Source of the DNA: Owenia fusiformis
Lineage: Eukaryota > Annelida > Polychaeta > Sabellida > Oweniidae
Reading direction: 5' to 3'
DNA length: 64,000 nucleotides
NCBI GenBank assembly: GCA_903813345.2
Contig: CAIIXF020000004.1
Span: forward strand, 15,795,513 to 15,859,512
Part shown: positions 1 through 64,000 of the stretch, piece by piece
How the letters are laid out: the number at the start of each line of letters is the position of its first letter
Position numbering within the stretch: position 1 is the first letter of the stretch
Position numbers and translations under genes: made by a program
Notes under the pieces: generated by a model
The model's input: the letters and a program-made list of their open reading frames with translations, nothing else
Databases searched by the model: none
What the model was told of the DNA's origin: nothing

Positions 1-298
1 ACGAAAGAACATTTCCTGTCAATCCAAATATAATCACGACAAGCGTCATATATTTCCACATAGCGACGCCTAATTGGTATTCCAGAAATTCCTCAACAGA
101 TGGAACTTCAGCGGTAGTGGCTGCCATTGTTGAATTGAGATACTGTACTGATGTATTTCCAGCACCTCCTGTAATTACAGTAGACGTCTCCATTATACTT
201 GACATGAACGTAACAACGTCGGACATGTCGGTAGCGTTCGGTTGTGTGATTTCAGAATTATTTTCAGTTTGATTAATAGTTGTTCCACCGTTCTCCAT
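1..298 (-). CDS. Class A GPCR, N-terminal coding exon (partial, runs off left edge)
   Basis: Read on the minus strand, an ATG at 298-296 opens 99 codons that continue past base 1. An in-frame TAA lies five codons upstream (313-311), which supports this start. Residues 1-80 are a Thr/Ser/Asn-rich extracellular tail with five N-glycosylation sequons (N9, N13, N21, N48, N55) and no signal peptide. Residues 83-99 begin a hydrophobic helix ending in GLTGNVLS, the TM1 signature of rhodopsin-class receptors (N1.50 = N96). The long glycosylated tail and GN(V/I)L motif fit peptide-type receptors, but the ligand cannot be told from one helix. TM2-7 lie outside the window. The gene is distinct from the receptor at 58-60 kb: the N-termini share no similarity. 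Confidence 0.8.
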   Translation of the reverse strand, partial: MENGGTTINQTENNSEITQPNATDMSDVVTFMSSIMETSTVITGGAGNTSVQYLNSTMAATTAEVPSVEEFLEYQLGVAMWKYMTLVVIIFGLTGNVLS

Positions 299-1304
299 GC
301 TTACAAGTTTTTAACCTCTATAAAAATTATTAAACAACGTGTAAATTAACATGTATTAAATAAGGGTTTATTGGTCATATTTAAATAAATAATGTATACA
401 ATTTGTATATAATTTCCCGGAAAATAACTATTTTCTGAACTTATTATGGAGGCTTTGTATACGGGCATGAATGTTTTAATGTGCAAATTAGTGGATCATG
501 TCCAAATGAAGTTAATATATGAAAAAGAACGTTTGCTAATGGCATGGTCACATTTGCTCCGATCTTTACTACAGTCCCCGGCTGATTGATTATTTTGTTC
601 AAAATTGTATTCAATTTTGAACAAAATACTCATCGGCCGGGCGCCGGTATGATCAGCAAATGTGACCACGGCATAAAAGGATGATTTATTTCATGACGTG
701 AGATGTTTGTTTTGTGTTCTTGTTAACTTCCCTATAAATATAGTCTTTATATTGTACTTAATACCAGGGACTTCCTAACTGTTAAAACACAGAATATATT
801 TTCAAATAATTTATTTCAATGTATGATAAAACGCCATATACAATGTATGTATACCACCAGACAGTATGTAGAAAATAGAAATACAGTCATGCAAGATTCA
901 AATGGTAAAAGATTCATATTGGTAAAAGTAGGATTAAAATGAGACAGAGCTGCATGAGCCAATGGTCTTAATACATTCTAGAAAGAAATTTGAAAATTTT
1001 TACAATTTTGTGTATTTTGACTTCAATCATTGAAATGCATGTTAAGAAAATCAGACAAAACTATGTGGGTGATAATGATTGGGTTTGGATATGGGTATTA
1101 TCCAGAAATGAATTTACTTCTCTCACTAAAGTATGTCTGGGAATGAAGGGGAGATAAATATTTTCATATTCTAAAACCTTATATCCAATACTTCATCAAA
1201 CCCTCATATTTCACCCAGAACTGATATATATTGTATTTTTTCTGTTATCAAATTTTTCAGTTTAGACTGTAACCCATTCTGTAGAAGTGCTCTAGAAATG
1301 CAAC
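299..1304. other. 5' flank of the left GPCR gene; no gene seen
   Basis: AT-rich sequence upstream of the minus-strand receptor. It would hold its 5' UTR and promoter, but no convincing core promoter element is visible. It contains one small hairpin element (545-668). Confidence 0.5.
545..668. mobile_element. Small MITE-like hairpin element
   Basis: The 124-bp segment begins TGGTCACATTTGCT and ends with its exact reverse complement. Inside, a second perfect inverted pair (ATTTTGTTCAAAATTG and its complement) forms a strong stem. There is no coding capacity. A target-site duplication is not clear (GGCA lies near both ends but is offset by one base). Confidence 0.55.
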
Positions 1305-2000
1305 CTTCCTTACATGAAAGGTTACACATTCCAACCTATTTCAAACCATCTGTATGATTATACTGGACACTTTCTGGGTAGTTGGACTTTCTATAGGGGT
1401 GGCAGACGGCCCTCAGACCAATTTATACCCCTACCCCCAAAAAACCATGGGGGTACTTTAATACCACCCAATAAAAAGAATACTAATGCATGTCAGATAT
1501 TCATTGTTTTATATTGGGTAGAGCATGTTATGGTTAATAAGTGCCAGAAATTTCCAATCTCTAACTTATATGGTTACCATAGAAACAGTATTTATATCTC
1601 GAAATATTCTCAATTTGACCCCCTCCCAAATGTGTCCCTTTGTTCTCAAAGTGAAATATTTCAAAATCTGTTTGGATTTTATGGCTGCTACTTTGTCAAA
1701 ATTTGTAATATTATGTCTATATTAACACTAAAACACTTAAAAGTTGATATAATGATCCTATAAATCAATAATATTTATCAAATATAGTCACACATAGCTG
1801 CTTTCAGGGAAAAGTGGGCGTGGCACTTTTTGGTACTTGTGCGCTTGTTGCAGCATTAAATGAAAAATGCAGATTACACTAACAATAATTGACATTTAAT
1901 TAGCATCTACTAATGTTGTGTAACATTGTAATATGTTCATTATCATTATTAGACACTTTAAATATTTTATATAAGTGTTATCCTGACCCTTCCCTATCAT
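1305..2000 (+). repeat. Left arm of a ~0.7 kb inverted repeat pair
   Basis: This segment starts CCTTCCTTACATGAAAGG and ends GTTATCCTGACCCTTCC. It recurs in opposite orientation at 6290-6982 with only scattered substitutions and small indels. An open frame inside (from 1314) is mirrored in the other copy but broken there, so it is taken as repeat sequence, not a gene. It is either one end of a 5.7 kb foldback element or one of two independent insertions of a 0.7 kb repeat. Confidence 0.75.
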
Positions 2001-2840
2001 AGGTCATCAATGGTCAGATTAACTTTTAGTTTAAGTCTTATAGGGTCCTCGGTCTTTTAAGTCTGTCAAGAGTCAAGTCTTACTTATTCATTGACTTGTT
2101 CCTAGAATATGAATAGATAAGTTCAAGTCATCTAGAGCTATGAGTTACAATTAATTAATATGCTTGTTCAACGGGCTTCAATATTTAGAACCATTTTACC
2201 ATGTTTACTGCAATTGAAAAGTAATGAACAGTTCAATCCTTTTGGTATGATATTTGATGCTATAGTGAATTGCATAACATTTATGATTAAACTTAAATGA
2301 ACTAATATAACTCTGGCTATTAACCCTTCCCTAGTATCCTTCGCATAACCTCTAAATCATCTTCATATCCATGGCCTAAATGGGGAAGGAGGGAGGGGTT
2401 ACAAATAGTGACCAAGGATAGTTTGAATCAAAGCAAGAAGACGTAATACTCAAAACTAGAAAGATTGGAGACCATTTATACCCTTCCTAATATTTTGCCT
2501 AATACATAACACTAAGATCTATTTTGTCAGACACTTGCTGATTCTTTTATCAATACCTCAACATCAGGCAATGCATGATCTATCCAATGGATTAAAGATT
2601 ATACTTGATTCTAATATGGCAAAATTAATTTTTCGTATGAATTGCATAGAGCATCATTTTGCAATTATAATAAAATGCATCCATTCATTCATTGGCTCAT
2701 AGTTAACAAAAAAGCTATTCTCTGGAAGGTACAGTATAATTTCTATTATTTCTATTAGTATTTAGCAAAATAATTGCAAGATAAACAATTTACACATGTT
2801 TCTGATATGCTGTATTTTCAATACCAATAGAAAATATCTT
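2001..2840. other. Spacer, no gene seen
   Basis: AT-rich unique-looking sequence between the left arm and the next inverted repeat. No coding signal, RNA gene or repeat was recognised. Confidence 0.4.
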
Positions 2841-4434
2841 CCCTCGGGACCAACGACCCTAGGCCAGATATATTATATTGGCCTCGGGATAATTCCAATA
2901 CCCTGAACCTCATAGAGGATAATCTCTATTCGTCTTCATCAATTATTATTATACATATGAATCGGGATATAAATATAACCTAAAGTAAGAAATCACATTC
3001 TCTAACTAGTAATATTAAATTTTAAAATTGGTAAATGATGATTATGTCACAATAGAATTACTCAGATGCGAGTAGGTAGTTACCAGTATCACCACCAGGT
3101 GGCTGATTCGGGGGAATTAACATGGCAGAGTATTACAAAATTCCCTTAAACTTGAATATGCATCAGTTTTAGTGGTTCACTATTCATATTAGCTTTATGT
3201 ATCTGATAGTTACACAAATTAAAATATGTCCAGTAAAAGAAAATATTATCTGCCCAACACATGAAAAGATATTTCCATTTTTGTGATTTTACAACATGGG
3301 GGCTATGGGGAATCTCTCCGACCTAGAAGTCACTTTTTCAAAGAAAATTAAATTTTCAAAGTTGATAAACTCTTTTCAAAACCACATTTCTAAATGTAAT
3401 TTTACATGTAGATTTCAAATATGACATCAGTTTGACTGAATTGTGAATTTTAATGACGTAAACCAAGATTATTTCTACTCGCATCTGGGATATTGATGAC
3501 CATGATTTATTTGAGAATAAAACAGACAAAACAAAGGCTAACAAAAATCTTTAAAAATTTGGGTAAAACATTAATATTTTAAATTTGCTTGTTTTTCATC
3601 ATTATTACTTCGATCTCCAAACCCCAAAAATTGAGTGTTACAAATTGTTTCAAGTTAAAGTATGCCTAATTTCATGAGCAAACTAGTAAATATATAAGCA
3701 CTAGTGCCAAAGGGAAAGGACCAAAAGTTGTAATGGAACTTAATAAGAAAAAGCAAACTTTAAGTTGGATCTTGTTGGATATTTTCCCTCGACAATGCCT
3801 TATCAAATTCATCTATATACAAACTACTAGATTCCAAATGCTATTTTACAGGATGGGTGTTCATGAAAGTAACACTAAACATCAGTTTTGTCATAAACTG
3901 AACAATGCAGCTAATTGATTCTCCGATCTAAGCAACAGAGCCTCTTTTAATATATTGTAATTTCAAAATTGCCTCTAATTCAAGTTCTTCAATCAAATCT
4001 AAAATGGACACAACTGGTAATATCTTTATACCATATGAGTAGAATGTTTGTTTCTTTCAAATTCATGCTTTCGTTAGAAACATGGATATCACTTATTCAT
4101 AGTTTTGATTCGTATTTAAAATCGTGTGCATTATATATGAGGTTTAATTAATGGGAAGTTTTTAATACAGGGAAATACAATATATCTGAGGGAAATACAA
4201 TATACCTCCCCGAGGGGTTGAGGGTAGAATATTGTATTTCCCAAGGGTTATACCTTGTACCCAAAATTATTTATCATATACTAAAATACGAAAATATGAG
4301 AAATTGCACAGAATGAAATTCCTGCAGGGGATTACTGAGCAGGTGATATACCTGGCGATACATAGAGATTATCCTATATGAGGTTCAGGATATTGAGACT
4401 ATCCCGAGGCAAATATAATATATCTGCCCGAGGG
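2841..4434. mobile_element. Element bounded by ~80 bp inverted ends
   Basis: 2841-2930 and 4371-4434 are imperfect reverse complements (shared words include CCCTCGGG, CAGATATATTATAT, GCCTCGGGATA, CCTGAACCTCATA). The interior is AT-rich, with a ~100 bp segment (3391-3489) that recurs in direct orientation outside the element at 5580-5681. No transposase is present. Read as a non-autonomous inverted-repeat element or the inner shell of the larger 1305-6982 foldback. Confidence 0.5.
3391..3489 (+). repeat. ~100 bp dispersed direct repeat, copy 1
   Basis: Shares AGATTTCAAATATGA, TTTGACTGAATT and AAGATTATTTCTACT, in the same order and spacing, with 5580-5681. Confidence 0.6.
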
Positions 4435-4493
4435 AGATTATGACGGAGTGCGCAGATATACTATATCTGCACGCTCGCAACGGGACATATAGG

Positions 4494-4635
4494 GGTTATG
4501 CACTGGGAGGTTTTAGATACAGGGAATATCCCGAGGGATATACAATATATCTTCCCGAGGGACCGAAGGGACCGAGGGAAGATGTATTGTATATCCCAAG
4601 GGATATTCCATGTATCCAAACCGACCGTGCATAAC
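4494..4635. repeat. Long hairpin unit H1
   Basis: A self-complementary 142-bp block: its first half (GGTTATGCAC ... GGATATACAATATATC) is the reverse complement of its second half (GATGTATTGTATATCC ... GTGCATAAC) with a few mismatches. The same block occurs at 5076-5208. Confidence 0.7.
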
Positions 4636-4832
4636 TGGTGTATCTCATACTTGAGTGGGTTTAGGGTAGATATAACCTTTTGCACCTTTTTCAAATGACA
4701 AGATATTTATATTGAACATTTTCGTAATATTCTTTTTGTTCAATACAATGAAATTGTAACATTTAAACTTAAAAAATTTAAATTTTAAAATTAAAAAATT
4801 AAAACTTTTGATATTTAAACTTTTTTAAACTT

Positions 4833-4981
4833 TTGAAAAATTCCCGGGAGCGGGATGGATATATTATATCTGCCCGCATTTGGCCTGGAGCGGGACATAT
4901 ACAATATATCCTGCCCGCTCCTCAGATACGATATATATTCCCGGGTGATATCTACCCCAAACCCACTCAAGTATGAGATAC
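4833..4981 (+). repeat. 149-bp direct repeat P, copy 1
   Basis: Recurs 423 bp downstream at 5256-5404 almost unchanged, from AATTCCCGGGAGCGGG to AAGTATGAGATAC. It contains an inner inverted pair around GAGCGGGACATAT and CCTGCCCGCTC. Confidence 0.7.
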
Positions 4982-5075
4982 AAAGCTATATCTGCCCGCT
5001 GATGAGAATGAGAATATAAGTTTTTACAAACCTGCTTTATGTACCTGAAACACGACCAAGTATGGGATAAATAAG

Positions 5076-5208
5076 GGTTATGCACTGGGAGGTTTTGGAT
5101 ACAGGGAATATCCCGAGGGATATACAATATATCTTCCCGAGGGACCGAGGGAAGATGTATTGTATATCCCAAGGGATATTCCATGTATCCAAACCGACCG
5201 TGCATAAC
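5076..5208. repeat. Long hairpin unit H2
   Basis: Second copy of the 4494-4635 hairpin; it lacks a 9-bp insertion in the loop (one GGGACCGA copy instead of two). The alternation of hairpin and P repeats here suggests amplification of a mixed unit. Confidence 0.7.
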
Positions 5209-5255
5209 TGGTGTATCTTATACTTTTTTAAACTTTTTAAAACTTTTTTAAACTT

Positions 5256-5404
5256 TTGAAAAATTCCCGGGAGCGGGATGGATATATTATATCTGCCCGC
5301 ATTTGGCCTGGAGCGGGACATATACAATATATCCTGCCCGCTCCTCAGATATGATATATATTCCCGAGTGATATCTACCCCAAACCCACTTAAGTATGAG
5401 ATAC
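5256..5404 (+). repeat. 149-bp direct repeat P, copy 2
   Basis: Near-identical to 4833-4981, with the same boundaries and no indels. Confidence 0.7.
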
Positions 5405-6289
5405 AGCGGGATATGCAGTACATGTATATCCCCACTCACCTAAGGTATCAATTATATTCATGCATTTTATTTACCTATAACACTAAGTATAGGATAAATA
5501 ACTTTTACTGACAAATTGTATAAGTACATGATTACATGAGTCACAACTACTCACTAAAAGGTTAACTTATTGCATGAAGAAATGTAATTCTACATGAAGA
5601 TTTCAAATATGATACCATTTATTTGACTGAATTTTGAATTTTTAATGATGTAAAGCAAGATTATTTCTACTTGCATCTAGGTCTATTTCATTGTATAAGT
5701 CAACAATGAATAAGGCAAATACATATCACTGGCTTCCCTGATTCATTTAGATTCCTTGCACTTTTAAAATCATCAATAATTCATATAGGGTTGAACTATC
5801 GAAGAATGAAAACGTTGCAAATGATGTGATAGAAGTTTTTATACTATTTAGCTTGGAAATATTGCTGATATAGTTTTAATGTGAATTTAGGAGATTAAAT
5901 TCTCATTGAGACGATGTTAAAAATCTTATTGTTGACTTCCTAAATGTTGAATTCTTTTGATTGTCATGAATTTAAGGTTCACACAAAATCTGAAGATCAT
6001 CTACATGTAGTTTCAAACACAATCTGAATCTCATTGAGTTTGATGCGAAAGCAGTTTTACTTTAATCCAAAATAACAAATATGGTAAATCAATATGTGTC
6101 TATGGTAGATGCTAGCGTGTAGTCCAACCAGCACAAATGCTGCCATCTACCTATCCATTCATCAGTTTAGCACCTAATAAGGTCAGTACTCATGGTAAAG
6201 CTTTTGTACCTTGTCTATGGTAAAAATAAATCAAACAGAAATGTTAACTTGACACGATTGGTAATGCCCACCTTGAAGGGTGTAGGGAT
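5405..6289. other. Spacer, no gene seen
   Basis: AT-rich, with the second copy of the ~100 bp direct repeat at 5580-5681. No coding or RNA signal. Confidence 0.4.
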
Positions 6290-6982
6290 AAAGGGAAGGG
6301 TCAGGATAACACTGATATAAAATATTTAAAGTGTCTAATAATGATAATGAACATATTACAATGTTACATAACATAAGTAGATGCTAATTAAATGTCAATT
6401 GTTGTTAGTATAATATGTATTTTTCATTTAATGCTGCAACAAGTACACATGTACCAAAAAGTGCCACGCCCACTTTTCCCTAAAAGCAGCTATGTGTGAC
6501 TATATTTGATAAATATTATTGATTTATAGGATCATTATCAACACTTTTCAGTGTTTAAATGTTAAAATATACATATTGATACAATTTTTGACAAAGTAGC
6601 AGCCATAAAATCCAAACAAATTTGCAAATATTTCACTTTGAGATCAAAAGGACACATTTGGGAGGGGGTCAAATTGAGAATATTTCAAGATATAAATACT
6701 TTTTCTATGGTAACCATATCAGTTAGAGATTGGAAATTTCTGGCACTTACTAACCATAACATGCCCTACCCAATATAAAACAATGAATATCTGACATGCA
6801 TTAGTATTCTTTTTATTGGGTGGTATTAAAGTACCCCCATGGTTTTTTGGGGGTAGGGGTATAAATTGGTCTGAGGGCCGTCTGCCACCCCTATGGAAAA
6901 TCCAACTACCCAGAAAGTGTCCAGTATAATCATACAGATGGTTTGAAATAGGTTGGAATGTGTAACCTTTCATGTAAGGAAG
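6290..6982 (-). repeat. Right arm of the ~0.7 kb inverted repeat pair
   Basis: Reverse complement of 1305-2000. It begins AAGGGTCAGGATAAC and ends CCTTTCATGTAAGGAAGG. The arms are separated by 4.29 kb. Confidence 0.75.
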
Positions 6983-7606
6983 GAGTTACAACTATCATAG
7001 TGGGCCGTAGTCTAGTTTGCATAGTCTTTCGTATAGCAGTATTCTATTTCACGCAAATACAAAAGGAAATCTGATGAATTGCTGAATTGCTAACAAGTGA
7101 AGTAATTATACACCTCTTATTAGCTTAAATTCACTTCATATTTGAGCTGAACTCTTTCAATTGCGTGGACATTGGAAACTTAAATATAGGTCTAGCACAG
7201 TCCAAAAAACTGGTGAATTTACTCCATTCAGGTGAGGGAGGTAAACAATATTGATTTTTTTTGTATGGTCATGCCATATAATATCAATGCAAAAATTCAT
7301 TGCCTATTAATGTCTAATGACACAGCCAGTAAGGAAACATGCTTACTGTTCCACTTGGTTGGTTTTCAACTTATGTATTTCACCTTATAGTAATCAGTTA
7401 ACAGGACTCTGAACTGTATTCCACTTACAGAGGTGTTCCTATTCACAGGTTTAACTGTACATGTTACAAGTATTTTACTTTTATTCATTCCTGACTCCAC
7501 TCTTATCTCCATGATACCAGCCATATCATAAACTTCTCATCTGATTGACTGAACATTTCACTACACTGTATTTAAATATAAATAAATTGCCTAAATTGAT
7601 TTAATA
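6983..7606. other. 3' flank of GFM1
   Basis: Sequence downstream of the GFM1 stop codon on the minus strand, including the presumed 3' UTR to about 7460. Nothing else recognised. Confidence 0.4.
7480..7485 (-). promoter_or_regulatory. Candidate polyadenylation signal of GFM1
   Basis: AATAAA on the minus strand about 120 bases after the GFM1 stop codon. It is the first canonical hexamer met; cleavage downstream of it is inferred. Confidence 0.4.
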
Positions 7607-7798
7607 TCAGTTCCGCTTCTTCTTTTTCTGAGACTGTGGATTTTGCTTGTTCAGTTCTTCCTCATATTCCGATATAAGGGCCTCTTGTGTGCTTGGTATT
7701 GCTATACAGTATTTACAGTACTCCATTGTGTATTCTCCTTTGCCTTGAGTGGATGAACGGAGCTCTGTGGAGTAACCAAACATGTCATTGAGCGGGAT
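7607..7798 (-). CDS. GFM1: GFM1 final exon (end of domain V, stop)
   Basis: Acceptor TATGCTTTCAG at 7810-7799, then 63 codons and TGA at 7609-7607. It starts [15 protein letters not shown], the near-invariant EF-G domain V helix, and continues [10 protein letters not shown] and PSTQEALI. The first 27 bases of this exon plus 45 bases of the intron before it form the monomer that is repeated throughout the upstream intron. Confidence 0.93.
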
Positions 7799-10700
7799 CT
7801 GAAAGCATACAAATTGCAGAGGGTTTAGAGGCAATATTTTAAAGTAACCAAACATGTCATTGAGGGGGATCTAAAAGCATAAAATTGCAGAGGGTTTAGA
7901 GGCAATATTCTAAAGTAACCAAACATGTCATTGAGGGGGATCTAAAAGCATACAAATTGTAGAGGGTTTAGAGGCAATATTCTAAAGTAACCAAACATGT
8001 CATTGAGGGGGATCTGAAAGCATACAGATTACAGAGGGTTTAGAGGCAATATTCTAAAGTAACAAAACATGTCATTGAGGGGGATCTGAAAGCATACAAA
8101 TTGCAGAGGGTTTAGAGGCAATATTCTGAAGTAACCAAACATGTCATTGAGGGGGATCTGAAAGCATACAAATTGCAGAGGGTTTAGAGGCAATATTCTG
8201 AAGTAACAAAACATGTCATTGAGGGGGATCTGAAAGCATACAAATTGCAGAGGGTTTAGAGGCAATATTCTAAAGTAACCAAACATGTCATTGAGGGGGA
8301 TCTGAAAGCATACAAATTGCAGAGGGTTTAGAGGCAATATTCTAAAGTAACCAAACATGTCATTGAGGGGGATCTGAAAGCATACAAATTGCAGAGGGTT
8401 TAGAGGCAATATTCTAAAGTAACCAAACATGTCATTGAGGGGGATCTGAAAGCATACAAATTGCAGAGGGTTTAGAGGCAATATTCTAAAGTAACCAAAC
8501 ATGTCATTGAGGGGGATCTAAAAGCATACAAATTGCAGAGGGTTTAGAGGCAACATTCAAAAGTAACCAAACATGTCATTGAGGGGGATCTGAAAGCATA
8601 CAAATTGTAGAGGGTTTAGAGGCAATATTCTAAAGTAACCAAACATGTCATTGAGGGGGATCTGAAAGCATACAAATTGCAGAGGGTTTAGAGGCAATAT
8701 TCTAAAGTAACCAAACATGTCACTGAGGGGGATCTGAAAGCATACAAATTGCAGAGGGTTTAGAGGCAATATTCTAAAGTAACCAAACATGTCATTGAGG
8801 GGGATCTGAAAGCATACAAATTGCAGAGGGTTTAGAGGCAATATTCTAAAGTAACCAAACATGTCACTGAGGGGGATCTGAAAGCATACAAATTGCAGAG
8901 GGTTTAGAGGCAATATTCTAAAGTAACCAAACATGTCATTGAGGGGGATCTGAAAGCATACAAATTGCAGAGGGTTTAGAGGCAATATTCTGAAGTAACC
9001 AAACATGTCATTGAGGGGGATCTAAAAGCATACAAATTGCAGAGGGTTTAGAGGCAATATTCTAAAGTAACCAAACATGTCATTGAGGGGGATCTGAAAG
9101 CATACAAATTGCAGAGGGTTTAGAGGCAATATTCTAAAGTAACCAAACATGTCATTGAGGGGGATCTAAAAGCATACAAATTGCAGAGGGTTTAGAGGCA
9201 ATATTCTAAAGTAACCAAACATGTCATTGAGGGGGATCTGAAAGCATACAAATTGTAGAGGGTTTAGAGGCAATATTCTAAAGTAACCAAACATGTCATT
9301 GAGGGGGATCTGAAAGCATACAAATTGCAGAGGGTTTAGAGGCAATATTCTAAAGTAACCAAACATGTCACTGAGGGGGATCTGAAAGCATACAAATTGC
9401 AGAGGGTTTAGAGGCAATATTCTAAAGTAACCAAACATGTCATTGAGGGGGATCTGAAAGCATACAAATTGCAGAGGGTTTAGAGGCAATATTCTAAAGT
9501 AACCAAACATGTCACTGAGGGGGATCTGAAAGCATACAAATTGCAGAGGGTTTAGAGGCAATATTCTAAAGTAACCAAACATGTCATTGAGGGGGATCTG
9601 AAAGCATACAAATTGCAGAGGGTTTAGAGGCAATATTCTAAAGTAACCAAACATGTCACTGAGGGGGATCTGAAAGCATACAAATTGCAGAGGGTTTAGA
9701 GGCAATATTCTAAAGTAACCAAACATGTCATTGAGGGGGATCTGAAAGCATACAAATTGCAGAGGGTTTAGAGGCAATATTCTGAAGTAACCAAACATGT
9801 CATTGAGGGGGATCTGAAAGCATACAAATTGTAGAGGGTTTAGAGGCAATATTCTAAAGTAACCAAACATGTCATTGAGGGGGATCTAAAAACATACAAA
9901 TTGCAGAGGGTTTAGAGGCAATATTCTAAAGTAACCAAACATGTCATAGAGGGGGATCTGAAAGCATACAAATTGTAGAGGGTTTAGAGGCAATATGCTA
10001 AAGTAACCAAACATGTCATTGAGGGGGATCTGAAAGCATACAAATGGTAGAGGGTTTAGAGGCAATATTCTAAAGTAACCAAACATGTCATTGAGGGGGA
10101 TCTGAAAGCATACAAATTGCAGAGGGTCTAGAGGCAATATTCTGAAGTAACCAAACATGTCATTGAGGGGGATATGAAAGCATACAAATTGCAGAGGGTT
10201 TAGAGGCAATATTCTAAAGTAACCAAACATGTCATTGAGGGGGATCTGAAAGCATACAAATTGCAGATGGTTTAGAGGCAATATTCTAAAGTTACCAAAC
10301 ATGTCATTGAGGGGTATCTGAAAGCATAAAATTGCAGAGGGTTTAGAGGCAATATTCTAAAGTAACCAAACGTGTCATTGAGGGGGATCTGAAAGCATAC
10401 AAATTGTAGAGGGTTTAGAGGCAATATGCTAAAGTAACCAAACATGTCATTGAGGGGGATCTAAAAGCATACAAATTGCAGAGGGTTTAGAGGCAATATT
10501 CTAAAGTAACCAAACATGTCATTGAGGGGGATCTGAAAGCATACAAATTGCAGAGGGTTTATAGGCAATATTCTAAAGTTACCAAACATGTTATTGAGGG
10601 GGATCTGAAAGCATACAAATTGCAGAGGGTTTAGAGGCAATATTCTAAAGTAACCAAACATGTCATTGAGGGGGATCTGAAAGCATACAAATTGTAGAGG

Positions 10701-13579
10701 GTTTATAGGCAATATTCTAAAGTAACCAAACATGTCATTGAGGGGGAGCTGAAAGCATACAAATTGTAGAGGGTTTAGAGGCAATATTCTAAAGTAACCA
10801 AACATGTCATTGAGGGGGATCTGAAAGCATACAAATTGCAGAGGGTTTGGAGGCAATATTCTAAAGTAACCAAACATGTCATTGAGGGGGATCTGAAAGC
10901 ATACAAATTGCAGAGGGTTTGGAGGCAATATTCTAAAGTAACCAAACATGTCATTGAGGGGGATCTGAAAGCATACAAATTGCAGAGGGTTTAGAGGCAA
11001 TATTCTAAAGTAACCAAACATGTCATTGAGGGGGATCTAAAAGCATACAAATTGCAGAGGGTTTAGAGGCAATATTCTAAAGTAACCAAACATGTCATTG
11101 AGGGGTATCTGAAAGCATAAAATTGCAGAGGGTTTAGAGGCAATATTCTAAAGTAACCAAACGTGTCATTGAGGGGTATCTGAAAGCATAAAATTGCAGA
11201 GGGTTTAGAGGCAATATTCTAAAGTAACCAAACGTGTCATTGAGGGGGATCTGAAAGCATACAAATTGTAGAGGGTTTAGAGGCAATATGCTAAAGTAAC
11301 CAAACATGTCATTGAGGGGGATCTAAAAGCATACAAATTGCAGAGGGTTTAGAGGCAATATTCTAAAGTAACCAAACATGTCATTGAGGGGGATCTAAAA
11401 GCATACAAATTGTAGAGGGTTTAGAGGCAATATTCTAAAGTAACCAAACATGTCATTGAGGGGGATCTAAAAGCATACAAATTGCAGAGGGTTTAGAGGC
11501 AATATTCTAAAGTAACCAAACATGTCATTGAGGGGGATCTGAAAGCATACAAATTGTAGAGGGTTTAGAGGCAATATTCTAAAGTAACCAAACATGTCAT
11601 TGAGGGGGATCTAAAAACATACAAATTGCAGAGGATTTAGAGGCAATATTCTAAAGTAACCAAACATGTCATTGAGGGGGATCTGAAAGCATACAAATTG
11701 CAGAGGGTTTATAGGCAATATTCTGAAGTAACCAAACATGTCATTGAGGGGGATCTGAAAGCATACAAATTGTAGAGGGTTTAGAGGCAATATTCTAAAG
11801 TAACCAAACATGTCACTGAGGGGGATCTGAAAGAATACAGATTGCAGAGGGTTTATAGGCAATATTCTAAAGTTACCAAACATGTTATTGAGGGGGATCT
11901 GAAAGCATACAAATTGCAGAGGGTTTAGAGGCAATATTCTAAAGTAACCAAACATGTCATTGAGGGGGATCTAAAAGCATACAAATTGCAGAGGGTTTAG
12001 AGGCAATATTCTGAAGTAACCAAACATGTCATTGAGGGGGATCTGAAAGCATACAAATTGTAGAGGGTTTAGAGACAATATTCTGAAGTAACCAAACGTG
12101 TCATTGAGGGGGATCTGAAAGCATGCAAATTGCAGAGGGTTAAGAGGCAATACTTTAGTTCAGGATGAAGTTGGAAACAAGACTCGGTTTCTTATTGGTT
12201 TGAATGCCAATATGGTGCACATATCGATTACTGAACTATGAATACCAAACATCGACCTCCAACTACCCTGCCGCCACAATATGTTGGAGACTATAACAAT
12301 GTGTCACCAATTATTGTGATGACAAGCCATATAACAAATCTGAAATATATACATGCTCAAAATGGTTCATCAAGGAATGGCCCATATCATGTTTAATGTA
12401 CAAGAATGGAACGCATAGAAGCAATTTTTGGATGGAAGAGTTCTACATAGAAAAACTTACCTCACAAAATATACTTGCAAACCCCTCATTTGCATCAGTT
12501 CCCGTGATAAGAGCATGCCGTTTATTTAGACCAATCATGACAGCTCCCTTGAATTCTGTAGGGGTCGTGACCTCTACAGACATTATAGGCTCCAACAGTT
12601 GCCACATTCCATTACTTAAAACTGCAACACAAAAAACAATATTGTAACAATAATCCATCTAGTTTATATAATTTATCATAGTGTCACAGGTTCATACATA
12701 TACAATAATTTAAATACAATACTAAATTACATCAAAATCCTCTAGCCTATGCCGACTTTTGAGACACTTATATGAATACATAAATAGCATCAATAATTAC
12801 AATGTAATTAAAAACGTCTCAGATTAAATGCTCTCTTTTGTACAGATATAACGTTTGGTGATTGATTACTGTTATCATGTTAGATTGAAAAGCTTTCTTC
12901 CTTTTTGTCCCTGATCTAAGCTATACTGATAGTAGCCCTGATTGTCAAATTTAATTTTTTTACTTTTTCTTACATACTGTGGCTGAACATATACTACCCT
13001 GTTATATGACTATATTTCCAAATATGGACTCTGTTAGCTGAACCTATGATCATGAATCGTTTTCATGTCATGGTAAAACCATGGTGAAACTGGAAATATA
13101 TATCCTAAATATAAATTGAATACCTTGCTTTACGGCGCCCTCTGCAGCCTGTTGGAAGGACCAATCAGACGAGTCAACAGCATGACTAGCGCCATCTTTT
13201 AGAACAAACTTAAGTCCTGTTATCCTTTGTCCTGCTAGAATACCTTTTTCACAAGCACTCATAAACCCCTGTAATATAAGTAGATTACCATTTCTGTCTT
13301 TGATTCATAGTTCACACAATTTGAATGATCTGCCCCATCTCCAATTTTCTCATCATTTAATGAACTCTTAATAAATAAGAATAAATTTTAAATCATTTGT
13401 TTAGGATTTAAATATGCCAAACGTTTCTCAGCCAATCAGCATTGAGTCATTCAGTGCATTTACTTTAAAACATATTCTAAAAGTACCTTTTTAATAGATG
13501 GTATATAAGTCTTTGGTATGTTGGTTCCTGTTGTTTCATCTACAAATTCTAGCTTCGTATACTCATCAGCTGGTAGTGG
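7607..13579 (-). CDS. GFM1: Mitochondrial elongation factor G1, C-terminal four exons (5' part not found)
   Basis: Four exons (13579-13487, 13268-13124, 12621-12461, 7798-7607) join in frame into 195 residues that match the C-terminus of mitochondrial EF-G1, the GTPase that translocates tRNA-mRNA on mitoribosomes. Recognisable stretches are [37 protein letters not shown]-like [20 protein letters not shown] and [10 protein letters not shown]. They cover the end of domain IV and domain V, which contact the decoding site and the stalk region. All splice sites are GT-AG with conserved phases (0, 1, 0). The protein ends in a Lys-rich tail (KKKKRN), as in other animal mtEF-G1. Domains G, II, III and early IV should lie upstream at higher coordinates, but no matching exon was seen. 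The last intron (4.66 kb) is almost entirely a 72-bp junction-derived tandem array. Identification rests on remembered family motifs, not on a search. Confidence 0.93.
7772..12155 (-). repeat. 72-bp minisatellite made of the GFM1 intron/last-exon junction, ~61 copies
   Basis: From CATGTCATTG at 7781 to CGTGTCATTG at 12097 the unit recurs 60 times at 72 bp (one copy is 71 bp). On the minus strand each unit reads: branch-point-like CTAAAC, a pyrimidine-containing stretch, TATGCTTT(C/T)AG, then the first nine codons of the last GFM1 exon, then TTTAGAATATTGCC instead of the real exon continuation. The unit is 24 codons long and open in the GFM1 frame except where CAG has become TAG or small indels occur. 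CAG and TAG acceptor variants alternate irregularly. The nearest copies to the exon (7853, 7924) both carry TAG, and the first has a 1-bp deletion. The array accounts for nearly all of the last intron. Its predicted peptides are not regarded as an independent gene. Confidence 0.95.
12461..12621 (-). CDS. GFM1: GFM1 exon (start of domain V)
   Basis: Acceptor TTTGTGTTGCAG, donor GAG|GTAAGT (consensus). It completes a split Val codon, then encodes 53 residues containing [10 protein letters not shown] and [13 protein letters not shown], the beta-strand start of the EF-G C-terminal domain. It ends on a full Glu codon, so the next exon joins in phase 0. Confidence 0.93.
13124..13268 (-). CDS. GFM1: GFM1 exon (domain [11 protein letters not shown] segment)
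   Basis: Acceptor CTTATATTACAG, donor CAAG|GTATTC. The 48 codons plus one base include [19 protein letters not shown] and AAEGAVKQ, as in mtEF-G1. Confidence 0.92.
13487..13579 (-). CDS. GFM1: GFM1 exon (domain IV, 31 codons)
   Basis: Acceptor TTCTATTCCAG, donor AAG|GTACTT, phase 0 at both ends. Encodes [12 protein letters not shown] ... IPSIKK, which in the family directly precedes the GF(L/M).ACEKG segment. Confidence 0.88.
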
Positions 13580-14218
13580 CTGGAATAGAATGCAATGCAA
13601 TATGTAATAATATGATGCAATATAAATACATACAAGGCATTAACATGCAAAATGTCACCACATGCTATTTGTTACAGATGCCGACCGACCACCGAATACC
13701 AACCATCAGTCCACACATTTTTTGTGGTGACAAACAATATTTTATAAAGTGCATTATTATAGTGCATTATACAATGTTTCACAGTGCAATTGTAAAGCCA
13801 TATAGAACAATAAAATTGTAATTATTGGATATAGTTCATGTGAAATCATACAGTACAATACAATACAATATACCGGTAATAAAAAACAATACAATACAAT
13901 TAAATACAATTAAATACAATACAATACATATAGGTTTGTGTAGGACAATGTAGGAGTACCTGTGCAAGATTGTCTATTCTTGATAAGAAAAATCGCAAAG
14001 GTATTTATATTGCCATGTTTATGTTGTGATGTCATCTTGCTCATGTGACCTTTTCGGATGAAAGATGGCAATATCTTGCATGGGGTTAAGATGGCAAGTG
14101 AAGCTGTATCTTGGCTAGTCATACATGCCACATAGGAAATGGTAATGCAACATGAAATAATAGATGGCATATATAGTACAATACAAATTGATATATAGTG
14201 CAATATGGAGTGTATATA
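13580..14218. other. Probable GFM1 intron sequence with (ACAAT)n microsatellite
   Basis: No further GFM1 exon is visible. 13852-13930 is a degenerate ATACA/ACAAT microsatellite. 13640-13740 (ACATGCAAAATGTCACCAC ... GGTGACA) resembles 16430-16590, a small dispersed repeat. Confidence 0.5.
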
Positions 14219-15233
14219 CCAGAACAACGGCAACACCAAAGCGTAGTGAATCCCATCGAACAGAAATGGCTGGCATTTTTACAAACAAAATATACTAGTA
14301 TAGCAAATATCATAAAATAACACCCATAAGAAAGGCCACCATTTTCAAAACGGTTGCTCACTAGTCAAGTTGTCATCAGAAGAAGTAATATGCTTTTAAG
14401 TAGCCACATATAAAATTTTTAAATAAAAAATCACACACACATACATGTAAATGCTGGCCATTTTTTAAAATGGCTGCCTACTACCCAATATGTCATAAGA
14501 CAGTATGCAATCCTTACGAGTATTCACATAACAAATATGAACAAAATCGCTCCAATACTTTTCGAGTTATAGTAAAAAATGTAAAAATGACAGCCATTTT
14601 TTAAAATGACCACCTACTACGTGAAGTGTCATGAGACAGAGTGCAAGGCTCATAAGTATTCACATATCAAATATGAACAAAATCGCTCCACTACTTTTCA
14701 AGTTATAGTAAAAAATGTAAAAAATTATGGCCATTTTTCAAAATGGCCGCCTACTACCAAAAATGTCATTAGACATTGTGCCATGCTTAAAGTATTCACA
14801 TACCAAATATGAACAAAATTGCTCCACTACTTTTCAAGTTACAGCAAAAATCGTAAAATGATGTGCAAAGGCAGCCATTTTTCAAGATGGCTGCCATGTA
14901 TTTCTTCTATATTTACATTTCTAACTTAATCAATGTCCTATATAACTTTTTTACATTTAAAACATATTGCTATAAAAGTTTTATATGCAGTACCTAAATT
15001 ATTGTAAAATCGGCACTAAAATAGCCGCCATTTTTAAATGGGCGGCCATTTTGAAAATCGGTTTTCGAGCAGAACTTCTACCCCCATTAGGTATGTGTGT
15101 ACAAAATATGAACAAAATCAGGCCAATGGTATTTGAGTTATTGCCCGGACAGACGGACGGACGGATGGACGGACGGATGGACGGACGGAGGCGTTCCCTA
15201 TATCCCTCCGAACTTCGTTTGATGGGATAATTA
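14219..15233 (+). mobile_element. (GACG)n element, family A, copy 1
   Basis: Begins CCAGAACAACGGCAAC, ends CGTTTGATGGGATAATTA. Near each end is an inverted 12-mer (ATCCCATCGAAC / GTTTGATGGGAT, one mismatch). The interior has about three ~136-bp core repeats containing ATATGAACAAAATCGCTCC and words such as AAAATGGCCGCC, followed by a GGAC/GACG microsatellite (15148-15190). Other copies: 51775-52657 (same strand), 24991-25577 (inverted, truncated) and a diverged relative at 29479-30344. No transposase. Core repeats plus ACGG microsatellite between short subterminal inverted repeats resemble bivalve 'pearl' elements and HINE-type Helentron derivatives. Confidence 0.7.
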
Positions 15234-17284
15234 AGCATTTATAAGACTGTCAAGCTTTAACTTAGTTCACCTTTCAATAAAAGGGACCAGTGCCCTGAAA
15301 AGTTTACCATAAACTGGAAATTTGCAGAAAAGAAAATGTAAAGCTACCACTTTTGGTGGTCATATAACAAAAAATTGAAAAGGTTTAATCAATGGGTATT
15401 TTGGAAAAATTCTTTGAGGCAAACAATTAACATGTGGTTGTCTTTGGAGATTAAGTACAGGCGTAATGAATCACATAAGTATCTTAATAAACAAACACAT
15501 CAATAATCCTGGCAAAAGTAGACTATCATGGATATCAAGCTGTATGTAGTTAATAGTATGTTATTAATCAAACATCATATACTGTCAATTGCTTTAATTT
15601 GACAGCTGTTTCAATTTGGCGGATTTGGCAGACTGATAAAAACCACCAAATTAAGTCTCTGCCAATGTTTCAAAATGAATTTCCCAGAGACTTTTGACCA
15701 GTGCCATTTTCTTGTGTTTCCTTGCATGATAAAATTTTAAAGAAAATCTTCATCGAAACATGGATAAAATGTCAATTTTGAACTGCAAGCATTTCCAAGG
15801 ATCTACAGATCCTCACTGGTTTAAATAGAACAATCTGATACCAAGAAAGATAAAATTGGATTATTGGTGGCGAGTTGTGAAGTGATTCATACGATTCATG
15901 ATGGTCAATCCGCCAAAAATATCGTAGCAGCCAATATTTCAAAATTTGCCTAATGTGCCAAATTAAATCAATTTACAGTAACCAAATTCTTTTTAAGAAA
16001 ACATATCAATTACCGGAGGGAAAATAGGATCTGAGGCTGCATGATAAAAAATGTTTTGTGATGAAACTAAAAACACTGATCTATCTTAATGATAAAGTCA
16101 GCTTACTCATTTGTGTAATGACAAGCACCTCAAATGAATAGGTCCTAATATGTTACTGTAAATTACTTTATTCTAGAACCTTTTTGAATTTGGCGATTCA
16201 TTAAATTCTGAATAAGATTGGCAATAATTTAAACCACAATCAATAAACCATAAAAATTCACAAATGAAATCTGAAATCAGCCTGCAATATTCTGAAAGAG
16301 GCAAAATTACTAAAATAAAGCCAACTAAAACCAGTCTACATGATCACTTACAATAACATGTTTTGCTATCATTTTTTAAAAACATTGTTATCATAAGTTT
16401 TTGGCCAAGTCAAACCAGTAACAAAGCATTAACATGCAAAATATCACCACCTGCCATTTGTTATAGACACCAAACTCCAACTACCAAATGCCAACCGTCC
16501 AACACTGTCCACATAAAGGTTGGAGACTATAACAAATATGTCGCCACTTGTGGGGGTGACATAAATATGTCACCACTTGTGGAGGTGACATAATGAAATG
16601 GTCATCTTTCAATACCATGTGTCCTTACCATAGTCACAAACCTCTGATTATAACAAATGATTTATCTCAAATCTAGTTGAGCTCTTACAAATGATATATT
16701 TGAAAACGTAATCAACTGTGAGATTTTTCAAATTAGCCAAGATTTCAGGAATTGCGAATAACAGAAAGATTCTGAATTAAATAGAATTTAATTTGTATCA
16801 ATTTGATTGTGAAATCACCAATACCAAAGAAGATATTCTCATAATTACATTTCTTCGAGTCATCAACACTTGTTGTGAATAGATTTTGTATAAACTCTTC
16901 TGCCAATATTGTTAATTAAGCTTACCACTGTATCAATTCAGAAAAAATACTTATCATAAGAAATATGGGTAGCTTAGTGCAGAACTTCTGGGAGAAAACA
17001 AGGCCAGTATATTTGGTGGACCAGAAAATGTTCCACACCAAACTTTTGAAAATTGACACAATTTGTCCCTTTGAAAGTGTGAAAGTTCTATTGAAACCTT
17101 AAATTTGGTTTCAAATAAATCAATCAATTGTTTTAAAATTTAAAATATAGACTATGCTGATCTTATAAAACACAAAACCAAAATACAGGGTGACACAAAA
17201 AGTGACTATTATTTATTTATTTATTCAGTAAGCTAAGTTTTGAGGAATGTATTAAAAACCCTTCGACCTACGACCCTTCGACCC
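15234..17284. other. No gene seen; small dispersed repeat near 16430-16590
   Basis: AT-rich, both strands checked for GFM1 exons without success. 16430-16590 resembles 13640-13740, with two copies of ATATGTC(A/G)CCACTTGTGG 25 bp apart. Confidence 0.4.
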
Positions 17285-17401
17285 TACGACTTACTGGGTG
17301 TCAAGAATTTTTGGAATATATTTTATTGAAAAACCCTTCGACCTCTGATTTCCCAGTCCAGTTTACTAAATGATTACGTATAGTTCCAACTTGAGCTCCC
17401 T

Positions 17402-17590
17402 GTGCACGCAAATACGCATTTTACCTGGTAATTGTCAAGCAAAAATGTTTCAGTAGAAAAATTTCTAAAAAAGTTCGTCTACACAGCAAAAATACGAACG
17501 CCGAAAAAAAAACGTACGCATTTCGTTCGGACTTTTCACGCGAATAACGTATATGTCACGCATTGCGTTCGAAATTTTTCGTCTTATTTT
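17402..17590 (+). repeat. CpG-containing dispersed repeat, copy 1
   Basis: CACGCAAATACGCATTTTAC ... GTCACGCATTGCGTTCG recurs inverted at 54214-54420 with few changes. Short open frames in both copies are shifted relative to each other. Confidence 0.65.
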
Positions 17591-17763
17591 ACTTTTTTAC
17601 TAAAACTTGAAAAGTAGTTGAACGATTTTGAGATCAAAAGTTCGATGGGATTTGCTCCACCTCGCGTTGCTGTTATCTAGTTCTGAAATGTTTCATATCT
17701 ATGTCTAATAAATATAGTTGTATAGATGTGTTTGTAATAACCTTGATGCCCTTAAAATGTATA

Positions 17764-18759
17764 CAGGGTGGTCCAAAAAAAGTGAACCCCTGCAACTGGC
17801 CATATATCCCTTATTACTTGCAGGAATTCTTTTTTATTTTCACATGTTGTAGAGGAAGGTCTAAAATTTATGTTGGTACCATACATTTTTCTTAGTCTTG
17901 AAATTTGCAGAAATTATAAGCTCTAACCAAACATTACTGAAAATGGACAAATTGTGATTTTCAATATCCGCGATTCTTCAACCCTTTAACACCTTTCCCC
18001 TGAGAAATTTCTAAGCTGCAGTCTTAAAGAACTAATATTTTCTGACTTTGTTCAATTTCAAATCCTGCACATTATGGCTAAAAACTAGCATTCTACATTT
18101 GTTAGTTGCAAAGTTATTGTGATCCAAAGAGATGTGCTAAGCTTCCACAGACGAAAACATTTTCCAGTGAAATCATGAACATACCCCTATATGATCTTGA
18201 AATGTCAATATCTTCATAAATCATGGACCAATTCTAATGATATATGGCTCAAAACATTGAATATTGAATTTTCTTTTGATTTTTTAAAGATATTTGATGA
18301 AGGAGTTATCAGATTCCTGGTCACAGGGGGCAACTTCCTTCCATAAGAGGCCCCCTCTAACCGTTGGTGTAGGTAACATACCCCTGAACTGTCGAACAGT
18401 TTAAAATGCTTCAAAATGATCAATGAAAGTGTGAAATGTGTTTTCTGCTTGAATAGTGTCCCTTTTGTCATATGGTAGGGTTTTAAACTTGTATCTCTAA
18501 CTGAAAGCTGTTTAAAATCATCCAATGTGTTTCAACAATTTCCGTGAATCACATTTGTAAAAGTTTGTACAATATCTAATTTCCAGGCATGTTTGTTAAA
18601 CGCTTGTAATTTCTTCAAAATTTAAAACTGAGAATAAATTATGGCATCAACCAAAATTTTAGACCTTTCTCTACAACATGTGATAATATGAGCCAATTCA
18701 TGCATGTATTAAGAAAAATATAGCCTGTTGCAGGGGTTCACTTTTTTTGGACCACCCTG
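17764..18759. mobile_element. Tc1/mariner-type MITE with perfect 32-bp TIRs
   Basis: Begins CAGGGTGGTCCAAAAAAAGT and ends with the exact complement; 32 terminal bases are perfectly inverted and flanked by TA on both sides (17762-63, 18760-61), the target duplication of this superfamily. Weaker inverted similarity continues about 100 bp inward (around ATGTTGTAGAGGAAGGTCTA and its complement near 18680). The 996 bp interior has no transposase. Confidence 0.85.
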
Positions 18760-19396
18760 TATATTCAGGGGACATTCGTGGGTTCAAGTGGACCACTCCA
18801 TTGGCCAAATATTCTCTCAAAATCAGTACAATTTTTCACGATTCTGAGCATTTTCAAGATTTCTGGGCCACTTGAAAATTGTCAAATGTTCACCCCTTGA
18901 TCCTTTTGAAAAACTTAAATTGGCAAAAGCTGGTTATACGAACCTGATATGACCTAGCTTGCAAGCTTTTTCTTGACGGTTTGTGTTTATTTTCCTTGTA
19001 CCCTTGCATGCTTTGGATTTTGTAGGATGCAAAACAAAGAATCTACTTATTTAGTTGGCATTAGATTCTTAACTTTACAAATCCAAATTGAATCAAAGTT
19101 GATAAAATCAAAAGACGGTTCTCTTTAAACTATATAAAAAATTTGACCTCCTGAAAATATGCACGATGCGCCACTGTTACAATGTGATGGGAAAAGCACA
19201 AATATTTTTACTGAGGAGGTAAGAAACATTCACATTCGAATGTGCTTGAATACATTAAACCTGCACATCGCTCCAAAACGCAATATGTTGACATATATTG
19301 TTTTTCATTTTCAAGCTCTAATATAAAGTTTATGTAAATAAAAAAAAATTATCTGCGTAATGTCAAAGAATAATCATTTAGTTAAAAAAATAAAAA

Positions 19397-19466
19397 GGCT
19401 AATGCGGGAATCGAACCTGGGCCTCCCGCGTGCTAAGCGAGCATTTTTCCGCTAGACCACCGTGAT
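19397..19466 (-). pseudogene. tRNA-Ala(AGC)-like pseudogene
   Basis: The minus strand carries an A box (TGGTCTAGCGG), an anticodon stem-loop CTCGC-TTAGCAC-GCGGG with anticodon AGC, a perfect B box (GGTTCGATTCC) and an immediate TTTTT terminator. However, the D stem does not pair, the T stem has two mismatches and the 5' side of the acceptor does not match ATTAGCC. It is a decayed tRNA gene or the head of a tRNA-derived SINE. Confidence 0.7.
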
Positions 19467-19696
19467 TTTACAGGGGGGATATTTCCCAAAGATGCCCCAT
19501 CATATTAGCACGTTCGAAAACAAATTTTATAAACAGGCCTCAGTTTGCCATTGAAATGGATCTCCAAATGTTCACTGTAGTTTTATGAGTATTCTCTACA
19601 AGTATGGATCGAGTAACTATAATAGTATTACCGTAGGTTTGAAATGATGATGTTGAACTGATGTTAACGCCATTCCCACGATTTCAAATTTAACTC

Positions 19697-19923
19697 TGCG
19701 CATGCGTAGCACTGAGAGAGCACGAGTTGCTCATGATTGTTCACGTGATCGAATCCTGCAATTTGATTGGAGATGATGCAAGAGATGATGTAATGGGGAA
19801 TCCCCGAATACGATAGAATATGAAAGAATTCTGGGAGCTACTCACTCCTCCTGGTGATTTTATGAATAGTGGAAGTAATTAAACGCTACTTATTTTGAAT
19901 GCTATGATTTGGAAGTGACGTCA
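19697..19923. promoter_or_regulatory. Promoter-like motif cluster without a recognised gene
   Basis: Within 230 bp lie an NRF1-like TGCGCATGCGTA (19697), a palindromic E-box TCACGTGA (19741), an inverted CCAAT (near 19764) and a perfect CRE TGACGTCA (19916). CpG is more frequent than in surrounding DNA. No transcript can be assigned. Confidence 0.35.
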
Positions 19924-20193
19924 CGTTCTTCATTTAGAAACCTTTCCAAAATCATATCGCCGGCTCCGATCGAAGTCCAGCTTTAAATATCTTAAACTCT
20001 CTTGGGACAGATTCTTAAGTTCTATACACAAAGTAATATTTCCAGCAACTTCATATGGACTGAGAAATATCTAGAAGGTCGAAGGGTTTTTATAAAAATA
20101 TATTTCAAAAATTCTTGACACGCTGTAAGTCGTAGGTGACACAAATTGTGTATATTCCCGACAGGGTGGTAAGTTGCCTACATAGAAACAACA

Positions 20194-20484
20194 AGATGCC
20201 CTTTTATGAGCGTTACAAGATGTGCTCTAAATGTCAGGCACACCTTGATTCTACAGGCAAAGTTTTTGACATTCCCCACAGAAATGGCCCTGATCTTTCT
20301 GGTGATCTCTCTCTTCAGGTCTTCTTGGGATCATACAAATGATCCTTTAATTATCCCCTGAGAAGTCTGAAGGGTTCAAGTCAAGTGAATGTGGTCAATA
20401 ATTTTGCTACTAGAATCCAGAAATGTGTCTGCAAAGGAATGGACAATATTTAGAGCACATCTTGTAACACTCATTAAAGGGTAT
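20194..20484. mobile_element. MITE-like element with ~40 bp inverted arms
   Basis: 20194-20235 (GATGCCCTTTTATGAGCG ... GTGCTCTAAAT) is the reverse complement of 20443-20484 with about five changes. The open frame starting at 20136 crosses the left arm and is not considered a gene. Confidence 0.55.
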
Positions 20485-21353
20485 CTAGTTCAGCTACGTG
20501 GTCATCTGAAATTACTCGAGTCTCTAGCTTACAGCTAGACGTAACTTCATTGATTTCGTATGAACTCTAGAAAATGTGCTACACGCACCTACACGCACCT
20601 AGTACTCATTTTTTATAAATTTTATAAATATTTTTAAGAATATTAATTATATTTAGGATGAAGCGTTGCTTGTCTGGATTTAGATATTTCAAAATTTCAT
20701 TTCGGAGTTTGACACATGGTGACATTTTCTCGCTGTAGCTAAAAATGGCTTCCGGTTCTGGACGTGAATAAAATGGAGGAAAATTTGAAATTATTCTCGC
20801 TTAAAGAAATCAAATATAACAATAGATTCAGACGGGGATGTGAGCTGGTGTTCTTCAAATCGTTTACATAAAGGTATATTTCATATTATTATGTCATATT
20901 TACTGTGCGTGTAACACAATGGTTTACAATATTCATAGTACCAAGGCAGCTCAATCTTCTACTCAAAGCCGGAATATAGAGAAGGCTTTGGACCGAAGTA
21001 AATCTGAAACATCATGTGGTGTTGCTCCATTGTATGTATTTTTAATTCGCCAAAGGAAAAATGATCATGCAAACAAAAAAGTTATGCAACATAATGTGGG
21101 TGGCATATTTTTCCAGAAAAACATCATAGCAAGTGACAAGAATCATAATGACAAAAATAATGACCATGACAAGAAACGTAATGGCAAACTATTACTTCTG
21201 AAAAAAATGTGATCCTCTCATAGTCATATGGTCTGTTCCTTGGATGAATGGAGGTTAAATAAAGAGGCTTTTCTGTAGTTAATACAACTAAACCCTTGAG
21301 TAAGTATTTAAATTTTTATTTGAACATTTATTTAAGTGCAGTTCAGTTCAACA
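20485..21353. other. Unassigned region with two short open frames
   Basis: 20773-20871 (+) encodes 32 residues (MEENLKLFSL...) just after an upstream 8-codon frame at 20743. It ends near AAAGGTATATT and could be a first exon, but nothing is recognised in it. 20919-21212 (+) is treated separately. Confidence 0.3.
20919..21212 (+). pseudogene. Open frame with GPCR-tail-like Asp/Lys/His repeats
   Basis: A 97-codon frame whose last third (SDKNHNDKNNDHDKKRNGK) resembles the low-complexity C-tail of the receptor at 58.2-59.9 kb (SDKKNKSQKLHNDKDHNDK). At DNA level both use CATAATGACAA words. The first two thirds match nothing known. It may be a fragment of a related receptor's tail or independent simple repeat; no start, splice or promoter evidence. 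Confidence 0.2.
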
Positions 21354-22810
21354 TTATTAGACTCCAGATGTAAATCTGGAGTCTATAGCTTTTGTCAGTA
21401 TTCTTCTTCTTCTTTATTATTCTCTACACGTTTTCTCAGTAACTAGAAGACATTGAGTCAAGTCCTGCATATGGTCAATTTAGGTCCAGTATCTAGTTTC
21501 TCGGAAATTGGGTCAATTTTTTATCTAGGTCAAAGGTCAAGAACTAGGTCAAATCTTAAAGCTGTCTATTATCTTCGTCGTTATTTATCGAAACAACTTT
21601 GTCTTTTTTTCATCATGTAGCTTAGAAACAGCCCTTTCATAAATGTGCCATCAGATTTTTGATTACTGTTACAGATTTTGAGATATGGCGTCCGGAAAGT
21701 AGGTCAGAACAAAAAGTTCTCCAAAATTAACATGTGAGTTATGAAATAAGTGTAAAATGATCTCAGAAATCCGAATCTGCAAATCAAATTTGGATTGGAC
21801 TTCCGGTTCGGAAGTTATGGCGTTTTGAAAGCTCAAAAATCGCTAAATTTGGTGCCCATGTTAAGTCAATGGGAAAAAAAGATTTTTTTGAAGTGAAGAA
21901 TACGAAATGTAGACTGAGTTCAGCTTTGTATAATCAAAGCCTTTAAAAGAAGGGGACTTCAAAAGCCACATAGCTTCAAAATTTGGACACCAAAATACCT
22001 AGGTCAAAATCTAGGTCAAATTCAAAGTTTTTTCTTATTTTTGCGATTCTGACACTACACTTTAATTATATTCTTCGAAATTGTGTATACATGTAGCCAA
22101 GAGTGTGCTAATAGCGTTAGCCTTTTGCCGTCAGAAAGTATTTTGACCCACTTTTGAGATATGGTGTCCGAAAAGTAGGTCAAAATAAAAAGTTCTCCAA
22201 ATTTAACGTTTGAGTTACGAATTAAGAATAAGATTTTCTCAGAAATCTGAATCTGCAAACCAAATTTCGATCCGACTTCCGGTTCCGAAGTTATGGCGTG
22301 TCCAAAAAGTAGGTCAAAATAAAAATTCGCCAAATTTAACGTATGAGTTATGAATTAGGGGTAGAATTTTGTCAGGAATCCGAATCTTAAAATCAAATTT
22401 CGATCCGACTTCCGGTTCGGAAGTTATGGCGTTTTGAAATTTCGGAAAATTGATCTGATGGTATCCTGATAGAAAGTCAAGAGTATAGAAGAAAATATTG
22501 AAAAATTCGTCCATCCATCCTTCCTATCTGATCCTATCCTTCCTATCTATCCTTCCTTCGTATCCTTTCCTTCCTATCCTCTCCTATCATATCCTTTCTT
22601 CCTATTCTGTTCTATCCTATCCTTGTTTCTTATTCTATCATATCGTTCCTTCCCATTCTATCCTATCCTACCTTCCTATTTTATCCATCCATCTTATTCT
22701 GGATGACTCGGCTTATTCTGGATGACTCGGCTTATTTCAGATGACTTGGCTTAAAAAAGTCTAGATCTGGAGTCTGAAATTGAACTTCGTTCAATTTCCA
22801 AAGTCTAGTT
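21354..22810 (-). mobile_element. Solitary inverted copy of the 31-48 kb element family
   Basis: Read on the minus strand it starts AACTAGACTTTGG, then hairpin AAATTGAAC/GTTCAATTT, then AGACTCCAGAT, a degenerate CCTTC/TATCC microsatellite (22504-22690 on +), core repeats beginning CGCCATAACTTCCG and the 3' hairpin AGACTCCAGAT/ATCTGGAGTCT (21359-21384) followed by CTAATAA. Not adjacent to another copy, so both ends are defined against flanking DNA. It carries one perfect DR1 motif at 21527-21539. Confidence 0.8.
22504..22690. repeat. (CCTATCCTTC)n-type microsatellite within the element
   Basis: Degenerate TATCC/CTTCC repeats; the same motif on the other strand (GGATAGGAAG) is found in tandem units 7 and 8 of the 31-48 kb array. 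Confidence 0.85.
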
Positions 22811-22952
22811 ATTATTGATTTTGATTTTTAAATAAAACTTTTTTCCTTATATAGAATATTTTTGCAAATACTTTCCAAAGCATTTAATATATTTTTTATT
22901 TTCAAAGATATCTTTAAAGGAATTGTTTTTGATTTCTTGAAGAAAAGACTTT

Positions 22953-23560
22953 CTAGCTTAATTCTGAATAATATGAACACTCAAATACAAAATGGCTTTC
23001 ATTTTCAATTTTATTTGAGTTACAAATTTGGCACTGTATCTGGTTTACTCGAGTTTTCGGATGAGTAAATCTCCTCGTTTCTATTGCTAAAGGAAGTATA
23101 CCAGTTCTTAACTGAGCTATTAAAGAGCGTTCACCCCTTGTCAATGATGATGTAAGTAAATATTTTTCTATTGGGCAGTCATGTTTAAAAGTTATGTAAG
23201 TCCTCAATTTGGGTTGTGATTCAATGTCTATGCGTAATTTTTCTTGTAATTTTAACTTTAGTTTCCTCTTAACAAAGCTGATATTAACATATTGTTTCTG
23301 GTTATAATGATCATTCATCCCTAACTCATTGAAAATTGATTTTATATCTGAACACCATCCATTAGGTTGATTATAGTCAATATTAAATATTTTTTTGGTG
23401 AGTCTATATTATTTTCCATGAATGTGAATCTATTCCATAGACGCACAATATCTAGTGTTCTAGTGTCTTTCGGGGTAAGTCAGCCAGAATCGCTATATAG
23501 AGCAGGAATTGAAGTATGTCAAGTATGTCCAGTAGGCTTTAAAGGGAGCTGATCTTAATG
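22953..23560 (-). mobile_element. Non-LTR retrotransposon (LINE) ORF2 C-terminal fragment
   Basis: The minus-strand frame ending at 22953 encodes QPKLRTYITFKHD...EKYLL, RSLIAQLRTGILPLAIETRR and a Cys/His cluster C-x2-C-x9-H-x4-C (CQICN...HFVFEC). This is the C-terminal zinc-knuckle-like tail typical of L2/CR1-like LINE proteins after the reverse transcriptase. Upstream (to about 23560) the same protein continues with stops and frame changes (IFNIDYNQPNGWCSDIKSIF). 5'-truncated and degenerate. Confidence 0.75.
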
Positions 23561-23756
23561 AAGAGACGAAAGTACTATATGTTTGCTATTAAATTTTATC
23601 CGAGTTAATATGTCCACTATAATTTATCGGAAGCCTGATGCGAAATATACTACAATTTGTAATCAAGATTTAAAACTGATCACCAATAAGTCTATTACTC
23701 GTATCATGTAAACCCTAATCAAGTTTATAGTTAAAAAAAATTAGTACCGTGGGTAC

Positions 23757-24100
23757 TGGGCTCACATGGTGACAGAAAAAACCGGATATAATTTTTTGCT
23801 GATTTTTTGTAACAAAATTATTTCAAGCCACTTGCCACTATTTTGGACTGACTGAGAGACAGATGGACAAATCGATGTTAAGTAAAATGGCTGAGAAAAA
23901 AAACGGATATAATTTTTTGCCAATTATTTGGAACAAAATTATTTCATACAACTACTCTTTACAGTCACATGGCTTTTTGCAATGCAAGACACCTGAAATT
24001 ATTTGTAAAGCTAGGAAATAGGCCAAAATTGAATTTCGCGAGACAAAAATGGCGACCATTTTGAAATCAGGCAAGCTTTTGAACCAGGAGTCATAGTAGT
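23757..24100 (+). repeat. Family C repeat, detached 5' piece
   Basis: Contains the ~340-bp core found at 28.1-29.3 kb (GGATATAATTTTTTGC ... GAGCTTTTGAACCAGGAGTC). Starts GGCTCACATGGTGAC, the inverse of the hairpin word GCTCACCATGTGAGC that ends the 28-29.3 kb copy. Confidence 0.6.
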
Positions 24101-24990
24101 GATAAAGGAATTGACAAATATTTGAAAATTACCTCCTGTTCAAGTTCCAATCATTTTTATAGATTATATTGATAGATTTAATATCACTGAATATGGTATT
24201 GCTTGTTGAGGATCACACAACATTATCGTTTATCATTTATTTGAGATTTAAACAGGGGTCCATTTTTTAAGAAATAATCGTTTTAAAAGATTTCTTGTGA
24301 ATAGATAATAAATAAGTACAAAAAGCATGAAATATTCTATAGCAAGAGCATAATGTAAAATTTCAACTGAAAAATTAGATCAAAATGGAATCCATGTTCA
24401 CAGTGGGTGGTATAACTCATCAAACACTGGATAATTTTTTTAAAGCTTATTGTTACAGCCTAATGTTTTTAATTTGCTGTTTTAGTTAGGATTATAGCAT
24501 TGACCATTTATGAATTTTTGAGCACCATACAAAGTTACAGAACTTCATTTATGAACGATTTCAGCAGGGGTCTATTTTACAAATATTAAATATTTTTCCG
24601 GATAGTTCTTAGATGAAAAGCTAGTACATTGTTATGATTAAATTACATCATTGAGGTGTATAAATCATGAAAACAGGTTTCATCCTGATGTCTTCAACCT
24701 AATTCGTATAACGCCATGTCACAAATGGGGGGAGGGGACATTGACATCCACTTGGGGATCTTTATTACTTATATGATTTCAATATAACAGTAATGTTGGT
24801 ATCATTATAAACAGGCATTAAATAAGTGTAGACTATTATAAATACGTTGACAGCAAGAAGATTTATACAATTTAAACTGTAAAATAAGATAACAATGGGC
24901 TCTAAAATCACAATGATTGGTGTAACTAATCAAATTTTTACTTTATAAGCTTAGTATTATGTCCAAACAATTTAAATTAATTTTAAATAG
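24101..24990. other. No gene seen
   Basis: AT-rich. Weak internal repetition of CAGGGGTCCATTTT-like words (24255, 24565) resembling text at 26.8-27.9 kb suggests old repeat material. Confidence 0.35.
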
Positions 24991-25577
24991 TTATCCCATT
25001 GAACGAAGTTCGGAGGAATATAGGGAACGGGACTCCATCCATCCGTCTGTCTGTCCATCCGTACGTATGTCCGTTCGGGCAATAACTCAAATACAGTTGG
25101 CCCGATTTTGTTCATATTTTGTACACATATACCCTATGGGGGTAGAAGTTATGCTCGAAAGCCGATTTTCAAAATGGCCACGTTTTTAAAAATAGCGGCC
25201 ATTTTAGTGCCGATTTTACAGTAATTTAGGTGCAATATATAAAACTGTAATAGCAATATCTTTTAAATGAAAAAAAATATATAGGACATTAATAAAGCTA
25301 GAAATGTAGATATTAAAGAAGGACATGGCAGCCATCTTGAAAAATGGTGGCCTTTACTTGTTATTTTATGATTTTTGCTGTAACTCGAAGAGTAGTGGAG
25401 TGATTTCGTGCTTATTTGGTATGTGAATACTATAAGCATGGCACACTGTCTAATGACACTTTTGGTAGAAGGCGGCCATTTTAAACATAGCCGCAAGTTT
25501 AACGTATTTTACTATAACTCGAAAAGTTGTGGAGCGATTTTGATCACCTCTGGTATGTGAATACTATAAACATTTTT
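24991..25577 (-). mobile_element. (GACG)n element, family A, inverted truncated copy
   Basis: Starts with the family A 3' end in reverse (TTATCCCATTGAACGAAGTT), then the microsatellite, then cores with GCGATTT and ATGGCGGCC words. The CCAGAACAACGGC end is missing. Confidence 0.7.
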
Positions 25578-25678
25578 TGAATATCTTAAAGTGGTTCAGA
25601 TTTTCATTTATTGAAGATTTAATTCAAGATTAATTCAAAAAGATGAATATTTTTGTGGATAGTTCTCGGATCATTTAC

Positions 25679-26065
25679 TATTATTACCACCTTTCTGGGC
25701 ATTGCTGGTTTAGGTGGCATTTATGTTACTATATCGACCTGAGCAATAATTAGAGGTTATGTCACTATGACGTGAAATATGCCTGAGTTCTCCCAATATA
25801 GGCCGACCTTGGGAGGCTCTATATTTGGGCAAGAACGAAGGCATATTTCACGTCATAGTGACATAACTGATGTATTATATGCCTTTGTTCCCATGGTTAC
25901 TTTGTATCAATGACGTGACGTCATGATATTATCATGGTTATTAAAGAAATCTAATATCAAAACGAGGTAAGCAGGCTATATCGGGGTAATCGGGCAATAT
26001 CGGTGGATATAGCTCGCTAACTTTCCCATTGACTTCCATACAAATGCTTCGCTAGGTATGTAATA
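25679..26065. mobile_element. MITE-like element with large internal palindrome
   Basis: Starts ATTATTACCACC and shares TACTATATCGACCTGAG and CTAATAACGTCATTTCTGC with the element at 47983-48290. Inside, 25756-25783 and 25840-25867 are perfect 28-bp inverted repeats (GTTATGTCACTATGACG...). No coding capacity. Confidence 0.6.
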
Positions 26066-26476
26066 CTTCTAATAACGTCATTTCTGCAGGCAATATTAAA
26101 CAAATGCTGGATGATCAGGACCTGGATATAGCAGAATACCTATTCGGGAAAAAAATATTGGGCGAGACAGTATTAATTAATTTCAATAGAAAGTTTTGGT
26201 TCTGGCATTGCCTCATGGGACAGTCTATTTTCTACTAAATGAAATAATCAGGGTAAACGCTTTTCTATTACTAAAGTTATTTGCTTGTAGAGATGCTTGT
26301 AGAGCCCATATTGCAAAAATCATATATCCTTTCACCCCGCATCATATCATATGCTTTATTGATGTTAAAATCCATTTTTATAAATAATGGGAATAAATTC
26401 CTAACCCATCTTAAATTATGATTTAAATGCAATATTATTTGCGATCAAATGCTTTTTCCAAGGTTTTAAAATGTAA
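26066..26476. other. No gene seen
   Basis: AT-rich, with no recognisable coding, RNA or repeat structure. Confidence 0.35.
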
Positions 26477-28030
26477 ACAGTGCTCAGTTTCAGTGCTCAA
26501 CAGGTGAAACCGTATGTAGGAATATAGGCAGAAACAATTGGCAGATCAATGAAAACAAGATTGTGTTAAAAGAAAGTGAACTAAATAGAACCATTTTTCA
26601 AATCATGTTGAATGCAAAATATAGTCAGACAGAAGATATTATTTTCAATTAAACAGATAAAATCAATATACCATGCTAATGACCTTTCCAAAAGCCGATT
26701 CATAAGTGGAAAATTCGTTGTTAACTTCAAAAGTGTCAATATCTAATATTTTTCATTATTATGGACCTCTGTTAAACCCCTCAATGATAAGTAAACGGTA
26801 ATGTTGACAGGTCCTCAACGGGTGGAAACGTATGTAGGAATCAAGTATGTAGGATCAACGAAAAACAAGATGATGTTAAAAGAAAGTGAACTAAATGGAA
26901 CCATTATTTTCTATCATTCTGAATGCAAAACATAGTCAAACAGACGATCTTAGTTTCAATTAAACAGATAAAATCAATATGGCATACTAATATTAATAAC
27001 CTTTCCAAAAAAACTTCAAAAATATTTAAATCTAATATATTTATATTTTTTGTGAACCCCTGTTAAACACCTCAATAATTAATAAATAAGTTTATTGGTC
27101 TCTTGAACATCTAATGTACATCGAGATAAAATCAATATGTTATACTAGTAAACTTTCCAAAAGCCGATAAATGACTAGCTAGATAATCTGTTGTAAACTT
27201 CAAAACTATCAAAATCTAACATTTTTGTTGACCCCTCCCTGTTAAACCCCTCAATAATAAGTAAACGATAAAGTCCTCAATAGGTGAAAATGTATGTGAT
27301 AATATGTGTTTTATCATTTACACATATCATTTAACAATTGGCGGATCAACAAAAACAAGATGATGTTAAAAGAAAGTGAACAAAATGGAACAATTATTTC
27401 TAATCATTTTGAATGCAAAATATAATCAGACAGACGATCTTATTTTCAATTAAACAGATAAAATCAATAGGTTATGCTAATAACCTTCTCAAAAACCAAT
27501 TCATGAGTAGATAATCCTTTGTAAACTTCAATAAAAATACCAAAATCTAATATTTCTATTTTTTGTGGACCCCTGTCAAACCCCTCGATAATATGTAAAT
27601 GGTAATGTTGACAAGTGCTCAACATGTGAAAACGTATGTAGGAATATATGTTTTATCATTTAAACATATCAAAACAATTGGCGGATCAACAAAAAACAAG
27701 ATGATGTTAAAAGAAAGTGAACTAAATGGAACAATTAATTTTAATCATTTTAAATGCAAAATATAGTTAGACAGGTGATTTTATTTTCAATAAAACGGAA
27801 AGAATCAATTTGTCATGCTAATAACCTCCCCAAAAACCAATTCGTAAGTAGATAATCCGTTGTAAACTTCAAAAATATCAAAATCTAATATTTTTTAATT
27901 TTTGTGGACCCCTGATAAACCTCTCAATAATAAGTAAATGGTAATGTTGACAAGTGCTCAACAAGTGAAAACGTATGCAGGAATATGTGTTTTATCATTT
28001 AAACTCATCAAAACGATTGGAGGATGAACA
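26477..28030 (+). repeat. Five imperfect tandem copies of a ~300-465 bp unit
   Basis: Key words GTGCTCAACA-GTGAAAACGTATG, AACAAGATGATGTTAAAAG, AAGTGAACTAAATGGAAC and GTGGACCCCTG recur in order at about 26490, 26815, 27270, 27620 and 27960. No open frame is conserved among copies. Confidence 0.75.
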
Positions 28031-28081
28031 GGAGGAAACAGCTTAATTAAGGCTTATCTGAGAAATTCCATTATCACTATA

Positions 28082-29340
28082 GGGGAGTTTTTTTGTATTG
28101 ATGTTGAACAAAAATAATGTGAAACTGGAATCCTATCGACAGAGGTTTTAAGCAAATGGTTCAAAAGAGGATTTCGCGAGACAGATGGACAAATCAATAT
28201 TAACTAAAATGGCTGAAAATAAAAAAACAGATATAATATTTTGCCGATTTTTTGTAACAAAATTATTTCATACAACTACTCTTTACAGTGACACGGCTTT
28301 TTACAATGCAGGACAGCTGAATTTATTTGTAAAGCTAGGAAATGGGCAAAAAGTGAATTTCGCGGAACAAGAATGGCGACCATTTTGAAAATAGGCGAGC
28401 TTTTGAACCAAGAGTCATAGGAGAGTTTTTTGTATTGATGTTGAACAAAATTAACTTAAAATGGAAATCCCATCGACAGAGGGTTTAAGGTAAATGGTCC
28501 AAAAGTGGATTTTGCGAGACAGATGAACAAATCAATGTTAACTAAAATAGCTGAAATAAAAAAAATGGATATAATTTTTCGCTGATTTTTCGTAACAAAA
28601 TTATTTCATACATCTACTCTTTACATTGACATGGATTTTTACCATGTAGGACACTTGAAATTATTTGTAAAGCTAGGAAATGGGTCAAAAGTGAATTTTG
28701 AGAGACAAAAATGGCGGCCATTTTGAAAATAGGCGAGCTTTTGAACCAGGAGTCATAGGGGAGTTTTCTGTATTGATGTTGAACAGAAATAACTTAAAAC
28801 AGGAATCCTATCGACAGAGGTTTTAAAACGTGCCACTGTTATTGACGGAAAGTGGATTTCGCGAGTCAGATAGACAAATCAATGTTGACTAAAATGGCTG
28901 AAAATAAAAAAATGGATATAATTTTTCGCTGATTTTTTGTAACAATATTATAACATATATAGAGACAAAAGTGACCGCCATTTTGAAAATAGGTGAGCTT
29001 TTGAACCAGGAGTCATAGGGGAGTTTTCTGTATTGATGTTGAACAGAAATAACTTAAAACGGGAATCCTATCGACAGAGGTTTTAAAACAAATGGGTCAA
29101 AAGTGAATTTCGCGAGACAAAAGTGGCGGCCATTTTGAAAATAGGCAAGCTTTTGAACCAGGAGTCATAGGGGAGATTTCTGTATTGATGTTGAACAGAA
29201 ATAACTTAAAACAGGAATCCTATCGACAGAGGTTTTAAAACGTGCCCCTATTGTTGACGGACGGACGGACAGACGGACGGACGGACGGACAGACAGACGG
29301 ACAAGTGAGTGATTGCAAAAGCTCACCATGTGAGCTAATA
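28082..29340 (+). repeat. Family C tandem core repeats ending in (GACG)n and a terminal hairpin
   Basis: Cores start at GGGGAGTTTTTTGTATTGATG-like words at 28082, 28421, 28758, 29018 and 29171 (340, 337, 260, 153 bp apart), each with GACAGAGGTTTTAA and GGCGAGCTTTTGAACC. A GACGGACG microsatellite (29257-29302) follows, then the 17-base hairpin AGCTCAC-CAT-GTGAGCT (29320-29336) and AATAA. Again cores, microsatellite, terminal hairpin. Confidence 0.75.
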
Positions 29341-29478
29341 AGTATTTTTAAGGTAATTTATATATTGCCAATTGCCCCTTTGCAAATTGTGATATTATTT
29401 CTAAATTTTCTGCCAATGTTTGAGATAAGTATCTCGATCTGATAACCTTGTTATTTTATGTGCCATATTTTTCAACTA

Positions 29479-30344
29479 GAAAAACAGCAACTCCAGGGAG
29501 TAGCAAATCCCACCGAACAAAACATATTATGCTTATTATAGCTAGTGTAAATGTTGAAATGTTTGTGCACTTTGTGATAGAAGCATGAAATTTGGCACAA
29601 AGTTAGTTAATACCATTGTGAACTAGGCATCATCATATAAAATTTGAACCAAATCGGTTCACTGATATATGAGTTATCAAAGATTACATTTTTTACAAAA
29701 ATTGGCCACCCTCTTGAAATTCAGCCGCCATCTTGAAAATTATTTCTTGAACAGAGCTACTGTGTCCCTAGGCATAATCATATAAAATTTCAACCAAATC
29801 TGTTCACTGGTATTTGAGTTATCAAAGATTATGTTTTTTTACGAAAAATTGCCGCCATTTTGAAATTAAGCGGCCATCTTGAAAAATCGTTGTCAAACAG
29901 AGCTACTGTGTCCCTAGGCATAATCATATAAAATTTCAACCAAATCTGTTAACTGGTATTTGAGTCATCAAAGATTACATATTTTTACGAAAAATGGCCG
30001 CCATTTTGAAACTAAGCAGCCATCTTGAAAATCTCTTTTTGAGCGAAACCCCTTTGTCCCTAGGCATCAGCATATAAAATTTGAACCAAATCCGTCAACT
30101 TGTATTTGAGTTATCAACGATTACATTTTTACCGAAAAATGGCAGCCATTTTGAATTGAGCACCCATATTGAAAATTCCTTCTCGAGCAGAGGTCCTACA
30201 CTCATAAGGCATAAGCCTAAAAAATTTGAACCAAATCCGTCAATCGGTATTTGAGTTATCGCCTGGACACATGGACGGACGGACGGACAAATGGACGGAC
30301 GGCTTCTCTATATCCCCCTCGAACTTCATTCGGTTGGATAACTA
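29479..30344 (+). mobile_element. (GACG)n element, diverged family A relative
   Basis: Five cores of ~145 bp (AGGCATAATCATATAAAATT at ~29627, 29770, 29916, 30062, 30207), then GGACGGAC microsatellite, then CCCCCTCGAACTTCATTCGG and TTGGATAAC. The start CAGCAACTCCAGGGAGTAGC and AATCCCACCGAAC parallel the family A 5' end. Confidence 0.65.
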
Positions 30345-31410
30345 GCCCTACTTTAGTGGAGTAAGAGAAAGAGTTTTACATCATCTGATGACTTCAACCT
30401 CTCCTTTATTTAAACTTAACAATCAGTCATCCCATTTGCATCTGCTGAATGTTCTTTCTGATACACTATAGAACACAATTATTTAACAATCACTGATTGT
30501 TTACATCATATTTTTGGGATCAGATGTCACATTGCTTTTAATATCTAAAAGCAGACATAAAATGGCTTAAAAGGGATTTAGTATGATTACGATAGAATAA
30601 TAATAGCACCAAAATAATGTATGGCTGACACTTTTATTTGATATGAATATTTTTCAGAGATTTACTCTGGATGAAACCCCACACCTGGTCTTGATATATT
30701 TTGAAGATAAATGAAAACAAGGCATTAACATGCAAAATGTTGCCTCACCTATTTAATCTGGCCTCATCTGTCTTAAGAGCCTCACTATGTACTTGTGTGA
30801 CATCACATTATTGCCACAATCACAACCCAATCTAGGACAACAAATAATGGAAGAGAGGTACAGTCTATCCCACAATCCAAAGTTACCATAATAACAACAT
30901 GTGACAAACGTAATTGTTCTTATGTTGAAGTTAAACACTATTGACTGAAGTGCCACACATTATGGTGGCATATTTTGACCTATGATATCTACAAACGTAC
31001 ATGTATGTCCATTTGAAATTCTTACTTCGAACAAAGTGGAGATTGTGGTAAACAATTTCAACCAATCAAAACATTTTCCAAGAAAGAGCCAAGGTATGAT
31101 TTGCAGCCTGATACCAACTACAGATAACCCATCAACATCCATGAAATTCATTTTTCAAATTGGCAATTTCACAAAAAATGACACATAAGAGGACTATAGT
31201 AAACTAAATAGGAATCTCACAATTTAAACAACATTAATAATGAGGTATAAGACACATGTATGAGTTTCATTCTTCTTTGAAACAAATATCTCAAATTTAC
31301 AAAGGTAAACACAAGTTAATTATGCTAAGGGATATCCAAAGCCTGGGCTATTGTATTTGAACAAGATAATACTTTAATTAAAACATGCTATAATTAGAGA
31401 AGGCAACTAT
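30345..31410. other. No gene seen
   Basis: Least repetitive stretch in the middle of the window. Both strands were read for GFM1 or GPCR exons; overlapping 60-70 codon open frames at 30753-31188 have no recognisable content. The word AAGGCATTAACATGCAAAATG at 30720 also occurs near 13640 and 16420. Confidence 0.4.
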
Positions 31411-33767
31411 AACTAGATTTGTGAAATTGAACAAGTTCAATTTAAGACTCCAGATTTATTTGACCTAGATAGATCAGTAAAGAGCTGAGTAAGTAACTGA
31501 GTAATTAGCTGAGTAAGTACCTTAGTAGAAGTTGAGTAAGTAGCTGAGTAAGTAACTGAGTAAAAAGCTGAGTAGGTAGCTGAGTAAGTAGCTGAGTAAG
31601 TACCTGAGTTAGTAGCTGAGTAAGTTGCTAAGTAAGTAATAACTAATTAAGTAATTGAGTAAGTTGTCAAATAAGTAGCTGAGTAGGGAGAGGTAAAGTA
31701 GGGTATGCAGTATGCAGTATATTTGATCAATCTGCATCGTGAATACTGGCAAGTGGGAATTTCAAACTTCAAAATGGCGTAGAATCTAAACCGGGAGTCG
31801 GATTGCAATTTTAATTACAGATCCGGATTCCTGAGGAAATTCTACCCCTAATTCATAACTCATACTTTAAAATTGGAGAACTTTTATTTTGACCTACATT
31901 TCGGACACCATATCTCAAAAGTGGGTCAAAAAACTTATTGACGGCAAAATGTTAACATTATTAGCACACTCTTTACTACAAGTATACAAAATTTCAGAGA
32001 ATATCATTGAAGTAGGTCAGAATCGCAAAATAAAAAAAAACTATGAATTTGACCTAGATTTTGAACTAGGTATTTTGGTGTCCAAACTTTGAAGGAAAGT
32101 AGTTTTTGAGGTCCCCTTCTTCTATGGGCTTTCATTATGTTTAGCTTTACTCATTCTATATCTCGTATTTTTACACTTCAAAAAATAATTCGGTCCCATT
32201 GATTTAACATGGGGCACCAAATTTAGCGATTTTTGAGATTTCAAAACGCCATAACTTCCGCACGGGAAGTCGGATCAAAATTTGGTTTGCAGATTCGGAT
32301 TCCTGATAAAATTCTACCCCTTATTTATTACTCATTACGTTAAATTTGAAGATTTTTTTATTTTGACCTACTTTTGGGACACCATATCTCAAAAGAAGGT
32401 CAAAATACTTTTTGACGGCAAAAGGCTAACACTATTAGCATACTCTTGGCTACATGTATACACAATTTCGAAGAATATAATTAGAGTGTAGTGTCAAAAT
32501 CGCAAAAATAAGGAAAAACTTTGAATTTGACCTAGATTTTGACCTAGGCATTTGTGTGTCCAAATTTTTAAGCTAGATGGCTTTTGAGGTCGCCTTCTTT
32601 TAAAAGCTTCCATTATATTTAGCTGAACTCAGTCTATATTTCGTATTTTTCACTTCAAAAAAAATCTTTTTTCCCATTGACTTAACATGGGCACCAAATT
32701 TAGCGATTTTTGAGCTTTCAAAACGCCATAACTTCCAAACTAAAAAACTGAAATTTGGTTTGCAGATTCGGATTCCTGAGATAATTCTACCCTTAATCCA
32801 TAACTCATACGTTGAATTTGTAGAACTTTTTATTTTGACCTACTTTTCGGACACGCCATAACTTCCGAACCGGAAGTCTGATCGAAATTTGGTTTGCAGA
32901 TCTGGATTCCTGACAAAATCCTACCCCTAATTCATAACTCATACGTTAAATTTGAAAAAACTTTATATTTTGACCTACATTTGGGACAACATATCTCAAA
33001 AGTGGGTCAAAATACTTTCTGACGGCAAAAGGCTAACACTATAAGCACACTCTTGGCTACATGTATACACAATTTTGAAGAATATAATTAAAATGTAGTG
33101 TCAGAATCGCAAAAATAAGGAAAAACTTTGAATTTGACCTAGATTTTGACCTAGGCATTTTGGTGTCCAAATTTTTAAGAAAAGAAGGTTTTGAGGTCCC
33201 TTTCTTTTATGGGCTTCCATTATGTTTAGCTGTACTTAGTCTATATCTCATATTTTACACTTCAAAAAAATCTTTTTTTCCATTGAATTAACATGGGACA
33301 CCAAATTTAGCGATTTTTGAGCTTTCAAAACGATATAACTTCCGAACCGGAAGTCGGATCGAAATTTGGTTTTCAGATTCGGAATCCTGAGGAAATTTCC
33401 TACAACACCAGTAGCCTGGACATTTAATTGGGAGAACTTTTTTTTGGACCTCGTTTTCGGACACTGATATCTCGAAATCAGTTTGAGATATCAAAAAACT
33501 AAATCGACCTGTTTTCCCCTACTTTTTTATGAGGAACACAATGAAAAAAACCCGGATTGAAAATATTGAAGGACGAGCGAGAAAATTGAAAAAAGTGACA
33601 AAGTACTGGATTTGACCTAGTTCTTGACCTTTGACCTAGATAAAAATTTGACCTAATTTCCCATCATCCCAGATACATTCCCTAGTTGATCATGTAAGCA
33701 GCTTAAAGTAAGCTCTTCTAGTTGGTGAGAAATCTGGGAAGGAGGAAGATTCTGAAAGAATAATAAT
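31411..33767 (+). mobile_element. Tandem element unit 1 of 9 (Helitron/Helentron-like, non-autonomous)
   Basis: Starts AACTAGATTTGTG, hairpin AAATTGAAC-AA-GTTCAATTT, AGACTCCAGAT; then a (GAGTAAGTAGCT)-type minisatellite (31478-31690), several ~430-bp cores beginning CGCCATAACTTCC, and a tail with a perfect DR1 (33625-33637). The 3' hairpin is absent. Its first ~0.4 kb is nearly identical to unit 3. Confidence 0.75.
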
Positions 33768-35464
33768 AACTAGATTTGTAAATTGAACAAAGTTCAATTT
33801 AAGACTCCAGATTGATTTACTTGAGTAGGTAGCTGAGTAAGTAACTGAGTAGCAAGCTGAGTAAGTAGATGATTAAGTAATTGAGTGAGTAGCTGAGTAG
33901 GTAGCTGAGAAGGAAGCTGAGTAAGCAGCTGAGTAGGTAGCTGAGTAAGTAGCTGAGTAGGTAGCCGAGAAGTAGGTAGCTAAGTAGGTAGCCGAGTAGG
34001 TATGTAGGTAGGTAGGTAAGTAGGAATTTTTGACCGAAAGTCGGATTGAAATTTAGTTTGCAGATTCAGATTCCTGGGAAAATTCTACCCTTATTTCATA
34101 ACTCATACATTAAATTTGGAGATTTTTTTATTTTGATCCACTTTTAGGACGCCATATCTCAAAAATGGGTCAAAATACTTTCTGACGGCAAAAGGCTATC
34201 ACTATTAGGACACTCTTTTCTACCTGTATACAAGATTTTGAAGCAAATCCTAAAAGTGTAGTGCCAGAATCGTAAAAATAAGGAAAAACTATGAATTTGA
34301 CCTAGATTTTGACCTAGGCATTTTGGTGTCCAAATATTGAAACTAGGTAGCTTATTGAGGTCCCCTTCTTTTATAGGAATTCATTATCTTAAGCTGTACT
34401 CAGTCTATATCTCGTATTTTACTCTTCAAAAAAATATTTTTTCCTTGACTTTCTATCAGGATACCATCAGATCGATTTTTCTCGAAATTTCAAAACGCCA
34501 TAACTTCCGAACGGGAAGTCGGATTGAAATTTGGTTTGCAGATTCGGATTCCTGAGAAAATTCTTTCCTTAATTCGTAACTCAAACGTTGAGTTTGGAGA
34601 AATTTTTATTTTGACCTACTTTTCGGACACCATATCTCAAAAGTGGGTCAAAATACTTTCTGACGGCAAAAGGCTAACACTATAAGCACACTCTTGGCTA
34701 CATGTATACAAAATTTCAAAGAATATAATTAATCTGTAGTGTCAGAATCGCAAAAATAAGGAAAAACTTTGAATTTGACCTAGATTTTGACCTAGGCATT
34801 TTGGTGTCCAAAATTTTATGAAAAGAAGGTCTTGAGGTCCCTTTCTTTTATGGGCTTCCATTATGTTTAGCTGTGCTTAGTCTATATCTCGTATTTTACA
34901 CTTCAAAAACATATTTTTTCCCATTGAATTAACATGGGGCACCAAATTTAACGATTTTTGAATTTTCAAAACGCCATAACTTCTGAACCGGAAGTCAGAT
35001 CGAAATTTGGTTTTCAGATTCGGAATCCTGAGAATATTTCCTATAAGACTGAAATCCTGGACATTGGATTCGGAGAACTTTTTTTTGGACCTCGTTTTCG
35101 GACACTGATATGTCGAAATCGGTTTGAGATACCAAAAAACTAAATCGACCTTAGCTTTTCTACTTTTTTATGAGGAACACAATGAAAAAAAAACAGATCA
35201 AAAATATTGAAGGACGACCGAGATAATGGGAAAAAGTGACAAAGTACTGGATTTGACCTAGTTCTTGACCTTTGACCTAGATAAAAATTTGACCTAATTT
35301 CCCATAATCCCAGATACATTCCCTAGTTGATCATGTAAGCAGCTTAAAGTAAGTTCTTCTAGTTGGTGAGAAATCTTGTAAGGAGGAAGAATAAGAAAAA
35401 AAATAATAAGAAAACTGGCAAAAGCAATAGACTCCAGATTTTCAATCTGGAGTCTAATAATAAT
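33768..35464 (+). mobile_element. Tandem element unit 2 of 9
   Basis: Same start; minisatellite of GTAGCTGAGTAG type (33818-34020); cores; DR1 at 35266-35278; 3' hairpin AGACTCCAGAT...ATCTGGAGTCT at 35429-35455, then CTAATAATAAT leading straight into unit 3. Confidence 0.75.
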
Positions 35465-37530
35465 AACTAGATTTGTGAAATTGAACAAGTTCAATTTAAG
35501 ACTCCAGATTTATTTTACCTAGATAGATCAGTAAAGAGCTGAGTAAGTAACTGAGTAATTAGCTGAGTAAGTACCTTAGTAGTAGTTGAGTAAGTAGCTG
35601 AGTAAGTAACTGAGTAAAAAGCTGAGTAGGTAGCTGAGTAAGTAGCTGAGTAAGTACCTGAGTTAGTAGCTGAGTAAGTTGCTAAGTAAGTAATAACTAA
35701 TTAAGTAATTGAGTAAGTAGTCAAATAAGTAGCTGAGTAGGTAGAGAGGTAAAGTAGGGTATGCAGGAATTTTTGAAAGTATATTTGATCAATCTGCATC
35801 GTGAATACTGGCAAGTGCGAATTTAAAACTTCAAAATGGCGTAGAATCTAAACCTGGGGTCGGATTGCAATTTTTGCTACAAGTATTCAAAATTTCGGAG
35901 AATATCATTGAAGTGTAGTGTCAGAATCGCAAAATAAGAAAAAACTATGAATTTGACCTAGATTTTTTAAACTAGGTATTTTGGTGTCCAAACTTTGAAG
36001 GAAAGTAGCTTTTGAGGTCCCCTTCTTCTATGGGCTTTCATTATGTTTAGCTGTACTCATTCTATATCTCGTATTTTTACACTTCAAAAAATTATTCGGT
36101 CCCAATGATTTAACATGGGGCACCAAATTTAGCGATTTTTGAGATCTCGAAACGCCATAACTTCAGAACAAGTAGTCGGATCGAAATTTGGTTTGCAGAT
36201 CTAGATTTCTGAGAAAATTCTACCCTTAATTCATAACTCATACGTTAATTTTGGAAAACTTTTTACTTTGGCCTACTTTTTGGACACCATATCTCAAAAG
36301 TGGGTCAAAATACTTTCTGACGGCAAAACACTAACACTATTAGCATACTCTTTGCTACCTGTATACAAAATTTTAAAGCAAATCATTTAAATATAGTGTC
36401 AGAATCGCAAAAATAAGGGAAAACTATAAATTTGACCTAGATTTTGACCTAGGCATTTTGGTGTCCAAATTTTGGAGCTAAGTAGCCTTCGAGGTCCCCT
36501 TCTTTAATAGGCTTTCATTAAATTAAGCTGTACTCAGTCTATATCTTGTATTTTACACTTCAAAAAAATCTTTTTTCCCATTGCCATAACATGGGGCACC
36601 AAATTTAGCGATTTTTGAGCTGTCAAAACGACATAAATTCCAAACCAAAAGCCAGATAGAAATTTGGTTTGCAGATTTGGATTCCTGAGAAAATTCTACC
36701 CTTAATTCATAACTCATACGTTAAATTTGGAGAACTTTTTAGTTTGACCTACTTTTCGGACACCATATCTCAAAAGTGGGTCAAAATACTTCCTGACGGC
36801 AAAAGGCTAACACTATTAGCACACTCTTGGCTACATGTACACAAATTTTCGAAGAATATAATTAATCTGTAGTGTCAGAATCGCAAAAATAAGGAAAAAC
36901 TTTGAATTTGACCTAGATTTTGACCTAGGCATTTTGGTGTCCAAATTTTTATGAAAAGAAGGTCTTGTGGTCCCTTTCTTTTATGGGCTTCCATTATGTT
37001 TAGCTGTGCTTAGTCTATATCTCGTATTTTTCACTTCAAAAAAATATTTTTTCCCATTGAATTAACATGGGGCACCAAATTTAGCGATTTTTGAATTTTC
37101 AAAACGCCATAACTTCTGAACCGGAAGTCAGATCGAAATTTGGTTTTCAGATTCGGAATCCTGAGAAAATTTCCCATAAGACTAATATCCTGGACATTGG
37201 ATTCGGTGAAATTTTTTTTGGACCTCGTTTTCGGACACTGATATCTCGAAATCGGTTTGAGATACCAAAAAACTAAATCGACCCTAGGTTTTCTACTTTT
37301 TTATGAGGAACACAATGAAAAAACCAGGATCAAAAATATTGGAGGACGACCGAGATAATGGGAAAAAGTGACAAAGTACTGGATTTGACCTAGTTCTTGA
37401 CCTTTGACCTAGATAAAAATTTGACCTAATTTCCCAGAAAGCCAGATACATTCCCTAGTTAATCATGTAAGCAGCTTAAAGTAAGCTCTTCTAGTTGGTG
37501 AGAAATCTGGGAAGGAGGAAGAAGAATAAT
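35465..37530 (+). mobile_element. Tandem element unit 3 of 9
   Basis: 5' end and minisatellite (35530-35745) match unit 1 almost base for base. After 35875 one core block present in unit 1 is missing. DR1 at 37398-37410; no 3' hairpin. Confidence 0.75.
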
Positions 37531-39261
37531 AACTAGACATGTAAATTGAACAAGTTCAATTTAAGACTCCAGATTTCAAACTTTTTTTAAGCTAAGTAAT
37601 CCAGAAGTTGTAAGCTGAGTCATTCAGAATAAGCTGAGTCAGCTAGAATATAGACATTTAGACAACTTCTAAGAAGGCTATCTTCGACTCTATTGGCTTA
37701 ACATGGGGATATCATCATATCGACTTTTGGAGACTTCAAACCGCTATAACTATCTAACCAGAAGTTAGATCGAAATTTGGTTTAAAGATTCTGATTCCTG
37801 AGAAAATTCTACCCTTAATTCATAACTCATACGTTAAATTTGGAGATTTTTTTATTTTGACCTACATTTCGGACACCATATCTCAAAAGTGGGTCAAAAA
37901 ACTTTCTGACGGCAATGGCTAACACTTTAAGCACACTCTTTGCTACCTGTATACAAAACTTTGAAGCAAATCCTTAAAGTGTAATGTCAGAATCGCAAAA
38001 ATAAGGAAAAACTATTAATTTGACCTAGATTTTGACTTAGGCATTTTGGTGTCCAAATTTTAAAGCTAGATAACCTTCGAGGTCCCCTCCTTTTCTAGGC
38101 TTTCAGAATATTAAGCTGTACTCAGTCTATATCTGGTATTTTACACTTCAAAAAAATCCTTTTTCTCATTGACATAACATGGGGCACCAAATTTAGCGAT
38201 TTTTGAGCTTTCAAAACGCCATAACTTTCGAACCGGAAGTTGGATCGAAATTTGGTTTGCAGATTCGGATTCCTGACAAAATTCTACCCCTAATTCATAA
38301 CTCATACGTTAAATTTGGAATTTTTTTATTTTGACCTACTTTTTGGACACGCCATAACTTCCGAACCGGGTGTCGGATCGAAATTTGGTTTGCAGATTCT
38401 GATTCCTGAGAAAATTCTACCCTTAATTCATAACTCATACGTTGAATTTGGAGAATATTTTATTTTGACCTACTTTTCGGACACCATATCTCAAAAGTGG
38501 GTCAAAATACTTTCTGACGGCAAAAGGCTTACACTATTAACACACTCTTTGCTACCTGTCTACAAAATTTGGAAGCAAATCATTATAGTGTAGTGTCAGA
38601 ATCGCAAAAATAAGTTAAAACTATAAATTTGACCTAGATTTTGACCTAGGCATTTAGGTGTCGAAATTTTAAAGCTAGGTAGCTTTTGAGGTCCCCTTCG
38701 TTTATAGGCTTTCATTATCTTAAGCCGTATTCAGTCTATATTTTGTATTTTACACTTCAAAAAAATCTTTTTTCCCATTGACTTAACATGGGGCACCAAA
38801 TTTAGCGTTTTTTAGCTTTAAAAATGCCATAACTTCCGAACAGGAAATCAGATCGAAATTTGGTTTGCAGATTTGGATTCCTAGGAAAATTCTACATCTT
38901 TTTCATAGCTCACACATTCAATTTGGAGGATGTTTTGTCGTGACCTACATTTCGGACGCCATATCTCAAAATCGGTAAGAGTAATCAAAATTCTGATGTC
39001 ATATCTTTGGTTCGCCTTTTTCTAAGCTACACGATGAAAAAAAGATGAAGGAGTTACGAAGAATATTAAAGAAGATATGATGAAGAATGTTGAAAATGTA
39101 AGATTTGACCTAGTTCTTGACCTTTGACCTAGATAAAAATTTGACCTAATTTCCCAGAAAGCCAGATACATTCCCTAGTCAACCATGTAGGTTGGATTAA
39201 GTAAGATGTTATAGTTGGAGAGAAAAACTGTTAGGAGGAAGAAAGAAAGAAGAATAATAAT
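37531..39261 (+). mobile_element. Tandem element unit 4 of 9
   Basis: Instead of the minisatellite it has only short GCTGAGTCAT-CAGAATA repeats (37605-37650). The first core carries AACCGCTATAACTATCTAACC instead of the usual CGCCATAACTTCC. DR1 at 39118-39130; no 3' hairpin. Confidence 0.75.
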
Positions 39262-41099
39262 AACTAGACATGTAAATTGAACAAGTTCAATTTAAGACTC
39301 CAGATTTAAACCTTTTTTTAAGCTGAGTCATCCAAAATACTGTAAGGTGAGCCATTCAGAATAAGCTGAGTCAGCTAGAATATAGACATTTAGACAACTT
39401 TTAAGAAGGCTATCTTCGACTCTATTGGCTTAACATGGGGATATCATCATATTGACTTTTCGAGACTTCAAACCGCTATAACTATCTAACCAGAAGTTAG
39501 ATTGAAATTTGGTTTAAAGATTCTGATTTCTGAGAAAATTCTAACCTTAATTCATAACTCATACGTTAAATTTGGAGAATTTTTATTTTTGACCTACATT
39601 TCGGACACCATATCTCAAAAGTGGGTCAAAAAACTTTTTGACGGCAGAAGGCTAACACTATAAGCACACTCTTTGCTACCTGTATACAAAATTTTGAAGC
39701 AAATCCTTAAAGTGTAATGTCAGAATCGCAAAAATAAGGAAAAACTATGAATTTGACCTAGATCTTGACCAAGGAATTTTTGCGTCCAAATTTTAAAACT
39801 AGATAGCCTTCGAGGTCCCCTCCTTTTATAGGCTTTCAGAATATTAAGCTGTACTCAGTCTATATCTGGTATTTTACACTTCAAAAAATCCTTTTTCTCA
39901 TTGACATAACATGGGGCACCAAATTTAGCGATTTTTGAGCTTTCAAAACGCCATAACTTTCGAACCGGAAGTCGGATCGAAATTTGGTTTGCAGATTCGG
40001 ATTCCTGACAAAATTCTACTCCTAATTCATAACCCATACATTAAATTTGAAATTTTTTTTATTTTGACCTACTTTTTGGACACGCCATAACTTCCGAACC
40101 GGAAGTCGGATTGAAATTTGGTTTGCAGATTCAGATTCCTGAGAAAATTCTACTCTTAATTCATAACTCATACGTTGAATCTGGAGAACTATTTATTTTG
40201 ACCTACTTTTCGGACACCATATCTCAAAAGTGGGTCAAAATACTTTCTGACGGCAAAAGGCTAACACTATTAGCACACTCTTTGCTACCTGTATACAAAA
40301 TTTTGAAGTAAATTATTAAAGTGTAGTGTCAGAATCGTAAAAATAAGGAAAAACTATGAATTTGACCTAGATTTTGACCTAGGCATTTTGGTGTCCAAAT
40401 TTTGAAGCTATGTAGCTTTTGAGGTCCCCTTCTTTTATAAGCATTCATTATGTTAAGCTGTACTCAGTCAATATCCTGTATTTTACACTTCGAAAAAGTC
40501 TTTTTTCCCATTGACTTAACATAGGCACCAAATTTAGCGATTTTTGAGCTTTCAAAACGCCATAACTTCCGCACGGGAAGTCGGATCGAAATTTGGTTTG
40601 CAGATTTGGATTCCTGAAAAAATTCTACATCTTTTTCATAGCTCACACATTCGATTTGGAGCATGTTTAGGCGTGACCTACATTTCGGACGCCATATCTC
40701 AAAATCGGTAAGAGTAATCAAAATTCTGATGTCATATCTTTGATTCGCCTTTTTCTAAGCTACACGATGAAAAAAAGATGAAGGAGTTACGAAGAATATT
40801 GACGAAGATATGATGAAGAATGTTGCAAATGTAAGATTTGACCTAGTTCTTGACCTTTGACCTAGATAAAAATTTGATCTAATTTCCCAGAAAGCCAGAT
40901 ACATTCCCTAGTCAACCATGTAGGTTGGATTAAGTAAGATGTTACAGTTGGAGAGAAAATCTGTTAGGAGGAAGAAAGAAAGAAGAATAATAATAATAAG
41001 AAAACAGGCAAAAACAATAGACTCCAGATTTTCAATCTGGAGTCTAATAAGAAAACAGGCAAAAACAATAGACTCCAGATTTTCAATCTGGAGTCTAAT
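39262..41099 (+). mobile_element. Tandem element unit 5 of 9
   Basis: Closest to unit 4. DR1 at 40851-40863. Its 3' end is duplicated: two identical 51-bp segments each carry the terminal hairpin (41019-41045 and 41070-41096). Confidence 0.75.
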
Positions 41100-42720
41100 A
41101 ACTAGACATGTAAATTGAACAAGTTCAATTTAAGACTCCAGATTTAATACTTTTTTTTAAGCTGAGTCATCCAGAATACTTGTAAGCTGAGTCATCCAGA
41201 ATAAGCTGATCGAGTCAGCTAGAATTTAGACATTTAGACAACTCTCAATTTTTTATCTTCGACTCCATTGGCTTAACATGGGGATATCATCATATCGACT
41301 TTTCGAGACTTCAAACCGCTATAACTATCTAACCAGAAGTTAGATTGAAATTTGGTTTAAAGATTCGGACTCCTGAGAAAATTCTACCCTTAATTCATAA
41401 CTTATATGTAAAATTTGGAGAATTTTTTATTTTGACCTACTTTTCGGACACCATATCTCAAAAGTGGGTCAAAATACTCTCTGACGGCAAAAGGCTAACA
41501 CTATTAGCCCACTCTTTGCTACCTGTATACAAAATTTTGAAGCAAATCCTAAAAGTGTAGTGCCAGAATCGCAAAAATAAGGAAAAACTATGTATTTGAC
41601 CTAGATTTTGACCTAGGGATTTTGGTGTCCAAATTTTAAAGCTAGATAGCCTTCCAGGTCCCCTTCTTTTATAGACTTTCAGAATCTTAAGCTGTACTCA
41701 GTCCTTATCTGGTATTTTACACTTCAAAAAAATCTTTTTTCTCATTGACATAACATGGGGCACCAAAATTAGCGATTTTTGAGCTTTCAAAACGCCATAA
41801 CTTCCCAACAAAAAGTCGGATTGAAATTTGGTTTGCAGATTCGGATTCCTGAGAAAATTCTACCCTTAACTCTTAGCTCATATGTTAAATTATGAGAAAT
41901 TTTTATTTTGACCTACTTTTCGGACACCATATCTCAAAAGTGGGTCAAAATACTTTCTGACGGCAAAAGGCTAACACTATTAGTACACTCTTTGCTACCT
42001 GTATACAAAATTTTGAAGCAAATTATTAAAGTGTAGTGTCAGAATCGTAAAAATAAGGAAAAACTATGAATTTGACCTAGATTTTGACCTAGGCATTTTG
42101 GTGTCCAAATTTTGAAGCTAGGTAGCTTTTGAGGTCCCCTTCTTTTATAGGCATTCATTATGTTAAGCTGTGCTCAGTCTATATCTTGTATTTTACACTT
42201 CGAAAAAGTCTTTTTTCCCATTGGCTTAACATGGGCACCAAATTTAGCGATTTCAAAACGCTATAGCTTCCGAACCGGAAGTCGGATCAAAATTTGGTTT
42301 CCAGATTTGGATTCCTGAGGAAATTTTACACTTATTTCATGACTCATACGTTGAATTTGGAGAACTTTTTCGTTTGACCTACTTTCCGGACGCAATATCT
42401 CAAAATCGGTAGAAGTAATCAAAAAACTGATAACTCACTGTCGAATCGTCTTTTTCTTGGCTACACGTTAAAAAAAAAATTTTGAAAAAATATTGAAAAA
42501 TGACAAAGATAATTCACAAAATGATAATTTGACCTAGATTTTGACCTTTGACCTAGATAAAAATTTGACCTAATTTCCGGGAAACTAGGTCTCATTACCT
42601 TTTTAACTATGTAAGCAGATTTCAGAAAGTCCCTCTAGTTGCTGAGAAAACGCGGAAAGAAAGAATAATAAGAAAACTGGCAAAAGCAATAGACTCCAGA
42701 TTTTCAATCTGGAGTCTAAT
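41100..42720 (+). mobile_element. Tandem element unit 6 of 9
   Basis: 5' end like units 4 and 5, 3' part like unit 9 (CGGACGCAATATCTCAAAATC). DR1 at 42542-42554; hairpin at 42691-42717. Looks recombinant between subfamilies. Confidence 0.75.
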
Positions 42721-44600
42721 AACTAGACTTTGGAAATTGAACAAGTTCAATTTCAGACTCCAGATTAAGACCTTTTTTAGCCGAGTCATCCAGAATAAGC
42801 CGAGTCATCCAGAATAAGCTGAGTCATCCAAAAAAAGATGGATGAATAAAATAGAAAGGTAGGATAGGATAGAATAGGAAGGGATGATAGGATCGAATAA
42901 GAAAGAAGGATAGGATAGAATAAGAAGAAAGGATATGATAGGATAGGATAGGAAGGAAAAGATACGAAGGAAGGATAGATAGGAAGGATAGGATAGGATA
43001 GGATCAGATAGGAAGGATGGATGAATTTTTCAATATTTTCTTCTCTACTCTTGACTTTCTATCAGGATACCATCAGATCGATTTCAAAACGCCATAACTT
43101 CCAAACCGGCAGTCAGATCCAAATTTAGTTTGCATATTCGGATTCCTGACAAAATTCTACCCCTAATTCATAACTCATACGTTAAATTTGGAAACTTTTT
43201 ATTTTGACCTAGTTTTTGGACACGCCATAACTTCCGAACCGGAAGTCGGATCGAAATTTGAATTGCAGATTCGGATTCCTGACAAAATTCTACACCTAAT
43301 TCATAACTCATCCGTTAAATTTGGAGATTTTTCTTATTTTGACCTACTTTTCGGACACCATATCTCAAAAGTGGGTCAAAATACTTTCTGAAGGCAAAAG
43401 GCTAACACTATTAGCACACTCTTGGCTACATGTATACACAATTTCGAAGAATATAATTGGAGTGTAGTGGCAGAAACGCAAAAATAAGGAAAACCTTTGA
43501 ATTTGACCTAGATTTTGACCTAGGCATTTTGGTGTCCAAATTTTGAAACTAACTGGCTTTTGAGGTCCCCTTTTTTTGAAGGCTTTCATTAATTTAAGCT
43601 GAACTCAGTCTATATTTCGTATTTCTCACTTCAAAAAAATCTTTTTTTCCCATTGATTTAACATGGGCACCAAATTTAGCGATTTTTGAGCTTTTAAAAC
43701 GCCATAACTTCCGAACCGGAAGTCGGATCAAAATTTGTTTTGCAGATTCGGATTCCTGAAAAAATTCTACCCCTAATTGATAACTCATACCTTGAATTTG
43801 GAGAACTTTTTATTTTGACATACTTTCTGGACGCCATTTTTCAAAATCGGTAAGAGTAATCAAAAAACGGATGGCACACATATGAAAGGGCTGTTTCTAA
43901 GCTACATGATGAAAAAAAGATGAAGACGTTTCGATGAATAACAACGAAGATAATAGACAGAAGGTTGAAAATGTAAGATTTGACCCAGTTCTAGGATAGG
44001 ATAGGATATAGAATAGGAAGGAAGGATAGGATAGGAAGGAAGGGATAGGAAGGAAGGATAGATAGGAAGGATATGATCAGACAGGATAGGAAGGAAGGAT
44101 GGATGATTTTTTCTATATTTTCTTCGCTACTCTTGACTTTCTATAAGGATATCATCAGATCGATTTTTCTCGAAATTTCAAAACGCCATAACTTTCGAAC
44201 CGGAAGTCGGAACGAAATTTGGTTTGCAGATTCGGATTCCTGAGTAAATTCTACCCTTAATTCATAACTCAGATGTTAAATTTGGAGAACTTGTTATTTT
44301 GACCTACTTTCTGAACGCCATATTTCAAAATCGGTAAGAGTAATCAAAAAACGGATGGCATACTTATGAAAGAGCTGTTTCTAAGCTACATAATGAAAAA
44401 AAGATTTAGGAGTTACGATAAACAACGACGAAGATAAATGACAGAATGTTGAAAATGTAAGATTTGACCTAGTTCTTGACCTTTGACCTAGATAAAAATT
44501 TGACCCAATTTCCGAGAAACTAGATCTAGGACCTAAATGGACCATATATAAGACTTGACTCAATATATTCTAGTTAACGAGAAAACTGGGAAAGAAGAAT
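42721..44600 (+). mobile_element. Tandem element unit 7 of 9, internally rearranged
   Basis: Starts AACTAGACTTTGG like the solitary copy at 21-22.8 kb. It has two (GGATAGGAAG)-type microsatellites (42840-43020 and 43990-44105). The second begins abruptly inside a core tail (TTTGACCCAGTTCTAGGATAGG), as expected from unequal exchange joining two units. DR1 at 44477-44489; no 3' hairpin. Confidence 0.75.
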
Positions 44601-46001
44601 AACTAGACTTTGGAAATTGAACGAAGTTCAATTTCAGACTCCAGATTTAGACCATTTTTAGCCGAGTCATCCATAATAAGCTGAGTCATCCAGAAAAAGA
44701 TGGATGAATAAAATAGGAAGGTAGGATAGGATGGAATAGGAAGGAACGATAGGATAGAATAAGAAAGAAGGATAGGATAGAACAGAATAGGAAGAAAGGA
44801 TATGATAGGAGAGGATAGGAAGGAAAAGATACGAAGGAAAGATAGATAGGAAGGATAGGATAGGATAAGATCAGATAGGAAGGATGGATAAATTTTTCAA
44901 TATTTTCGACTTCTCTACTCTTGACTTTCTATCAGGATACCATCAGATCGATTTTCCGAAATTTCAAAACGCCATAACTTCCGGACCGGAAGTTGGATCG
45001 AAATTTGATTTAAAGATTTGGATTCCTGACAAAATTCTACCCTTAATTCATAACTCATACGTTACATTTGGTGAATTTCTATTTTGACCTACTTTTCGGA
45101 CACGCCATAACTTCGGAACCGGAAGTCGAATCGAAATTTGGTTTGCAGATTCGGATTCCTGAGAAAATTCTACCTTTAATTCATAACTAAAACGTTAAAT
45201 TTGGAGAACTTTTTATTTTGACCTACTTTTCGGACACCATATCTCAAAAGTGGGTCAAAATACTTTCTGACGGCAAAAGGCTAACACTATTAGCACACTC
45301 GTGGCTACATATATACACAATTTCGAGGAATATAATTAAAGTGTAGTGTCAGAATTGCAAAAATGAGGAAAACCTTTGGATTTGACTTAGATTTTGACCT
45401 AGGGAGTTTGGTGTCCAAATTTTGAAGCTAGATGGCTTTTGAGGTCCCCTTCTTTTAAAGGCTTTGATTATATGAAGCTGAACTCAGTCTTTATTCCGTA
45501 TTTTTCACTTCAAAAAAATATTTTTTCCCATTGACTTAACATGGGCACCAAATTTAGCGATTTTTGAGTTTTCAAAACGCCATAACTTCCGAACTGGAAG
45601 TCGGATCGAAATTTCGTTTTCAGACTCGGAATCCTGAGAAAATTCCCTATAATATTAATATCCTGGACATTTGATTCGGAGAACTTTTTTTTGGACCTCG
45701 TTTTCGGACACTGATATCTCAAAATCGGTTTGAGATATCAAAAAACTAAATCGACCCTAGGTTTCCTACTTTTTTGTAAGGAACACAATGAAAAAAACTC
45801 GGATCGAAAATATTGAAGGACGACCGAGAAAATCGAAAAAAGTGACAAAGTACTGGATTTGACCTAATTCTTGACTTTTGACCTAGATAAAAATTTGACC
45901 CAATTTCCGAGGAACTAGATTCTGGACCTAAATTGACCAAATGACTGACTTTACTGAAAACCTTACGGTTATTGAGAAAACTTGCTTAGAATAATAATAA
46001 T
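44601..46001 (+). mobile_element. Tandem element unit 8 of 9
   Basis: Shortest unit (1.4 kb). Palindromic start has the TTGAACGAAGTTCAA form; GGATAGGAAG microsatellite at 44700-44885; the DR1 is decayed (TGACTTTTGACCT near 45872); no 3' hairpin. Confidence 0.75.
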
Positions 46002-47792
46002 AACTAGACATGTAAATTGAACAAGTTCAATTTAAGACTCCAGATTTAATACTTTTTTTAAGCTGAGTCATCCAAATACTTGTAAGCTGAGTCATTCAGA
46101 ATAAGCTGAGTCAGCTAGAATATAGACATTTAGACAACTCTTAAGAATGTTATCTTCGACTCCATTGGCTTAACATGGGGATATCATATCAACTTTTCGA
46201 GACTTCAAACCGCTATAACTATCTAATCAGAAGTTGGATCGAAATTTGGTTTAAAGATTCTGATTCCTGAGAAAATTCTACCCTTAATTCATAACTCATA
46301 CGTTAAATTTGGAGAAACTTTCATGTTGACCTACTTTTCGGACACTATATCTCAAAAGTGGGTCAAAATACTTTCTGACGGCAAAAGGCTAACACTATTA
46401 GCACACTCTTTGCTACATGTATACAAAATTTTGAAGCAAATAATTAAAGTGTAGTGTCAGAATCGCAAAAATAAGTTAAAACTATAAATTTGAACCAGAT
46501 TTTGACCTAGGCATTTTGGTGACCAAATTGTGAAGCTAGCTAGCTTTTGAGGTCCCTTTCTTTGATAGGCTTTCATTATGTGAAGCTGTACTCAGTCTTT
46601 ATCTCGTATTTTACACTTCAAAAAATCTTTTTTCCCATTGCCATAACATGGGGCACCAAATTTAGCGATTTTTGAGCTTTCAAAACTACATAAATTCCAA
46701 ACCAAAAGTCGGATTGAAATTTGGTTTGCAGATTTGGATTCCTGAGAAAATTCTACCCTCAATTCATAACTCATACGTTAAATTTGGAGAACTTTTTAGT
46801 TTGACCTACTTTTCGGACACCATATCTCAAAAGTGGGTCAAAATACTTTCTGACGGCAAAAGGCTTACACTATTAGCACACTTTTGGCTACCTGTATACA
46901 AAATTTTGAAGAAAATTATTAAAGTGTAGTGTCGGAATCGTAAAAATAAGGAAAAACAATAAATTTGACCTAGATTTTGACCTAGGCATTTTGATGTCCA
47001 AATTTTGAAGCTAGGTAGCTTTTGAGGCCCCCTTCTTTTATGGGCATTCATTATGTTAAGCTGTACTCAGTCTATATCTTGTATTTTACACTTCGAAAAA
47101 GTCTTTTTTCCCATTGGCTTAACATGGGCACCAAATTTAGCAATTTCGAAACGCTATAGCTTCCGAACCGGAAGTCAGATCGAAATTTAGTTTGCAGATT
47201 TGGATTCCTGAGGAAATTTTACACTTATTTCATAACTCATACGTTGAATTTGGAGAACTTTTTCGTTTGACCTACTTTCCGGACGCAATATCTCAAAATC
47301 GGTAAAAGTAATCAAAAAACTGATTACTCACATTCGAATCGTCTTTTTCTTGGCTACACGTTAAAAAAAACTTTTTGAAAAAATATTGAAAAATGACAGA
47401 GATAATTGACAAAATGATAATTTGACCTAGATTTTGACCTTTGACCTAGATAAAAATTTGACCTAATTTCCCAGAAACTAGGTCTCATTACCTATTTAAC
47501 CATGTAAGCAGATTTCAGAAAGTCCCTCTAGTTGCTGAGAAAACTGGTTCGGAAAGAAAAATAATAATAAGAAAACTGGCAAAAGCAATAGACTCCAGAT
47601 TTTCAATCTGGAGTCTAATAAGAAGAAAAAGAATAATAAGAAAACTAACGAAAACAATAGACTCCAGATTGACATCTGGAGTCTAATAATAAAGAAAACT
47701 GGCAAAAGCAATAGACTCCAGATTTTCATCTGGAGTCTAATAAAGAAAACTGACGAAAGCAATAGACTCGAGATTTTCATCTGGAGTCTAAT
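46002..47792 (+). mobile_element. Tandem element unit 9 of 9, with four 3' hairpins
   Basis: 5' end like units 4 and 5. DR1 at 47435-47447. The 3' terminus is repeated four times in tandem (hairpins at 47590-47616, 47659-47684, 47713-47738, 47764-47789), each preceded by GAAAACTGGC- or GAAAACTGAC-like words. The array ends here. Confidence 0.75.
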
Positions 47793-47982
47793 TAGATATG
47801 GCAACAGAAAATGTAGTTCTATGTTCAGTACAGTAAGGCATATATGCAGGTAATACCATGTAATTATAGCCCACATATCCCATTCATCAATTTACAGTAG
47901 TAGCTATACTGGAATTGCAATAGCCAGTTTTTCATCTTATATTCTACCATAGTATGGTTTTTCAGTATTTTCTAAAATATCA
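47793..47982. other. Array flank, nothing recognised
   Basis: Short AT-rich unique sequence between the tandem array and the next MITE. Confidence 0.4.
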
Positions 47983-48206
47983 ATTATTACCACCTTGCCG
48001 GGCCAGTTCTAGGGGTTTTAGTGCTAGTTTAGAAGGCATTCATTCTACTATATCGACCTGAGAAATGTGTGACGTCATAGTGGTGGTCCATATGGACCGG
48101 TCTAAAATATATTCTGGACCGGCAATTTTTCCCAGGAAATTAGATATCGTTCAGTGCGTAAGATTTTCTTGCTGTTTCAGCCCTGGTCGTTAACGGTGGT
48201 AATAAT
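47983..48206. mobile_element. MITE with 12-bp TIRs ATTATTACCACC
   Basis: Begins ATTATTACCACC and ends GGTGGTAATAAT (perfect). Shares TACTATATCGACCTGAG with the element at 25679-26065. Confidence 0.6.
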
Positions 48207-48229
48207 ACTAATAACGTCATTTCTGCGAG

Positions 48230-48290
48230 CAATATAGTGAAATATTGGACCTTGGGCCTTTGGCCCTTGGTCCAATATTTCACTATATTG
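48230..48290. repeat. 61-bp near-perfect palindrome
   Basis: 48230-48251 (CAATATAGTGAAATATTGG...) and 48269-48290 are exact reverse complements; the 17-base centre is itself GGGCC/GGCCC symmetrical. Confidence 0.85.
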
Positions 48291-48780
48291 CCCTTAGAAA
48301 TAATGTTATTGTACTATTAAATCAATTTTCCTTTTTTCAGCCAAGAATTTTTCTCCAGCAATTCGTCCAAAGTTCTCTGGTGAATTCTGACTAGAGTCAC
48401 TTTTTTAGTCTTGCTCAAAGGGGGGGGGGGGGCTGTATAGAGATATTGTATATCGTATAAGAGGGTGAAAATTTATTGTATATGGTATAAGAGGTGTAAA
48501 AAATATGGTATATGGTATCTCAAGGCACCAGTAGGTACACCGGTACTAATGTTACATGGTGTGCCATATCGTGTTTTAAAGTGTCTCACATTTTCATTCA
48601 AAATTTGCCATGCAAACATGTTATTCTACTTTACTGGCCCCCCTTGCTGTAACAAGGAACACAAAACACATTAAAACGTAAACATAAACCAATTAGTCAC
48701 TTCACTATGAAAGTGAGGGGTGTTAGCAAATGTGTATTAGCAGAATACGCTGTGTGCATGGACTAACTCAATATCAGTGG
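48291..48780. other. No gene seen; poly-G tract
   Basis: A G run at 48420-48432 is followed by imperfect repeats of TTGTATATGGTATAAGAGG. Similar text occurs at 54465-54530. Confidence 0.4.
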
Positions 48781-49154
48781 TCATTTACTGTGTCAGCTTA
48801 GTAACCCTTGCATATCGTGCTCACTCAAGTATTGAATAATTTTTTTATGATCTAAATGTTTGTGGTTTATAAAAAATGTGATATATTTTAGTTAGAAATA
48901 CATAAATAAATATATTCATTCAAATAGCACTAGAATGCGGGAGGAAAGAGCAATGGTGACAAAATACTGTCATTTACTGTGTCAGCTTAGTAACCCTTGC
49001 ATATCGTGCTCACTCAAGTATTGAATAATTTTTTTATGATCTAAATGTTTGTGGTTTATAAAAAATGTGATATATTTTAGTTAGAAATACATAAATAAAT
49101 ATATTCATTCAAATAGCACTAGAATGCGGGAGGAAAGAGCAATGGTGACAAAAT
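48781..49154 (+). repeat. 189-bp tandem duplication
   Basis: 48781-48969 and 48970-49154 are identical over about 185 bases (TCATTTACTGTGTCAGC ... GGTGACAAAAT). No substitution was seen, so the duplication is recent or an assembly feature. Confidence 0.9.
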
Positions 49155-49197
49155 GCAGACAGAATTTTCCGTAACTTACGGAAAATTCTGTCTGCAT
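49153..49197. repeat. 45-bp perfect palindrome
   Basis: ATGCAGACAGAATTTTCC plus GTAA, one central C, then the exact complement: 22-bp arms with a 1-base spacer. Directly abuts the end of the second 189-bp repeat. Confidence 0.92.
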
Positions 49198-50640
49198 CAT
49201 TACATATGCTAATATAGTAAGAGGCTTTATTTGGTCTTAATAGTAATCAGAGAAAGGACCACGGAAGGTATCGCAACAGATTTCAAACTATCATATGTTG
49301 GATTTCGGCTATTTATCGGGGATTTGAACAGTAACATATGTTAGACCACCCTTATAAAAAATTCAACCTTGAAAGTCCGAATTTAAACCGTTTCCATCAA
49401 TCATTGAATACTGATTGTTTCAACTACTAAGATCAAAGGAAAAACCATTGTACAATGATTCGCAATCATTGTGCAACCATTGCATTCAACCAAGCAAAGT
49501 CAACTCTTTTTCAACGACTGCGCAACCATTTCTATACAATCATTGTAATCTGCAACCATTGTAAACTGCAACCATTTCACATTGAAATGTAAACGGTTGC
49601 AATATGTTTTGTTCAATGATTACATAGTTCAACCCCTGCAACCATCCTGAATTAGTATCATTCCAATAAAATAATCATTTTACCTGAATTTAAATTATCT
49701 TTAAGTAAGGATTTGAATCTACCTCTATTCAACAACAGTATATTAGTATATTTTTTCTGCAAGCATACATGCATGTTTATTATAGTAAATTACTAAATTC
49801 ATGTTCATATGTTTCTTTCTCCAGTACGGATTTAGGATTGCGATACCAGACTAGTTTTCCACTCAATGGCATATGATAATTTATGTTCCCTGTCATTTAC
49901 ATTAATAACACAATTAAAAGTACCATATCTAGTGTTTATTTCCCTTTATCTGATATTGCCAAAATGATGTATCTTTAATGTTAATTATGAAAAGAATTTA
50001 GCAAAATTCCAATTTTGTTAAGAAATTGACCAAGGAAAATCTTAAGATTTCCTTTAAACTTAACAAAATCACAAGATGAGACACAATGGTTTTTGTTCAT
50101 GATCAGACTGATATATGATCAAAAGAAGCAGGATATGATGTACAAAATAATGCAAACATATGTAATCACAAGTAATAATGCATTCAGGCAGCAAAGACTT
50201 AATTTTTACAGTTTCAATTGGAAAACATCTGAATTAATAATTTCAGTAAAATTTTGTCAAGGTAGATGAATTATTGCTACACCCATGATATATAAATATG
50301 TTGGTATGGGAACATATTGATATCGGAGGGTTTAGCTTAGGACCCCCACAAAAGTTTATATACAATGAACATGCCAGTAGCCAGCCCCCCTCAGCAAAAT
50401 GGGTCTTCAAATGTTTCCATGTGTAGTTAACACCTAATATCAAGAGTATGACTCACTAAAATTTGAAAAATACAAACAAGAGAACTATTTTGATATTGAC
50501 TGTATATTATGTGTGAAACACATTATTCACAACAGATTTAATTACCATGTTCTTTCTTGGCAAATATTTTTTATAACAATGCTCAACACAACAATACCTA
50601 CTACATATTGATATTCTCATGGGTTTAGGCAAATCAAGAT

Positions 50641-50734
50641 GCTTGAACAGCCAATTAAAACGGTTGAACAGCTAATTAAAATGGTTGAACAGCTAATTAA
50701 AACGGTTGAACGGCTAATTAAAATGCTTGACCAG
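50641..50734 (+). repeat. 21-bp minisatellite, 4+ copies
   Basis: GGTTGAACAGCTAATTAAAA(C/T) repeated with few changes. Confidence 0.9.
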
Positions 50735-51774
50735 AAAAAGGGTTCATAGTCCTAGTTTCTGTTATATCTATTTTCATCTTGTGTTATACTATATTACTAT
50801 ATATTTATTTTTATTCTCTATTTCATGCAGATGGGGGGGGGGGGGTAGTAAAAATTTAAATAAAAAGTGTTTTTAGATTTTTGAGGGTTTATTTCTTTAT
50901 TCAATTACTTCAATAAGTGCTGAGAAATCTCAAATAGCAAGTATATGAAACTGCAAATAATATTTTCAGATTTTTTTTATTTCATTTTTATTTAGTTTGT
51001 TTTACCATGGGCATTGAATAGATTGAAAGTCCATGGTTTTACTGTATTCACTAGGGCAGAGCATTTGTACTGAAAAGTGTTTTCAGTTTAAATAATAAGT
51101 GTTAATGATTAAAAAATAAAAACCAAAAACAGGGCTTATTTTTCAAAACTCTAAACTTTGAAAAATCTGGAGGAAAATCTGGGAGATTTTCTTTGGCAAA
51201 TTATTTATCAAGTTCTCTGTATGAAATAATTAAATTACATAGGATGCTTCCTTTATAGCAGACTCTAATCAAACTGAGAGTGTCTCTGTAATAAGGTTTG
51301 TTTTGCTTTGCCAAATTATTTTTGTTTTGTTTATGGATTAATGGATTAATAAAGTTTCTTTAGACACATCCTGAGACTGAGTCTAACTGTACTTTTAAGT
51401 TATGTTTATTGACTTAATTATCTAAAACACATCCTGTAATGTCTGATTGCTTTTTCTCTATCAAATCAATAAACAGATTATTTTCCGATTGAAGGATTTC
51501 TTACTTCGAGACACATCTTCCTTCCTTTATAATTGTGATGATTACAAGGTGAAGTGTAAATTCCAAGACTTGACCCAAGCAAAAAAATGTCAAATGTTTT
51601 TGCAATAACTTATAAAGTTTTGAAGGGATTTTGTAAAAATGATAGTCATGACAGCGAGGGGATTTAAGTTAGGTTCAATATATTTTCATTCACAAGACAA
51701 GTTTACTAAACTATTTCAGTACTTTAATCAAACCATTTTAATTCTGACATGTTAAAGAGCAAGACCAGAACAAC

Positions 51775-52657
51775 GGCAACGCCAAAGCGTAGCGAATCCC
51801 ATCGAACAGAAATGGCTGGCATTTTTACAAACGAATAGCAAATATCATAAAACAACACACCAGAAAGGCCACCATTTTCAAAATGGTTGCTCACTAGCCA
51901 AGTTGTCATCAGAAGAAATAATATGCTTTTCAGTAGCCAGCTCTAAAATTTTTGAAAAATCGCACACGTACTTGTAAAATAACACACATAAAAATGGTGG
52001 CCATTTTTCAAAATGGCCGACTACTCCCCAAAGTTTCATTAGACAATGTGTCATGCTTAAAGTATTCACATATGAAATATGAACAAAATTGCTCCACTAC
52101 TTTTCGAGTTATAGTAAAATATGTTAAAATGGCTGCCATTTTTCAAAAAAAATTTCAAAATGGCCGCCTTCTACCAAAAGTGTCTTTAGACAGTGTACAA
52201 TGCTTATAGTATTCACATACCAAATATGAACAAAATCGCTCCACTATTTTTTGAGTTATAGCAAAAATCGTAAAATGACGAGTAAAGGCCGCCATTTTTC
52301 AAGATGGCTGCCATGTGCTTCTTAAATATCTACATTTGTAGCATTATTAATGTCCTTTATAATTTTTTTACATTTAAAACATATTGATATAACAGTTTTA
52401 CATATTGCACCTAAATTACTGTAAAATCGGCACTAAAAGGGCCGCCATTTTGAAATGAGCGGCCATTTTGAAAATCGGCTTTCGAGCAGAACTTCTACCC
52501 CCATAAGGTATATGTTTACAAAATATGAACAAAATCGGGCCAACGGTATTTGAGTTATTGCCCGGACGGACGGACGGACAGACAGACGGACGTACGGACG
52601 GACGGATGGACGGAGGCGTTCCCTATATCCCTCCGAACTTCGTTCGATGGGATAATT
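51775..52657 (+). mobile_element. (GACG)n element, family A, copy 2
   Basis: Same ends as 14219-15233; here the subterminal pair ATCCCATCGAAC/GTTCGATGGGAT is perfect. The GACGGACG tract is at 52563-52613. It lies inside the 49349-52922 element. Confidence 0.75.
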
Positions 52658-52953
52658 ATTATTTTATGTTGTATTGAGATAATATTGCCATAGTTTTAAA
52701 GGGTTGCATTCGATTGAAATGGTTGCAAGAAATGCAACCAAAATTGTCAAGCGTTTACAATGGTTACATATGATTGAAACATTTTCAATGAGTTTACAAC
52801 CAAAATTGTAATGGTTGCATCGTAACAGTTGGCATGGTTGCATAAATGATCGGATCAATGATTGTACAATGATTGTGCAACGGTTTAAATTCGGACTTTC
52901 AAGGTTGAATTTTTTATAAGGGCAATGCACTCCAGATCAAGCACTCATAAAGG

Positions 52954-53380
52954 TGATAAAATAATTCAGACTTTGAGACAGGGAAGGTGCAAACACCCTA
53001 AAAACGTTTTTCCTGAATGTTGACCTGATTTTCAGCCCTTTCCACTCATGTTTTCTCAATGTTTGATGCATCCAATATGTTGCATTTTTAAACAATATGA
53101 TTCATTTTGGATAAAGTGGAAAACAATATTTCCAGTGTTTTTTTCCATGGGAAAACTCATGTCATCCATTGTTTTCAGCTTAATTTTGGTCACCCAAAAT
53201 TGATATCTTTAAAACCCCTGCATAAATCATAATTTCCTTTTAAAGATGTTAACGACCTCAAAACGCAAACATTGAAAAAACAGGTGTGGAAAGGGCAGGA
53301 AACAAGGACAACATAACAGAAAAACACGTTGATGGGGTCTTTGTACCTTCCCTGTCTCAAAGTCCAAATTATTTTATCAT
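52954..53380. repeat. Foldback with ~110 bp arms
   Basis: TGATAAAATAATTCAGACTT ... CAATGTTTG on the left is matched by its imperfect complement ending ATTATTTTATCA. It occupies the right interior of the outer element. Confidence 0.65.
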
Positions 53381-53508
53381 CTCTATTACTGCTTGTCCTG
53401 GAGTTAATGCATTGGCCTAACATATGCACATGTTTAAATCCTTACAAAATAGCCAAAATCTAACATACGATTGTCTGAATTCTGTTGCAATTCCGTCCGT
53501 GATCCTTT

Positions 53509-54213
53509 AAAAGAAAGTTACTTCTAGTTACATAGAGTAGTTTTCATTCTCATCAATAAATCTTTGCCTTGAAATCATTGGTGAAACAAGTTATTTGACC
53601 ATTATGAAAATTTACTTAATTTTGGCACACTTTTGTTCAAACAATCAAGGTCTCATCTTTCCTCTATTTCAATCTGAATTTATTTACATGGAAGTCCTTT
53701 GTTTCTGAAACTGTTTTCAATACTTAACATTTTCCAGGTGACTGTTTTACAAATAACATTATTGTGCATTGTGAATCTTCCCTATCTACCTGACAGTGTT
53801 ATGGTCAAAGTAGGTTGAAAAGAGAAGTCATGAATCTTATACCATAATATGTTTTAAATCAACATGTTTACCTGAAAATAAAATGTGGTCACAGACATAG
53901 GTGAAGCCAGGGGGGTGCGATGTGCACCCCCCCCATAACCAATAAAAACATGAAAAAGAAGAAGAAAAGAACTTTAAAATGCTGTTTATTTGAAGCTTCT
54001 AGCTCAATTTTGAGGGAAGTTGAATCAATTTGGCTACGCCCCTGCACAGATGTACCCAAATGGTGTCTTATTCATAATGTAATAAATGAAATCATTGTGG
54101 TCTGTATGTGTAGTCTATTACTCTATTTGCCTTATAATATACATTTACTGTAGTATATGTATTCTCTCCTAATATAATTTCCTAATGAGTATCCAACAGC
54201 AGGGGGGGGTAGG
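53509..54213. other. No gene seen
   Basis: AT-rich sequence; a C run at 53927-53934. The plus-strand open frame at 53920 begins in this low-complexity stretch and has no recognisable domain. Confidence 0.35.
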
Positions 54214-54420
54214 TACGAAAAATTTCGAACGGAATGCGTGACATATACGTAATTCGCGTGAAAAGTCCGAAGGAAATGCGTACATTTTTTTTCCCGCGTT
54301 CGTATTTTTGCTGTGTAGACGATCTTTTTTAGAAATTTTTCTACAGAAATATTTTTGCTTGACAATTACCAGGTAAAATGCGTATTTGCGTGACATTTTC
54401 TGTCACGCAAAAATAACTGG
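54214..54420 (-). repeat. CpG-containing dispersed repeat, copy 2
   Basis: Inverted copy of 17402-17590. Confidence 0.65.
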
Positions 54421-56051
54421 CGTGACAAATACGCAAATTGCGGGACAGTTGACAGGCCTGCCTATATGGTATAAAAGGGGTGAAAAAATATTATATATTG
54501 TATAAGAGAGTTGAAAAATATTGTATATGAATTTCCAAGACCCCCTATACAACCCCCCCCCTCAAAGACTGTATCCCCCAGGGTCTTTTAAGCAAGACTA
54601 GAGAGAAGGATAAAGGGGGGGGAGTACAGGGTCTTTTAAGCAAGACTATCACTCTTTGAGTGCGAGTCAAACCACTAGTATTTCCAGTAATTTGCACAAT
54701 ATTAATGGAATAAATAGTCCATAACTTATCAATAATTAGAATATGGTGAGAATGCAAAATCAGATATCACACCAAATAAACCTGTTTTACAGTAAGGGTA
54801 TACTGCACGCATGACATCCAAATTTCATCGAGGATGTGTGTGTAGCAATATAAGTTTGTGAAATTGCGACTTAAAAAATCACTCCAAATAAACCATTTTA
54901 CAGTACAGACAACTGCATACATGACAGCCAAATGACACAAAGAATAGGTGTAGCATATAAGCTGATCCTCTACAAACTAATTCTGTCAGATATTGCGTAT
55001 CAAATAGTAAGAAATCAAGATGGGAGAACGTAGAACAATTTGCAGTGAAAACATGAGATTTAATGAATTAGTTAGGAAGGTGACGTGAAGTTGTGAAAAA
55101 GTACAGTCATTTTGATAATATTCAACTTATCTCTTTTGAAATAAATAACTATCATGCAATAAATAAGAAACTTCAATTAAGCATAAGTGCAGAAAATGGC
55201 TAAATATAAACAGATGACAGATTTTGACTGATTACAACAATTTAATGAGAAAATTATTTATGTATATTTCATATAACTGTTTTTGTTAACATTTTTTGTT
55301 TTTTGGTGCAATTGTTTTTTGTTCTTTTTTACCAATTCTTGAGAAGAAAATAAAATATCTTTCCGAAGCTTATTGGAACAAAAAAGCATATACAACATTT
55401 TCTTAGACCTCTCAATATTATAGTTATACAAAGGATATTTTGGTTGATTTAACAAAAGGTATTCAACTTAGGTAAAAATTAAGCTAAACCTTTTATTTCA
55501 TTAACAAGATACTTTTTTTAAATCAACCAAACTTTCCTTTGTACAATTACAATATTGAGAGACCTAAACCATATCAATACCCATCCTTTGTAAAAGCTAA
55601 CATTTGAGGCACTTAATTATGTTTTGCAAACTATAGTTGGAGAGAGAGATGCTCCATTCAGAATTTTAAGTTCAACATACACTCCAAAAGCTGGAGTAAT
55701 GAAAGATAATGCCAAAAATACAAGGTTATTCCAAAGAAATAAAAGTTCATGCCAACAGAATAAAAGTTTAAACCTTTACACATTCAAGTCAGAGTTATGT
55801 CTCTCTCCAAGCAAATTCTAGTATAAAATCTAGAAGTGGAAAACTTCTGTTAATGGAACACTTTTCAGAGTCTAAAGACCAACTGATTTAATGTTAAATA
55901 AACCTCTTTAAATGGAAAACCTTCCAAGTGAAAGACTTTTGGAGGTACCAAAGGTGTTCAACTTAGACAGGATTTACTGTAATCAAGGATGATCTAGTAT
56001 GACTTAATAATTACTTAACAGGGTATATGGAATAAGATTGTCGCAGGTGTT
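54421..56051. other. No gene seen; small repeats
   Basis: GGGTCTTTTAAGCAAGACTA occurs twice (54580, 54632) next to C- and G-rich runs. The words AAATCACTCCAAATAAACC/ATCACACCAAATAAACC near 54770 and 54880 also repeat. No coding signal. Confidence 0.35.
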
Positions 56052-57906
56052 CCCTTAAGAAAAAAAAGTCATGGTAACCATGGTATTCCATGGTGAGCAC
56101 ATGGTAATCCATGGTTTTCCATGGAAATTCATGGTTTTCCATGTTATTTTCCATGGAAATTCATGGACGCCCATGGTGATCTTCCATGGATATTTACCAT
56201 GATTTTCCGTGGTAATTGGTGGTTTGATAATTGGTTTTAATGGATGTGTCATGGCTTTTACCATGACACATGGAGATGTAAAATCAACAATTTTGGTAGG
56301 ATTTGTATTTACCAAAATCTCCAAAATGAATGTTTTGATGATATATCCCAGTTGGACTTAGACTTATCATTGAGAAAAAAGGGTGGAATTTCATTTTTTA
56401 GGTTCAGCAAGAACATTCATTGAATGTTAAACTCAGCTTCCTTACAAATTAGAAAATATGTGAAAATTATATAATTTTTTATATAGAAATATGATAGTGC
56501 AGTTAATGCAGCACAGAGTAGGCCACAAGATTTCAAAAACAATTGTGCAAAGGGCTTTTGTGGAGATCAAGACTAGATAGAGATTGCTTATTTTTTAGGC
56601 CAAACACTTCTTTCCTTAGAAAAAGATTAAGTCAAACTAGCCCTAGCTCTGTTTTATTTCAATACTTTCTTTAATTTTCAGTTTTAAAAATCAATATGAA
56701 ATAATTTAATAAATAAATTTTCTTAAATTACATTTCGTACATTTGTGAATGCAATCAAAACCATGGTTTCTTTCTTTGAAGTTGAGGAAACTGCAATCAA
56801 AAGCCATGGCAGTCGGTTGATTGCAATCGAAAGCCATGCTTTTCCATTGTTATTTCTTTGATCTTTCAGAAAGTGCAATCAAAAGCCATGGTTTTCCATG
56901 GTTATTCTTTTGATCTTTTGAAAGTCCATGGTTTTCCATGGGCTATTTGTTTGGTCTTTTGGATGCAGAAAAAAGAATAATACATTAGGTTTCTAAATGA
57001 ACTTCTCCAAATTAAGTCCCATTCAACTTTTATAAGCATATTATCTCTCAAATTAATGTTAAAAAATTAATCTCTTTGCAACAGATTATAGTAGTTCATT
57101 TGTGCATAATTCTTAAATATTCTGATCTTAATTGTTATTATATTTGATAATCTTACTCTTTCTAATGCTCCCTCTTCAGTTATTATTATTGTCGGTGAGT
57201 GTAGACAGTGCAAGTCAAAAACTCATTGTTGATCAAATAAAACCAAATAGGATTTACTCCAAGTAAAAATGTTTATTCAGTCTACAATAAGGAAATCCAG
57301 TGATCTGATTTTATCACTGCTTTTGTCTTTTTTACATCAGTGCCAAAGTTAAATGATAGCAAATCCCAGCAAACAAATTATTACTTGTAATTGTGGGGTC
57401 AAATCATCAATTAAAAAAATATTAAGTAAAAAGTTCTTTGTCATATGACACTATGTACAGAATGTACTAAACATATATTCAGATTGTAAAAACATGGTTA
57501 TATTTCAGGCCTGAAACCAGCTTTTGTCAAGAAGGTTGACTTTCTCAAATATTTGAGGGGGAGGGGCATCATATTCTTCTCTCTATGATTAGTCTCAATC
57601 CAGCTTGGATACATTCGTTAAAATATTGATTCAATTTTGAAGATTTCGGTAAAAACAAAACATGCCAAAATTGTTGATTTTACAGCTCAAGTGTCATGGT
57701 AAAAACACGGCATGTCCATGAAAAAACAATTACCAAACAACTAATTACCACGGAATATCATGGTAAATATCCATGGAAGATTACCATGGGTATCCATGAA
57801 TTTCCTTGGAAAATACCATGAAAAACCATGAATTTCCATGGAAAACCATGGATTACCATGGACGCACCATGGAATACCATGGTTAACATGGCTTTTTTCT
57901 TAAGGG
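56052..57906. mobile_element. CCATGG-rich inverted-repeat element, TIR CCCTTAAGAAAAAA
   Basis: Starts CCCTTAAGAAAAAAAAGTC and ends with the complement (GCTTTTTTCTTAAGGG), flanked by TT on both sides. Arms of about 290 bp (to ~56345 and from ~57617) are imperfect reverse complements, filled with CCATGG spaced by AT-rich linkers. The centre (56755-56965) has further copies within ~60-70 bp repeats (GCAATCAAAAGCCATGG). No transposase. The TIR tip resembles that of 49349-52922. Confidence 0.75.
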
Positions 57907-58232
57907 TTATCTAAAACATTTGGGGGAAAAGGATCATAAAAAGTACGGATTCCAATAAAATTAAATTGATTATCCAATCTTCAGATGACTGCAAAATGTG
58001 TGATGTAATAAATAGTAGGACTTGAATTCTGATGAATAAACAATTAAGACTTTTGTTTGAGATGGCCTATCTCAGATTGCTTCATCCGGGACAGACACAT
58101 GACTGAAACTTGCCAATCAGGGGCATGGGTTCAGTGAGAATATAATATACCAGTACAAGACAACATTTACAACATACGAGTCAATCAATGTGCTGTCATA
58201 GCCTAAGGACGAGGGGGTTATAATATTCCACT
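57907..58232 (+). other. 5' flank of the GPCR gene
   Basis: Holds the presumed promoter and 5' UTR. GAATATAATATACC at 58137 is TATA-like, about 95 bases before the ATG; no CpG enrichment. Confidence 0.3.
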
Positions 58233-59865
58233 ATGGAGGAAAATATTACAAAGGTGCACAAAACAAATGTACCATTAAGTGCAACAGTAAGCGCTCTCTT
58301 ATACGAGAAAGTGATAATCTGCATCACCGGGATGGTAGGAGTTGTCGGAAACTCTCTTGTGATTTTCGTTTTCATGGCATCAAAGACTCAGCGACGTAAA
58401 ATCACAAACATTCTAATTCTAAATCAGAGTGTCATTGATCTAACAGCATCAGTTTTCATTGGTTTGAACAAATACTTTGATGATATGAGTTGGATTTCAG
58501 AAACTGGACTACTTGCGACAATTTTCTGCAGAGTGTGGATATCACAATATTTCATATGGGGAATGATGGTGGTGTCAACGTTCAACTTAGTTGTGCTAAC
58601 ATTAGAGCGATATATAGCGATAATTCATCCAATGACATACAAGAGATACTTTACCAGAACAGCAGCAAGGATTGCCATGGTAACTGTATGGATAACAGGT
58701 CAGAAATATTTTCTTAGATTTGAGTATAGACTAGTCGTTAAAGCACCTCAAATTAATGTTACATTTAAAAGGGGAGGGGTCTTGCAATTTTTTTATGAGA
58801 TGTATTCCATGAAGTAGAAATAGCACATTTGTTTGTAAGTATTGACTCAATCATCTGAATCTAAAGTTAACATTTGAGTTGATCTACCAAGGTTATCATT
58901 TTGCATTGCCTATGAGATTAATAAATTTCCTTTTTACTTCCACAAATATAGGAATGGGTTACAAAAGCTTTGAAATCTGGAGTACAGAAATGAAAGGGAC
59001 AGTGTGTTCTGTAGGGACGAAATGGCCAAGCTTGAACTTTCAACGTGTCTTTGCCAGCATCAACATATTCATTGAGTTCATCATTCCGATTTGTCTTATG
59101 GCTTGTTGCTACGGTCGAATCGCTTATGTCATGAACAAAGAATCAAATATGAATGCCACTGGGTCGAGGAACCGAAACATGCGGAAAGCCCGAACTAACG
59201 CCATAAAAACGTTACTCCTCGTCTCGATATGTTTCTTTCTATGCTGGGTATGGAACAGCATTAATTTCCTCTTGTACAACATTGGCTACGCAGGGAGTAA
59301 TTTAACGAGTACATTATACCAATGCACAGTTGTCGTCAAATTTGCGAATTGTTGCATCAACCCATTCATATATGTCATCAGTTATGATGTTTTTAAGAAT
59401 GAGATCAAACGATTGTTCTCGTGCAGGGAGACTGATCTGGATTTAGTTGGAAATGGAACTAGGCCAACAATTACGAGTAACCTCACGGAAAAATCAGAAA
59501 AAAATAAAGAGACAAAAAGTAACAGTGCCATATCTCGTAATGACAAGAAAGACAATATGTCACACAGTGAGAAAAACACAAAAAATGATGGAAAGACGAT
59601 TCATAAAGTTAGTTACAAGAAAATGAACAGAATGTTTCATAGTGAGAGAAGTTCTCATATTAAAATATTGCAAAGTGACAGGTGCTCTAATGGCAAAGTG
59701 TATCTCAGTGACAAGAAAAATAAGAGCCAAAAACTTCATAATGACAAGGACCATAATGACAAAGCACATGAACATGACAGCAAAATATTTCACATTGACA
59801 ATGGTCACATCAACCTTGATGAACAGACAATTTTAAATGATGAAGATATAATAACATATTTATAA
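58233..59865 (+). CDS. Class A (rhodopsin-type) GPCR, probable neuropeptide-type receptor, two exons
   Basis: Exon 1 (58233-58698) and exon 2 (58952-59865) join through a GT-AG intron into 459 residues. An in-frame TAA four codons upstream (58221) supports the start. Visible marks: N-glycosylation site N4; TM1 GVVGNSLVIF (N40); TM2 LNQSVIDLTA (D69); disulfide cysteines C99 and C174; TM3 LTLERYIAIIHP (ERY 125-127); W153 in TM4, which the splice completes (WIT-GMGYKSFEIW); P201 in TM5; C253-W254 in TM6; NPFIYVIS (N292-P293) in TM7. The tail from about residue 305 is ~155 residues, unusually long, rich in Lys, Asp, Asn, Ser and His with HNDK/SDKK-like repeats. TM6 reads CWVW, so the usual CWxP proline is replaced by Trp. 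The transmembrane style resembles galanin/allatostatin-like invertebrate expansions; the ligand is unknown. It would sit in the plasma membrane and couple to G proteins. Confidence 0.9.
58699..58951 (+). other. Intron of the GPCR gene
   Basis: 253 bp, donor ACAG|GTCAGA, acceptor TTCCACAAATATAG|GA, phase 1. Removing it restores the TM4-ECL2 reading frame; reading through it gives stops. Confidence 0.85.
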
Positions 59866-59976
59866 TGTCCTAGGCCCTTATTATGCTATCTGTTTAGCAG
59901 AATTTTTTCTTATAAAATGACAAGGTGAGACTTTTGTGGTTTTTCTTTTGCTCTTTTGTGCAAAAAGACTCATTAA

Positions 59977-59982
59977 AATAAA
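59977..59982 (+). promoter_or_regulatory. Candidate polyadenylation signal of the GPCR gene
   Basis: AATAAA about 112 bases after the stop codon. Confidence 0.4.
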
Positions 59983-60942
59983 TTGTGATGACCTTATTAA
60001 CCAATCACCATTAAACAGAGAAGACATATAATGTGTAAGGGCCTCGTACACGAAATGGTACACTACCCTGATTCAAAAATAGTAATGTACCATTAAAATC
60101 TTTGAGTGAGGCTCCCCATGCGGGTCGCAGGAAGAGGTGAGGATTTTGACAAAAAATAGATGGTCAAATTCCCTTTCCTAGGAGTAACCTAGTAAATCCA
60201 TCCCTCCTTTGATGCAATGGTTTCTGGTCAAAGGTTATCAGAAATTCTAAAATCCCTACTCCCAGGAAAAGGTACCCCATTATTCATTGTCAAATTCTCA
60301 CCCCTGGGTCCTGACACTCCTGCACAAAGTTGCCTCGTGTAAACCTTTAAATGAGGCATCAAAGTTGTATAGAATTTTAAAAATATATTCTTAAGTTTTT
60401 GTATTAATTATAAAGTTTTTGTATAAATTATACTCAATTAAAGATTGATTGAAATTTGTACAGTCAGGAAGAAAGTAAAGTAGGCACTTGAGGAAGGTAA
60501 ACAATCTGAATCTTCGAGTTCTTTTGGAAGCATACATATGTATATAGCATGATTGACCACCACAAATGTGCAAACTAAAGCCCACTATAATACATCTGCC
60601 CCAGTAACCTATGTATAGGACTTAAAAAGTGCATTTATGTCTAACAACAATGACGTTGATGAACATTTACTGAGATTTTAAGGCAATTAATTTTTTTGTA
60701 AAAGTAAATTATTGTATATATTTGTTTCAATTACTTCAACACTCTAATGGTTGGTGAAAAAATTCTATGATACAAAAAATCATGTACCAGTCGAGAATTG
60801 ATTTGAATTAGATAAATTGTTTAAGAATCTAATGGCTGGTGTGTAATTTCTCCAATTTAACCAACAATCCACCCAAAGTCATTTGCATTGTGAAACTAGT
60901 GAAACCTATAACTTAAAGCTGATAAATTTTATAGATGAGTAA
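59983..60942. other. Intergenic, no gene seen
   Basis: AT-rich with no recognisable coding or repeat structure. Confidence 0.35.
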
Positions 60943-61591
60943 AAACCTATAAATAGTATCATAGGGAATAACAAGCTATGTGGTTATGAAAGTAATGCAG
61001 ATTATCAACAACCTAGTGTACCATTATTTAGGGAAATGAAAATCTTAACAATTTTTGACATTCACAAGTTAGAGAAATCAAAATTTATGTATAATTGTGT
61101 CAAGGAACCATCAAATTTTCCTGCTTATCTTTTCAAAAACTACTTTACATACATGCACAATCATAATGTTGGTAATCGTACTACAAGACAGTTTCATAAT
61201 ATACGCCCCAGCAAAATAAAAACTGAATTGACAAAAAGATCAGTGACATATTCTGGTGCTATTTTATGGAATTCTTTGCCAAATGTATTTCGAACATGTA
61301 AAACTTTGAATTCTTTTAAACACAACATTAAAAAGGACCTTTTGGAAAAGATGAATGAAAATACTATATAAGATCACATTCCATTTATATTGATTATTTC
61401 TATCAGGACTTCAAAGTTTCTGCATTGCATCTAAACAATTTAGATAATGTATGTTATACTGTTATATATTATATGTTTTGTGATTGCTCTAATAGTTTTT
61501 GATATATGCACTGATACGCCCAATTACTAAGGGTTTCGAGTGCACATGCTTTGTACATTCCATTGTAATATTATCATGAAATAAATAAAAA
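60943..61591 (+). mobile_element. LINE 3' end: ORF2 C-terminal tail plus 3' UTR
   Basis: The frame open from 60943 to the stop at 61371 encodes PLFREMKILTIFDIHKLEKS, FMYNC, then RTTRQFHNIRP, TKRSVTYSGAILWNSLPN and LNSFKHNIKKDLLE. This order (IHKL...FMY...N.R....L....RS..Y.G..LWNSLP....SF...K..LL) is the conserved C-terminal segment of CR1/L2-type non-LTR retrotransposon ORF2. A 3' UTR follows, ending GAAATAAATAAAAAAAAAA. It is 5'-truncated, as usual for LINE insertions; the reverse transcriptase and endonuclease domains are absent. Confidence 0.8.
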
Positions 61592-64000
61592 AAAAAGTCA
61601 AATGGTAAGTGTTGAATGGTTGTCAAGGTGACAACTTGACTCTACAGACTGAAATTGATACTTTGCCAACTTGACCCTTCGACCCTTGGAAAACGTTTCA
61701 ATGAAAATATGTTCTTTTAGTGATTTCGTATCTTTTAGATGATATCCTAGAAAACATATTGCAATGTGTGAAAAGAATTTAAGCCCAAGACTCAATGCAT
61801 TGTGGCTGATTCATTCCACTCATGTGTTGTTTCCTAAACCTATCACTCGATGCTACACATCTTGTACAAAGTTTGAAAAAACACCTTAAAGCAATAACCA
61901 GACCACAATGCCACAGTCCAGGACTTAAATCCTTAATCAAAAAAATATTGCAACCCATTCACATTTGTATACCCAATGATAAATGACTAGAATTATATCA
62001 TCTCATTTATATTGTCATCAGGGCTTAAGTAGTTTCTAGACATACACCTCCTCTTGCTAATGAAACACAGTTAGGGACGGTGTCCACTAATCAACAGTCA
62101 TTGACAAACTAACTTAAGTTTTTAAAGTTTGACCACATCCCCTTATCTCACAAAAATGCTGATTTGGCTTTCACTTGAACATTTTAAAATCAACATCTTC
62201 GGTAATGAATCCATCATTTACCCCCCCCCCCCTCTAACAAAACTAACTTTGTTATTCTACAACCTTTGATAATTGGATGTCATCCCGAAGGTATCAAACA
62301 TTGATTTGTGAAGCAGTCCCGAAGACATTTTGTTATCATTATCCACCAGTAAATTGGTTTGCTGACGTTATCTGATTAAAACATGATATGTTTAAATTAA
62401 AAATTGATACAGTAATACTTTTGTACTGTCACTTAATTGTTTGGCTTTTAGATTTTGAACAACAATGACAAGTAACGACAATCATACATCAGAGAGTAAT
62501 TACAATCCTCAACTAGCTTGGTAATAAATGGAAAATAATAAAAATAACAATGCATTTACTGATTTCTCATACAAAGCACTTCAATTAGTGTTGCGCTTCT
62601 CATAAAAGTATGACCGGGCTTTCTTTATATTAATTGTACACAAAAGTGTGATGTTTTAATTTCTATCTTTTATTTATTTCACTTGTTTTCACTTCTAAGC
62701 TACTGCTAAATCTAGTTATGTCTTTTTGAAGTCTAGGCCGAAAGTCACCCAAATCTCTCACATGGCATATAGTATATTCTTCAAAACCAGACATCACATG
62801 ATCACTTCAAATCTGTTATGTAAAAAGTTTAACAATAGGAAGACTGCTTCAAATCCTAATTAGAATCCAAGATATAGAAATGTAAATTAAATGTAAATTA
62901 AAGAAACATTTGTAAGTCTGAAGATGCTCTGAACAATTGTAATGATTGCATATTTAATGTGAGAAACTGACCAGAGATATCCCAGGTGTACTACATGACC
63001 TGTTGCTTATCTAAATGCTTTTTGTATCATGTTTCCATTAATTAATTTACAAAGTAAAAACATAGTAAAAGTATAAGATATTAATTATAAAATACAACAT
63101 GAAAATCACTCCGTCACATTTGCTTCTCCTCCAAAGAATGCGTCCCGCATTCTAAATGAAAATCACTCCGTTTAATTAGTCCAAGTTAAAAATATATAAC
63201 CTGTAATGTTAAATTCTATCAAAGTATAAAATATGTAGAAATGTTATATCAACGTCCAACGTTGATGTCATCGCCCAATGTTGATGTCATTGCCTGGAGA
63301 TGAGGAGTGTCATATTGTCCTTCCTTCCTGAAGTAAAGTCACATTGTTTATAATATTAATTGTTGCACTATCAGAGTTAATATAATTCAGCATCATTTTC
63401 ATTAATCAAGAAATTCATCATATTAGAAGATTAATAACTCCTCCATAAATTTTTGAGGCCATAAGTCTACCAACTTTCAAATTGTCTGCTAGCAATTCTT
63501 ATTTTAAGCAATTTAGTGTTCAGAGTGGTCGCATATATATATATATATTTTTAAACACCTATTTGTATACTCTACTTTACAATTTACATACTGTTTATCT
63601 AACTAAAATCATCATAAACTACCATAATAATTATTAAACTCAATAAAACAATTATAAATAGGACAATTTCTTTGTGAAAATACCCAAACTGTAATTAACA
63701 ACCAACAAAGGTAATTGATCACTCATTATGCACCAGCACAGAATTTCACGTGATGATTCTGTTGCCAGTAAAAACTTCAACTTGGCACAATCCAATCCTG
63801 TATTTTCTTGAGTTAAAAAATTACAATCATATGTAAAGGAGAAAAAAAAATCTTTTATGGCCTATTATAACCATATCTAGTTAAAAGTAACTTGCACTAA
63901 ATCCTACCTTTCTACTAAGTTTTGTTTATAAACACTGTTACTGATGCACATCATAATTGTTTGTGCAAACTTTATCTGTACCATAATGCTTTGGTATATG
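61592..64000. other. No gene seen
   Basis: AT-rich. A C run at 62220-62232, an (AT)n tract at 63533-63548 and two copies of AA(C/T)GTTGATGTCAT near 63260-63290. No exon of either neighbouring gene type was recognised. Confidence 0.35.

Follow-up and report, generated by a model that had tools for sequence, protein, structure and literature searches.

Minisatellites that span an intron–exon boundary are known from amphioxus, where they were termed 'mirages' and where, in the passages of the two papers used here, regular splicing is reported to be undisturbed (PMC3087553, PMC3902484). According to those passages of PMC3087553, mirages occur in BflGb6, BflGb9 and Adh3, at 5' as well as 3' boundaries, with units of 10-72 bp in Adh3 and of 150-160 bp in the globins. 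Splice signals are present in many, but not all, of the units, and some units could, in the view of those authors, serve as cryptic sites. The authors likened the 60-bp and 108-bp repeats of lancelet PGBD5 to mirages and inferred accurate splicing, as far as the part of PMC3902484 drawn on here extends.

The array described here, at the 3' end of GFM1 in the annelid Owenia fusiformis, is likewise minisatellite-like and likewise spans an intron–exon boundary, as do the amphioxus mirages in the passages cited (PMC3087553). The haplotypes of amphioxus BflGb6 given there hold 6 and 3 units, whereas the GFM1 array has 61 boundaries; unlike the amphioxus reports, in those same passages, the survey presented below yields a frequency of mirages in one genome. 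The 108-bp repeat of PGBD5, described in the relevant part of PMC3902484 as a triplication with imperfect copies, differs from the GFM1 array. Human genes in segmental duplications have exon–intron boundary repeats in recent duplicates that are, like the GFM1 array, of minisatellite size, but these have units of 30 bp on average in four copies and are reported to give rise to novel introns and alternative splicing in the sections of PMC2812944 used here. A duplication in potato RdRp carried a branch site, tract, acceptor and exon start across the boundary, as the GFM1 unit does; it was, by the relevant section of PMC4974935, a single duplication that led to a new intron in use, whereas GFM1 has a long array with the donor-like GGTAACT in three copies, further into the unit.

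Our literature search, in which subscription papers lay mostly outside the scope and an earlier report is possible, found no mirages outside amphioxus and no genome-wide count. Tandem units with splice sites also form the W exons of Epstein-Barr virus IR1, where each unit holds both splice sites and the exons are spliced in series; the GFM1 array is alike in its tandem arrangement and differs in holding acceptors only. The mirage is thus known as a kind, contrary to the original prediction, which knew of no described case although amphioxus examples had been published (in the parts of PMC3087553 and PMC3902484 cited above). What is new is its frequency in one genome and the great length of the GFM1 array.

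The GFM1 array and its units

The window, a stretch of 64,000 nucleotides, contains a tandem array of 72-bp period within a gene identified as GFM1 because its joined exon translations match mitochondrial elongation factor G first in PDB (Table 1). TRF reported this array alone between its limits, with 60.9 copies, 96% matches and a score of 8148. The array is real: its minus-strand exon starts run from 12114 down to 7798 and number 61, of which 60 lie upstream and one adjoins the exon itself. The original prediction of about 60 copies of a 3' splice-site module with an exon start therefore stands, and so do its coordinates for the donor (exon base 12461, intron base 12460) and for the true exon start (7798). 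Start-to-start spacing is 72 bp in 56 cases and 71 bp in the remaining four (n=60).

Table 1. Features of the GFM1 3' end in the window and of boundary arrays at other conserved exons. Positions are those of the window unless another locus is named; splice-site counts at other exons include the true site.
Feature	Position	Strand	Basis
AATAAA, possible poly(A) signal, ~120 nt past stop codon	7480..7485	-	
Last coding exon, window GFM1 copy (...KKKKRN stop)	7607..7798	-	translation, exon comparison
72-bp minisatellite, 61 exon-start positions	7771..12152	-	TRF
Intron, donor to first array acceptor, 346 nt	12115..12460	-	
Penultimate exon, window copy, donor GAG/GTAAGT	12461..12621	-	
Exon GFMSACEKG...AVKQ, window copy	13124..13268	-	
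PLPAD exon (...SIKK), window copy, acceptor CAG	13487..13579	-	
AAA-ATPase exon, 37 acceptors (13 in locus proper), all AG, period 118, ~40 nt exon start	G000:C10:6914349-6918597 (L061 + L084)		
Other AAA-ATPase exon, 45-bp exon end with donor, 24.7 copies; 24 read out, GT in 21	L057:1621-2740		TRF (copy number)
CCT theta exon end, 9 acceptors, all with AG	L024:1646-2416		
CCT beta exon end, 4 acceptors, all with AG	L029:1581-1980		
CCT alpha exon end, 2 donors	L019:1291-1600		
Proteasome gene exon end, 3 acceptors, one diverged	L071:1316-1597		read by eye
Another Cpn60/TCP1 gene, 2 acceptors, 30-bp repeat, few exon bases	L033:1777-1836		read by eye

Each unit combines the first 28 nt of the exon with roughly 40 nt from the end of the intron, which include CTAAAC and CAG, a short joint lying between the two. 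At the 61 starts the intron ends in CAG in 47 cases, in TAG in 13 and in CAT in one. AG is present in 59/60 upstream copies, CTAAA in 53/60 and both together in 52/60; identity to the true acceptor extends over -20..+3 in 28/60 and over -40..+5 in 22/60. With 28 upstream sites identical to the true one across -20..+3, the acceptor in use cannot be read from local sequence. The true exon departs from the unit from about base 29, in agreement with the claim that it differs only after the ninth codon, but one difference is found already at base 6 (CCG for CCC). From the donor it is 346 nt to the first array acceptor, close to the ancestral distance (the last intron of an array-free copy, described below, measures 347 nt), and 4,662 nt to the true acceptor.

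The units fall into 29 types with a mean pairwise identity of 96.4%, and blocks of several unit types recur (CEH, FADAD, ADADB). Twenty types are singletons; two of these open the series of 60 units and two close it, and 14/20 lie within the first 30. The array thus has three traits of a mirage: its units span intron end and exon start, splice signals are found in many but not all of them, and homogenisation inside the cluster weakens toward the ends. Neither AATAAA nor ATTAAA occurs inside the array; ATTAAA is also found directly at the stop codon of the window copy. A genome search for further copies of the unit, in which the best candidates were scored, returned only the array and the single-unit end of the other GFM1 copy, the one array-free match (C4:15877984-15878049). 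Elsewhere in the window, positions 31818-47298 hold several tandem repeats of 475-478 bp and related units of 133-134 bp.

Two 3' ends of GFM1

GFM1 has two 3' ends, and the array sits in the second, which repeats the last four exons. In an exon-by-exon search, the sole 5' exons found belong to the locus with the array-free 3' end, about 70 kb from the window copy, and no 5' exon match was found in the 82 kb between the window start and that array-free end. At the latter, taken here as a paralogue, all of the last four exons are open, a single unit is present and the last intron measures 347 nt; TRF detected no boundary array there. Along the direction of transcription, the 5' exons come first and then the array-free 3' set, which ends at 15877.8k; partial copies B and C follow, and the window copy is last. 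The GFM1 setting given by the original prediction therefore describes one 3' end of two, in a four-exon second copy, and the notion that a single donor faces every acceptor of the gene is not supported, since an array-free 3' end lies 70 kb upstream.

The region G000:C4:15867505-15894577 (L005, L006, L009) contains exon 457-513 three times and exon 394-461 three times, two of the latter being broken: copy B has a stop, and copy C has a frameshift and lacks an end. Compared with the array-free gene, copy C has seven synonymous and no nonsynonymous differences in exon 321-392, and one synonymous and three nonsynonymous differences in exon 457-513.

In the two stretches of the array-free gene that were scanned, no arrays lie at exon ends; its introns carry minisatellites at L009:7746-8522 (70 bp x 10.7) and 230-577 (32 bp x 10.9). 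The acceptor of the PLPAD exon reads AAG in the array-free end (C4:15879594) and CAG in the window copy (13579). Beyond the 5' exons of GFM1, G000:C4:15904196-15906999 (L010) contains a segment duplicated in tandem at an offset of about 1.33 kb, with 99.9% identity over 1,474 bases. A second full GFM1 on C8 was considered and rejected, the matches there fitting mitochondrial ribosome-releasing factor 2 best; the EF-G-like gene on C8 is accordingly GFM2.

Arrays at other conserved exons of the same genome

Arrays of period at least 25 were surveyed at 71 exon loci of the same genome (GC 34%); these loci belong to three protein families and group into 36 gene-like clusters. The sample comprised 30/60 Cpn60/TCP1 matches, the 22 AAA matches listed (with 19 of 154 candidates scored) and 19/29 proteasome matches. 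Arrays straddled a match end, which is an HMM end rather than a mapped exon end, at 7/71 of these best-scoring exons, several of which share a gene; none (0/71) lay wholly inside a match. One further locus, L049, has an array confined to the intron near an exon and was left out of the seven.

The seven arrays copy acceptors in some genes and donors in others (Table 1). The CCT names are the best NCBIfam matches of exon-length pieces, which score under the whole-protein cut-offs, and the other names come from the family search. Arrays cover 7.9% of flanking bases and 2.8% of matched exon bases. Straddled ends numbered 7, against 10.3/142 expected from random points in the flanks, which suggests that arrays are placed at exon ends in a manner close to blind. 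As coverage is lower in matched exons than in flanks and 7 falls below 10.3, mild selection against boundary arrays is possible. The GFM1 array is thus a long example of a phenomenon common in this genome, in which about 8% of the DNA sampled near conserved exons consists of tandem arrays. Whether the genome as a whole is full of mirages, with about 1 in 10 conserved exons carrying a tandem-copied acceptor or donor and the spliceosome picking the body-joined site among locally alike ones, we regard as an evenly balanced question.

Alternative explanations of the array

The array would have no meaning for splicing if the window copy were a dead partial duplicate, a reading that is possible but somewhat doubtful and that is compatible with the explanation we prefer below. 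It accords with the absence of 5' exon matches from the 82 kb on the window side of the array-free 3' end, with the broken 394-461 exons of the adjoining copies B and C, and with the open state of the other GFM1 3' end. The window exons argue against it. All four are open, and over 591 coding bases the two 3' ends differ at 12 positions (8 synonymous, 4 nonsynonymous; dN/dS 0.14) with no indel, compared with 5.5% divergence and 50 indel events in noncoding DNA (4,228 aligned columns in four chosen blocks). In a simulation of 3,000 runs, with few changes to go on and model settings of our own choosing, so few nonsynonymous changes arose in 0.17% of runs if the window copy was neutral and in 90% if both copies were constrained. 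Gene conversion could mimic both the low dN/dS and the indel-free exons. From this comparison, both 3' ends seem to have been constrained for much of their life, or else to have shared exons by conversion. The low noncoding divergence would also accord with a false expansion by the assembly, or two haplotypes placed in a row, because 5.5% is attainable between haplotypes of very polymorphic animals. Such an artefact is very unlikely, however: the 111 kb joined region (the window and adjoining stretches) contains no N, the units are of 29 types rather than clean copies, exon 457-513 is present in three copies where two alleles would give fewer, and similar arrays occur at other loci.

The roles that had been proposed for the array, as a decoy or kinetic brake or as a source of isoforms, found little in the data to sustain them. 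As a decoy, the upstream acceptors would capture the spliceosome and lower the productive output of the window GFM1 3' end; AG in 59/60 upstream copies, the 28/60 identical to the true site and a first acceptor only 346 nt from the donor are what such a device would need, and most upstream acceptors would lead to a stop. Variation among the 60 units (85/4,320 cells), however, is unreduced at the signals: branch point and AG together have 5/8 variable sites against 23/64 elsewhere, which is no depletion (P 0.25). AG alone varies in 1/120 cells, against 2.0% for the rest, and the exon-derived part has 8/28 variable sites against 20/44 (P 0.22), neither difference being significant. RNA folding of three units was no better than that of shuffles (z +1.25). 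Like arrays lie at 7 of the 71 exon loci surveyed, a frequency near that of random placement, with chaperonin and proteasome genes among them, and the other GFM1 3' end has none, which makes a decoy or brake highly improbable. Splice scores (2.86 for the true site, equalled by 43/60 upstream copies, with two higher, 14 lower and one without AG) come from a position table with assigned weights and only restate site identity. Extremely improbable too is a supply of protein isoforms in which upstream acceptors insert 24-residue repeats into EF-G1mt. The unit equals 24 codons, in its main form it has no stop in the exon frame, and the frame from acceptor 60 runs on to the true stop. Yet the frame from 59/61 starts runs into a stop inside the array, and that of GFM1 itself is attained from starts 60 and 61 alone. 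The remaining frames are closed or shifted by TAG acceptors, units of 71 bp and further changes, and an insertion would lie within the C-terminal domain (domain V). A coding VNTR was rejected on the same grounds (TAG at 13/61 boundaries, four 71-bp units and stops from 59/61 starts). An array of recursive splice sites was also rejected, as the units read AG/ATCCCC or near it and not like AG/GTAAG.

A probable tolerated mirage

The GFM1 array is probably a mirage, that is, a boundary-spanning minisatellite in one of two 3' copies, which has grown to 61 boundaries and would be near-neutral for splicing. Because such arrays occur at about 1 in 10 of the sampled conserved exons, the array is probably no switch but a by-product of repeat expansion that is tolerated. 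The starting event would have been a tandem duplication that, in one GFM1 3' copy, chanced to span the junction of the final intron with the final exon; judged from the units, the joint suggests a short shared ACT plus two added bases. Growth to 61 boundaries would then have followed, probably by unequal exchange, which would leave the pattern of unit types in recurring blocks that we observed.

Near-neutrality for splicing we infer from exon definition, under which the acceptor joined to the exon body is the one that counts: body and poly(A) end would together define the terminal exon, and that acceptor would win. The main effect of the extra copies would then be a longer intron, of 4,662 nt instead of about 347. 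The 28/60 upstream acceptors identical over -20..+3 count against neutrality, since a spliceosome working on a first-come basis should use them; use of copy 1 in that way would meet a stop within the array.

Implications for splicing and intron evolution

Exon definition and first-come use make opposite predictions at the GFM1 array, and junction counts there would reveal the deciding context, be it exon body, poly(A) site or order of transcription. With 29 unit types, reads that cross units may often be placeable. The survey suggests that the same question of which acceptor or donor is used arises at several genes of a single animal, from the chaperonin, proteasome and AAA families. Boundary repeats that are near-neutral, as these data suggest, bear on the growth and gain of introns. 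If this genome is indeed rich in mirages, tandem duplication would be nearly blind to exon boundaries and splicing would be tolerant of it. The genome would then amount to a natural saturation experiment on exon definition versus first-come use, and to a pool for intron gain.
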